Notes under the pieces: generated by a model
The model's input: the letters and a program-made list of their open reading frames with translations, nothing else
The model's database searches: none
What the model was told of the DNA's origin: nothing
Assembly: GCA_027459705.1 (NCBI GenBank)
Contig: DAIDHM010000191.1
Location: 1-47,214 of the forward strand
DNA length: 47,214 nucleotides
DNA from: Ktedonobacteria bacterium
Lineage (GTDB): Bacteria > Chloroflexota > Ktedonobacteria > Ktedonobacterales > JACDGC01
Direction: 5' to 3'
Translations under genes and position numbers: made by a program
Shown: one piece after another, positions 1 through 47,214 of the stretch
How positions within the stretch are numbered: position 1 is the first letter of the stretch
Layout: each line of letters opens with the position of its first letter

Positions 1-1
1 A

Positions 2-763
2 TTGATCTGGGGCACGCACCGCATCGCCGATGCCGCAAGTTTTGTCGGTCCCAAACCCTATTACCTGGCCCTGGGTGACTCATTGGCATTTGGCTACCAG
101 CCTGATCTCAACTGGGATGAAGGCTACGTGCAGGATTTTTATGCGAATTTGCAACAACATCACGTCAGTAATCTGACCAACTATGGCTGCTTGGGTGAGA
201 CCAGTGTCACGATGATTGCTGGAGGTTGCCCATACAAATATGTTCTGCATAATTATTATTGGGAGCCTCAACTGACCGCCGCGCTCGAATTCTTGCACGC
301 CCATCCTGGTCAGGTCAGCCCCGTGACGCTGGACATGGGGGCCAATGATGTCCTGCCAGACATCAATATCTCGACCTGTACCGTCTCCGCAAAATGGAGC
401 ACCGATCTGGCGACCCTGCAACACAATCTCAACGCCATCATATTGCCACAACTCAAAGCCGCGATGACTATTCAGGGTCACTGGACCGGAGACCTGGTCA
501 TGATGAACTATTATGATCCATTCATCAAAGCTTGCCCGCAGGATGTCAGCTATGTCAACCAGCTAAACAGTGTCATCGCAAACGCCGCCAATGGTGCCGG
601 CGCCCACCTGGTCAATGTCTTCAATGCCTACGGTGGCACAACATCCATGGCATCGAACATCTGCACCTACACGTGGATTTGTTCGATCTTCTCCGACATC
701 CATCCCAAGACCGCCGGGTACCAGGTCATTGCCAACGCGTTCGAGTCGGCGACGGGTTATTGA
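2..763 (+). CDS. SGNH/GDSL-family lipase/esterase, 5' end cut by window
   Basis: Secreted-type SGNH hydrolase that probably cleaves an ester bond (lipid, acyl or acetyl group). The GDSL block is visible as YLALGDSLAFGY near residue 22, with the Ser nucleophile. The block III sequence GANDV supplies the oxyanion Asn, and the C-terminal DIHPKTAGY supplies the Asp-x-x-His pair. The frame is open to the first base of the window, so the true start and any signal peptide lie upstream; the TTG at position 2 is only the edge. A symmetric terminator follows about 25 bases after the stop. The substrate cannot be read from the sequence. The family call is strong and the physiological role is unknown. 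Confidence 0.88.
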   Translation: MIWGTHRIADAASFVGPKPYYLALGDSLAFGYQPDLNWDEGYVQDFYANLQQHHVSNLTNYGCLGETSVTMIAGGCPYKYVLHNYYWEPQLTAALEFLHAHPGQVSPVTLDMGANDVLPDINISTCTVSAKWSTDLATLQHNLNAIILPQLKAAMTIQGHWTGDLVMMNYYDPFIKACPQDVSYVNQLNSVIANAANGAGAHLVNVFNAYGGTTSMASNICTYTWICSIFSDIHPKTAGYQVIANAFESATGY

Positions 764-786
764 TCATTGCGTTGTCCGTGCGAAAC

Positions 787-834
787 AAGCAAAAAGAGGA
801 ACGTGGAAGAAATTCCATGCTCCTCTTTTTGCTT
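787..834. terminator. Bidirectional Rho-independent terminator
   Basis: A perfect 14-bp stem (787-800 with 821-834) has A5 on one arm and T5 on the other, plus a smaller inner stem TGGAA/TTCCA. It sits between the convergent SGNH hydrolase and VWA genes and can serve both. Confidence 0.85.
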
Positions 835-852
835 ACCTAGCCGTTCGTGAAA

Positions 853-2220
853 TCACGCTTCTTCGGGTGAATCGGGGTTGACGGCAACATCGCTGGGGGC
901 GACAGCATGAGGTATCGCCGCATCCTCCTCGTCAACATCGGTCGGATTCTGGGATCCGCGGGATTGGCGTTGCGATATGGCGTACATGGATTTGGCATCT
1001 TCAGGCGTCATCAAGTAAGCAACCTGCGGTAGCATTTCATTGTGAAACTCCTCGAGTTTCTCTTGTTCATCGGGATTCCACTCTGCGTACAGTTGCATCT
1101 CTTCGAATACGGCCCTGACCTCAATTTGTGCGGCTGTGAAATCACCAGCTTGATTGAACCGTAGGCCTATACGCCTGCTTTCTTCCATTCGTTCAGAGAC
1201 GATATATTGCGCGGCAAACGGATCGATCACTTCCTGTTCACATTCCTCTGGGGAAGCCAGAGTGAAAGTGACAGATTCCCACGGGCCAAAGACATCCGCG
1301 CCATCCACTGTCCAGACCAAGCGTGCCCGCACTTCGGGATGGAATGATCGCTCGGCATCGATGAACTGGAACCTGGCGACAATATGCTGATGGGCGCCAC
1401 GCAACAGGTCGCCAACATCGATCACATAAGGTTGCCCCGTGCCCGCGCTCGGGGGCGTGAGCGTAAACGGACTGATCATCTCGGGCACAATGCCGCCATC
1501 CAGCGCGAATTCGACGCGGACCCGCGGCGCAGCGACCGCCAGCAAGTCGTGGAGTTCGCCGACAAAGGCATTGACGATGTCATCGGGAGTGCTGAGATGA
1601 TGGAATGCGCCGCCGCCAGCGACGGCCATCGGTCCAAGGAGATACTCATTATAACTTGGTCCAAAACCAAAGGTGCTGGTGCCGATGCGCCCTTGCTGGC
1701 GCATCTGGCGCGCGTCGGTGGCGATGCGTTCGGGATCCTGTTCGCCAACATTGGCCTGGCCATCTGTCAGCAAGAAACAGTAGCCCAGCGCCGCCAGATC
1801 TTGATCGACGCGAGGAGCGATCGCCTGGCAGCCACGTAGCCAGCCTTCATGCAACGCCGTACTGCCGCGTGCCTCCACGCCGTGGATCTGCTCGCGCAAC
1901 TGCTCGCGTACCGCGGCAGTGACATAGCTCGGAGCCAGCAACACATCAATTTCATTATCAAAGATCACGACTGCCAGCTGATCCTGCTCGCTCAGTTGAT
2001 CGACAATCGTCATCGCGGCTACTTTGGCCGTTTTCAGCGGTGCGCCTTGCATGGATCCGCTACGGTCCAGCGCCAAAGCCAGAATCAGTGGATGATGGGT
2101 GGTAGAGGACGGAGTCTGCGCCACAGTGATATCAAAAACCATATATCGCGCGCATTTGCCAGGATGGATCAGTCGCCGTTCGGGGACGGCGCGCATCGTG
2201 CAGAGGGGGGTACTCGACAT
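853..2220 (-). CDS. von Willebrand factor A (VWA) domain protein
   Basis: A 455-residue protein with a VWA domain in its first half. The metal-ion-dependent adhesion site is complete: DRSGSM at residues 52-57, Thr in GSTALHEG (about 121) and Asp in LLTDGQAN (about 153). No signal peptide is evident, so it is probably cytoplasmic. The C-terminal part is acidic and unassigned. The start is ATG at 2220, preceded by a GAGAGG ribosome site. It lies 43 bases downstream of a MerR-family gene on the same strand and shares no promoter-sized gap with it, so the two are probably one transcript. VWA proteins bind partners through the divalent metal; the partner here is unknown. Confidence 0.85.
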   Translation of the reverse strand: MSSTPLCTMRAVPERRLIHPGKCARYMVFDITVAQTPSSTTHHPLILALALDRSGSMQGAPLKTAKVAAMTIVDQLSEQDQLAVVIFDNEIDVLLAPSYVTAAVREQLREQIHGVEARGSTALHEGWLRGCQAIAPRVDQDLAALGYCFLLTDGQANVGEQDPERIATDARQMRQQGRIGTSTFGFGPSYNEYLLGPMAVAGGGAFHHLSTPDDIVNAFVGELHDLLAVAAPRVRVEFALDGGIVPEMISPFTLTPPSAGTGQPYVIDVGDLLRGAHQHIVARFQFIDAERSFHPEVRARLVWTVDGADVFGPWESVTFTLASPEECEQEVIDPFAAQYIVSERMEESRRIGLRFNQAGDFTAAQIEVRAVFEEMQLYAEWNPDEQEKLEEFHNEMLPQVAYLMTPEDAKSMYAISQRQSRGSQNPTDVDEEDAAIPHAVAPSDVAVNPDSPEEA

Positions 2221-2263
2221 TTGGGATTCCTCTCTGAAGCGCGGTGACCGCGCTCCCGGCGGA

Positions 2264-2986
2264 TCATTCGCCGTTTTCCTGGCGTGAAGTATGCCCGCAC
2301 GCCAGCATAGCCTCTATCAGCGCGCGCTGGGAGGCGGCCACATCATCCCTGACATGCAATTCTAAGCCTGGCGCGATCTCATATCGTCGCCAAGCATGAG
2401 GGAGATCGGGGTCCGGAGTCAGCGGAGAAACGAGAAACGACACCGATTCTTGCAACACAGGCCCTGGTGGCGCTAAATCCGACACAGACCAGGTAGCATC
2501 CTCCAAAGAAATCGTGGGAGGTGCAAGGTCACGGCGTAATTCCGCACGCCGCAACAGGTTTTCTACCACTGACTGCGAAGGCAGAGGCTGCCCACTATCC
2601 ACCGGTGGCATATTCAAGAACGCTGTGGTATCCATGGTATCCACTGTGTCGTGCAGGTCATCCAGCATAGTGTACCTGCTCATTGGATATGGCAGCGACA
2701 CGCTCGCCGTCGGTACATCGAGCATATTCGCCAGGAGATCGCTCTGCTCGCGCGGACTCAAATGAGTCAGGAACGCCCGGATTTCACGCAATGGCAGATG
2801 TTGCCCGACCAAGTAGCGGATGATACGTAGTCGATCGAGATGACCCACCGTGTAGTGGGCCGCTCTGCCACGCGCATCCGGACCAGTCAGTAGCCCCTGC
2901 GTGATGTAGTAGCGGACAGTCCGCACTGTGGTACCCGCGCGTTCCGCCAATGCTTCAATGGTCAGTGTTTCCGAGGTATGTTCCAT
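2264..2986 (-). CDS. MerR-family transcriptional regulator
   Basis: A 240-residue regulator. The N-terminal winged helix-turn-helix (residues about 8-75) carries the family pattern LAERAGTTVRTVRYYITQGLL. The remaining 150 residues form an effector or dimerisation region with no recognised ligand-binding motif; the metal-binding Cys pairs of classic MerR are not seen. The start at 2986 lies only 6 bases after a strong -10 box and has no Shine-Dalgarno sequence, so the mRNA is probably leaderless. An inverted repeat inside the promoter spacer predicts autoregulation. The gene leads the VWA protein gene. Confidence 0.85.
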   Translation of the reverse strand: MEHTSETLTIEALAERAGTTVRTVRYYITQGLLTGPDARGRAAHYTVGHLDRLRIIRYLVGQHLPLREIRAFLTHLSPREQSDLLANMLDVPTASVSLPYPMSRYTMLDDLHDTVDTMDTTAFLNMPPVDSGQPLPSQSVVENLLRRAELRRDLAPPTISLEDATWSVSDLAPPGPVLQESVSFLVSPLTPDPDLPHAWRRYEIAPGLELHVRDDVAASQRALIEAMLACGHTSRQENGE

Positions 2987-2992
2987 GCGGAG

Positions 2993-3022
2993 AGTATACT
3001 ACAGTAACACTGTCACTGTCAA
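2993..3022 (-). promoter_or_regulatory. MerR promoter with operator in the spacer
   Basis: Reading the minus strand, TTGACA (3017-3022) and TATACT (2993-2998) are separated by 18 bases. The spacer contains the inverted repeat ACAGT-GTT-ACTGT (3001-3013). A long spacer with a dyad is the usual architecture of MerR-controlled promoters. The predicted transcription start falls on or next to the ATG at 2986. Confidence 0.75.
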
Positions 3023-3161
3023 TATAAAGACAAAAAAAACCGCGAGAGGGAGCATAAGAGGAGAGCATCGCTCCAGAGAGGAGCCATATACAGTGTTCTC
3101 AGTGATGGTGATAAAATTCCTGATGGTGATCATAGACAAACTCAGCTTGTCGAGAAAAACG

Positions 3162-3200
3162 AGGATGAGGGCGATGATGTGTTGTCATCGCCCTCATCCT
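3162..3200 (-). terminator. Rho-independent terminator of the carbonic-anhydrase-like genes
   Basis: A perfect 16-bp stem (3162-3177 with 3185-3200) with a 7-base loop, followed on the minus strand by CG and then T5. It lies just downstream of the stop at 3223. Confidence 0.85.
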
Positions 3201-3222
3201 GTGCCATCCAGGTACGCCAGGT

Positions 3223-3627
3223 TCAGGCCGCGATCGACATCGCGCGCTCTGTAACTAATTCAACCTGCCAGTCGCTATTAATCCAGAGGCCCAAAACGCG
3301 CACCGGCAACTGCCAGTCGCTGAGCAGATCGACGCAGCGACGGACCATCGACTGATGCTCCGCATCAGAGACGGGGTTGCCCGCACAGTCATAGTGTGCC
3401 GCGATGGCGACCACGTGGGAGTGATGCGCATTGATGGAGATCAGCACCTTGCGCTTGATCGCATCTAGCTGGTCAGGGGTCGCCGTGAGCAGAATTTTGT
3501 CTGGTCCCGGCTCGGTCACCGTATCGACATAGTCGACCTGGAGATATTGCTTAATCCAAGCCGAGGTGGCGGACTGTGTGCGGCCATCGATGCACCCGAT
3601 GACCGTCGCAAATGTACCCGTTGCCAT
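3223..3627 (-). CDS. Single-domain mini beta-carbonic-anhydrase-like protein
   Basis: A 134-residue protein with the signature residues of beta-carbonic anhydrases in compressed form: CIDGR (Cys12, Asp14, Arg16) and HYDCAG (His78, Cys81). These match the family's zinc ligands Cys/His/Cys and the Asp-Arg dyad. Ordinary beta-CAs are about 200 residues, so this is a minimal version. It lacks a signal peptide. It lies 75 bases downstream of a gene coding for two copies of the same domain, and about 50% of positions look alike by eye between this protein and the first of those copies. Carbonic anhydrase activity is inferred only; a metal-binding or otherwise repurposed role is possible. An AAGGGG ribosome site precedes the ATG. 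Confidence 0.7.
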   Translation of the reverse strand: MATGTFATVIGCIDGRTQSATSAWIKQYLQVDYVDTVTEPGPDKILLTATPDQLDAIKRKVLISINAHHSHVVAIAAHYDCAGNPVSDAEHQSMVRRCVDLLSDWQLPVRVLGLWINSDWQVELVTERAMSIAA

Positions 3628-3702
3628 TGATTTCCCCTTCAGGTTAGCGGATGATAGCGATCCATACCCTGGGGATCATATCGACGATGACGCGTGTTTC
3701 AT

Positions 3703-4524
3703 TCAGGACACGACCGGCAACTTGACCGTGGGAATGCCCATGGCGCTATCCGCGACGATCTCCACCTGGCCACGTTCATTCAACCATAAACCCACGATAC
3801 GCATGGTCGTTCGCCAACCTTTCAAGACCTCAACCGCATTACGGAGTCGCTGACGGTGCTCGTCCGCGGAGATGGCCCCCCCGGCGCAATCATGATGGGC
3901 GGCAATCGCCAGAATCGCGGGATGATGGGTGCGCAGACAATATTCGACATGGTGCCGCACGAGCTCGATTTCGTCCGCTGGCCCATCAGGCAGGACGCGA
4001 TCCGGTTCTGGGACCGTGATACGGTCCACATAATGTACCAGGAAATTCTGCTTCATCCAATCGACAACTGGTTGATCGGATCGACCATCGACACAGGTAA
4101 TGGCGGCGGCATATTCCAACGCGATCTCGCCTTGCGCACCATTATCGTAGAGTACTTCGATATTCCAATCGCTGGTCACCCAGAGACCAATGACCCGGCT
4201 TGCCAGACCCCAACCTGCCACCACATCGGCGCTGCGCAAAACCATCCGGCGATGTTCGGTTTCAGAGACGGGATTCCCGGCACAGTCATAATGCGCCGCG
4301 ATCGCGATGATCTGCGAATGATGCGCGGTCGTGGAGATCGCGACTTTGCGTCGAATGTCCTCAATCTGTTCTTGAGGACCATCGGTGAGAATCTTATCCG
4401 GTCCAGGTTCAGTGATCTGATCGACATAATGGACGTGCAGATGCAGCTTCATCCAGTTCGCGACGGGATGTTTGGCGCGTCCGTCAATGCAATTGATTAC
4501 TGTCGCGAAAGAACCTTGAGCCAT
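3703..4524 (-). CDS. Tandem two-domain mini beta-carbonic-anhydrase-like protein
   Basis: A 273-residue protein made of two consecutive copies of the domain in the next gene. Copy 1 has Cys12, Asp14, Arg16, His78 and Cys81. Copy 2 has Cys144, Asp146, Arg148, His210 and Cys213. Each copy also shows the HYVDxIT segment and a GLW motif before the end, so both retain the predicted metal ligands. The start has a strong AGGAGG site about 10 bases upstream. It probably heads a two-gene transcript that ends at the terminator at 3162. Beta-CAs work as dimers, so an internal duplication may form a pseudo-dimer in one chain; that is inference. Confidence 0.7.
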   Translation of the reverse strand: MAQGSFATVINCIDGRAKHPVANWMKLHLHVHYVDQITEPGPDKILTDGPQEQIEDIRRKVAISTTAHHSQIIAIAAHYDCAGNPVSETEHRRMVLRSADVVAGWGLASRVIGLWVTSDWNIEVLYDNGAQGEIALEYAAAITCVDGRSDQPVVDWMKQNFLVHYVDRITVPEPDRVLPDGPADEIELVRHHVEYCLRTHHPAILAIAAHHDCAGGAISADEHRQRLRNAVEVLKGWRTTMRIVGLWLNERGQVEIVADSAMGIPTVKLPVVS

Positions 4525-4620
4525 GGTGTTCGAGCCTCCTGCGGATCATGAAAGCGTTCGATTTCTCTCTCGCTTCATGGTAAACTATCGCGCCAGTATC
4601 CGCCACCTTTGACGGCCCTG

Positions 4621-4629
4621 TGCTATACT
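4621..4629 (+). promoter_or_regulatory. Possible extended -10 promoter
   Basis: TGC followed by TATACT forms an extended -10 element about 100 bases ahead of the small gene at 4732. No good -35 is seen. Confidence 0.4.
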
Positions 4630-4731
4630 CAACGGGAATTCGCCGAGCACTGTACGCACGATCCCTGAGTTCGTTTTAGTTTACTGCGCGCGCCCAGTGT
4701 TACCCAGACGCGCAAGCGAGGCAGAAACACA

Positions 4732-4944
4732 ATGGCCTATCCACCACCTGATGGCGCCCCGCGTCCCACGCCGGGCTACCAAGGCCCATATGTCACCCCG
4801 CAACCATCCGGATATCAGGCACCGATCCAGCCACGTGTTGGCGCGCCGCCCGCGACGTTGACCAATCCCCCTCCAGTGCCCAAGCCTCCGCAACGTGGCG
4901 GCATTCTCGGATGGCTGAGGCGTCGCCTGGGTCGCCGCCGCTGA
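4732..4944 (+). CDS. Small proline-rich protein with basic C-terminus
   Basis: A 70-residue protein of unknown function. The first 55 residues are rich in Pro, Gly, Gln and Tyr and probably disordered. The tail GILGWLRRRLGRRR is strongly basic and could be an amphipathic helix that binds membrane or nucleic acid. The ribosome site is weak (GCGAGG). No transmembrane segment is present. The gene is followed after about 30 bases by another small open frame in the same direction. The codon choice resembles the neighbours. It is supported as coding mainly by the biased composition, so confidence is moderate. Confidence 0.5.
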   Translation: MAYPPPDGAPRPTPGYQGPYVTPQPSGYQAPIQPRVGAPPATLTNPPPVPKPPQRGGILGWLRRRLGRRR

Positions 4945-4975
4945 ATTGCCATATGGCGGCAAGGTCGGACAAATC

Positions 4976-5167
4976 ATGGCGTTGGACACCGCCAACATCT
5001 CGCGGCTCTTCATACCCGCCCTCGTCCAGGGCCTCAAGCTTGACCAGCGCCTCGTTGATGCTACGAACGAAGCTTCTGAGCAAGAGATCTACAGCACCTT
5101 ATACCATCCTATCGTTCCAATCTACATCGCCTTTGGCGAGAAACCGTCAAATCTCGCTGATCATTGA
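4976..5167 (+). CDS. Small hypothetical protein
   Basis: A 63-residue frame starting MALDTANISRLFIPAL, with GC-rich third positions like the surrounding genes. An AAGGT-like ribosome site lies 10 bases upstream. A TTG at 4946 would add 10 residues. No domain is recognised; the middle is acidic and the end is hydrophobic (YHPIVPIYIAFG). It lies between the small proline-rich gene and the rplA promoter. Confidence 0.45.
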   Translation: MALDTANISRLFIPALVQGLKLDQRLVDATNEASEQEIYSTLYHPIVPIYIAFGEKPSNLADH

Positions 5168-5261
5168 GGCGTGACCTATGGACATGGTGCTCAGCTTGCG
5201 CGAAGTCGATACACCAGCCTGGTATAGCTATGGGTTCAGTAGCCCGACCGTCCCGGAGGCG

Positions 5262-5290
5262 TTGCGGTTTCGCATCGTGCGTGATAAGAT
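5262..5290 (+). promoter_or_regulatory. rplA promoter
   Basis: TTGCGG and TAAGAT with a 17-base spacer. The predicted start near 5297 leaves a leader of about 65 bases before rplA, room for an L1-binding autoregulatory site, although no L1 site was demonstrated. Confidence 0.55.
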
Positions 5291-5361
5291 ACCTGACGGT
5301 ACACCATATACGCCCGCGAGACACTGCGGACTAACGCGCCACCAGGAGGGCACAGCATCCC

Positions 5362-6069
5362 ATGAGCACCCACGGTAAAAAGTATCTCGAAGCCGCCAAG
5401 CAGGTTGAGGCAACCAAAACCTATGAGCCTGCGAGTGCGGTCGCGTTGCTGAAGAAAGTCAGCTATGTAAAATTCGACCCGACGGTCGAATTGCACATGA
5501 AACTCGGTGTCGATCCTCGCCACGCTGACCAGAATGTGCGAAGCACTGTCTCACTGCCGGCCGGTACCGGTAAGATCGTCAAAGTTTTGGTCTTCGCGCA
5601 AGGCGAGAAAGTTGCTGAGGCCCAGGCTGCTGGGGCCGATTTTATCGGCCTGGATGATATGGTCAAAGATATCGAAGGTGGCTGGCTTGGATTTGATATC
5701 GCCATCGCCACTCCCGATGTCATGGGCCGGATCAGCCGCTTGGGGCGGCGCCTTGGCCCGCGCGGCCTGATGCCCAGCCCACGCGCCGGTACGGTTACAA
5801 TGGATATCGGCCGTGCCGTCAGCGAAGTCAAAGCGGGACGTGTTGAGTTTCGCGTCGATAAGACCAGCTTACTGCATATACCAATCGGCAAGCTGTCGTT
5901 TACCGAAGATCAATTGCTCTCCAACTTGACGGCTACGGTCAATGAGGTATTGCGCATCAAGCCGACGACCGCCAAAGGCCAGTATGTGAAGAGCATCACC
6001 CTGTGTTCGACGATGTCACCAAGTATCCATCTGGACATTCCGACGACCATGGCACTCAAACTAGCCTGA
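5362..6069 (+). CDS. rplA: 50S ribosomal protein L1
   Basis: A 235-residue L1 of normal length. It forms the mobile stalk of the large subunit at the tRNA exit site, and in many bacteria L1 represses its own mRNA. Diagnostic stretches are KYLEAAKQV near the start, LGVDPRHADQNVRSTVSLP, the domain-II segment GRISRLGRRLGPRGLMPSP, and the domain-I return near GQYVKSITLCSTM. The start is preceded by AGGAGG 12 bases upstream. The gene stands alone: rplK (L11) is not upstream and rplJ/rplL are not downstream, unlike the common rplKAJL order. Its own promoter and terminator bracket it. Confidence 0.97.
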   Translation: MSTHGKKYLEAAKQVEATKTYEPASAVALLKKVSYVKFDPTVELHMKLGVDPRHADQNVRSTVSLPAGTGKIVKVLVFAQGEKVAEAQAAGADFIGLDDMVKDIEGGWLGFDIAIATPDVMGRISRLGRRLGPRGLMPSPRAGTVTMDIGRAVSEVKAGRVEFRVDKTSLLHIPIGKLSFTEDQLLSNLTATVNEVLRIKPTTAKGQYVKSITLCSTMSPSIHLDIPTTMALKLA

Positions 6070-6094
6070 TCGCGGCACGAGTACAGACTATACA

Positions 6095-6126
6095 GTGGGG
6101 CGGCGCATCACGATGCGCCGCCCCAC
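6095..6126. terminator. Terminator hairpin after rplA
   Basis: A perfect 14-bp GC-rich stem (6095-6108 with 6113-6126) and 4-base loop lies 25 bases after rplA, followed by only three T. It sits between convergent genes. Confidence 0.7.
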
Positions 6127-6198
6127 TTTGCCGTTATGCCTCACCGTCCTGATTATGTGCGTTTCGCTTTGTCATAATTGTTGGGCCAAAGCTCCTTT

Positions 6199-7050
6199 TC
6201 AGCGTGAGGAGCAAGCCCATTCGCGCCAACTATAGCCATCGCGCGCGAAGATCTGATGGGCAGCAAGGATGTTGGCGTTGGCATTATAGGGTGATTGACC
6301 AGCTTCTGAGGTACCCTGCCAGGTAATAGGATAGAGAATCTGGAAGACGCCCATCGCGTGGCTACCCAGCACGGGTGTTGGATTATAGGCCTGCGGATTG
6401 AAGCCCGACTCGCAACGCGCGACGTTCAGCGCGCCCTGCGCATAGGGGCCAAAGACACTGGTGATCTCGTTGATGATCGCCTGAGTCCCTGGATTGGCGG
6501 GATACGGACTGACATAGACGCCACCGCTGCTGGCTGGTTGAGGGGCTGTCGTAGGGGTTGGAGTCGGTACATTGTAGGAAGTCACATTACCCGAGAATGC
6601 CGCCAACTGATCCGTGACGCCCACTGTCAATGGTGACACGGCATAGAGCATGACCAGTACCAATCCCATGGTGATGGTGAAGACGAGCAAATGCGTCATA
6701 CGTGAGCGCGGTCCGCGACGGCGCAGGGCATGTAACGAAGTGGCCTTGGTAGGGTCGCCAGGGATAATCGTGGGTGGCGGCAGCGTATCACCATGCCGAT
6801 CGCGCGGCTTTACGATTGTCGAGTTCGCAGCGGCCATATCGCGCCGTACGGATCGATGCACCCAGGTAGGCAATTCGCGGCGTTGGGAGATAACCTGGGG
6901 AAGCCGCTCATTTTCTGGTGGCACGTTACTTTGTATCTTCGGCATCGCCGGGATCGTCGGAGCGGGGGGATCTTGATGCAACGGTGGCTGAAGGGCATCC
7001 GTCCCAATCGTCGTCCGCTCTTCGTATCCATCAGTCGATTGCCCACGCAT
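6199..7050 (-). CDS. Transglycosylase-like (SLT/lysozyme-fold) membrane-anchored protein
   Basis: A 283-residue protein. An N-terminal cytoplasmic region of about 115 residues is rich in Pro and Arg. One transmembrane helix follows (MTHLLVFTITMGLVLVMLYA). Then comes a Thr/Pro-rich linker, and last a compact domain with ARCESGFNPQAYNP and HAMGVFQILYPITW. These match the catalytic Glu motif (E-S-G-F-N) and the GxxQ segment of lytic transglycosylases, so it probably cleaves peptidoglycan outside the membrane. The start at 7050 is chosen over an in-frame ATG at 7200 because a GAGGAG site lies 8 bases upstream and the promoter lies between the two. Confidence 0.8.
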   Translation of the reverse strand: MRGQSTDGYEERTTIGTDALQPPLHQDPPAPTIPAMPKIQSNVPPENERLPQVISQRRELPTWVHRSVRRDMAAANSTIVKPRDRHGDTLPPPTIIPGDPTKATSLHALRRRGPRSRMTHLLVFTITMGLVLVMLYAVSPLTVGVTDQLAAFSGNVTSYNVPTPTPTTAPQPASSGGVYVSPYPANPGTQAIINEITSVFGPYAQGALNVARCESGFNPQAYNPTPVLGSHAMGVFQILYPITWQGTSEAGQSPYNANANILAAHQIFARDGYSWREWACSSR

Positions 7051-7105
7051 GTACCGTTCTCCTCGTCGAACCGCGCCAGGTCGTGCTTCGCACTCCATCC
7101 CCTCT

Positions 7106-7134
7106 ACTATAGTGATCCCTACCAAAACCGTCAA
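7106..7134 (-). promoter_or_regulatory. Promoter of the transglycosylase-like gene
   Basis: On the minus strand, TTGACG (7129-7134) and TATAGT (7106-7111) are separated by exactly 17 bases. The predicted start near 7099 supports translation from 7050. Confidence 0.75.
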
Positions 7135-7168
7135 GTTTGTCGACCATCTGGGCAGCCCCCATGAACAG

Positions 7169-7208
7169 AAAAAGGTGAGGGATGATGCGGTTTCCATCAT
7201 CCCTCACC
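7169..7208 (-). terminator. Rho-independent terminator of the TM2 gene
   Basis: A 14-bp stem (7174-7187 with 7195-7208) is followed by T5 on the minus strand. It is placed 50 bases after the TM2-protein stop. Confidence 0.85.
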
Positions 7209-7257
7209 CGCGCCGCGAAGTTCATAGCCGTTCTTGTAGGCTCGCTCGACGGGGAGA

Positions 7258-8916
7258 TTATTCGGGAATGGGACTATCGGGACCACCGGGACGACCGTGG
7301 GTCGGCTCGGTAGGCGCTGATGGCGGAGGAGTCGGGTCGATGCCACCGCCGGGCACGTTCGATGTGCCCGTGCCAATGCCCGCACCGGGTACATTGGTGG
7401 GACCAGAGTCGACGCCACCACCAGGCACATTGGTAGTGCCAGAGCCGCCATTGGTCCCTGATGGCGTGTCGTTGCCAACCGGAACCACCGGTGGATCGGT
7501 TGCGACCGGAGCCGCCAGGTCATGCAGAACCGACATATCAACCCATCCCGCAGGTGCCCCTTGCGACTCAGTCGCAGCCAATAGCGTTTCCTGGGTTTGA
7601 TCAGCGAGCAGGGTATTGACTTCGCCACTCAGGTGCGTGGTCTGGCTCGTTTGCGCGACCAACTTTCCCTCATGAAAATGCTCGTGTTCAGCGTGATCCA
7701 CTTCCTGAATGCTCGTCTGTTCAGTGGATACCCGGGTTGTCTCAGCGGAAGCAGCAACCACGGTCTCCGTCGGTGTCGTGGCAGCGGCCGTCTGCACCTG
7801 TTCGATGGTCGCTGCGTCGGGATCTTCGACAAACAGCAAGACGCCATCGGCAGCGAGCGTCGAGGTGGCGGGCTCATCAGTCGTTGGCGCGGCGGATTCC
7901 ACATCTTCCAGTGGCTGAGTATCTGGCATGCTTGAGGATGGGATCACGGTCGACTCGGTAACTGAGCTATGGCCCACCTCAGTGACCGCGCTGGACTCGA
8001 AGTGTGCGGATGCCGTACCAGTCTCCGTCTTCGGTTGATCCATCCCAGCTTGCCAGGTTGATGTGGTGGTCTCGGCGGTAAATGTAGCGGTCGTGCTAGC
8101 GGCATGCTCTTCTGTCGTCGCCGTAGCGACCGCGGTTGCCTCGATTGGTGTCGCGGGAGCCGGAGGCTCAGTTACCATAGTGGAAGCAACAGTGCCTGGC
8201 GGTGGTGCTTCTGTTACCTCAGCAGAGGTTGCGACGACCGTGGCATCGTGTTCAGCGACCACTGATTCAGTCGGGGAGGTGTCGGCCACCGCGACGCTCT
8301 CGGTGGCAGCAGTCTCCGTTGGCGTTGCGACGACCGTGGCATCGTGTTCAGCGACCACTGATTCGGTCGGGGTCGCGACCTCGACGGTCTGGCTGACTTC
8401 GCTGGCAGTGGACTCCGGCGCGGAGGTCGCCGACGCGGGAGTCTCGACTGGGGCCGACGCGGTCGCCGCCGCTTCTGACACAGCGGTGACAACGGCGGCC
8501 GTGGCCATCGCCTCAGCGCCGGTGGCAGTAGGGGTCAGTAGCGCCTCTGCGGCGGCCATCGCGGCTGGCGAAGATGGGATCGGCTCGGCCTTGGGAGTTG
8601 TCGCGATCACCTCCTGGACCAATCGCCGAGCGATGCGCACATTGGCATGTTCGACCTGACGCTTGAGATCACCCGTCATGATGTCAAAGAGTGCGGAGAA
8701 TGTTGGGATGAGGGTGACGGAGAAGATCAAACGCAGGATGCCAGCGGCAACATTGCCAAGATAGAATTGCTCGATGCCAAATGTACCCAACAATGGCAGC
8801 GAGAGCACGGTCGCCGTTCCCAGCTTCTTTTGGCGGCGTTCCATGAGGACTTCGAAACGCGCTTTTTGCTCAAAATCGAGCTGATCACGTAGCGATTGAA
8901 CAGTTGGTTGTGCCAC
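7258..8916 (-). CDS. TM2-domain protein with long repetitive Ala/Thr/Val/Glu-rich tail
   Basis: A 552-residue protein. Residues about 33-85 form two membrane helices with the TM2-like core GTFGIEQFYLGNVAAGILRLIF. From about residue 110 the chain is low complexity and rich in Ala, Thr, Val, Ser and Glu. A unit containing TESVVAEHDATVVAT occurs twice, followed by three NVPGxG motifs and a Pro-rich end. The tail is probably disordered. Start GTG at 8916 has an ideal AAGGAGG site 7 bases upstream. TM2 function is poorly known in bacteria. The tail could project from the membrane, but its side is not determined. Nothing suggests enzymatic activity. Confidence 0.75.
   Translation of the reverse strand: MAQPTVQSLRDQLDFEQKARFEVLMERRQKKLGTATVLSLPLLGTFGIEQFYLGNVAAGILRLIFSVTLIPTFSALFDIMTGDLKRQVEHANVRIARRLVQEVIATTPKAEPIPSSPAAMAAAEALLTPTATGAEAMATAAVVTAVSEAAATASAPVETPASATSAPESTASEVSQTVEVATPTESVVAEHDATVVATPTETAATESVAVADTSPTESVVAEHDATVVATSAEVTEAPPPGTVASTMVTEPPAPATPIEATAVATATTEEHAASTTATFTAETTTSTWQAGMDQPKTETGTASAHFESSAVTEVGHSSVTESTVIPSSSMPDTQPLEDVESAAPTTDEPATSTLAADGVLLFVEDPDAATIEQVQTAAATTPTETVVAASAETTRVSTEQTSIQEVDHAEHEHFHEGKLVAQTSQTTHLSGEVNTLLADQTQETLLAATESQGAPAGWVDMSVLHDLAAPVATDPPVVPVGNDTPSGTNGGSGTTNVPGGGVDSGPTNVPGAGIGTGTSNVPGGGIDPTPPPSAPTEPTHGRPGGPDSPIPE
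8228..8371. repeat. 48-bp imperfect direct repeat inside the TM2 gene
   Basis: The segments 8228-8275 and 8324-8371 differ at about one position and are 96 bases apart. They encode the duplicated peptide TESVVAEHDATVVAT, consistent with recent expansion by slippage or unequal crossover. Confidence 0.85.
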
Positions 8917-9054
8917 GGTTCTGCCTCCTTATACCTGGATGATTGGTCGTTTGGCACGCGCGTGGTTCGCCCTTGAGTGCCAACGCCGCGTAGTCGGTGT
9001 TATTCATACCACGCAAGCACATGAGCAGTCAATCGGATGGTATCTTGGCATACA

Positions 9055-9090
9055 GAAGGGCCATCCGAACTGCATCGGACGGCCCTTCTG
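9055..9090 (-). terminator. Hairpin downstream of secF
   Basis: A 15-bp stem with one mismatch (9055-9069 with 9076-9090) lies just after the secF stop. It has no T tract, so it may act as a weak terminator or an mRNA 3' stabiliser. Confidence 0.5.
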
Positions 9091-9112
9091 GCAAGCTATT
9101 TAGGAAAGAAGC

Positions 9113-10531
9113 TCAGCGCGTGCCGGCCCGCGCCAGGCGCTGGCTGCCACGTGTCACCGGCAGATCGCGATCGTCAGTGCGGCCAAACCAGGTACGCCAC
9201 TCGCGATTCTCCCACATGACCAGTAGCATACTGGCATTGAAGATCGAACTATAGGTACCGGAGAAGATACCGATCAGCAACGCCAGGGTGAAGGACCGGA
9301 TACTGTCACCGCCAAAGAGCACCAACGCGCTCAAGGTGAGTAACACCGTCAGGGAAGTGTTGAGCGAGCGCGCCATCGTCTGCAGGAGGCTGGCATTGAC
9401 GATGTCATTGAAAGATTCCACTGACCGTCGTTTCATGTTCTCGCGGATTCGGTCAAAGACGACGATCGTATCGTGCACCGAGAAACCGATGACAGTCAGG
9501 ACAGCCGTCACGAAGAGAGTATCGACTTTGAAGTCGTTCGGGAACAGCACGCCAAGAATCGACCAGATGCCCAAAACCACCAACGCATCATGCAAGAGCG
9601 CAATGATAGCGCAGGCGCCATAGCGGAAAGACTGCGAGAGGCTGCCAACATTGCGGAAGGCAAAGGTGACATAGATCAGGATCGCGATGGAGGCCAGGAT
9701 GACCGCAAACACCGCCCAGAACGTCGTACTGGAAGCGATTGAAGGACCGACTGACTGCACCTGTGATTGGTACAACGGACCAAATTTCTGGAGTAACTCC
9801 GTCTCCACCGTATTCAATTGATTCGGCTTTAACTGAGTCTGCGTCTGCACCGTAACGATCTGGTTAGTCGTGCTTTCATAGACATTCGTGATCTTCACGG
9901 GTGTCGTCGTAGATGGAGTCGTGGGCGTCGTACTACCAGTTGTTGGCGTCGCGGTAGGCGCCGCTGGCGTCGCGGTAGGCGCCGCTGGCGTTGCGGCATT
10001 TGTCGTGGCAGATGTGGTTAACGGTGTAGCGGTGATGACTCTCTGAATATCCGCCGGGTTCACCTTGAAAGCCGCGCCGCCTTTGGTGGAGGGTGGCGGA
10101 GTGAAGACGAACGGGAGCAGCGAGTAAGCTTTGCCAGCCACAGTGACATTGAGCGGGGTCGCCGCCTGCACAGTACCAAAAAGCGTACTGGCATTGGGAT
10201 TACTCTGTAACCGATTGAGTATCTCGGTATCGGTCGCGCTGTCGACTTGCACATCAGTCTCAACCCAGAACGTCTGGGTTGTCTGCGTATTGAGCGCAGA
10301 AGACAGATAGATTTTGACATCTTTCGCGTCCAGGGATTGCTGGAAGGTATTGGCAACCGTTGTCGTACCACCTGCCGGCATCACCTTCTGGAAAACCAAG
10401 TCGATCGTCGTCCCGCCGGTAAAATCGATGCCAGTGTTCAGGTGATTAAACAGCAGTGAGATAATCCCTGGCACGAGCACGAGCAGGGAGATGGCAAAGA
10501 AGATGTACTTCTTGGAAGTCAAATTAAACAT
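9113..10531 (-). CDS. secF: Protein-export membrane protein SecF, with insertion
   Basis: Partner of SecD in the auxiliary SecDF complex that uses the proton gradient to finish protein export. The first helix is followed by the family signature NTGIDFTGGTTIDL (about 32-45). Five C-terminal helices carry IGFSVHDTIVVFDRIRENMK. At 472 residues it is much longer than the usual ~300. The excess lies in the external P1 region, including a Thr/Pro/Ala-rich stretch at about 170-211 coded by 21-bp repeats (around 9950-9990). The start is 6 bases after the secD stop, so the two are cotranscribed. Confidence 0.95.
   Translation of the reverse strand: MFNLTSKKYIFFAISLLVLVPGIISLLFNHLNTGIDFTGGTTIDLVFQKVMPAGGTTTVANTFQQSLDAKDVKIYLSSALNTQTTQTFWVETDVQVDSATDTEILNRLQSNPNASTLFGTVQAATPLNVTVAGKAYSLLPFVFTPPPSTKGGAAFKVNPADIQRVITATPLTTSATTNAATPAAPTATPAAPTATPTTGSTTPTTPSTTTPVKITNVYESTTNQIVTVQTQTQLKPNQLNTVETELLQKFGPLYQSQVQSVGPSIASSTTFWAVFAVILASIAILIYVTFAFRNVGSLSQSFRYGACAIIALLHDALVVLGIWSILGVLFPNDFKVDTLFVTAVLTVIGFSVHDTIVVFDRIRENMKRRSVESFNDIVNASLLQTMARSLNTSLTVLLTLSALVLFGGDSIRSFTLALLIGIFSGTYSSIFNASMLLVMWENREWRTWFGRTDDRDLPVTRGSQRLARAGTR
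9949..9996. repeat. 21-bp tandem repeat in secF
   Basis: About two and a third copies of a unit around GGCGCCGCTGGCGTCGCGGT. They encode repeated ATPAAPT on the minus strand within the extra-cytoplasmic linker of SecF. Confidence 0.7.
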
Positions 10532-10537
10532 GACCCG

Positions 10538-12010
10538 TTATTCTCCCTCGTCCTCGGTTTGGGTGGCTTCGTCATCGACGGCCATCGTGCCACGACCACC
10601 AGCTAGCGCGGCGGTCGCCGCTGGCCGAGCGGCGGGTTGCCGTCGTCGATACGTGGGTGAGGTGATCGCCTCGGTCGGCAGCCCAATGAGCCAGCCGGGA
10701 AGGTTTCCACGGAACGGCATCAAGAAGAGGCTCAGGAGCGACCGCGTAACAACAACAGCCGTGAAGAGCGAAGTTGCCACGCCAATCAACAGGTTCACGG
10801 CGAAACCGACGATGACCGTCGCACTGAAGTTATTGCCGACGTACCACAAGATCAAGCAGGTAATGATCGTCGACGCATTCGAATCGCGGATCGATGGCCA
10901 GGCGCGATCCCAGCCATGTTCAATAGCTGCGGATAATGATCGGCCCGACCTGAGTTCCTCTTTGATACGTTCGAAGATCAATACATTCGCGTCGACGGCC
11001 ATACCAATGGAGAGGATCAAGCCAGCGATACCGGCCAGGGTCAAGACGGCGCCAAGCAACTTGATGACGGCGAAGACCAGGCCAGCATACAGGATCAACG
11101 CCATCGTAGCCACAAGACCTGGCAGGCGATAGTAGAAGATCATGAAGAAGACGACCAGACCCAGACCAATGATCGCCGCAATCTCACTCTGGCGGATCGC
11201 CTGAGCGCCGAGCGTTGCGTCAATCTGGCGTTCGCTGACCTGATTCAACTGCAGAGGCAATGCGCCATAGCGCAAGATCGAGGCAGTGTCCTGAGCCTGC
11301 TGCAAGGTCATGCTCCCCGAGATCTCACCCTGGCCGGTGATCTGGCTCTGGATGACCGCAGATTCGATGACCGAGCTATCCAATACCACCGTCAAATACT
11401 GACCGATGTTTTGTTGCGTATAGGTAGCAAAGGCCGAGCGAGCGGCACCTTGCATCTGAAAATCAATCTGCGGCTGACCGGTTGTCGTGAAACTGACCTG
11501 AATCGAATTCGGATCCAGATCATTGCCGGTGAAGGGAGTCTTGCCCTTGTACTGCGCCAGATTCACGGTGGTGCCAACTGGCAGGTAGTTGCCACCCGTA
11601 TCAATGAACACGAGTGACCCGGTCGTACCAATCAGTGCCGTTGCTTGCTTATCATCGCGCTGTCCAGGCAGTTGCACCATGATATAATAGTTATTCGAGG
11701 TGGGATCCTTCTGATAGGTGACTACCGCCTCGCTCACGCCCAAACCATGGTTGATACGGGTCGTGATATTATCGATGGTAGCTTGGATGCTCCCCGCGAC
11801 ATCGCAGGTCGTTTTGGTTGATGGGCACTGCGCCTGGTAGAGCAACTCAATGCCGCCCTGCAAGTCGAGGCCCTCGTGAACTTTGAGATCGTTTGAGTAG
11901 CCCAGGAAGCCGATGTTCAGCCCGTGATTGCCTGGATTGAAATCAATGTACCAGGCACTGATGGCGAGCACGACGATCAACCCCAGGACGAATAACGTTC
12001 CACGGCGCAT
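10538..12010 (-). CDS. secD: Protein-export membrane protein SecD
   Basis: A 490-residue SecD with six membrane helices expected. The first helix leads into GLDLQGGIELLYQ, the SecD counterpart of the SecF signature. The P1 domain follows, then TQNIGQYLTVVLDSSVIESAVIQSQITGQ-type sequence before the second helix. The RND-type segment GMAVDANVLIFERIKEELRSG contains the conserved Asp in helix 4 associated with proton movement. The start ATG at 12010 has GAGGAG upstream. The gene leads the secD-secF operon; yajC is not adjacent. Both proteins end with charged cytoplasmic tails. Confidence 0.96.
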   Translation of the reverse strand: MRRGTLFVLGLIVVLAISAWYIDFNPGNHGLNIGFLGYSNDLKVHEGLDLQGGIELLYQAQCPSTKTTCDVAGSIQATIDNITTRINHGLGVSEAVVTYQKDPTSNNYYIMVQLPGQRDDKQATALIGTTGSLVFIDTGGNYLPVGTTVNLAQYKGKTPFTGNDLDPNSIQVSFTTTGQPQIDFQMQGAARSAFATYTQQNIGQYLTVVLDSSVIESAVIQSQITGQGEISGSMTLQQAQDTASILRYGALPLQLNQVSERQIDATLGAQAIRQSEIAAIIGLGLVVFFMIFYYRLPGLVATMALILYAGLVFAVIKLLGAVLTLAGIAGLILSIGMAVDANVLIFERIKEELRSGRSLSAAIEHGWDRAWPSIRDSNASTIITCLILWYVGNNFSATVIVGFAVNLLIGVATSLFTAVVVTRSLLSLFLMPFRGNLPGWLIGLPTEAITSPTYRRRQPAARPAATAALAGGRGTMAVDDEATQTEDEGE

Positions 12011-12127
12011 CGCTCAATGTCTCCTCTTGTGTTACCGGGTCGCCCCGGCGCATTCGCGAAAGCCGGGAGCAGGTAGCCAGGTGTTGTGTAGCGGTCAATG
12101 TAAATCTACAGCATGCTATTCAAAGTG

Positions 12128-12156
12128 AGTATAAGCCGCAGGGGCACTACTGTCAA
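12128..12156 (-). promoter_or_regulatory. secDF promoter
   Basis: On the minus strand, TTGACA (12151-12156) and TATACT (12128-12133) are 17 bases apart, close to sigma-70 consensus. The predicted leader is about 110 bases. Within the gene-free stretch 12011-12442 this is the only strong signal seen. Confidence 0.8.
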
Positions 12157-12442
12157 ATGATTGGGGAGGTTTGGGCGGCCGTGCTGGGGATCCGCACAGC
12201 CCAACTACGCCGATTGGATGTGGGGTCGCGTCGTTAATGAATTGTGTGTACAATGATGAAGACGTTACTGACATGGATTGCGGGACCCATCACCCGCGCC
12301 CGCATAGCCCGATCTCCTCACGGGAGTTGTACGGCCAGCGAGTTTTCGACTAGGATAAGCACTACTATTATCGCGGGAGAGACCTGCCCAGCGCCGATGG
12401 CGCAAGAGAGAGCCGCGGTCTCAGCTACGCAGGAGGAAATCC

Positions 12443-12844
12443 ATGGCCGCTCAACCAGGCGCGAAGCTCACAGTCCTGGTCGCTGATCCCGATCCCGCGC
12501 AACAACAGATCCTCAATCAATGCCTCAGTCCACGTTTCAATGTCATCTTTGCCGGGTCATTCGCTGAAACTCAGCGTCTGGTTAGCACGAATACACCCTC
12601 CATCTTGCTGATTGAGCTAGATCAGCCAGACGGAGGAGATGTGCGCGCGTACCTCCGCCATCTGCGCAATACCCCAGCGACGAAATCGATGGTCTTGGGT
12701 ATCGTCACTTCCCGCGCTTCCATTCATGACAAAGTATCAGGTTTCACGTCCGGGGCAGACGATTATGTGGTCAAGCCGATCAATCCGCGCACCTTCGTTT
12801 ATCGTGTGGTCCTCTTGACCAGAACGCGCTACCTGGGAATGTGA
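12443..12844 (+). CDS. Stand-alone receiver-domain protein with Glu at the phosphorylation site
   Basis: A 133-residue protein with a single response-regulator receiver domain and no output domain. The N-terminal acidic cluster is ADPD (15-18), with Pro16 where a second Asp is usual. The segment LLIELDQP places Glu58 four residues before Pro62, exactly where the phosphorylated Asp sits in family members. The switch Thr89 and the conserved Lys111 (VVKP) remain. Glu at this position often mimics the phosphorylated state, so the protein may be permanently active or phosphorylation-independent. No histidine kinase is nearby. A strong GGAGG site precedes the start. The partner is unknown. Confidence 0.8.
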   Translation: MAAQPGAKLTVLVADPDPAQQQILNQCLSPRFNVIFAGSFAETQRLVSTNTPSILLIELDQPDGGDVRAYLRHLRNTPATKSMVLGIVTSRASIHDKVSGFTSGADDYVVKPINPRTFVYRVVLLTRTRYLGM

Positions 12845-13014
12845 ACTGCCTCCCCATGAAACGAGAGCAACAGAAGAGAGAGTGTTCGGTGAAAATTTCT
12901 CAACTTTCTATAGTTTTGTCAGGTATTCCCCCCTTTTCGTGGGCGAGAGATCGTGCTATAACGTCAAAGTGATGGGCAGACGGTACGATTGGCATCCCAG
13001 GAAGGGCGCAGGCG

Positions 13015-14538
13015 GTGGCTGAACACAACGGCAAAGTATATCTGATCGGTGCGGGTCCAGGCGATCCTGGCCTCTTCACCCTCAAAGGGCAGCGCTGTCT
13101 GGCAGAGGCGCAGGTCATTGTTTATGATTATCTGGTAGATGAGGCGATCGTTCGGATGGGTAGCCACGACGCCGAATACATCTATGTCGGTAAGCAGGCA
13201 GGGCAGCACACCCTCGAACAGGATGAGATCACGGCGCTACTGGTGGAGCGCGCGCAGAGCGGAGCGGTCGTCGCCCGTCTCAAGGGTGGCGATCCGTTTG
13301 TCTTTGGTCGCGGGGGTGAGGAAGCCGAGGCACTGATCGCGGCGGGTATCCCCTGGGAAGTTATTCCGGGTATTACCTCCGCCATCGCCGCGCCGGCCTA
13401 CGCGGGCATCCCCGTCACCCATCGCGGCCTGACCTCCTCTTTTACTGTCGTCACCGGCCATGAAGATCCGACCAAAGGCTCCAGTGATATCGACTGGTCT
13501 GCACTGGGGAGCAATACGGGCACCTTGATCTTCCTGATGGGTGTTGGGCAACTAGAGCAGATCGCCGCACAATTGATCGCGCATGGGCGACCAGCTGTGA
13601 CGCCGACGGCCGTCATCCGCTGGGGCACGACATCACGACAAGAGACGGTCAGCGGCACCCTGGCAGATATCGCGGAGCGCGTCCGCGCGGCGGGACTCAA
13701 GGCTCCGGCGGTGACGATCGTCGGCGCGGTGGCGGGGCTCCGCGAAACCCTGGCATGGTTCGACCGTCGACCCCTCTGGGGCAAGCGTGTGGTGATCACC
13801 CGCGCGCCCGAACAAGCGCCAGAGCTTGCCGAACGCCTCCAACAACTGGGCGCCGCGACAACAACCCTCTCGACGATTCAGATCGCCCCAACTCCCGATC
13901 CGGCGGCGCTCGTAGCGGCCATCGAGCAGGTGACAGATGGGGGTTATGACTGGATCATTTTTACGAGTGTCAATGGCGTCGCTGCCTTTGCCGACCACTT
14001 AGACGGCATGGCTTGCGATTGGCGCGCCGTTCACGCCCGCATTGCTGCGATCGGCCCAGCGACGGCCCAATCACTGCGTGACCGTGGCATTCGCCCAGAT
14101 TTCGTGCCAACGGTCTTCGTCGCCGAGGCGATTGCCGCCGAGATCGGCCAGATCGAGGGAAAGACTATCCTGTTGCCGCGAACAGATATCGCGCGACCTG
14201 AACTCGCGCGCTTGCTACGTGAACGGCAGGCGGTGGTGGATGAGGTAATTGCTTACCGAACGCTCACGACGGACCTCGACGCCGCGACGCTGGCAGAGGC
14301 CTTGCGCGCACCACGACCCGATCTCATCACCTTCACCAGCTCATCCACGGTGCGCGGCCTGGCCCAGGCGCTGAGAGTTACGGATCTCAGCCAGGCGTTG
14401 GCGGGCATCGCCACTGCCTGTATTGGACCTATCACGGCCCAAACAGCGCGTGAATTCGGTCTTGAACCAACGATCATAGCGACCGAATACACGATTGACG
14501 GTCTCATCCATGCGATCGTGTCCCACTGGTCCGCCTGA
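13015..14538 (+). CDS. cobA-hemD: Uroporphyrinogen-III C-methyltransferase / uroporphyrinogen-III synthase fusion
   Basis: A 507-residue bifunctional enzyme of tetrapyrrole synthesis. Residues 1-245 form the SAM-dependent methyltransferase (SUMT) that converts uroporphyrinogen III to precorrin-2 for sirohaem or cobalamin. Its motifs are GAGPGDPGLFTLKG near the start and VARLKGGDPFVFGRGGEEA. Residues about 255-507 are the HemD domain, which closes hydroxymethylbilane to uroporphyrinogen III. It is recognised by RVVITRA-like KRVVITRAPEQAPELAE and by FTSVNGVAAF and TFTSSSTV. The start is GTG with GGAAGG upstream. No other haem genes are adjacent, so the gene is detached from its usual hem cluster. 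Confidence 0.94.
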   Translation: MAEHNGKVYLIGAGPGDPGLFTLKGQRCLAEAQVIVYDYLVDEAIVRMGSHDAEYIYVGKQAGQHTLEQDEITALLVERAQSGAVVARLKGGDPFVFGRGGEEAEALIAAGIPWEVIPGITSAIAAPAYAGIPVTHRGLTSSFTVVTGHEDPTKGSSDIDWSALGSNTGTLIFLMGVGQLEQIAAQLIAHGRPAVTPTAVIRWGTTSRQETVSGTLADIAERVRAAGLKAPAVTIVGAVAGLRETLAWFDRRPLWGKRVVITRAPEQAPELAERLQQLGAATTTLSTIQIAPTPDPAALVAAIEQVTDGGYDWIIFTSVNGVAAFADHLDGMACDWRAVHARIAAIGPATAQSLRDRGIRPDFVPTVFVAEAIAAEIGQIEGKTILLPRTDIARPELARLLRERQAVVDEVIAYRTLTTDLDAATLAEALRAPRPDLITFTSSSTVRGLAQALRVTDLSQALAGIATACIGPITAQTAREFGLEPTIIATEYTIDGLIHAIVSHWSA

Positions 14539-14637
14539 AATGACGGCCCAGAGCGCGCATCGGCGTCATCGTCGATGCTGTCCTGTGAGCGCGGCATCGT
14601 TGCCCGCTCTGTGAAATGTTTGTAGAGGAGCCTGGAC

Positions 14638-15459
14638 ATGCTCGATGCCACACTCAGTTTTTTGACCGCGCTCTTATGCTTTGTCGCCGTCGTCTTCCTC
14701 GTCGACCAGGAAATGGTCAAACCACGTCCGTATAAGGTCGTCTGGGCAATTGGCCTCTTCGTCTATGGCGTCGGGGCACTGGCGCAGTTTTTCGGCACGG
14801 CGGGTCACTGGAATGCGACTGAATATCGCTTCTGGTACCTGGCGGGGGCGATTCTGGCGGCACCTTACCTGGGTATGGGAACCTTCTATTTGCTTGGGCC
14901 GCGTAAATGGGCCGATCGTTTAATGACCTTCCTTGGGGTCTTTACGGCCTATGCCGTCGTGCGCATGCTCACCGCACCGCTCGCGCCACAGGCGCTGGGG
15001 GCGGGGAAAGCCGCATGGCAATTGCCCCACGGCGAGACACTCGCCCACTGGTTCGCGACAGCCTCCAACGCGGACATTGTCAATGGTACTCATCCGCTGG
15101 CTCCCGGCGACATCATCCTGGTCATCATTGTCCTCAACACCCTTGGCGCGCTGGCGCTGGTGGGCGGTGCGGCCTGGAGCGCCTGGAAGTTCTATCAGAC
15201 GCGCCAGAATCCCACCAGGCTCTATTCGATGGTGCTACTCGTGATCGGTGGTCTGGCCCCAACGATGGCGGGGACCTTGACGAAGTTCGGCTTCTCGAGC
15301 GCCTTCTTCGTCCTGACGTTTATCGGTTCTGTCTTCCTGTTAGCGGGCTATCTCGTCAGCATCGATGTCTTCACGGTCTTCCGCATCCCATTCACGGATC
15401 GGGTACTCTTGAAACGAACCATTCCAGAATCCAAAATGGCACAAGCCAAGCGGGCGTAA
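14638..15459 (+). CDS. Polytopic membrane protein of unknown function
   Basis: A 273-residue integral membrane protein with about seven hydrophobic helices, beginning immediately at the N-terminus (LDATLSFLTALLCFVAVVFLV). It ends in a short basic cytoplasmic tail (KRTIPESKMAQAKRA). One longer hydrophilic loop (about residues 117-155) carries HGETLAHWF and HPLAPGD. No catalytic or transport motif is recognised. GAGGAG lies 7 bases upstream of the ATG. A clear terminator follows, so it is probably transcribed alone or with cobA-hemD, 99 bases upstream. Confidence 0.75.
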   Translation: MLDATLSFLTALLCFVAVVFLVDQEMVKPRPYKVVWAIGLFVYGVGALAQFFGTAGHWNATEYRFWYLAGAILAAPYLGMGTFYLLGPRKWADRLMTFLGVFTAYAVVRMLTAPLAPQALGAGKAAWQLPHGETLAHWFATASNADIVNGTHPLAPGDIILVIIVLNTLGALALVGGAAWSAWKFYQTRQNPTRLYSMVLLVIGGLAPTMAGTLTKFGFSSAFFVLTFIGSVFLLAGYLVSIDVFTVFRIPFTDRVLLKRTIPESKMAQAKRA

Positions 15460-15488
15460 ATGTGCCGCACACACGATTCCGCGACACG

Positions 15489-15526
15489 GCAAAAGCGAGG
15501 CATTCTGTCGGGTGCCTCGCTTTTGC
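15489..15526. terminator. Terminator after the membrane-protein gene
   Basis: A perfect 14-bp stem (15489-15502 with 15513-15526) whose arms include AAAA and TTTT. It lies 30 bases after the stop and is a good Rho-independent terminator. Confidence 0.8.
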
Positions 15527-15539
15527 TGTATCGCGGAAG

Positions 15540-15625
15540 TTCACACTTGGGCTGACAATCCTTCGGCTGACAGTACGCGGGATTCCTGGTTCTACCGAGA
15601 GGCCCGGTGGCGGCAGAGAGCTTTC
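15540..15625 (-). pseudogene. Relic of a TnpB C-terminus with right-end-like sequence
   Basis: Read on the minus strand, the segment encodes SLPPPGLSVEPGIPR, the typical end of IS200/IS605-family TnpB proteins. It is followed by GAATCCCGCG and a short right-end-like sequence ending near AGTGTGAA. The same VEPxIPR ending and GAATCCC box occur in the second relic at 34956. No upstream TnpB coding region remains; the foldback element begins next to it. Confidence 0.5.
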
Positions 15626-15628
15626 CAG

Positions 15629-15785
15629 TATAGATTCCAGGAACCACGGTAAAAAAGCTGCAGTTGGGGCACGATTTGTCCTCGCTTTCTGAGATGAAAC
15701 GTGATGTTTTGCTTCACTCTACAGCGACGACAAGCCATGATCACTATTTGCTTGCTAATTTTTACCGTGGTTCCTGGACTCTATA
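15629..15785. mobile_element. 157-bp foldback (MITE-like) element with 27-bp inverted ends
   Basis: Ends 15629-15655 and 15759-15785 are inverted copies with one mismatch, each containing CCAGGAACCACGGTAAAAA. The outermost bases are TA on both sides, which fits a TA target duplication as used by Tc1/mariner/IS630-type transposases. An inner pair (15676-15686 with 15723-15733) is also complementary, so one strand can fold almost end to end. No transposase is encoded. It sits between a TnpB relic and the HNH cassette. Confidence 0.75.
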
Positions 15786-15963
15786 GCAGCGAAGCCTGAG
15801 CCACGGCCTTCTGTACCCTGTGCGGCTACGTCGCCACCTGCGCAAACAGGGCATCGCGCTTTAGTCGCCATCCGCTCCAACTTTCAGGGCACGCTCATTC
15901 CTGTGGCTTGGGGTCTTGAGTATTTTTTTGCAACTTCGCCCTCCTGAGCAATTACGAAACTTT
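15786..15963. other. Gene-free remnant between foldback element and HNH gene
   Basis: Together with 15460-15785 this completes a gene-free stretch of about 500 bases. On the minus strand a 38-codon frame from 15871 into the foldback end starts MATKARCPVCAGGDV; its CxxC motif hints at a truncated zinc-finger gene, perhaps of transposon origin. A T7 run occurs near 15920. No intact gene is supported. Confidence 0.4.
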
Positions 15964-16389
15964 TTATGACTGTGGAAAATGCCCCACGCGCATAAGTCGT
16001 AAGCGCTCGGCAATATTGATCTGGGTATTGAACTGCAAGAGATTTGCTGTTGCTCGCCCACTGGCGGTTATTGGAGTAACGATCCCACCATTTAAGCGAA
16101 AATGACGCCGCCACTGCTGTTTTCGCGGATTGAACAATGGGGTTACTTTTCCGGTATCTGGATCGATTGAAGACAGATCCGCACCTTTATTACGATTGCA
16201 AAGGAAACAAGACCAGGCTAAATTTACTAGGTTGGTAGGCCCACCATGCTTTTCTGCGATAATGTGGTCTGGTTGATGAGGGTATCCACTATCATCTTCA
16301 TGCATCAAGCAATATTCACAGCGCCCTTGCGCACGGTCTCGAACCTGACGGCGCAAATGTTCGGGAACATAGGTCATCTCATGAAGCAT
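15964..16389 (-). CDS. HNH endonuclease
   Basis: A 141-residue HNH nuclease. The motif runs CEYC (zinc pair), then PDHIIAEKHGG with the catalytic-type His, NLVNLAWSC, and CNRNKG closing the second zinc pair. The C-terminal part (residues 75-141), with LFNPRKQQWRRHF, is typical of small free-standing HNH proteins whose targets are unknown. The start at 16389 overlaps the previous gene by 11 bases; an internal ATG at 16377 is an alternative start just after that gene's stop. Base composition is visibly more AT-rich than the neighbours, which suggests acquisition. It could be a self-standing defence or mobile nuclease. Confidence 0.87.
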   Translation of the reverse strand: MLHEMTYVPEHLRRQVRDRAQGRCEYCLMHEDDSGYPHQPDHIIAEKHGGPTNLVNLAWSCFLCNRNKGADLSSIDPDTGKVTPLFNPRKQQWRRHFRLNGGIVTPITASGRATANLLQFNTQINIAERLRLMRVGHFPQS

Positions 16390-16630
16390 GTTGCTGCAAG
16401 AGCAAGTGAGCCTCAGCTTTTATGAGGCGCATCATATGCTCCAAATAGACGCAAATGTCTAACTCGTCCTTTTCTTCCTTGGTGATGTTTCCCGCACGTT
16501 CAGTAGCAATCAACTCATACGCCCGCTCTGTTGCTATCTGAGAAGGGTGAAAGGCGATAATTTGCTCAGGTGTTGGGCCTTTGGCTAGGAATTGAGCAAT
16601 TTCCAAAGAAACTTGATTTTCCGTAGGCAT
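16379..16630 (-). CDS. Small protein coupled to the HNH endonuclease
   Basis: An 83-residue, mostly helical, acidic protein (for example NITKEEKDELDICVYLEHMMRL). It overlaps the HNH start by 11 bases, so translation is probably coupled. No domain is recognised. The arrangement, with a small acidic protein first and a nuclease second, resembles an immunity or partner protein with its toxin, but nothing in the sequence proves that. GAGGG lies about 10 bases upstream of the ATG. Confidence 0.7.
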   Translation of the reverse strand: MPTENQVSLEIAQFLAKGPTPEQIIAFHPSQIATERAYELIATERAGNITKEEKDELDICVYLEHMMRLIKAEAHLLLQQHAS

Positions 16631-16670
16631 GCTCTATCTACCCTCACTTCCTAATTACTCTTTCTCAAGG

Positions 16671-16679
16671 ATTATATCA
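16671..16679 (-). promoter_or_regulatory. Extended -10 promoter of the HNH cassette
   Basis: The minus strand reads GGTGATATAAT: TGA directly before TATAAT, an extended -10 element. It lies 41 bases ahead of the start at 16630. A TTGACA..TGTCAA dyad (16687-16705) lies just upstream. Confidence 0.6.
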
Positions 16680-16881
16680 CCCGACATTGACAAAATGGCT
16701 GTCAAAGCTAATTTTCCACGTCAGAAGATTTTAAGCTCTCGCGTTGGCGCACCGTATCAAGCACAATGTCTTATTAGCAAGTGCATTCGGCCCTCAAAAT
16801 ATTACACAAATAGTATAAGAACTTGGCAGTGGCAAGATTATGCCGTGCAGCTTAACTGGGGTCAATTAGAGGTCTCGTAAC

Positions 16882-16907
16882 AAAAAACCCGCTCATAGAG
16901 CGGGTTT
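16882..16907 (-). terminator. Terminator of ssrA
   Basis: On the minus strand the stem AAACCCGCTC / GAGCGGGTTT with a 3-base loop runs into T6. It lies immediately after the tmRNA 3' end. Confidence 0.88.
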
Positions 16908-16913
16908 AGTGGG

Positions 16914-17287
16914 TGGAGATGGGGGGGAGTTGAACCCCCCGTCCAAACGAATGACTGAACCGATGTACTACAGGCATAGCCGACGTTTTAGCTGACGTCC
17001 CCGCGGCTCCCATCGGCGGGATCCGCGCAGACCGACTCGCTGGTCTTAGCTAGTGCGTAGCGAGTATAGGCACCAGAGCGGCTCAACTAAGTGACACCCG
17101 CGACCCGACCCGCTGAGCGGAGGCCGGACGGATGCGCTTCACTGGGGTTTAAGCAGCGAGAGCGAGGGCCGGAGCCCGGTTGCTGTTGTTGGCAGCTAAT
17201 TTTTTGCCGGTTGTTTAACGAGAGTGCATACCGGCATCTCGGCCTGCAATCGACCCCTTCACACACCTGTCGATCCCTAGCATCCCC
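16914..17287 (-). ncRNA. ssrA: Transfer-messenger RNA (tmRNA)
   Basis: One-piece tmRNA of about 374 nt that rescues stalled ribosomes with SmpB. The 5' end GGGGATG pairs with CATCTCC at the 3' end to form the 7-bp acceptor stem, with one G-U pair. The T-arm GGGGGGTTCAACTCCCCCC is intact. The tag frame starts at GCC after TTAGCT and reads ANNSNRAPALALAA, then TAA. The genomic 3' end reads ACCC, so CCA is not encoded and must be added. A 27-base gap between the -10 box and the mature 5' end implies RNase P processing. Confidence 0.95.
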
Positions 17288-17314
17288 AGGTGATCTCTTG
17301 AAAAGATCATTGCT

Positions 17315-17343
17315 AGTATATCACCATTTCCTCCACTGCGCAA
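17315..17343 (-). promoter_or_regulatory. ssrA promoter
   Basis: On the minus strand, TTGCGC (17338-17343) and TATACT (17315-17320) are 17 bases apart. The -10 is preceded by GTGA, giving an extended -10. Confidence 0.75.
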
Positions 17344-17466
17344 GGGACAATCGGCCAATTCGACTGACCGGTTGCGCGTTCCCAGACCATTCATGACTTG
17401 AACAGCTTCAACCGACGAATCGATCATACACAGAGTCTCTTTCGCGGCCACCCCTGGCCCGGTTGA

Positions 17467-17480
17467 CGTACGATCGTACG
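17467..17480. promoter_or_regulatory. Perfect 14-bp palindrome upstream of the tricorn gene
   Basis: CGTACGATCGTACG is a perfect palindrome overlapping a TTGACG -35-like box (17463-17468), about 90 bases before the tricorn start. It may be an operator; the regulator is unknown. Confidence 0.4.
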
Positions 17481-17572
17481 ATATGCACACATAGTTCCTG
17501 ATCTTCCTGCGCCAGTTCAAACGGCACGACCCTTTCGCTCACGAAAGCTGGCCGATACAAAAATGAGGTAAT

Positions 17573-20500
17573 ATGACCACACTCGCTTATCCGCGCTTCC
17601 CTACGCTCGCTGGTGAGCAGATCGTCTTTACCGCTGAGGATGACCTCTGGCTGGTAAGTACTACCGGAGGAAATGCCGAGCGCTTGACTGCCGGGGTCGC
17701 GATGGCGACCCATGCCAGATTCTCGCCAGATAGGCAACAGATCGCCTTTATCGGACGCGACGAAGGGCCAGAGGAAGTCTATGTCATGCCGGTCGCTGGC
17801 GGCCCCGCTACCCGTTTGACCTTTCAAGGCGCGCAACGTGTCGGCGTCACCGCCTGGACTCCCGATGGCCAGCGCATCGTGTATACGACGAACGCCTCGC
17901 AACCTTCGCCGCGGATGCGCGTCCTCTATAGCATCGCCGCGCATGGTGGTGAGCCGAGTCCCCTGGGACTCGGTCTCGCGCAACAGATCGCTTACGGACC
18001 TCAGGGCGCGGTTGTGCTGGGCCGCAATATCGGCGAAATGGCTTTCTGGAAGCGCTATCGCGGCGGCACTGCCGGTTATCTGTGGATTGATCCCCAGGGC
18101 AACGGCGATTTCCATCGACTCCTTGCACTGCGCGGTAATATGTCGCATCCATGCTGGGTCGGGAATCGCATCGTCTTTCTCGCCGATCATGAAGGGATGG
18201 GTGATGTCTATTCCTGTCTGGTCGATGGCAGCGACTTGCGTCGCCATACGCGCCAGATCGATTATTATGCGCGCGGCCTTGCGAGTGATGGACAACGCTG
18301 CGTCTTTCACGCGGGTGGCGAACTGTACCTGCTCGACCCGCTCACCGATCAGCTGACACACGTACCGGTCACATTGCGAACCGGGCAGGCACAGATGGCG
18401 CGGCGCTTCGTCGCGACGGGTAAGTACCTCGATACGGTTGCCCTTCATCCACGTGGGCAACAACTAGCCATCACCGCGCGGGGCAAAGCCTTCACCTTTG
18501 GCACATTTCAAGGCGCGATCTCCCAATTAGGCGAGCCTGACGGAACTCGCTATCGGTATCTGCAGTGGCTGTCGGACGGTAAACGCCAGGTCGCGGTGGC
18601 TGATGATGGGGGTGAACCCCGACTCGTCGTCTTTGCGGATGGCGCGGTTCGCAAACTGGACACCATTGATATCGGGCATGTCGTGGATATCGCACCAGCA
18701 CCCACGGGCGACCTCGTGGCACTCGTCAATCATCGCAATGAGATTCTACTGATCGATGTCGCGGCCGCCACGATGCGCGTGTTGGATCATAGTGACTGTG
18801 GTCGCAGCGGGCTGGGCAGCGTCATGCGCGGCGTGGCGTGGTCGCCGGACGCGCGCTGGCTGGCGTATGCCTTCGCCCTCACCCCCCGCCAGACGGTCAT
18901 CAAATTGGCAGAGGTCGCGACGGGAACGACGACAGTCGTGACGACCCCCGTGCGCTACGATGGCCAACCTGCCTTCGATCCACTGGGTCGCTACCTCTAT
19001 TTTATTGGAACACGAACCTTCGAGCCTGTCAAAGATAGCATGCAGTTCGCGTTCAGTTTCCCCAAAGGCCAGCAGATCTACCTGATCACCCTGCGCCGCG
19101 ATCTCTCGTCGCCACTCGATCCGCTGGAACATGAGCCAGTTTCTTCCACCACCAATGCACAAACGCCAGATGAAAAGAAAGCTGATCCCCCAGAAGCAGG
19201 AGGCGAGGAGAAAAAAACACCCGACGTGCAGGTGGACCTCGAGGGCATCGTCCAGCGCGTCGCCGCATTTCCGCTGCCAGAGGGTCGCTATGGTCAGGTG
19301 GTCGGTACCCCCGATGGCATCCTCTTTACCAGCCTGCCAATCTTGAGCCAACACGAGTCCGAGGGTGGCCCTGGCACGCCAGCAGAGGGCAAGGCCACGC
19401 TCCAGAGTTTCAGCTTCGCGAAACGCAAAGCAGAGACGCTGGCCGAGGGTGTCGGCGAAATCATGATCACCGCTGACGGCCAGATGCTGGCTTATCGCAC
19501 GGGCGAGCAGTTGCGGGTCGGTAAGGCTGGTGAAAAATTCACCGACGGCAGCCCGGGCAAAGATTCGGGCTGGGTGGACCTGGATCGTGTCCGTGTCTCT
19601 GTGCAACCACGCGCGGAATGGCGCCAGATGTTCGCCGAAGCCTGGCGATTGGAACGCGAACAGTTCTGGGTTGCCGATATGTCCGGTGTGGATTGGCCCC
19701 TGATGCGGCAACGTTACGCGCCGCTTATCGATCGCCTGGGTTCGCGCTCCGAGTTCTCGGATCTGCTCTGGGAGTTCCAGGGAGAATTGGGGACATCGCA
19801 CACCTATGAATCTGGTGGTGAGTATCGCCCAGGTCCCAATTTCGGGCAGGGCTTCCTCGGCGTCGATTGGGCATTTGATCCCCAGTTCGAGGAATTTCGT
19901 ATCGCGCGCATCGTCGAAGGCGATCCCTGGCGCGCCGATGCCACCTCGCCGTTGCTGGCCCCTGGGGTTAATGTGCGCGTCGGCGATACCGTGCTGGCGA
20001 TCAACGGGCAGACCATCGGGCCGCGTAGCGGTCCACAGCAACTGTTAGTCAACCAGGCTGGCCAACCAGTGGAACTGGTAGTGCGACCCGCGGGTGGCCA
20101 GACCACGCGATCGGTGACGGTCCGGGCACAGGGGAGCGAGTTCGCGGCACGCTATCGCGATTGGGTTGAGGGCAATCGTCGCTGGGTCCATGAACAGAGC
20201 CAGGGACAGGTAGGATATCTGCATGTTCCGGATATGTGGATGAATGGCTTCAACGAGTTCCACCGTTACTTCCTCGTGGAATATGATTATTCGGCGATGA
20301 TCGTGGACGTACGCTTCAATGGTGGTGGCGCCGTCTCTGGATTGGTGCTCGAGAAACTGGCCCGACGGCGCGTTGGCTACGATTTCCAGCGCTGGGGACC
20401 GCCAGAACCATATCTGGGTGAGTCACCACGGGGACCACTGGTAGCGTTGACCAACGAGCACGCGGGTTCGGATGGCGATATCTTCTGCCACACGTTCAAG

Positions 20501-20827
20501 ATGCTTGGCCTGGGGCCGGTGATCGGAATGCGCACCTGGGGTGGGGTCATCGGCATTGAGCCATACATAGCGCTGGCAGATGGGACGATCATGACACAAC
20601 CAGAATTCAGCTTCTGGTTTAAGGATGTCGGCTGGGGAGTCGAGAACTATGGGACCGACCCCACGATCGCAGTCGATATCCGCCCCCAGGATTACGCCCA
20701 TGGGACAGATCCGCAATTAGAGCGCGCGCTGGCTGAATCGCTCCGGTTACTGACAACCGCCGATACCACCACGCCGGTTCCTGGTCCACGCCCCAATTTG
20801 CGCTTTCAGCGCGAAGCACTGAACTAA
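17573..20827 (+). CDS. Tricorn protease homologue (family S41)
   Basis: A 1084-residue cytoplasmic protease that degrades short peptides, in archaea downstream of the proteasome. The N-terminal ~670 residues are WD40/TolB-like propeller repeats (HARFSPDRQQIAFIG, VAWSPDARWLAYAF). They include an acidic Pro/Glu/Lys insert at about 520-550. The PDZ domain (PGVNVRVGDTVLAINGQ) and the tail protease follow. The expected catalytic tetrad can be placed: Ser742-His743 (GTSHTYE), Ser966 (AGSDGD) and Glu1024 (GVENYGTDP), almost the numbering known for the Thermoplasma enzyme. The ATG has GAGG 5 bases upstream. No interacting factor genes are adjacent. Confidence 0.95.
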   Translation: MTTLAYPRFPTLAGEQIVFTAEDDLWLVSTTGGNAERLTAGVAMATHARFSPDRQQIAFIGRDEGPEEVYVMPVAGGPATRLTFQGAQRVGVTAWTPDGQRIVYTTNASQPSPRMRVLYSIAAHGGEPSPLGLGLAQQIAYGPQGAVVLGRNIGEMAFWKRYRGGTAGYLWIDPQGNGDFHRLLALRGNMSHPCWVGNRIVFLADHEGMGDVYSCLVDGSDLRRHTRQIDYYARGLASDGQRCVFHAGGELYLLDPLTDQLTHVPVTLRTGQAQMARRFVATGKYLDTVALHPRGQQLAITARGKAFTFGTFQGAISQLGEPDGTRYRYLQWLSDGKRQVAVADDGGEPRLVVFADGAVRKLDTIDIGHVVDIAPAPTGDLVALVNHRNEILLIDVAAATMRVLDHSDCGRSGLGSVMRGVAWSPDARWLAYAFALTPRQTVIKLAEVATGTTTVVTTPVRYDGQPAFDPLGRYLYFIGTRTFEPVKDSMQFAFSFPKGQQIYLITLRRDLSSPLDPLEHEPVSSTTNAQTPDEKKADPPEAGGEEKKTPDVQVDLEGIVQRVAAFPLPEGRYGQVVGTPDGILFTSLPILSQHESEGGPGTPAEGKATLQSFSFAKRKAETLAEGVGEIMITADGQMLAYRTGEQLRVGKAGEKFTDGSPGKDSGWVDLDRVRVSVQPRAEWRQMFAEAWRLEREQFWVADMSGVDWPLMRQRYAPLIDRLGSRSEFSDLLWEFQGELGTSHTYESGGEYRPGPNFGQGFLGVDWAFDPQFEEFRIARIVEGDPWRADATSPLLAPGVNVRVGDTVLAINGQTIGPRSGPQQLLVNQAGQPVELVVRPAGGQTTRSVTVRAQGSEFAARYRDWVEGNRRWVHEQSQGQVGYLHVPDMWMNGFNEFHRYFLVEYDYSAMIVDVRFNGGGAVSGLVLEKLARRRVGYDFQRWGPPEPYLGESPRGPLVALTNEHAGSDGDIFCHTFKMLGLGPVIGMRTWGGVIGIEPYIALADGTIMTQPEFSFWFKDVGWGVENYGTDPTIAVDIRPQDYAHGTDPQLERALAESLRLLTTADTTTPVPGPRPNLRFQREALN

Positions 20828-20835
20828 GGCTATCG

Positions 20836-20866
20836 TGGGTGTAGGGGGCGAATTCTCCTGCACCCA
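20836..20866 (+). terminator. Hairpin after the tricorn gene
   Basis: A 10-bp stem with one G-T pair (20836-20845 with 20857-20866), 9 bases after the stop. It lacks a T tract, so it is only a possible terminator. Confidence 0.35.
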
Positions 20867-21206
20867 TGTGTCCCCCCACCGTGAGCTCCCCCCGCACCCA
20901 TGCGGTCCGCCTGAGGATCTCGAAGCTCAGCATGAGAGAATGCTCAAGATAAGATTGCGTGGGGATATATTTGCAAGAACACGAATTTTTTGCGACCACT
21001 AGCGGAACGCAAAATTATGGGGTATAATGGGACCAGTGACGCTTCACAGGGAGGCATCACCACAGGAAACGCTTGTCCGGTCTGGACCTTTTCCACCCCA
21101 TTGGTTGGGTGAAGTTCCCCCGTCAACGATTCCTCCTCGTTCTTAGTTGCCTGAGTAGGCATTGTGGCACGACATCCAGCAGGGGTGCTGCCAGAAAGAA
21201 AGGTCC
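20867..21206. other. Gene-free leader region before the zinc-ribbon gene
   Basis: Part of a gene-free stretch of about 380 bases that begins at the tricorn stop. The only clear signal is TATAAT at 21023-21028, which would give a leader of about 175 bases; no strong -35 is present. The leader contains CACCCCATTGGTTGGGTG-type complementarity, but no known riboswitch was recognised. A C-rich stretch runs through 20870-20900. Confidence 0.45.
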
Positions 21207-21524
21207 ATGTACAACGACATCACTTTGCGTTGCCGCGATTGCGGTCGGGATTTCGTCTTCACCACTGGTGAGCAGGAATTCTATGCCAGCCGCGGTCTGA
21301 TGAATCAGCCCTCCCGCTGCCCAGAGTGCCGCGCATCTCGCAAGGCGACGCAGTCGGATTTCGGTGGTGGTAGCCGAGGTGGCTCGCGCGGCGAGCGCCA
21401 AATGTATACCGCCATCTGCTCCAGCTGTGGCCGCGAGGCTCGCGTGCCCTTCCAGCCGCGCGGTGACCGCCCGGTCTACTGCAGCGACTGCTTCCAGCAG
21501 CAGGGCTCGGCATCACGCTACTAG
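21207..21524 (+). CDS. CxxC-x17-CxxC zinc-ribbon protein
   Basis: A 105-residue protein with two zinc-binding modules. Cys9/Cys12 and Cys38/Cys41 form the first ribbon (LRCRDCG and RCPECR). A Gly/Ser/Arg-rich linker follows at about 53-64. Cys71/Cys74 and Cys92/Cys95, with exactly 17 residues between the pairs, match the small-protein family named for the CxxC-x17-CxxC pattern. The Arg-rich linker suggests nucleic-acid binding, but function is unknown. The start at 21207 (MYNDITLRC) is preferred over an in-frame ATG at 21162 because AAGAAAGG lies just upstream and the conserved domain begins there. Confidence 0.82.
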   Translation: MYNDITLRCRDCGRDFVFTTGEQEFYASRGLMNQPSRCPECRASRKATQSDFGGGSRGGSRGERQMYTAICSSCGREARVPFQPRGDRPVYCSDCFQQQGSASRY

Positions 21525-21886
21525 TTCTCGCGTTCTCGCTATTGGGGGAATAGTGCGCTCGCCCGCCAGGTGTTGGCATCTCGTCAGTGGTTTGGGTAGC
21601 TCCCGACCGCACGTTCGATGATGTTGCCCTGGGCGGGCGCATCTTTTTTATTCTGTTCAGATCCCTCCGTTCGCGACTCGTGGCTGCCACCTTGGATGTC
21701 AAATTGTTGCGGATGTGATATAATATTTGACAGTGCGTCTATGCCCGCGCGATGTGTGCGCCTGGGCATCCCATCCGGGGTCACCAATGAAGGTCCGAGC
21801 ACGACGTGGCGTCGCAGCCCGGATTTTTTCCATGTCTGCGCACATGCTATCTCCGGCTCGCCGGATGAAGGAATACGTAACCACCC
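21525..21886. other. Leader region of typA
   Basis: A gene-free stretch of 362 bases. It holds the extended -10 promoter at 21716-21724 and a leader of about 155 bases before typA. Nothing else was identified. Confidence 0.5.
21716..21724 (+). promoter_or_regulatory. Extended -10 promoter of typA
   Basis: GTGATATAAT: TGA directly before a perfect TATAAT. No good -35 is present, as expected for an extended -10 promoter. The same GTGATATAmT core precedes ssrA and the HNH cassette. Confidence 0.6.
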
Positions 21887-23728
21887 ATGACAGATTTTCA
21901 AATCAGGTCCGATCTGCGCAATGTTGCTATCATCGCGCACGTCGACCATGGCAAAACCACCCTGGTCGATGCCCTCCTCAAACAAAGCAAGATTTTCCGC
22001 GAAAATCAGCAGGTCGGCGAATTGATCATGGACTCCAATGATCTGGAGCGCGAACGCGGCATTACCATCCTTTCCAAGAATACAGCCATTCAGTACCGTA
22101 ACATCACCATCAATATCATTGATACTCCCGGCCACGCCGACTTTGGCGGCGAGGTCGAACGCGTCTTGAACATGGCCGATGGTTGCGTTTTACTGGTCGA
22201 CGCCGCCGAAGGCCCCATGCCCCAGACGCGCTTCGTCTTACAAAAAGCCCTCCAATTTGGACTCAAGCCCATTCTCGTTATCAACAAGATCGACCGCAAA
22301 GACGCCCGCCCCGAAGAAGTCCTCAGCTTGACACAGGACCTCTTCCTCGATCTGGCGACGAGTGATGATCAACTCGATTTCCCGGTGATCTATGCCATTG
22401 GCCGCGAGGGCATTGCCCGGCGTGCGCTGACCGACACCAACACGGATATTGAGCCGCTCTTCGAAGCGATCGCCGAGACGGTCCCACCGCCACGCGTCGA
22501 CATTGATGGGCCATTGCAGATGCTGATCACCGCGCTGGACTATGATGACTATAAGGGAAAATATGCCATCGGCCGCATCCATCGCGGCACGCTGACCCCT
22601 GGGATGTCGGTCATCCGTATTTCCCGTGAGGGCGTGCCACAACGCTTCAAGATCAACGGTGTCTATATGGAACGTGGTCTCAAACGCGTCGAGGTTGATC
22701 AGGCACGCGCTGGTGATATCGTCGCGGTGACCGGCATTCCGGATGCCTATATCGGCGAGACACTGACTGATCCTGAACATCCCGAGGCACTGCCCATCAT
22801 TGAGATCAGCGAGCCTACCCTGAAGATGACGTTCGGTGTAAACACCAGCCCATTCGCAGGTCGTGAAGGCAAGTTCTGCACCTCGCGCCAACTGCGTGCC
22901 CGGCTCTATCGCGAGCTGGAGACGAATGTCAGTCTGCGCGTGATGGATGGCGCCAGCGCTGATGAATTTGTCGTCAGCGGTCGCGGCGAATTGCACCTCT
23001 CGATCCTGATTGAGACGATGCGCCGCGAAGGCTATGAGTTCCAGGTCTCGCGACCGGAAGTCATCACCAAGGAGATCGATGGGCATCGCTGCGAACCTGT
23101 CGAACAACTGGTCATTGATACGTTCGAAGAGTTCATCGGGCCAATCAGTGAGAATCTGGCATGGCGTCTGGCGAAGGTCATCAACATGCACCATGATGGG
23201 CGCGGTGGCGTCCGGCTGGAATATCGCATCCCCACGCGCGGACTGATCGGCTTTCGTAATCAGTTCTTGACGTTGGTCAAGGGCAACGGAGCATCGGCGA
23301 GTATCTTGCTCGGCTACGAACCCTGGTTCGGGTCGATGGGCTCGGCACGCAATGGCGCGTTGATCGCTTCGGAGGCAGGCATAGCGCTGAATTATGGTCT
23401 GAGCAACGCGCAGCAGCGCGGATCGACCTTCATTGAGCCGGGCACGCCGGTCTATGAAGGGATGATCGTCGGCCTGAACGTTCGTCCCGATGATCTGGCG
23501 GTCAACGTCTGTAAAGAGAAAAAGCAGACCAACATCCGCTCCTCAACTTCAGACATTGCGGTGCGTCTGACACCCGCCGTCAACCTGAGTCTGGAACAGT
23601 CATTGGACTTCATCAATGCCGACGAATTGGTCGAAGTGACTCCCAAGAATATTCGGCTACGCAAACGTTTCCTCACCCAGCACGAGCGCGCCCGCAACCG
23701 CGATCTCCAATTCGCACGCGCCGAATAA
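21887..23728 (+). CDS. typA: Ribosome-associated GTPase TypA/BipA
   Basis: A 613-residue translational GTPase of EF-G type that binds 70S ribosomes and assists large-subunit assembly and stress adaptation. The G1 motif is AHVDHGKTT (about 18-26), G3 is [14 protein letters not shown], and G4 is NKIDRKDAR. The BipA-specific C-terminal domain follows, with [12 protein letters not shown] and a basic end ([18 protein letters not shown]). The length is normal for the family. The start is ATG with a distant AAGGA site. The promoter at 21716 gives a leader of about 155 bases. A hairpin follows the gene. Confidence 0.97.
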
Positions 23729-23742
23729 ACCAGCCAAACGTT

Positions 23743-23788
23743 CACGAGGTCATGGAGCACGGACTATACGTCTGCCCATGACCTCGTG
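23743..23788 (+). terminator. Hairpin after typA
   Basis: A perfect 13-bp stem (23743-23755 with 23776-23788), 15 bases after the stop, without a clear T tract. Confidence 0.5.
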
Positions 23789-23946
23789 CATATCTCTGAT
23801 CACAGCTACCAGTGGAAGATCTTGCTACCCCTTGTCAATAGGCGATTAATGCACAGCGTTCCTGCTTATCAGCCACATGCAAAACCATGACAGGGTGTTG
23901 GCTATCTGGATCGGCCAATGAGCTTAGGTTACGCTGGTTTGGTCGA

Positions 23947-24153
23947 TCATCGATGGCGAAAACGGTAGACATTCGCATAATATATCCCCGCGGCGAGCAG
24001 GCTCAGAAAAATAAACATCAACGTCCAGGTATCTTTCTCATTAGAAGGAATGCGGTCATTTTTTGCCATATCCTGAAACATCCAAAACCAGAAAGCTAAG
24101 ACGGGTAACGCGAAAGTCAGCCCTATCAAGAACGATTGCAGACTATGATCCAT
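23947..24153 (-). CDS. Small two-helix membrane protein, PLD-N-like
   Basis: A 68-residue protein with two membrane helices (FLIGLTFALPVLAFWFWMF and TWTLMFIFLSLLAAGIYYA). They are separated by QDMAKNDRIPSNEKD. This two-helix pattern, with an aromatic FWFWMF exit and a YY-rich second helix, resembles the phospholipase-D-nuclease N-terminal domain found alone or at the start of cardiolipin synthases. No catalytic domain is attached. The start at 24153 is chosen because AGGGG lies 8 bases upstream; a longer frame to 24294 has no ribosome site. Confidence 0.6.
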   Translation of the reverse strand: MDHSLQSFLIGLTFALPVLAFWFWMFQDMAKNDRIPSNEKDTWTLMFIFLSLLAAGIYYANVYRFRHR

Positions 24154-24344
24154 GGCTTTCACCCCTATCGCGAGCTCAGCACCCAGTCGGCCTCTACCCA
24201 TCAGTATATCATGCAGTGCGCGACCTATTCCATCCAACGTGAGATACTGTGCGTAGTTTGTGTACCTGGCCCTGCTGCAGGTCGAGATACGCAACCCACG
24301 ATGAGGTATGGTCCGATGGATAATGTTGGATGACAGATAAGCTC

Positions 24345-25055
24345 TCAGGTCAATACGCGTGCAGGGAGCACTTCGCTGGTGATCCTGCCATCAGGTTCGC
24401 GCCCTATCCGGTAAGCATGATGATCGGGATGGGCCTGAATGACCTCTGCCAGTGCGGTATCGCGATAGACCAGGGCACAGCGATCATCGACCGCCAGTGC
24501 GGGATAACCGCGCGCGGTTACCAGGCGCTGAAATATCGCGCGTCGGCCAGGTTCACCATCATAGTGCGGTGTCACGAAATACTCTAACCAGCCCAGCCCA
24601 TACATGAGGCGATATTCGTTGGCCACAGAATCCGTCAGGCCATATTGATGCCACACAATACACCCAGCGCTCAAACCAGCGAGCACTTTGCCCTGCCGCC
24701 AGGCGGCGTGTAGAATACCGTCCAGGCCGACAAAGCGCCAATAGTTCAGCAAAAAGAGCGTATTGCCGCCACCGACATAGATAAGATCCGCGCGATCAAC
24801 GGCGGCCTGAACTTCGGACGGCGCCCAATCCCGCCGGGTCAATGTGAGCGCCTCACATTCGCATCCCAGTGCTGCATAGGCATGGGTAAAACGATCGATA
24901 TAGTCCTGGTCATCATTCGATGCGGTTGGGATGAAAAGCGCCTGAGGATGTGCCCGGCCAGTCTGGGCAACGATATAGCGGTCAATGGGTTCGGTATCGT
25001 TCGGTCCAAATTCGCCCTGACCACCGATGGCGATGATGATTGGTTGGTTTGTCAT
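24345..25055 (-). CDS. Peptidase S51 (dipeptidase E-like)
   Basis: A 236-residue serine peptidase of family S51, which includes Asp-specific dipeptidase E and cyanophycinase. The nucleophile elbow is GLSAGCIVW with Ser129. The segment VGGGNTLFLL (about 94-103) is the conserved oxyanion region, and the His and Glu expected for the triad fall in the C-terminal half (FVTPHYD for the His). It starts with ATG and AAAGGA about 10 bases upstream. The preference is inferred for short acidic peptides. Proximity to the tricorn protease (4 kb) may be incidental. Confidence 0.85.
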   Translation of the reverse strand: MTNQPIIIAIGGQGEFGPNDTEPIDRYIVAQTGRAHPQALFIPTASNDDQDYIDRFTHAYAALGCECEALTLTRRDWAPSEVQAAVDRADLIYVGGGNTLFLLNYWRFVGLDGILHAAWRQGKVLAGLSAGCIVWHQYGLTDSVANEYRLMYGLGWLEYFVTPHYDGEPGRRAIFQRLVTARGYPALAVDDRCALVYRDTALAEVIQAHPDHHAYRIGREPDGRITSEVLPARVLT

Positions 25056-25098
25056 GGAGTGATCGTCCTTTGCCCTTGGTCGCCCAGTTGATGTATCT

Positions 25099-25104
25099 AT
25101 TATA
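25099..25104 (-). promoter_or_regulatory. Possible -10 box of the S51 peptidase
   Basis: TATAAT on the minus strand, 44 bases upstream of the start at 25055, without a convincing -35. Confidence 0.45.
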
Positions 25105-25369
25105 ACTCACTATCGGCATCTCTATGAGGACTTGCGCGGAAGAGGATGGGGAATCATGTCATGATCAGCACCCTCCCATACACCAACCCCGCTCTCCAGC
25201 GTTCGTGTTTCCGAGCGATCGTCCTTGTCGTTCAAAAGGTAATCATTACATCTCCCAGGTGCGGTTTTGGCCGATGGCATTGCTCAGCAGTCCGCGATGC
25301 ATTTTCAGGACTGCTGGCCCGTCTTGCAAGGACGGGCCAGCTACCAGGACGATTGACCTGCTCTGCAGG
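25105..25369. other. Gene-free region with a strong hairpin
   Basis: Part of a 314-base gap between the S51 peptidase start and the SDR stop. A perfect 11-bp stem (25313-25323 with 25331-25341) lies about 30 bases downstream of the SDR gene on its strand. It probably marks that transcript's end, although no T tract follows. Nothing else was identified. Confidence 0.5.
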
Positions 25370-26314
25370 TTATTCCTCGGCGGTTCTTCCATTCCCATTG
25401 GTGAAGTAGTGTCCCTCATCGAGGTCCGCAATAAGGCCTGGATGTGTTGGTTGCCATCCGAGCAGGTCGCGGGTAAGGGAACTCGAGGCCGGGCTATCCA
25501 TACCGATAAATCCACCCAACCACGCGAAATGTGCAATCGCGTTCTCGGGAGCGATGGAGACAACCGGCAGATGCAAGTGCCGCCCGATAACCTCAGCGAT
25601 CGCGCGGATCGGAACGCCTTCGTCAGCGACGGCATGCAAGGTTGCGCCTGCTGGCGCTTTCTCCAGTGCCAGGCGGAAGAGATGCGCTGTATCCAGTCGA
25701 TGCACAGCGGGCCACCGGTTAGAGCCATCGCCGATATACCCAGCCACACCCTGCCGACGGGCAATGTCGACCAGCGCTGCCATAAAGCCCTTATCTCCGC
25801 TACCATGTGCTGTAGGCGAGATCCGCACAATCGACGAGCGGACATTACGCGCGGCGAGCGCCAGCGTATATTCCGCGTTTGCGAGACGCAAGGCCGGACC
25901 AGATGGCGTTCCTTCAGGCGCAGATCCATGCCCATCCCGCTCGGTCACTACCCGGCCAGGCGCGAGGCCGAGCAACCCCGAGGCGAGGACGAAAGGTCGA
26001 CCGGACCCCGCTAACGCTTCGCCGATGGTCTCGATGGCGCGACGGTCCGCTGTGGCAGCGTCGGCAAAACCGCCCGAAAACGCGATATCATGCTTAAACG
26101 CGAGGTGTACCACACCATCAGCTTGCGAAGCTGTCTGGTGCAGTGTGTCGAGATCATCAATGGTGCCGCGAATCGCAGTGGCGCCGAGGTCGGTCAAGAC
26201 TGCCGCTGACGTTTCGGAACGGGCGAGTCCGATAACCTGGTGGCCCGCCGCGATGCACTCTCGCACCAAAGCCGACCCAATCCACCCCGAAGCGCCGGTG
26301 ACTAAGATTTTCAT
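25370..26314 (-). CDS. NAD(P)-dependent epimerase/dehydratase (atypical SDR)
   Basis: A 314-residue Rossmann-fold protein. The dinucleotide motif GASGWIG (7-13) fits the extended or atypical short-chain dehydrogenase pattern. The SDR Tyr-x-x-x-Lys is not intact in the expected place (AEYTLALAARN), so catalysis may differ or it may be a sensor-like oxidoreductase. A GAGGAG site lies 6 bases upstream of the ATG. It is divergent from a TetR-type regulator with 154 bases between, so that regulator probably controls it. The substrate is unknown; related proteins are annotated only as NAD-dependent epimerases. Confidence 0.85.
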   Translation of the reverse strand: MKILVTGASGWIGSALVRECIAAGHQVIGLARSETSAAVLTDLGATAIRGTIDDLDTLHQTASQADGVVHLAFKHDIAFSGGFADAATADRRAIETIGEALAGSGRPFVLASGLLGLAPGRVVTERDGHGSAPEGTPSGPALRLANAEYTLALAARNVRSSIVRISPTAHGSGDKGFMAALVDIARRQGVAGYIGDGSNRWPAVHRLDTAHLFRLALEKAPAGATLHAVADEGVPIRAIAEVIGRHLHLPVVSIAPENAIAHFAWLGGFIGMDSPASSSLTRDLLGWQPTHPGLIADLDEGHYFTNGNGRTAEE

Positions 26315-26345
26315 GCGTTTCTCCTCAACTGGTACATTGATACGG

Positions 26346-26387
26346 GTAACAATGCAACACCTTGTCGCAAAGGCAGCGTTTTGTTAC
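26346..26387. promoter_or_regulatory. Possible TetR operator dyad
   Basis: GTAACAA (26346-26352) and TTGTTAC (26381-26387) are inverted copies within the divergent SDR/TetR gap. An ATGCAACA segment also recurs twice in this gap (near 26353 and 26447). Confidence 0.35.
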
Positions 26388-26468
26388 AATTCATACGGTA
26401 GCGCGATCACTGACACGAGGCAAGAATCACTTCACGGTTTATGTTACGTATGCAACAGAGGAGGAAAA

Positions 26469-27107
26469 ATGTCGCACGACGAGCATGCTGACCTGCGAGT
26501 TCGGCGTACCCATAAGTTTTTGCAAGAAGCGATCATAGACCTGATCGCGGAGAAAGGGTTCGATACGATCACCGTGGGTGATATCGCTGAACGTGCGATG
26601 ATCAATCGCGCGACCTTTTATCGGCATTATCAAGATAAATACGATCTGGTCGCCAAGATCTTCGAAGACACCGCGAAGCAGTTGTTGGAGAATACTGCGC
26701 CGATAAAAAAGGACGCGAGCCATTTTTTGAATACCGAACCACCGGAAATATGGGTCCAGGTGTTTCAGCACGTCGCCGAACACGCTCGCCTCTATCGCGC
26801 GATGCTCGGACGTAATGGTAGCCCGTGGTTCGCGGAGCGCATTCGCGAGCAAATGATGATGCTGATACTCGATCGTTCGCATGCCTTCGATGATCAAAGC
26901 CAATTCAAAAGGCAGATTGACCCTGCCTTACCAGACGAGCTCCCCGCTATGCAGTTCGCGCATGTCTTCACAGGGACCATCGTCTGGTGGTTGGAGAGCG
27001 AGCAACGCTACACGCCCAAACAGATCGCATCCTGGTTTTATCGATTTGCGATCTTCGGCTTTTTCATTGCTCGAGGGTATCAGGTTGCGTTGCGAGAAAA
27101 TACATAA
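26469..27107 (+). CDS. TetR/AcrR-family transcriptional regulator
   Basis: A 212-residue regulator. The helix-turn-helix lies at about 15-60, with FLQEAIIDLIAEKGFDTITVGDIAERAMINRATFYRHYQDK-type sequence spread over the usual positions. The C-terminal ligand-binding region includes paired hydrophobic helices (IVWWLESE, IASWFYRFAIFGFF), as in the TetR C-terminal domains that bind small hydrophobic ligands. The start at 26469 has GAGGAGG immediately upstream. It is divergent from the SDR gene, which suggests local repression and autoregulation. Confidence 0.88.
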   Translation: MSHDEHADLRVRRTHKFLQEAIIDLIAEKGFDTITVGDIAERAMINRATFYRHYQDKYDLVAKIFEDTAKQLLENTAPIKKDASHFLNTEPPEIWVQVFQHVAEHARLYRAMLGRNGSPWFAERIREQMMMLILDRSHAFDDQSQFKRQIDPALPDELPAMQFAHVFTGTIVWWLESEQRYTPKQIASWFYRFAIFGFFIARGYQVALRENT

Positions 27108-27314
27108 AACAGGTGCGAATTTGCTCATGATTGTACGACACCCGCAAGGTTCATCCCTGATGCCGCAGAGATGCGTTCGACACATTGCTCGCTTCCCGTG
27201 AGCGGATCGTGATGTCTCCTCGTGCCCTGTGACCCAGATGATAGGCCAGCTGCATACGATGCAACAACAGGCCTACCCCACATCTCAATGGGGAATCATC
27301 GCGGAGGCGTAGAC

Positions 27315-29219
27315 GTGAAACAGCTGCTGTCGGGCAACGCCGCCCTGGCGCGTGGGGCATGGGAGGCCGGCGCCGTGGTCGCCGCGGGCTATCCCGGAAC
27401 GCCAAGCACGGAGATTTTAGAGCACTTCGCCCGCTACCCCGGCGTCTATGCCGAATGGTCGCCGAACGAGAAGGTCGCGCTGGATGTCGCGATTGGCGCG
27501 GCCTATGCCGGAAAACGCGCCATCGCTACCATGAAACATGTGGGATTGAATGTCGCTGCCGATGCGTTCATGTACGTCGCGATGACTGGCATTGAGGGGG
27601 GTCTCGTCATCATCTCAGCCGATGATCCGGCGATGCACTCCAGTCAGAATGAACAGGACAATCGGATGTACGCCAAGTTCGCGCGCATCCCCTGCCTGGA
27701 GCCTGCATCAAGTCAAGCTGCCAAAGATCAAATGCTGGATGCTTTTGCCATCAGTGAGCAGTTTGATACGCCGGTCTTGCTGCGCGTCACCACGCGCATC
27801 TGTCATTCGACCAGTGAAGTTATCCTCGGCGACCCGCCGCCACGCACCGGATTGGGCGATGAAGCACCCCAAACACCCAGGTTCCCCCGCAACCCTGGGA
27901 AGTATGTGATGGTGCCTGGCAACGCGGTGAAGCGTCACCCGATTATTGAAGAGCGGCTGCGACGCCTAGCCGCTTTTGCTGAAACCTACCCTGGCAATGT
28001 GATCGTGCCGGGTAGTTCAGGACTGGGGATCATCACCGCGGGCATCTCCTATCAATATGCGCGCGAAGTCTTCCCTGACGCGGCGATTCTCCATCTGGGC
28101 ATGAGCTGGCCACTACCCGCAGACTTGATCCGCAATTTCGCGGAGTCGGTCAATCGCCTAATCGTGATGGAAGAGTTGGACCCCTTCATTGAAGAGGGGG
28201 TGCGGTTGCTCGGGGTCACTGTTGCATCGGACCATCCGGAAGCACCGCGCAAGTGGGTTGAAGGGAAAAACATTTTTCCGATCATCGGTGAATTTTCGCC
28301 GCGGATCATCCGTGAGCACGCTATCACCGCTGGCCTCTTACCCACATCTGCCCATGTCGCCACCCCAGACCTCATGTCCAGCACACTCCCGCCAAGACCG
28401 CCGGTCCTCTGCGCGGGATGTCCGCATCGCAGTTCGTTCTATCTGCTACATAAGCTGAAAGTGCCAGTCAATGGCGACATCGGCTGCTATAGTCTGGGAT
28501 TCGCGCCGCCCTTGAGCGCGATGCATACGCTGGGTTGCATGGGGGCGGGGATCAGCGTGGCCCATGGCGCCAGCAAAGCCGGATCTCCTGAGCGGCATGT
28601 GGCGGTCATCGGCGATTCGACGTTTTTTCATTCAGGCATTCCCGCCCTGCTCAATGTCGTCTATCATCATAGCCCTGTCGTCACCATCATATTGGATAAC
28701 CGGGTCACCGCGATGACCGGACATCAGGGCACACCGGCAACCGGCGATACGTTACAACCCGGGCAGACTCATACGGATCCATCGACAGGGCAGCCAACTC
28801 TGATCGCGATTGAACCGATTGTCCGCGCGCTCGGCATTCAGCATGTCCAGACGCTTGATGCTTTTGCGGTGGACGAGATCGAAGCAACATTGCGTGACTT
28901 CTTGCAACTCGATGGCCCTTCCGTCTTGATCGCCCTGCAGCCCTGCGCCCTGGAAACGTCGGGACGGGCGCGCTGGCGCCCCCTGGAAGTCGTAGCGGAT
29001 CAGTGCAATGGCTGCACGCTCTGCTTTCGACTGGGCTGCCCGGCGATCCTCAAGAGCGACGAATTAGACGCGCATACCCAGCGCCCCAGGGCGAGCATCG
29101 ACCCGGCACAGTGTACCGGCTGTGAAGTCTGCTCGCAGATCTGTCCGCGCAACGCCATCAGTTTCCGCGATGATGCGCTGTCGCTTGCTACAGCGGAAAG
29201 CACCGAGGTGCGGCGATGA
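27315..29219 (+). CDS. iorA: Indolepyruvate:ferredoxin oxidoreductase, alpha subunit
   Basis: Catalytic subunit of the oxygen-sensitive enzyme that oxidatively decarboxylates aryl pyruvates (from Trp, Phe, Tyr) to aryl-acetyl-CoA, reducing ferredoxin. The N-terminal pyrimidine-binding domain begins LLSGNAALARGAWEAG. The thiamine-diphosphate domain shows GDIGCYSLGF and GDSTFFHSGIPALLN with DNRVTAMTGHQ. Two C-terminal ferredoxin motifs start near residues 564 and 599 (CNGCTLC.., CTGCEVCSQICP). The start is GTG at 27315, with GGAGG 7 bases upstream; a longer in-frame start at 27222 lacks a site. Its stop overlaps iorB by 4 bases. Confidence 0.95.
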   Translation: MKQLLSGNAALARGAWEAGAVVAAGYPGTPSTEILEHFARYPGVYAEWSPNEKVALDVAIGAAYAGKRAIATMKHVGLNVAADAFMYVAMTGIEGGLVIISADDPAMHSSQNEQDNRMYAKFARIPCLEPASSQAAKDQMLDAFAISEQFDTPVLLRVTTRICHSTSEVILGDPPPRTGLGDEAPQTPRFPRNPGKYVMVPGNAVKRHPIIEERLRRLAAFAETYPGNVIVPGSSGLGIITAGISYQYAREVFPDAAILHLGMSWPLPADLIRNFAESVNRLIVMEELDPFIEEGVRLLGVTVASDHPEAPRKWVEGKNIFPIIGEFSPRIIREHAITAGLLPTSAHVATPDLMSSTLPPRPPVLCAGCPHRSSFYLLHKLKVPVNGDIGCYSLGFAPPLSAMHTLGCMGAGISVAHGASKAGSPERHVAVIGDSTFFHSGIPALLNVVYHHSPVVTIILDNRVTAMTGHQGTPATGDTLQPGQTHTDPSTGQPTLIAIEPIVRALGIQHVQTLDAFAVDEIEATLRDFLQLDGPSVLIALQPCALETSGRARWRPLEVVADQCNGCTLCFRLGCPAILKSDELDAHTQRPRASIDPAQCTGCEVCSQICPRNAISFRDDALSLATAESTEVRR

Positions 29220-29839
29220 AACCGCTCAATTTTCTCCTGGTTGGCGTCGGTGGCCAGGGAACGATCCTGGCAAGTGATATCCTGGCACATGTCGGCGCCG
29301 CCGCGGGGTTGCAGGTCAAGCAAGCAGAGTTGCATGGAATGTCGCAGCGCGGGGGCAGTGTCTCAAGCCACGTGCGCTGGGGTGAACGCGTTTTCTCGCC
29401 AATTGTCGGTGCGGGCGAAGTGGATGTCTTGGTGGCCTTTGAGGAATTGGAGGCCCTGCGATACCTCGAGATGTTACATCGGGATGCGCTGATCATCGTG
29501 AATCAGGAACGCATTATCCCCACATCAGTCACTACGGGAGCATATACTTATCCCACCGAACCGACCATGCTGGCGATGTTCAGTAGCGTGACTACCCATA
29601 TCATTCGCGTCGATGGGCCCGGAATCGCCGGGCGGCTGGGGTTGGCGAAGGCCGCCAATAGCGTCGTCCTCGGCGCGCTCGCACGCGCCCTGGCAGTCCA
29701 CAAGTTGGTCGAACCGCCGGTGTCTGATGAGATCTGGCTGACGACAATGGCCGAGCGAACGCCCGCAAAGTTCCGTGACCTGAATCGCGCGGCATTCTGT
29801 GGTGGACAGGATGCGATGACACTGGTGGGTATGGCCTGA
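29216..29839 (+). CDS. iorB: Indolepyruvate:ferredoxin oxidoreductase, beta subunit
   Basis: The 207-residue gamma-type domain of a 2-oxoacid:ferredoxin oxidoreductase that pairs with IorA. Family features are FLLVGVGGQGTILASDILAHVG at the start and the segment MSQRGGSVSSHVRWG. The ATG overlaps the iorA stop (ATGA), so the subunits are translationally coupled and made in equal amounts. Its length matches the family. Together with the next gene it makes a three-gene operon. Confidence 0.94.
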   Translation: MKPLNFLLVGVGGQGTILASDILAHVGAAAGLQVKQAELHGMSQRGGSVSSHVRWGERVFSPIVGAGEVDVLVAFEELEALRYLEMLHRDALIIVNQERIIPTSVTTGAYTYPTEPTMLAMFSSVTTHIIRVDGPGIAGRLGLAKAANSVVLGALARALAVHKLVEPPVSDEIWLTTMAERTPAKFRDLNRAAFCGGQDAMTLVGMA

Positions 29840-29870
29840 CCTGCTCACGAATATCCTTGAGGTGAGGTCC

Positions 29871-32018
29871 ATGTCAACAACTACACCCGATACTGTGACG
29901 GCGCTCGACAGCTTTTTTCATCCGACCGGGATAGCCCTGATCGGCGCGAGTCGCGATCCCGCCAAGCTCAGCTATGGAGTCCTGACCAACTTGCTATATG
30001 GCGCAAGCAGCTTCCCTGGCCCAGTCTATCCGGTGAATCCACATGCTGATACGATACTGGGGCGGCGGTGTTATCCAGATATTGCCTCAGTCCCCGATCC
30101 CGTCGATCTTGCCATCCTGGTCATTCCAGCAGATATGGTGGAAGGGGCGATTGAAGCTTGCGGACGGCGTGGCATCCGCGCGGCGATCGTCATCTCGGGC
30201 GGGTTTCGCGAGGTCGGCGCGGAAGGCGCAGCGCGCGAACAGCGGATGGTCGCGACGGCGAGAAACTATGGCATGCGCATTATGGGACCCAACGGGATTG
30301 GGGTCATTGATACACACACGCCACTGAACACCACGTTTGTCGTCGGGACGCCGACGCAAGGCGAGATCGCTTTCCTCTCGCAGTCCGGCGCGCTCTGCGG
30401 CGGGATTATTGATTGGGTGGTCGGCCGTGGCATTGGCTTCAGCCGCATGCTGAGTGTTGGCAACGAGGCTGATATCCATGAGGCTGACCTGCTCCCATAT
30501 CTGGCGGAAGACGCGCAGACGAAGGTCATCGCGATGTATCTGGAAGAGGTAAAAGACGGTCCAGGCTTTCTGGACGCTATCCGGAGCATTGCGCCACTGA
30601 AGCCTCTCCTGGCGATCAAAGCCGGGCGTACGGCCAGTGGTCAGGCGGCGACCGCTTCACATACGGGCGCGTTGGCCAGTCCACATGCGGCATTCCGCGC
30701 CGCCTGCCGCCAGCATGGCGTCATTGAATTTGAGAGCATCGAAGCCATGTTCAATGGTGGTCTGGCGTTGGCCTATCAGCCGTTACCGCAAGGGTCGCGG
30801 ATCGCGATTGTCACCAACGCGGGTGGTCCGGCGGCGCTGGCAGCCGATACGCTTGGCGCACTGGGGCTCACCCTGGCACGAACACATCCGGCAATTCAGG
30901 CTGAATTGCGGAAGACTCTCCATGCCGATGCACAGGTCGCTGGCCCTATCGACCTGCTGGGCGGAGCCACCGAGCACGAATATGCGGCAGCCTGTGCTAC
31001 ACTGTTGCAAGATCCCGAGCTTGATGCCATCCTGGCGATCATCGTACCACAGGCGCTTGTCAACACCGTCGCAGTAGTAGAACAGCTGGCGGCCACGCTG
31101 GCGACTGCCGCCAATCCCAAACCAATGATCCTCTGCCTGATGGGTGAAGCCAGTCTGAGCGCGGCATTTGCCGCGGCGCATCGTCACCGCCTCCCCGCAT
31201 ATGTCTTTCCTGAAGCAGCAGTCGGCGCGCTGGCGACCCTCGTGCAGCGGTTCCAGTGGCTGGTGCAGGAACACTCCGCGCCTTCACCACCACGCGACTT
31301 TGACGCCGCCTATGTCCGCGCATTGTGTACGATGCTTTCCCACGACAATCGCACCAACCTCAGTATGGTTCAGAGTGCGGATCTTCTCACTGCGGCAGGC
31401 ATCAGGGTGCCACAAGCGCGCGTGGCCCATTCCGAGGAAGAAGCCGTCCAGATGGCGGAAGCGATCGGTTATCCGCTCGTACTGAAACTCATCAGCGGCG
31501 CGATCTCACACAAGACAGAAGTCGGGGGTGTCATCCTGAATCTTACGGATGTCGCGACCATCCGTCTCGCTTTTCAAGCATTACGGGACCGTGCCGCGAA
31601 GGCGAATATCCCTTTCGCGGGGGTATATGTACAGCGGATGGTGACCGGGGGCCATGAGATCATCCTTGGAATCAAACGCGATCCCACCTTTGGGCCGCTG
31701 GTGCTGTTCGGGTTGGGCGGGATATATGCTGAGGCCCTGGCCAGCGTCAGCTTCCGTCTGGCGCCCCTGACCTCTCTGGATGCCGCCGAAATGATCGCCG
31801 AAGTGCCGGCCGCAAAAATCCTCGCGGGTTGGCGCGGTCAACCAGTTGCGGATATGGCGGCGCTGATCGATACGATCGTGCGATTGGGCTGGCTGGCGTG
31901 GACATGTCCGGAGATCCTTGAGGGTGACATCAATCCGTTACTCGTGTTGCCAGCCGGACAACCTGGCGTTTCTGCGCCAGGGGCGCTGGCCGCTGACGCG
32001 CGCTTCGTCATTGGCTGA
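29871..32018 (+). CDS. ADP-forming acyl-CoA synthetase, fused alpha-beta (acetyl/aryl-acetyl-CoA type)
   Basis: A 715-residue fusion of both subunits of ADP-forming acyl-CoA synthetase, which turns an acyl-CoA, ADP and phosphate into the acid, CoA and ATP. A CoA-binding domain comes first (PTGIALIGASRDPAKLSYGV), followed by the succinyl-CoA-synthetase-like domain with the phosphorylated His (about 264) in ASHTGALA. The ATP-grasp beta part follows from about residue 490 (YPLVLKLISGAISHKTEVGGV). The start at 29871 has GAGGTGAGG upstream; three extra codons upstream are unlikely to be used. It follows iorAB by 31 bases, so the substrate is probably an aryl-acetyl-CoA. Confidence 0.92.
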   Translation: MSTTTPDTVTALDSFFHPTGIALIGASRDPAKLSYGVLTNLLYGASSFPGPVYPVNPHADTILGRRCYPDIASVPDPVDLAILVIPADMVEGAIEACGRRGIRAAIVISGGFREVGAEGAAREQRMVATARNYGMRIMGPNGIGVIDTHTPLNTTFVVGTPTQGEIAFLSQSGALCGGIIDWVVGRGIGFSRMLSVGNEADIHEADLLPYLAEDAQTKVIAMYLEEVKDGPGFLDAIRSIAPLKPLLAIKAGRTASGQAATASHTGALASPHAAFRAACRQHGVIEFESIEAMFNGGLALAYQPLPQGSRIAIVTNAGGPAALAADTLGALGLTLARTHPAIQAELRKTLHADAQVAGPIDLLGGATEHEYAAACATLLQDPELDAILAIIVPQALVNTVAVVEQLAATLATAANPKPMILCLMGEASLSAAFAAAHRHRLPAYVFPEAAVGALATLVQRFQWLVQEHSAPSPPRDFDAAYVRALCTMLSHDNRTNLSMVQSADLLTAAGIRVPQARVAHSEEEAVQMAEAIGYPLVLKLISGAISHKTEVGGVILNLTDVATIRLAFQALRDRAAKANIPFAGVYVQRMVTGGHEIILGIKRDPTFGPLVLFGLGGIYAEALASVSFRLAPLTSLDAAEMIAEVPAAKILAGWRGQPVADMAALIDTIVRLGWLAWTCPEILEGDINPLLVLPAGQPGVSAPGALAADARFVIG

Positions 32019-32039
32019 TGGCGCGCGCCCGGCGAGGAA

Positions 32040-32064
32040 GATGAAGGCTGACGCGCCCTTCATC
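32040..32064. terminator. Hairpin between convergent genes
   Basis: An 8-bp stem GATGAAGG / CCTTCATC after the ACD gene and before the stop of the large membrane protein. It has no T tract. Confidence 0.45.
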
Positions 32065-32082
32065 TCCCCCTTGTGTGCATCC

Positions 32083-34839
32083 TCACTGAACGGCCGGGTT
32101 GGCGCGCGCCCTCAAGCTGAGCCAGGTGGCGGCGATGAGGAGGATCAGCGCCATACCCGCGATGATGACCGCGATCGGCACACCAGAATGGTAGGCCAAT
32201 ACCGCGCCGCGGAGTGCGGCCAGGCCCACCAGCGCTGACCCGCTGTAGAGCTGGATGCTCGATCGCTTCCCGACACCAATGCCGATGATACCAATAGCTT
32301 CCGCTGCCAGGAGAACGGTGTAGAGCCACTGGGAGTCGCCGATGAATGATTGGCTGAACATTGGTGCCCAGACGACGAGCATGGCGCCGATGATAGTCTC
32401 TGATTCGTCGCGCATGCCGATAAGCAAGCCGTATCCGAAGATCGCGGTCACGGCGAGGAATGCCATCTTCCAGGCAAAGACCCCCGGATCGGCATCGCCA
32501 AAGTTGCTGATGTCCGTGTAGGTGGCTATCACGCCGACCAGGAGCAGCCAGACATTCCACCAACGACCATAGCGCGCTTGCAGGATGACCGCGCCCGCCA
32601 GGGTGAGAAGTGTCAAGGCATAGAGCGCCACCTGATTGGTCGTGCCGAGGATCGCGGCGCCGGCGCAGTAGGCAGTAACCAAAGTGAGCTGGGACTGGCG
32701 CTCCAGCACGGCGACGGCGACACTCAGGATGCCAAAGAGCACCATGTACCAGACGTAAACAGAAATGGCGAGAAACTGGGTCTGATTTGCTGCCATATCG
32801 ACCGAAAGGCGGCTCTGCCCGAGCAACATTCCCACGATGGCAATGACATACATGGGTATAGCGGCGGAACGTCCCAACCACGCCCGTACCAAGATCGCGA
32901 TCCCCGCCGCCACCAATGGCGGGATGCCCCATTGCCAGTATCCGCCATTCGCGACAAGGTACGGCAAGAGCGCCAGGACCCCATAGCAGCCCACGATTAT
33001 CCCGCTGCTCACAACCGCGCGTTCACGTCGACCCGCAATAAGCGCCAGAGCCGCGAAGCCGCTCATGACGAACATTTGTGCCAATTGTCGGTACGGGGTA
33101 TCCGGGAAGAGGATAAACAGTGAAAGGGTGGCATAGACGCTATCAATTACCGCGATAGTAAAGATGGGCCGACTGATGTGCTTCATTGCTGCGCCACTTC
33201 GCGCCGCCGATGACTGGCGCGCGGTGACCCAGGACAACGCCATGGCCACTGCCCAGAAGGCGACAGCAATAGCCACATGAAACCAGATAAGGGTCATGTT
33301 TGCCAAGGTGTCGTTTTGTAGAGGAAGAGTCAGGGGTACGCCGCCGAGGCTGCCCGCCACCAAGCTATGCAACACTAACGTCAACGAGACTCCACCATAC
33401 ACGAGCCACCAATACGCGGATCCAGATTCGAACATCGCGATACCACAGGTGATGGCTGTACTGGCTAAGAGGGCCACGATAATCGGAACATTCGGGTCAT
33501 TACGATAGCCATTGATGAGGTAGCCCCAGGTCGACAGGAAGAGCGCCAATGTCCAGATGTACCGGCGCTCCAGTCTGCGCTCACTCGCCACATTGAGGTA
33601 CAGCAACGCCACACCACCGGCTACCAGCGCCAGTAGCGCCAGCAGATAACTCGCAGCAGCCTGGGAGATACCCATTTGGGCAGCAACAGCAACTACCGCG
33701 AATGCCACCAACCAGTAGGTGATGATATCGGCCCATTTCCTGACGGGTATCCAGGGCACTCGGCCTGGTCGACGGGCAGTGAATGCCCAGGCACTGCTCA
33801 CGAAGACGGCGATTATGAGAGTTATAGTAAACGCCGATTGGTTTACTCCCCCCGATTGTACACTCGGGTCGAATATCGGCCTCGGGGTGAGGGCGTAATC
33901 GACTAAGCTCTGGCCCTCAAGGAAGAGTACCAGGACCAAGATGACAGAAGCGATCAGGCTGATCACCAGCGCCGGACGCGACAGCTGGTGAGCGGCCCCT
34001 ACGATTTCGGGGATGAGGAGGACGATCGCCGAGAGCGCCAGCGTACACAGTGCCCAATCTTCGGAGATGCCCGCCCAAGGCAGCACATACTGCGCCGCGA
34101 TGATCAGCGCTATGGCGCTCATGTATCCGTACACGGTGATGTGTGTGCGTAACGCGAGGGCAAGATAGACCACCGTCGTATACCAGGCGACAGCCGAGAC
34201 CACCCCCACCACCGGGAAAGTGGTGTAGCGCAAGACGTCTTGATAGATCGCCAAACCAAGCAGTGGCGTCATCAGCGCAAAGATACTCAGATATGTCTGG
34301 CTGATCGTGCGATGCTGGGCATGCGGCAGCAAGGCTAATCCCGCAATCCCAAAGAGCAGATAGACAACTACCACAATCATGAGACGCGCGGTACCATTCA
34401 ACGCCTGCCAGCCGCCGACCTCAAAGGTCAACATCGCCACGAGCAAGAGAAATGCGCCGATGTAGGCGATGATGGCAATACTCTGCTCTGTGAAAAAGGC
34501 GCTCCGAGAAAACGTGCGGGGTTCGGTACCTGGTGTAGCGACGGCAGGGCGCAGCAGACCGGTCGCATCTGAGGCGACGGTAGCGGCCGGGGGCACTGGT
34601 GCTGGCGCTGGATCGGTCACTAAGGCGGCATATTCCGCCGCAATCGTGTCGTGTAGTTGCTGAATGGTGTCGCCAGTTTCACCACGCGCAATGCGTTGAT
34701 CCAGGTCAAGGAGTGTGCGATGCATCCATTGCAAATGCGCGACGAGAACAGGGTCCACGGCCGCGAAACAGTAGGGGCAGTACCGTAATGATGGATCGAC
34801 CAGGTGCTTGCAGTTCGCGCAGATGCGGGGTATTTGCAT
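32083..34839 (-). CDS. Very large polytopic membrane protein with N-terminal zinc ribbon
   Basis: A 918-residue protein. An N-terminal zinc ribbon has Cys7, Cys10, Cys21 and Cys24 (CANC..CPYC). A helical linker and a Pro/Ala-rich segment follow. From about residue 125 there are more than twenty hydrophobic helices to the end. It resembles the DUF2157/DUF2339-type large membrane proteins in layout but carries no motif that identifies a substrate. GGGAGG lies 5 bases before the start. It is convergent with the ACD gene. A transport or membrane-organising role is only a guess; the zinc ribbon points to a cytoplasmic N-terminus. Confidence 0.72.
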   Translation of the reverse strand: MQIPRICANCKHLVDPSLRYCPYCFAAVDPVLVAHLQWMHRTLLDLDQRIARGETGDTIQQLHDTIAAEYAALVTDPAPAPVPPAATVASDATGLLRPAVATPGTEPRTFSRSAFFTEQSIAIIAYIGAFLLLVAMLTFEVGGWQALNGTARLMIVVVVYLLFGIAGLALLPHAQHRTISQTYLSIFALMTPLLGLAIYQDVLRYTTFPVVGVVSAVAWYTTVVYLALALRTHITVYGYMSAIALIIAAQYVLPWAGISEDWALCTLALSAIVLLIPEIVGAAHQLSRPALVISLIASVILVLVLFLEGQSLVDYALTPRPIFDPSVQSGGVNQSAFTITLIIAVFVSSAWAFTARRPGRVPWIPVRKWADIITYWLVAFAVVAVAAQMGISQAAASYLLALLALVAGGVALLYLNVASERRLERRYIWTLALFLSTWGYLINGYRNDPNVPIIVALLASTAITCGIAMFESGSAYWWLVYGGVSLTLVLHSLVAGSLGGVPLTLPLQNDTLANMTLIWFHVAIAVAFWAVAMALSWVTARQSSAARSGAAMKHISRPIFTIAVIDSVYATLSLFILFPDTPYRQLAQMFVMSGFAALALIAGRRERAVVSSGIIVGCYGVLALLPYLVANGGYWQWGIPPLVAAGIAILVRAWLGRSAAIPMYVIAIVGMLLGQSRLSVDMAANQTQFLAISVYVWYMVLFGILSVAVAVLERQSQLTLVTAYCAGAAILGTTNQVALYALTLLTLAGAVILQARYGRWWNVWLLLVGVIATYTDISNFGDADPGVFAWKMAFLAVTAIFGYGLLIGMRDESETIIGAMLVVWAPMFSQSFIGDSQWLYTVLLAAEAIGIIGIGVGKRSSIQLYSGSALVGLAALRGAVLAYHSGVPIAVIIAGMALILLIAATWLSLRARANPAVQ

Positions 34840-34955
34840 AGAAACCTCCCACTGAAATGCTAAAACCGACTCCTTACACGAAATTGGTCCATGCCCTCAT
34901 CTCACTGAGAAACGAACACAGCATGCCAAAGGCCCGCGAGGATCGCCAGATCGAG

Positions 34956-35220
34956 TTGACACACTCCCCGCTTTGACACCGTGGGATTCTTGGTTCTACG
35001 GGGTGCATCGGCGCGCCCAGCGAGGGTAGCGATAGCCAGGCTTTCCCTCCATTCGTGGCGCCATCTTGCGACAACCAGCCATCGAGTACCCCGCGGATCG
35101 GTGTTGTGCCAAGATTTCCCGAGCCAGCGCCAGGATGTTACGGGCGATGTTCTCGGCTCACGCCTACCTACAGTGAACACACCGCTCTGTTCTGGCACTG
35201 AGCATCTTGGGCATAAGTGT
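34956..35220 (-). pseudogene. Decayed TnpB C-terminus with IS605-type right end
   Basis: On the minus strand the segment from 35220 reads MPKMLSARTERCVHC, the zinc-finger region of IS200/IS605 TnpB. It continues as AENIARNILALAREI, where two stop codons interrupt. A frameshift later, HPVEPRIPR gives the usual TnpB end. The DNA beyond has GAATCCC, CTTTG-type loop bases and GGGGAGTGTGTCAA (34956-34969 on this strand). This closely follows the right end from which omega RNA is made. The N-terminal two thirds of the gene are absent, so it cannot be active. Confidence 0.72.
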
Positions 35221-35539
35221 ACAACAACCTGAACAATTCAATCTGCCTTGCCATCCTCTGCGTGAAAGACAGTCATTTTCGCGCCTTTCCTATACATAGG
35301 GTGGTAGATCGAAGACAATGTTTCACTCGCACTGCAGTACCTGGTTTCTCGGCTACCTTAGCAGCCAATATGGCGAGCACGATTCTCGGCATGACATTTT
35401 TGATATATATTTTTATCTGTCACATAGCGATGAATGTCAGACCATCCCACTGTGCCTGATATGTTTGCGCGTGGGACAACAGGCACAGGGCAACTCGGGC
35501 GCGATTCCTGCGGTGCCTCACCCTTGACCCAGGCGCTTC
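35221..35539. other. Gene-free region between TnpB relic and thrS promoter
   Basis: About 320 bases, AT-richer than average, with no supported gene and no recognised signal. It may hold further decayed transposon sequence. Confidence 0.4.
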
Positions 35540-35568
35540 TTGATTCCCGTCACTGCATAGCATATACT
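35540..35568 (+). promoter_or_regulatory. thrS promoter
   Basis: TTGATT (35540-35545) and TATACT (35563-35568) with a 17-base spacer. Transcription would start near 35575 and include the whole T-box leader. Confidence 0.75.
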
Positions 35569-35574
35569 ATTTAC

Positions 35575-35884
35575 AGACAACAGTGTCAGAACTCTGTTCG
35601 CTGAGCGGGACATGTCTGGCCCGCGGCACTTGCCAGAGAAGGATGCCCATCGGCTGCGAAGCGTCCTCTTGTGCCCGACCACGATACCACCCGCGAGATG
35701 TTTCCGTCCGACGTGCCACAGAGTGCGTCGAGGAATCACGGTTCCCGCCCCGTTAGCGGCGGCAATGAGCGCGGCATCAACTGATGTGAGTCGGTGGCGC
35801 GAAAATTGGGTGGAACCACGAAGGTCGCCAGAATTCGCAAGAATCCGGCCCTCTCGTCCCATGGGGATGAGGGGGTATTTTTTG
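35575..35884 (+). promoter_or_regulatory. T-box riboswitch, threonine-specific
   Basis: The diagnostic T-box GGGTGGAACCACG is at 35808-35820. It is followed by a terminator hairpin (35849-35873) and T6. Upstream, a stem AGGATGC/GCGTCCT holds a loop with GGCTGCGA, as in the distal loop of Stem I. ACC (Thr) followed by A at 35686-35689 is the likely specifier. Uncharged tRNA-Thr would pair with both sites and prevent termination, switching thrS on. Confidence 0.88.
35849..35883 (+). terminator. Conditional terminator of the T-box
   Basis: A GC-rich hairpin (CCCTC..GTCCC / GGGAT..GAGGG) followed by TATTTTTT. It is the attenuator switched by tRNA-Thr. Confidence 0.82.
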
Positions 35885-35955
35885 TGGGCCATCGATCACG
35901 CGGTGCGCTTGCTATATCATCCTCATCGTCCGTCGTGTCGTATACCGCTGGAGTA

Positions 35956-36003
35956 GTGGCGCAATCCGCCACAGGTCAGCGTCGCGCCCCATTGATGGGG
36001 CGC
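35956..36003 (+). promoter_or_regulatory. Two hairpins between T-box and thrS start
   Basis: GTGGCG/CGCCAC (35956-35972) and GCGCCCCAT/ATGGGGCGC (35984-36003) fold just ahead of the ribosome site. No T tract follows. They may affect translation or mRNA stability. Confidence 0.5.
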
Positions 36004-36027
36004 TGTTCAGGAAAGGATGGAGCAGCG

Positions 36028-37875
36028 ATGCCCGAAGATGTTGCCCAAGAATTTAGCTCATCGGTCAACTATACGCCAATCCAGCGCATGCGGCACTCCG
36101 CCGCGCACGTGATGGCCGAAGCCATTCAGGATCTTTTTCCAGGCACGCAGTTCGCCATTGGGCCTGCGATCGAAGATGGTTTCTATTACGATATGATACT
36201 GCCACGAGCAATCTCGCCAGAGGACTTCCCGGCCATCGAGGCGCGCATGGTCGAGAGCATTCAACACAAACATGTATTCAAACAGAGTCGTTGGCCACGC
36301 GAGAAAGCCCTGGAGTATTTTCGCGCACAGCATCAACCATTCAAGGTAGAGATCATCGAATCGCTGCCCGATGCCGAGGTCGGCATCTATGAGCAAGGGC
36401 CCTTCCTGGATCTTTGCCGTGGTCCTCACGTGGAAAACACGGGCCAGATCGGTCCTGTCAAGCTCATGCGGCTCGCGGGCGCATACTGGCGAGGCGATGA
36501 GAAGCGGCCTATGCTGACGCGCATCTATGGTGTGGCGTTCAACACGCAGCAGGAACTCGAGACATACATCTGGCAGCAAGAAGAGGCGAAGAAGCGCGAC
36601 CATCGGCGGTTGGGCCGCGACCTGGGTCTCTTCACGTTCAGCGATGATGTTGGGCCGGGAATCCCCCTCTTTCTCCCCAAAGGCGAAGTCATCCGCCATG
36701 CGATGGAGTCATACGTCCGCGAAGTGCAGGAGCAATATGGCTACCAGCACGTCTGGACGGGCAATATCGGTCGCGTCAAACTCTACAAAAAATCCAAACA
36801 TTGGGATCATTACCGCGATTCAATGTTCCCGAAGATGCAGGAAGATCGTGACCTGAAAGAAGGTGAGACGCCGGAAGACGCGGAGAACAACAGCTTCGAG
36901 TTGAAACCGATGAATTGCCCTTCGCACTTCACGCTCTTCAAATCGCAGCGCCATAGTTACCGCGAATTGCCGATACGCTACGCCGAGTTTGCCACGCTGC
37001 ATCGCTTCGAGAAGCAGGGCGAACTTTCAGGGTTGACGCGCGTCCGCTCGCTGACGCAGGACGACTCACACATCTTCGTCCGGCATGATCAGATCCTGTC
37101 TGAATTTAGCGCGCTGGTCGATCTCATCCGCGAGATTCTGGAGACATATGGGCTCACGCAGTATTCGGTCCGCCTCTCGCTGCCCGATTTCAGCGACCAT
37201 GAGAAATATCATGGCAACATCGAGATCTGGCAGAAAGCGATTGAAGATCTGCGCGCAGCGCTAGATGCCAAGGGGTTGGATTATACGGCCGTTGAAGGCG
37301 AAGCGGCATTCTATGGTCCAAAGATGGACCTGATGGCACGCGATGCGCTGGGCCGCGAATGGCAGCTCTCGACGATCCAGCTCGATTTCTTCCAACCGGA
37401 GAATTTTGAACTGGAGTACATCGGCGAGGACGGTCAGCCCCATCGTCCGGCCGTCATACATCGCGCGATCATGGGATCGACAGAGCGGTTCATGGGCGTC
37501 TTGATCGAGCACTATGCGGGCAATTTTCCGGTCTGGCTGGCACCCGTTCAGGCGGTGGTCATCCCCATCGCCGATCGTCATCTGCCTTATGCCGATCATG
37601 TGCTGCAGCGGCTCAAGGCAGCGGGGCTCCGCGCTGAAGTGGATGCGCGATCCGACCGCATGAATGCGAAAGTGCGCGATGCGCAGTTGCAGAAGATCCC
37701 ATACATGCTGGTGGTAGGCGACAAAGAGGCAGCCGCAGAGCAGGTTGCGTTACGGCTCCGCTCGAATGAGAACATCGGCCCGGTGCCGCTGGAGCAATTC
37801 GTCGAACACGCCGGGCAACTCGCGCGCACGCGCGCGCACGAACTGTGGATTGTGGAGACGCCAACGGGGAAATAA
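36028..37875 (+). CDS. thrS: Threonyl-tRNA synthetase lacking the TGS domain
   Basis: A 615-residue class II enzyme that charges tRNA-Thr. The protein begins directly with the editing (N2) domain (RMRHSAAHVMAEAIQDLFPGTQFAIGPAIEDGFYYD); the ~60-residue TGS domain seen in many ThrS is absent. The catalytic core has MNCPSHFTLFKS (zinc Cys), motif 2 around RFEKQGELSGLTRVR and motif 3 near HRAIMGSTERFMG. The anticodon-binding domain is at the C-terminus. The start at 36028 is chosen because GGAG lies upstream; an open frame continues back to 35794 but crosses the T-box terminator. A 12-bp hairpin follows. Confidence 0.95.
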   Translation: MPEDVAQEFSSSVNYTPIQRMRHSAAHVMAEAIQDLFPGTQFAIGPAIEDGFYYDMILPRAISPEDFPAIEARMVESIQHKHVFKQSRWPREKALEYFRAQHQPFKVEIIESLPDAEVGIYEQGPFLDLCRGPHVENTGQIGPVKLMRLAGAYWRGDEKRPMLTRIYGVAFNTQQELETYIWQQEEAKKRDHRRLGRDLGLFTFSDDVGPGIPLFLPKGEVIRHAMESYVREVQEQYGYQHVWTGNIGRVKLYKKSKHWDHYRDSMFPKMQEDRDLKEGETPEDAENNSFELKPMNCPSHFTLFKSQRHSYRELPIRYAEFATLHRFEKQGELSGLTRVRSLTQDDSHIFVRHDQILSEFSALVDLIREILETYGLTQYSVRLSLPDFSDHEKYHGNIEIWQKAIEDLRAALDAKGLDYTAVEGEAAFYGPKMDLMARDALGREWQLSTIQLDFFQPENFELEYIGEDGQPHRPAVIHRAIMGSTERFMGVLIEHYAGNFPVWLAPVQAVVIPIADRHLPYADHVLQRLKAAGLRAEVDARSDRMNAKVRDAQLQKIPYMLVVGDKEAAAEQVALRLRSNENIGPVPLEQFVEHAGQLARTRAHELWIVETPTGK

Positions 37876-37884
37876 TCCCAAAAT

Positions 37885-37924
37885 GAGGGCGGTGAGGACG
37901 CAGACTGGCGAACTCACCGCCCTC
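37885..37924. terminator. Hairpin between thrS and a convergent gene
   Basis: A perfect 12-bp stem (37885-37896 with 37913-37924). On the minus strand it is followed by ATTTT, so it may also end the opposing transcript. Confidence 0.6.
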
Positions 37925-37970
37925 CCAGGCCGGGCATGTGGAGATTGGCAACCCGACGAGCAACATCGAG

Positions 37971-38813
37971 TTATGCTGGTTGCTGACCCTTGAGGACATC
38001 GATCTCGCGTTCGATTGGTGGAATAGCGGCGTAGTCTTCTTCCGCAAGTCGATAGGCGCGCTGCAGATACAGCTCGGCCAGTTTCTGGCCCATCTCGCCC
38101 GGGACGAGCGCGGCACTGATCATGGCATCGGCATAATATTTTTCGGGCAGTGGCGCAGTGGCGCGGCGGAGAGCGCGTTTCGTCTCTTCCAACAACTCGC
38201 GATCTGGCCCTTCTATGGCGTAACGTAGGGTTCCAAGCAAGCGCGCGACTTCACCCAACTGAGCGGTATCCGTGGTTGAGGGCGCGTCGTGCAGGATATG
38301 TTCTATGTTGGGAGTACCAGGCGTAGTAGCAGGTGTATCTTCTTCAGCTGTGAGATCGTAAATGCGCGGTGTAATTGTGCGCGGTGTCACCGTACGGAAA
38401 GCGGCACTGGAACTATAACGCTGGTACATCTGACCATATTCGGCGCTGACTTGTGCGGCAATCTCCATACGATGGAGATCATTGGTCATATCGCCCGTGT
38501 CGCGCACCTCGATGATATCATCATCCCGCGCCAGGCCCTGCGCGATCAAGTCATCGACATCTGGAATCTCTTCCAGCATCGGTGGGAAGGGCATGGCGCT
38601 GGGCGCACCAGCCATCTCGCGCAAGTTGTCCAAGCCAAATTGTTGGGTAAAGATCGGGGGCAGATAGCGACCCAGCGATCCCAGCGATACTTGAATCGGT
38701 GGAATGAAACAATACGTCGCGTACGCATGGCCTTGTCCACTGCTGGGCCGCGCGATGACAATCGCATGACCACGTGGTTTCTGATTATCTCCGCGAATGA
38801 ACTGCATATCCAT
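37971..38813 (-). CDS. Hypothetical protein
   Basis: A 280-residue soluble protein of unknown function. The N-terminal part (to about residue 85) contains GHAIVIARPSSGQGHAYATYCFIPPIQVSLGRY-like sequence and a Pro-rich FPPMLEEIPD. The middle is acidic and Thr/Pro-rich, and the last 90 residues are helical and charged (RELLEETKRALRRATAPLPEKYY). No transmembrane helix or catalytic motif is seen. The start at 38813 has AAGGGA 9 bases upstream, whereas the in-frame ATG at 38849 has none. The protein ends near a hairpin shared with thrS. Confidence 0.7.
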   Translation of the reverse strand: MDMQFIRGDNQKPRGHAIVIARPSSGQGHAYATYCFIPPIQVSLGSLGRYLPPIFTQQFGLDNLREMAGAPSAMPFPPMLEEIPDVDDLIAQGLARDDDIIEVRDTGDMTNDLHRMEIAAQVSAEYGQMYQRYSSSAAFRTVTPRTITPRIYDLTAEEDTPATTPGTPNIEHILHDAPSTTDTAQLGEVARLLGTLRYAIEGPDRELLEETKRALRRATAPLPEKYYADAMISAALVPGEMGQKLAELYLQRAYRLAEEDYAAIPPIEREIDVLKGQQPA

Positions 38814-38949
38814 AGTACTGGTCCCTTCTTGCTCAGCACGAACGGCCATCGTCTCAAAAATATTCTACCACACCACCATGGTGTTTGATCCTGCTTGCAA
38901 TATGGGTCTTTCACGATATCCTGTTCGTCACCACGCTGGGTGAGGATCC

Positions 38950-39801
38950 TCAGCGATCTCTTATGATCGCGGGCGCGCGTACCAGCCGCGCACTCAGCGC
39001 CAGGACAGCGACACAACCCACCAGCGCTGCCAGCGGCAGGTGATGCGTCAGGGCGATCACCCCGAACATCATTGCCGTGAGGAGGTACAACCAGACTCCC
39101 GCAGTAGTCAGCACGATCGTTGCCTGTTGGGTTGATGCTGTGCGGAAACTGAGCATGATTGCGGCAAAAATCGCGCACAAAACCGCCCAACCCACGAAAT
39201 TCATAGTAGGAATTCCATAGTATGGTCCAGTCGCTAGCCAGCGCCAATAGCCGACAATATGCACTGCCACTGGCTCAAGAATGACATCCAGCGCCACCCC
39301 CAACCCAGTCGCCAACGCAATCAACAGCGCGCGTGGCGCGCGTGGCGACAACGCACGTGCTGTGGCCACCGCTGCCACCATCACCAGCAACCAGGCTCCA
39401 ATTACCGGTAGCGGCACACCACCTGGTAACTGAGGCAACAGAATCGCGGTATAGCGGTAAGGTCCGAAGGGCCAACCGGTCAGAACGCCCAGCGTCTCAC
39501 CTGATGCCGCGCCAACTGCGATGATCAATGCGAGTAGCCCACCACGCAGCCAACCATACTGCTGGCCCAGCCAGCAGACCGCCAGCGCGCCCTCCACGAA
39601 GAGCAGAAAACTCCCCGCCCAGGCCATCGAGAAATTCGCGTGGACATTGAAGGCAATGCCCACCACCGCGAAAGGGTAGCAGAACAGGTATACCAACCAA
39701 AGCGCGAGATAGACGCGTTGGCTGGCGGAACCCTGCCACCAGAGATCCACCGCGCGGGCGCGCAGGGCCTGAAGGCGGGAGAGTGTTCGGTCCATCATCA
39801 T
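38950..39801 (-). CDS. Carotenoid biosynthesis (CruF-like, DUF422) membrane protein
   Basis: A 283-residue integral membrane protein with about seven helices. It matches the CruF/bisanhydrobacterioruberin hydratase-like family by GETLGVLTGWPFGPYRYT, GGVPLPVIGAWLLVM, LDVILEPVAVHIVGYWRW and YYGIPTMNFVGW. Family members hydrate the psi ends of carotenoids at C-1. The ATG overlaps the stop of the upstream esterase gene by 4 bases, so translation is coupled. No other carotenoid genes (crtB, crtI) are in the window, so the substrate remains open. Confidence 0.85.
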   Translation of the reverse strand: MMMDRTLSRLQALRARAVDLWWQGSASQRVYLALWLVYLFCYPFAVVGIAFNVHANFSMAWAGSFLLFVEGALAVCWLGQQYGWLRGGLLALIIAVGAASGETLGVLTGWPFGPYRYTAILLPQLPGGVPLPVIGAWLLVMVAAVATARALSPRAPRALLIALATGLGVALDVILEPVAVHIVGYWRWLATGPYYGIPTMNFVGWAVLCAIFAAIMLSFRTASTQQATIVLTTAGVWLYLLTAMMFGVIALTHHLPLAALVGCVAVLALSARLVRAPAIIRDR

Positions 39802-40574
39802 AGGTGCCGTACGGCATTCTCACTCGCTGTAGAAGTGGGAGGGAGCTTGGTGGCGCGTCGCAGAAAATTCACGACCTTCATCGCGACCAGATCGCGTTCG
39901 ACATCGCGTGTCACGATGTGCCAGGAGTGTTCTAATAGGACAAACTCTTTCTCCACAGCGCTGATATGGTCATAGATGTATGCGCCATCGCGCGCTGGCA
40001 CGACATGATCATTACGCGCCGCGATTATAAGCGTCGGACATTGAATCTGACGCAATTCTTGTCGGACCGTCGGCAGCGCCTGCAATAAAGAGTACAGTGG
40101 CTTGGTCGCCGAGAACCAGAGGCGGCGGCGACGTAAGTATCCCCACCGTTCCCGGGAATCACTGGTATCATCGAACACACTGGGGAGAAACGGCAAAAGA
40201 CGGTGGCCATGGCGCGCCAGTGGCAGCAAGCCAGCGTGGAGCTCCGCGGGGGCACACATGGCCACCAACGCGGTGACCTGGGCATCTTGCGCGGCCTGGT
40301 GCAGGGCGAGAGCGCCACCCATCGAATGGCCGATCAGGATGACTGAACCAAAGCGCGCCGTCAAAATGTCACAGCGTTCGCGTACCGCCGCGGTCCATTC
40401 GTCCCACCCATAGTGGTGGGCGACCCATGGTTCGACATCATGGCCTGGCAACAACATCGTCTCGGCGTAAAATCCGCGTGTCGTTATCTCAGCTGCAAGA
40501 TCCTGCATATCATATGGTGTCCCATTGATACCATGAATGAGTAGGCAAGCACCTTGTTGATTTTCTTGCACCAT
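39798..40574 (-). CDS. Alpha/beta hydrolase (carboxylesterase-like)
   Basis: A 258-residue serine hydrolase of Est30/monoacylglycerol-lipase type. The oxyanion segment is LLIHGINGTPYDM near the start, the nucleophile elbow is GHSMGGA with Ser84, the acid is in AARNDHVVP and the His in HSWHIVTRD. The start at 40574 has GAGG closely upstream; longer in-frame starts up to 40709 have no ribosome site and Ser/Arg-rich non-conserved sequence. It is probably cytosolic. Its stop overlaps the CruF-like gene, which raises the possibility that it acts on a carotenoid ester or related lipid, although generic esterase activity is just as likely. Confidence 0.85.
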   Translation of the reverse strand: MVQENQQGACLLIHGINGTPYDMQDLAAEITTRGFYAETMLLPGHDVEPWVAHHYGWDEWTAAVRERCDILTARFGSVILIGHSMGGALALHQAAQDAQVTALVAMCAPAELHAGLLPLARHGHRLLPFLPSVFDDTSDSRERWGYLRRRRLWFSATKPLYSLLQALPTVRQELRQIQCPTLIIAARNDHVVPARDGAYIYDHISAVEKEFVLLEHSWHIVTRDVERDLVAMKVVNFLRRATKLPPTSTASENAVRHL

Positions 40575-40841
40575 CCCGCCTCGCATTTTGCTGGAATCTC
40601 TTTCGTATCGTAGCACAATCTCGCTCGCGAATGGTGACCCGCAGGGTGGAGAACTTGGCATGTTCCTGGCGATGGAACAGGTATGATGGAGAAAATCCGG
40701 TTTGCCCATTGCCCATGCCGTGGCTGCTTAAGCTTGTGTCGGGCCAGCTTCTCCGTGGGTGGTGGTTCGGATGTCACCATACCCCCTGTTCTTTCGTCAT
40801 GACTGACGTGGTAAGTATTGGGGAGGAAGCGTAACACCAAC

Positions 40842-42101
40842 ATGAAATCCCGAGAACCACTCCTGAGCGTCATCGTGCCCACCCGCAATGAACGCGAGAA
40901 CATCGCGCCCATGCTCGCAGCACTGCGGGTCGCACTGGATGGCGTCGCGTCTGAAATCATTATCGTGGATGATAGCGACGATGACACGCCCGCGCTCGTC
41001 GCACGTTCCGCCGAGCTCATGGCGGATTCGCCACGCATCCTGCTCATGCATCGCGCGACCGGCGCGGAGCGCGCGGGTGGTTTAGCCACCGCCGTCAGCC
41101 TGGGAATGCGTTCCGCACGTGCCCGCTATGTCGCGGTGATGGATGCCGATCTGCAACATCCGCCGGAGCGGTTGCGCGCACTTTTCGATGAGGCCGTCGC
41201 GACCGATGCGGATGTCGTCATGGCGACGCGCTATCGGGGCGGTGGCAAATCGATTGGTCTGGATGGCATCAGTCGGCATCTCATCTCGCTCAGCATGAAA
41301 TATCTGGCGAAATTGGTCTTCCCCGATCAGTTGATGCGCGTCTCTGATCCATTAGGTGGATTCTTCCTGGTCCGGCGTTCCTTGATCGAAGGCGTTGCAC
41401 TACGGCCAATCGGGTATAAGATCTCGCTCGAGTTATTGGTCCGTTGTCACTGGGCGCACCTGGTCGAAGTTCCCTATGAATTTCAACCGCGCGCGGGTGG
41501 CCGGAGTAAGTCTGACATCAAGCAAGGAATGATGGTACTCCGGCACATGGTGCGGCTCGTTCGCGAAGTGCCCGCCGCCGCGCGTTTCTGGAAGTTCTGC
41601 TTCGTGGGAGCAACCGGGATCATCCTGAATCTGGTGCTCTTTCACCTGCTCGTCAATGGCTTACACACACAACTGTGGGAGGCGTGGATCGCGGCGACCG
41701 AGACGAGTATTTTGAGTAATTTCGTATTCAATAGCCTTTTGACCTGGAGTGATGTCATCGCGCAGCGGAAGCGCGACTGGGTTGCGCGCCTCGCGACCTA
41801 CCACGCAGCGGTTTCGCCGAACATTCTGCTCAACCTCATCGTTTTTACCGTCCTGGCGCGTCGCTTCGGTGATATGCTCATCGTCGATCAAGCGATTGGT
41901 GTGTTGGCTGCGACCGTGCTGAGTTACTGGCTCGCACGTCGCATGGTCTTCGTGCCGCGCCATCACTGGCAGACTGCTTTCCCGGTACCCGCAGACACTG
42001 CCGACTCCGCCAAGCCCGTTGGAGACTATAGCAGTCCACCACCAGATCCTGAGGATGGGGAAGTCACGATACCCACCGAAGTACTCGGATCGCAAGCCTA
42101 A
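40842..42101 (+). CDS. Polyprenyl-phosphate glycosyltransferase fused to a GtrA domain
   Basis: A 419-residue protein. Residues 1-245 form a GT2-family transferase like dolichol-phosphate mannose synthase, with SVIVPTRNERENI, IIIVDDSDDDTP and the metal-binding DADLQHPPE. Residues about 250-375 form a GtrA-like membrane domain with four helices (FWKFCFVGATGIILNL and following). Such fusions transfer a sugar to a polyprenyl phosphate and may flip the product. The start at 40842 (MKSREP) follows GGGGAGGAAG. The gene stands alone. The end is a Pro/Asp-rich tail. Confidence 0.9.
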   Translation: MKSREPLLSVIVPTRNERENIAPMLAALRVALDGVASEIIIVDDSDDDTPALVARSAELMADSPRILLMHRATGAERAGGLATAVSLGMRSARARYVAVMDADLQHPPERLRALFDEAVATDADVVMATRYRGGGKSIGLDGISRHLISLSMKYLAKLVFPDQLMRVSDPLGGFFLVRRSLIEGVALRPIGYKISLELLVRCHWAHLVEVPYEFQPRAGGRSKSDIKQGMMVLRHMVRLVREVPAAARFWKFCFVGATGIILNLVLFHLLVNGLHTQLWEAWIAATETSILSNFVFNSLLTWSDVIAQRKRDWVARLATYHAAVSPNILLNLIVFTVLARRFGDMLIVDQAIGVLAATVLSYWLARRMVFVPRHHWQTAFPVPADTADSAKPVGDYSSPPPDPEDGEVTIPTEVLGSQA

Positions 42102-42167
42102 CCCTTCATTCCACTTGTTCTATGCAATAGATCCGAGGCTTTTGGCGGACTAGCAAATAGATAGCAA

Positions 42168-42187
42168 GCGACCAATGCATTGGTCGC
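42168..42187. repeat. Perfect 20-bp palindrome
   Basis: An exact palindrome centred on ATGCAT lies between the convergent glycosyltransferase and anti-sigma genes. It can form a hairpin at either transcript end, but no T tract follows. Confidence 0.5.
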
Positions 42188-42284
42188 CGTGACCTGGGAT
42201 CAACATGCCGAGAAAACGCTGCGGCCACGGCATAAGCGCGCACAAGAGACCATCAGGCTGGCCTGTGGCGGCAGGCTCAGCGTG

Positions 42285-43850
42285 TTATGGTTCGACCATC
42301 CATAGTGGGGCGCCGACGCCAGGGTCGTTGGTGGCGGAGAGGACTCCAGCGGCTGTCGCGATGAATGTGTGATCCTGACCGAGAACCGCCAGATGCTGGC
42401 CATCAGCCGACCAAGCGATGTGCGCGCTACTCCCCACCGTGATGGGCAACGCGACCATCCCGCCGGTGACCTGGATGACCCGCACCGTGCCAGCGCTCAC
42501 GACCGCCAGGGCAGTTCCGCTCGGATTCCAAACAGGGTCTCCGGTCACGTTGGTGGCGACGGGATGCGCCCCATTGGAACTGATCAACCAGAGTGAGCCC
42601 TGACTGAGAGCGGCGAGCGTCGTCCCATCGGGTGACCAGAAGAGTTGCGTACTGGCATCCAATTGAGCCAACGGATTCACGATGCCAGTGGGAGTCGCGA
42701 CACTGGCGATAGTGCCATCACTCAACGTCAAAGCCCACGCACCGGTGAGCGCATTATAGTCCGTCATGGTCACCGTGAGGGCAGCGGGCGATTGATAGAT
42801 TGGCTCAACGACGACACGACTGCTCATCTGCGCGATCGTAATGCTCGTCCCCGTCGCTGGGGACTCCGTTGCATAGGTGAGAGTGTCGGCGGTGCCGGGC
42901 AACCAGGCAAGATCGCCTAACGTACCGATAATGGGAAATTGGACCGGCAGGCTGCCATTCTGGTTGACGCGGACCGCGCGAATGGTTGCGCCATTGGCGG
43001 TCGTCAGCGCGTAAGCCAGGAAGACGCCATCAGGCGACCAACGAGGTGCGGCCAGGAGCGCGTCCGTCGTGAAGCTGTCCAGAATGCGCGAACCGGTTGA
43101 CGCGAGCGAGGAGATCTCAACCTGGAAGGCTGACGCGTCTGCCCCACTGCTCGTGAGCGTCATGAGTTGATCACTCCCAGGTGACCAGCTCAAAGCAGCG
43201 ATATGGGTGAATTGCGCGCTGGCAGTATGCGGACGGATGGTCAGGGCAGCGCGGCCGTTGGCATGCATGGCTACCACATCACCAGCCTGATTGACGAAAG
43301 CCACCCATTGCCCATTCGGGCTCAGGGCAAAAGGCGCAGTGGGGACCGCGTGCGGCGCGCAGGTGAGGCGTTGGCCATCGAGCAGCAGCGAGCCATCGGC
43401 GGCGCGCGTCAGGAGGTGATCACCTGCCGCGGGATTCGGGCAGACTGCCGGTTGAGCAGCGAGGCTGCGCAGAACAAACGAAGCGCTGGCCAGGGCAATC
43501 ATCAAAATCGCCACACCGACCAGCGCGCGGGTCACATGGATCGAGGAGGGTGCGCGGTGTACAGGGTGTGGGACCGCAGGCACCAATGGTTTGACAGGTG
43601 GTGGGACGGCAGCGCGGGCATGGAGGATCTCGTGGAACTCGGGAGACGCGAAGATGCGAGCGCGCAACTCAGGGCGGGGTTGTTCGCGCGGCATGGTAGC
43701 CAGCACATTATCTAAACGCTCATAATCAGCCAGCCAGGCACGACAATTGCCACAGCCGAGCAAATGATGTTCCACCTGGTCGGTCGTAGCTGGATCGAGT
43801 ACCCGGTCGTGGTAGGCGCTGAGATGTTCTTCAACCCACTCACATTTCAT
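42285..43850 (-). CDS. Anti-sigma factor with zinc finger and extracytoplasmic beta-propeller
   Basis: A 521-residue protein. The cytoplasmic N-terminus has an anti-sigma zinc finger (His29, Cys33, Cys36 in HHLLGCGNC). A Pro-rich linker and a single membrane helix (about 112-132, LVGVAILMIALASASFVL) follow. The rest repeats blades such as FALSPNGQWVAFVNQAGDV, LSWSPGSDQLMTLTS and IAWSADGQHLAVLG, typical of WD40/TolB propellers. It probably holds the ECF sigma factor coded 83 bases upstream and senses a signal outside the cell. No protease-cleavage motif was recognised. Confidence 0.87.
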   Translation of the reverse strand: MKCEWVEEHLSAYHDRVLDPATTDQVEHHLLGCGNCRAWLADYERLDNVLATMPREQPRPELRARIFASPEFHEILHARAAVPPPVKPLVPAVPHPVHRAPSSIHVTRALVGVAILMIALASASFVLRSLAAQPAVCPNPAAGDHLLTRAADGSLLLDGQRLTCAPHAVPTAPFALSPNGQWVAFVNQAGDVVAMHANGRAALTIRPHTASAQFTHIAALSWSPGSDQLMTLTSSGADASAFQVEISSLASTGSRILDSFTTDALLAAPRWSPDGVFLAYALTTANGATIRAVRVNQNGSLPVQFPIIGTLGDLAWLPGTADTLTYATESPATGTSITIAQMSSRVVVEPIYQSPAALTVTMTDYNALTGAWALTLSDGTIASVATPTGIVNPLAQLDASTQLFWSPDGTTLAALSQGSLWLISSNGAHPVATNVTGDPVWNPSGTALAVVSAGTVRVIQVTGGMVALPITVGSSAHIAWSADGQHLAVLGQDHTFIATAAGVLSATNDPGVGAPLWMVEP

Positions 43851-43933
43851 AGCATCTGTGGCGCGACCAGACTACCGCGCACCCGCGGGCCTCGCGCGCC
43901 ACCTCCTTTGTCCGCATCCGCAATCGCGCTTCT

Positions 43934-44488
43934 TTACGATCGGGAAGGCTTCTTCACGGGCTGCGAGGTTCCAGCCTCCAGCGCGCGATAATGCTCACGG
44001 AACGCTTGTCGCGCACGCGACAGGTACATCTTCACACCGCTCTCCGCGATATTGAGCGTCTGGGCAATCTCGGCATACGAGAAGCCCTCTTGTGTGTAAA
44101 GCAGCAGCGCCGCGCGATAGGTCGCGGGCATCCGCCGCAATGCCTGTCGCACCAGTTCAGTGGTGCCGATCGTTTCCTGCGGATCGGGGCTTTCCAGGTC
44201 GGCGGGCTCGTGATCGAGGTCCTGCCACGGAAGCCAGACAATCAGCTTGCGCCGACGTAAGGCGTCATAGGCAGTATTCGTCGCGATCCGATAGAGCCAG
44301 GCCGACAGCTTCAGCGAAGCATCCATCTTCGGCAGCGCCTTGAACGCCTTCAAGAACGTATCCTGCGTCAGATCGTCCGCTTGCTCGCGATCCCCTACCA
44401 GGTGGTAGATATAGTTAAAGATCGGCGTCTTGAACTCATCGTAGATCCGTTCGAAGGACCACGTGCTCTCCAACTCCACCATAGCCAT
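43934..44488 (-). CDS. RNA polymerase ECF sigma factor
   Basis: A 184-residue sigma-70 factor of the extracytoplasmic-function group. Region 2 has DREQADDLTQDTFLKAFKALP and SAWLYRIATNTAYDALRRRK. Region 4 has LRRMPATYRAALLLYTQEGFSYAEIAQTLNIAESGVKMYLSRARQAF. The start at 44488 has AAGGGG about 10 bases upstream and is preferred to 44533. The anti-sigma gene follows on the same strand, as is usual for such pairs. Confidence 0.93.
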   Translation of the reverse strand: MAMVELESTWSFERIYDEFKTPIFNYIYHLVGDREQADDLTQDTFLKAFKALPKMDASLKLSAWLYRIATNTAYDALRRRKLIVWLPWQDLDHEPADLESPDPQETIGTTELVRQALRRMPATYRAALLLYTQEGFSYAEIAQTLNIAESGVKMYLSRARQAFREHYRALEAGTSQPVKKPSRS

Positions 44489-44754
44489 GCGGCGGTTGCC
44501 CCTTCGATCGTGGCCGCCATCTCGCTGTTCCATGTAGGTATCCGCGATGCCCTACATCGATCAAGAACCCGCAAGGCCATCGAAGTTGAAAACTTCATGG
44601 ACCCTCACAGATGAAACGGAAAGATGACACGCGAGTAACATCAAGTAGTGCCAATCCATACCAAACGAGCCGGGCAGAGCGCGCGATAGACAACGTTTGG
44701 TGCGCCTATCGTAGCATATCTCTGCCTTTGTGCCAATGTGGGTAGCCGTTATGG
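44489..44754. other. Gene-free region upstream of the ECF sigma factor
   Basis: The first part of a 728-base gap between divergent genes. No ECF-type autoregulatory promoter was identified by eye; the rest of the gap holds the SAM-I leader described separately. Confidence 0.4.
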
Positions 44755-44784
44755 TTGCGCGCTCAGCGCGCGCTATGGTATCAT
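44755..44784 (+). promoter_or_regulatory. Promoter of the SAM-I leader
   Basis: TTGCGC (44755-44760) and TATCAT (44779-44784) with an 18-base spacer, about 40 bases ahead of the riboswitch. Confidence 0.5.
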
Positions 44785-44822
44785 AAGCATGACAATTCCA
44801 TAGTCGGCCCGACCTAGGGCAC

Positions 44823-44937
44823 TGCTCATCAAGACGGGTGGAGGGACTGGCCCTATGAAGCCCGGCAACCAGCGACGCGCAACGCGTCGTGTTGGTGCTA
44901 AGTCCGTCAGAGAGGTTACTTCTCTGAGAGATGAGCG
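44823..44937 (+). promoter_or_regulatory. SAM-I (S-box) riboswitch
   Basis: P1 is formed by CTCATC (44825-44830) and GATGAG (44930-44935). The conserved core follows the family consensus: AAGACGGGTGGAGGGACTGG, CCCGGCAACC and GGTGCTAAGTCC, ending in GAGAGATGAG. A second CTCATC (44945-44950) can compete for the 3' side of P1, the usual switching layout. SAM binding is expected to lower expression of pfkB-ahcY. Confidence 0.93.
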
Positions 44938-45216
44938 TCGTCACCTCATCGTGCGATGCCACGTCCCCCTCAGATTCCCCCTCTCGTTGATGTTCTCCCG
45001 TCTTGTGAGACTGAGCCTACACCGTCATGCCCTGGCGCGCAATCTTTTGCAGCCGACGTTATGACCAAAGTACTAACTCAGAAATCACTCTGGTTGGTGC
45101 CCTGGGTTATCAGACACGAGTTGGATCGTTGTAGCGCGATCACGCTTCTGGTCGATACTGTGGAATAGACCTGGCCGCGGAGTGCCAGGATGATGTTGCA
45201 GTTTGGCGGAGTCACT
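44938..45216. other. Long leader between SAM-I riboswitch and kinase gene
   Basis: About 280 bases without a T-rich terminator. A 35-codon frame (45061-45168) without a ribosome site is present. A hairpin CCTGGC/GCCAGG (45171-45190) carries GGAG in its loop just before the ATG at 45190. The expression platform could therefore be translational. Confidence 0.4.
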
Positions 45217-46161
45217 ATGACGATTACCGTTGCCGGGACGATTGGCATTGATACGATTATCACGCCGTTTGGCCGGGCCGACGCGGTTCTGGGTGGGTCA
45301 GCGTCGTATTTCGCGTTGGCCGCCTCGTATTTCGCTCCTGTTCAATTAGTCGCGACGGTCGGTGATGACCTGGACGCAACGCTGCTCAATCCGCTGGAGC
45401 GACGAGGTGTCGCGCTCACGGGGGTATCGCATGCCACTGGCCCCAATTTTCGGTGGGGCGGCACCTATCATTTAGATTTGAACACCCGCGACACCCTCTT
45501 CACCGAGTTGGGAGTGCTGGCGGAGTTCGATCCGGTCTTGCCACCCGCCGCGCGCGCGGCCGAAATCGTGTTCCTGGCGAATTTGCAACCAGACATTCAG
45601 GCACGGGTTATCGACCAAACCCCCAATGCCACTTTGCACGCGCTGGATACGATGAATTTTTGGATCTCCGGAATGCGCGACGAACTGACGCGCACACTGG
45701 CACGTGTCGATATTGTCATTATGGCGGAAGATGAAGTGCGTCAATTCGCCGATCGCGCGAATCTGCGCGCGGCGGCTCGCGCCATCATGGATCTCGGGCC
45801 CAAGGTTATCGTCATCAAGCTCGGCAGCTATGGCGCGCTGTTGCTCGACCACACCGGTCACTACTTCGCCGCGCCAGCGTTCCCGCTGGATGATGTGCGC
45901 GATCCCACCGGCGCCGGTGATGCCTTCGCGGGCGGATTCCTGGGATACCTGGCGCAAGCCCTGGCAAACCAGGGCGCATTGACCATGACCGATTACCGAC
46001 GGGCACTGTTGCACGGCAACATACTCGGCGCTTTTGCATGCGAGAATTTTGGCGTCGAGCGTCTGGCCGTCCTCACCAACACGGAGATCACGGCGCGTTA
46101 TCGCGAGTTGATCGAATTCACCCATATCGGCGCGAGCGACGCGACATTCGCCCTCGCCTGA
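45217..46161 (+). CDS. PfkB-family carbohydrate/nucleoside kinase, probable adenosine kinase role
   Basis: A 314-residue ribokinase-fold enzyme. The N-terminal GGSASYFALAA and the C-terminal anion-hole motif DPTGAGDAFAGGFLGYL, with the catalytic Asp, are clear. The start at 45217 (MTITVAGTIG) has GGCGGAG about 5 bases upstream; an ATG at 45190 lacks a free site. It lies 56 bases before ahcY and behind a SAM-I riboswitch. S-adenosylhomocysteine hydrolase releases adenosine, so a kinase that removes adenosine would fit; that specificity is inferred from context only. Confidence 0.87.
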   Translation: MTITVAGTIGIDTIITPFGRADAVLGGSASYFALAASYFAPVQLVATVGDDLDATLLNPLERRGVALTGVSHATGPNFRWGGTYHLDLNTRDTLFTELGVLAEFDPVLPPAARAAEIVFLANLQPDIQARVIDQTPNATLHALDTMNFWISGMRDELTRTLARVDIVIMAEDEVRQFADRANLRAAARAIMDLGPKVIVIKLGSYGALLLDHTGHYFAAPAFPLDDVRDPTGAGDAFAGGFLGYLAQALANQGALTMTDYRRALLHGNILGAFACENFGVERLAVLTNTEITARYRELIEFTHIGASDATFALA

Positions 46162-46217
46162 CGAACTCTACCTATCGCGGGTCTTAAAAACCGAAGAAAT
46201 AAAGGAGCATTCATTTC

Positions 46218-47214
46218 ATGACAACCAGCCACCTCCAGACCACTGGCGATGTGAAAGACTTCGCGCTGGCCCCCAAAGGCAAAGCTCGCATCGCCTGGGC
46301 AGAGCGCGATATGCCCGTGCTGCGATCGATTCGCGCGCGCTTCGCGCAAGAAAAGCCCCTCGCGGGCGTCCGCATCGCCGGCTGCCTGCATATCACTACG
46401 GAAACCGCGAACCTGGCGATCACGCTGAAAGCCGCCGGGGCCGATCTCGTGCTCTGCGCCAGCAATCCGCTCTCGACCCAGGATGATGTCGCGGCTTCGC
46501 TGGTCGTGGATGAAGGGATTCCGACGTTCGCGATCAAAGGCGAAGATAAGGATACCTATTACCAGCATATTTATGCCGCGCTCGAGCGTCGCCCTCAGGT
46601 AACCATCGATGACGGCTGCGATCTCGTCAACACCATCCACACGAACCGGACCGATCTGTTAGCGGAGATTGTCGGCGGTTTGGAAGAGACGACGACAGGT
46701 GTCATGCGGCTCCAAAATATGGTGAAGGCAGGAGCATTACGCTATCCGGTGCTGGCGGTCAATGATTCAGACACCAAACATCTTTTCGACAATCGCTATG
46801 GCACCGGCCAGAGCACGCTCGATGCGATCGTTCGCTCGACCAACCTGCTCATCGCTGGTCGGAATTTCGTCGTCGTGGGGTATGGCTGGTGTGGTCGTGG
46901 GGTTGCGTCGCGGGCGCGCGGGCTGGGCGCCAATGTTATCGTCACGGAGATCGATCCGGTCCGCGCTGTCGAAGCGGTGATGGATGGGTACCGCGTCATG
47001 CCCTTGATCGATGCGGCGCCGATTGGCGACATCTTCGTCACCGTCACAGGCAATGAGCATGTCGTGGATCGCCAGCATCTGGAACGGATGAAGGATGGCG
47101 CGGTCGTCGCCAACTCCGGGCATTTCAATAATGAGATCAACATCGAAGCGCTGGAGGCGCTGACCACTGGCCATACCACCGCACGCGAATTCGTCGAGGG
47201 CTATCACTTCGCCG
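46218..47214 (+). CDS. ahcY: Adenosylhomocysteinase, 3' end cut by window
   Basis: The first 332 residues of S-adenosylhomocysteine hydrolase, which splits SAH into adenosine and homocysteine using bound NAD. Visible motifs are GCLHITTETANL near residue 60, CASNPLSTQDDVAA, NDSDTKHLFDNRYGTGQS and the NAD-binding VVGYGWCGRGVASRARG, followed by VTGNEHVVDRQHLERMKDGAVVANSGHFNNEI-type sequence. AAAGGAG lies 10 bases upstream of the ATG. With the PfkB kinase it forms a methyl-cycle operon under the SAM-I riboswitch. The enzyme appears intact up to the window edge. Confidence 0.96.
   Translation, partial: MTTSHLQTTGDVKDFALAPKGKARIAWAERDMPVLRSIRARFAQEKPLAGVRIAGCLHITTETANLAITLKAAGADLVLCASNPLSTQDDVAASLVVDEGIPTFAIKGEDKDTYYQHIYAALERRPQVTIDDGCDLVNTIHTNRTDLLAEIVGGLEETTTGVMRLQNMVKAGALRYPVLAVNDSDTKHLFDNRYGTGQSTLDAIVRSTNLLIAGRNFVVVGYGWCGRGVASRARGLGANVIVTEIDPVRAVEAVMDGYRVMPLIDAAPIGDIFVTVTGNEHVVDRQHLERMKDGAVVANSGHFNNEINIEALEALTTGHTTAREFVEGYHFA

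Follow-up and report, generated by a model that had tools for sequence, protein, structure and literature searches.

A 157-bp palindromic unit in the window (the whole 47,214-nucleotide stretch of Ktedonobacteria DNA that was analyzed) is best explained as what remains, in non-autonomous form, of an insertion sequence of the IS256 (Mutator-type) family, with the leader hairpin of the transposase gene still in place. We put the probability of this reading at about 0.88. The features of the unit, with the transposase orientation corresponding to the minus strand, are as follows:

15629–15785, minus strand: probable internally collapsed IS256-family element, 157 bp, given in transposase orientation
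15759–15785, minus strand: left inverted end (IRL), TATAGAGTCCAGGAACCACGGTAAAAA; matches the left end in C216 at 23/27 positions; end-motif score 10/12
15629–15655, plus strand: right inverted end, TATAGATTCCAGGAACCACGGTAAAAA; 26/27 identical to the left end; end-motif score 9/12
15673–15758, minus strand: transposase leader (5' untranslated region), within stretches that are alike in the C216 (81%) and C189 (83%) copies
15658–15672, minus strand: first five codons of the lost transposase, start included, GTG CCC CAA CTG CAG (MPQLQ in the C216 copy)
15655–15657, minus strand: junction joining the 5' portion of the gene with the inverted end (C216, CAGCTTACCG; window, CAGCTTTTTTACCG); the breakpoint is a probable one
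15670–15739, minus strand: predicted leader hairpin from the fold, with arms at 15723–15739 and 15670–15686, the 3' arm holding the ribosome-binding site and start codon
15680–15683, minus strand: Shine-Dalgarno-like GAGG inside the 3' arm, read from the sequence and the fold
15716–15721, minus strand: -10-like TAGAGT, immediately on the loop side of the main 5' arm, at -49 from the start codon and inside the -50 to -37 peak described below

Analysis of the unit as DNA bore out its description as a 157-bp foldback with near-perfect 27-bp inverted ends. When folded as single-stranded DNA it reached -37 kcal/mol, far below the shuffles (mean -13.9, sd 2.8, z -8.2), none of 200 being as good. The second, inner complementary pair is also real, and is formed on the minus strand by CATGGcTTGTCgTCGCT with AGCGAgGACAAaTCGTG. 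Along all 157 bases, the unit and its reverse complement are 71% alike, a near-total palindromy that arises because two separate causes, the inverted ends and the leader hairpin, act together. We agree with the original prediction that there is no coding capacity, as the unit is below usual gene size and the only listed ORF of at least 100 aa that extends into it is 14907–15692. The TA dinucleotides that had been noted at both borders are indeed present, but they belong to the inverted repeat and are not a target duplication.

The origin of the unit is indicated by its kin in the same genome. A 216-base query searched against its own assembly, a 4.6 Mb draft of 245 contigs from which repeat copies may be missing, matched, apart from the element itself and its reverse complement, two further places: C216:11614-11748 (81%) and C189:28772-28881 (83%). 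Window positions 15655–15789 are homologous to the leader and 5' end of the C216 transposase ORF (81%, E 1.8e-31), and the matching C216 segment consists of part of the inverted end and the leader directly before the ORF, which starts with MPQLQLTVESEQL. That ORF matches Transposase_mut (PF00872) at 3.2e-39, and the piece past an in-frame stop matches it at 6.9e-23. The C216 element is ~1.1 kb long and its far end carries the inverted end GATAGAGTCCAGAAAG, read inward; the copy is diverged and longer than the window unit, and its transposase has decayed. A Mutator-type transposase is thus missing from the window unit and found in its homologous copy. The window has the same end, leader and five codons as C216, followed almost at once by an inverted end, and the unit therefore likely represents an IS256-family element that has collapsed. 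In the C189 copy, what is left is the leader with the initial codons, and the outer end has lost its match. In this second relic (L010, G000:C189, 8668–8862 on the minus strand), which derives from the same IS256-type transposase, a truncated frame comes next.

Transposases of this type are few and damaged in this genome and common elsewhere. The genome-wide PF00872 search returned four matches, of which three have an internal stop and one is a fragment of 55 profile positions; a protein search of the same genome returned six, and the five other than C216 were at most 47% identical. Across the phylum (400 genomes, own included) 96 genomes had a protein relative, the best others being G026 and G014 of the same order, with 60% and 56% protein identity and long open frames. 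The best 80 of 118 relatives kept from a wider scan were mostly from Bacillota, with Chloroflexota, Actinomycetota, Pseudomonadota and more also represented. The view of the unit as a small non-coding insertion-sequence derivative with transposase kin elsewhere in the genome (C216, PF00872) was therefore confirmed.

The ends of IS256-family elements share a register, AGTCC at positions 6–10 and GTAAA at 21–25, that is common to kin in several phyla. Both ends were located in it at 50 loci having a frame of at least 1,000 bases, among them IS256 itself (L142) and IS16 (L145). This set was not de-replicated: L022 and L062 represent one element, and certain rows come from copies within a single genome. 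Both window ends fall in the register, with scores of 10 and 9 of 12. The motif is weak alone, as 14 window positions reach 9/12, two of these being the element's own ends; a score of 10/12 is found in the window at the left end alone. Target duplications of at least 7/8 bases, with one-base offsets allowed, were present in 23 of the 47 relatives with enough flank (22 of them perfect), versus 0.9% with swapped flanks; several right ends seem misplaced (e.g., L110, L132, L144), the effect of which is only to lower this count. No 8–9-bp target duplication was found at the window unit, where the best agreement was 4/9 and was equalled by 64% of swapped flanks.

The window ends are also unusually alike. 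End-to-end identity is 26/27 in the window, versus a maximum of 21/27 and a mean of 18.2 in 36 non-redundant relatives with clear ends; it is 20/27 in C216. Because of this ceiling among relatives, a simple internal deletion does not explain the window ends, and something has made them alike, be it an unusual parent, conversion or template switch. One account, to which we give slightly less than an even chance, is that a full-length element was wrecked in place, its body being lost by deletion or by a hairpin-favored fold-back template switch, with the left end copied onto the right. On our main reading of the unit as an IS256-family relic, a short repeat (CTT/TTACC) next to the right end was probably the site of a deletion or template switch that removed the gene body, and the right end came to be nearly identical to the left. 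The high identity of the ends supports the in-place account, as does the window right end being closer to the C216 left end (22/27) than to the C216 right end (20/27), although that is a thin margin. Against it, a template switch should have copied host flank too, and the inverted repeat ends at the element end.

The same boundary is what would be expected of a true IS256-family MITE, that is, a 157-bp unit that was mobilized in trans, inserted here and has since lost its target duplication. This is a serious contender that we place at somewhat under even odds. Its size, ends and non-coding nature fit, parent-type kin exist in the genome, and both borders of the palindrome coincide with the family end register, as expected after transposition. 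Later transposition is thus favored because the palindrome ends at the element end and disfavored because the duplication is missing, and the PF00872 matches in the 245-contig assembly are all broken or fragmentary. The unit also occurs once in the assembly. A 216-bp DNA search of its own genome, 40 relatives and 400 phylum genomes (own included) yielded no second miniature copy; a weak match in G106 in the phylum search spans window positions 15605–15640, which are largely flank. The end pattern, allowing up to three mismatches, revealed no second unit in the genome, where the two other matches had three mismatches each and the control gave one match. Plasmids, phages and viral contigs contained no miniature copies either, and a first contig scan with an N-terminal fragment returned 93 stretches of which none was confirmed. 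No alignable empty site was found: the family members G004 and G002 have orthologues of the preceding gene (74% and 73%), and similarity does not extend past that gene. Between IS256-type MITE and in-place collapse the balance is nearly even.

The proposal that the unit is a MITE accordingly holds for its shortness, inverted ends and lack of coding sequence, but the draft assembly has no second copy and there is no target duplication. A MITE has ends as in an autonomous element, and the in-genome kin with similar ends is decayed, not autonomous. The combination that had been named as telling against a mobile unit, a single copy together with the same sequence in all relatives, was half borne out: there is a single miniature copy, yet none of the 40 relatives has a match. 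Bacterial MITEs such as those of Pseudomonas syringae and MITECca01 of Cardinium resemble the window unit in being shorter than 300 bp, non-coding and insertion-sequence-derived, with inverted ends. The P. syringae MITEs are frequently mobilized (PMC3189936) and MITECca01 is abundant, with ISCca4 of the IS982 family as its likely parent (PMC9769881). The window unit differs from both in that one copy was found, and from MITECca01 in that its parent is of the IS256 rather than the IS982 family. In comparison to members of the IS256 family (IS256, IS16, ISCth4), the unit is alike in its end register, in the Mutator transposase of its C216 kin and in the leader hairpin, which is predicted in L142 and L145 also; it is unlike them in having no transposase gene and no target duplication, and in having ends more alike than those of the 36 relatives.

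It is highly improbable that the unit is a regulatory palindrome or terminator of neighboring genes with no transposon ancestry. It is intergenic and folds strongly, but the preceding gene already has a terminator-like palindrome at ~15486–15537, the sequence following the orthologous gene in G004 and G002 gave no match, and the unit is homologous to transposase gene starts. An IS630/Tc1 parent, as named in the original prediction, is less probable still and was rejected: TA is present at both borders, and in C216 also lies beside GAGTCC at both ends, but the TA is inside the repeat, relatives' duplications fall outside the TA-equivalent bases, the ends fit the IS256 register, the kin and the homologous gene start are of IS256 type, and DDE_3 (PF13358), the sole IS630-type domain tested, had no match in the assembly.

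Other features were noted on either side of the unit. The 273-aa ORF at 14638–15459 (plus strand) follows a HemD/methylase fusion gene, and the pair is adjacent in G004 and G002 as well; a Pfam search of this ORF gave no match. It is followed at 15486–15537 by the terminator-like palindrome, AAAAGCGAGGCA...TGCCTCGCTTTT, and positions 15477–15538 match their own reverse complement at 81%. On the other side, the ORF at 15964–16389 (minus strand) encodes an HNH endonuclease (PF01844, 4.4e-11). DNA-similar places occur in its own genome (C142), and several in G004 and G002, and to judge from these similarities it perhaps belongs to a multi-copy HNH gene group.

The leader is the part of the relic that its relatives help to interpret. 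In the transposase orientation CATGGcTTGTCgTCGCT pairs with AGCGAgGACAAaTCGTG, and the latter carries the ribosome-binding site and start codon. Helix 1 of the hairpin has 15 pairs, with 95.6% of cells paired across the three in-genome copies, and there is one compensating change, U-A to C-G, in the main helix; covariation among these copies was not above that of shuffles (220/500). Rfam gave no match up to E = 1 over 15500–15900. Leaders of relatives, read by eye and in ten cases folded, have hairpins at the same place with a different sequence. Many IS256-family leaders (among L065–L143) contain GAGCCAT, which is exactly complementary to the ATGGCTC at the start codon, and the start codon itself would therefore be in the stem.

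To assess the pairing across the family we assembled 117 loci (113 plus four plasmid loci), of which 101 had a located start. Enough upstream sequence, with the start near its expected place, was available for 88 leaders, and 79 remained after those at least 80% alike were dropped. RNAalifold found no pair in a sequence-only MAFFT alignment of 48 leaders (the 52 of 79 that passed filters, minus L105, L109, L131 and L144, removed by hand). An arm-permutation test stood in for the RNAalifold-based model R1, which had no pairs. In this test the duplex energy of the 5' arm (-72 to -37) with the 3' arm (-30 to +8) is computed and the arms are re-dealt among leaders. Own arms gave a mean of -26.8 versus -17.1 (sd 0.47) for permuted arms, a value reached in none of 10,000 permutations (n = 79, IS256 included), nor in 10,000 once the C216 leader from the same genome was left out (n = 78). 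The own arm was the best partner in 23 of the 79 leaders, among the top five in 49 and above the median in 76. Relatives share arms, and relatedness therefore lowers the contrast that this test detects; for leaders below 60% identity (n = 61) z was -19.4, with 60 of 61 better than the column median. Arms displaced upstream retained a small residual excess (z -2.6, n = 77). The window leader, which is outside the set, gave -30.7 with its own arms when sliced at the same positions, whereas none of the 79 other 5' arms did as well (mean -14.4).

Predicted accessibility pointed in the same direction. The ribosome-binding site was free at 0.31 in transposase leaders versus 0.43 in other ORFs, and the start codon at 0.27 versus 0.48, the comparison being with the 73 of 152 control ORFs from the same loci that have a ribosome-binding-site-like motif. 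Shuffling of the upstream letters freed the site from 0.29 to 0.46 and the start codon from 0.26 to 0.46; the real leader lay under its shuffled mean in 48 of 61 cases for the site and 51 of 61 for the start codon. The site and/or the start codon was paired upstream at P > 0.5 in 57 of 61 leaders (site 48, start codon 50). With the transcript cut at -36 in silico, the site was free at 0.53 and the start at 0.60, and the site was freed in 54 of 61 leaders, largely because the cut removes the pairing partner. In the leaders of relatives, an upstream arm thus shows conserved pairing with the ribosome-binding site and start codon. On these folding models, the inner pair of the window unit corresponds to the transposase leader hairpin, which covers both of these signals, and such a hairpin is a trait of many IS256-type relatives.

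The position of a promoter-like motif suggests how an element might escape its own hairpin. By the rule TAnnnT with at least 4/6 identity to TATAAT, 42 of 79 leaders have a -10-like hexamer between -50 and -37, compared with 7 and 1 in the neighboring intervals of equal length; the other 37 have none there by this rule. The parent hairpin would block translation of transcripts entering from outside, and a promoter with its -10 at the 5' arm would give a transcript without that arm, because a start just downstream of the hexamer would leave it out. The published junction promoter of the IS256 family has its -10 within the left end (PMC7780238). That position is upstream of the 5' arm, so the hairpin would also be part of junction transcripts, which counts against such an escape; its role may therefore be that of a general damper. 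As the window unit yields no transposase, its hairpin would now be passive.

Structured transposase leaders are known from other families. Fold-back inhibition of IS10 and IS50 acts through transposase leader structure that bears on translation. The structure of the ISPpu9 transposase 5' untranslated region is also reported to bear on translation and to hide the ribosome-binding site (PMC8450116). So far as these accounts go, the window leader is like those of ISPpu9 and IS10/IS50 in that secondary structure of the 5' untranslated region bears on translation of the transposase, and unlike them in the -10-like hexamer beside its 5' arm; this hexamer points to read-through transcripts as those that would be blocked. 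Among the literature matches listed, we found neither a description of a leader hairpin in the IS256 family nor an experiment on such a leader.

The window relic itself is ordinary, routine genome debris, and the leader is the interesting part. We tentatively propose, with a little less confidence than a coin toss would carry, that IS256-family elements across phyla have a leader hairpin in which the ribosome-binding site and start codon are hidden, together with a built-in -10 at its 5' arm, such that transposase would be made from the element's own promoter only; that the window unit preserves this device; and that such hairpins may seed palindromic miniatures. A leader hairpin in so large a transposon family suggests how its transposase stays silent after an element has landed inside active genes.
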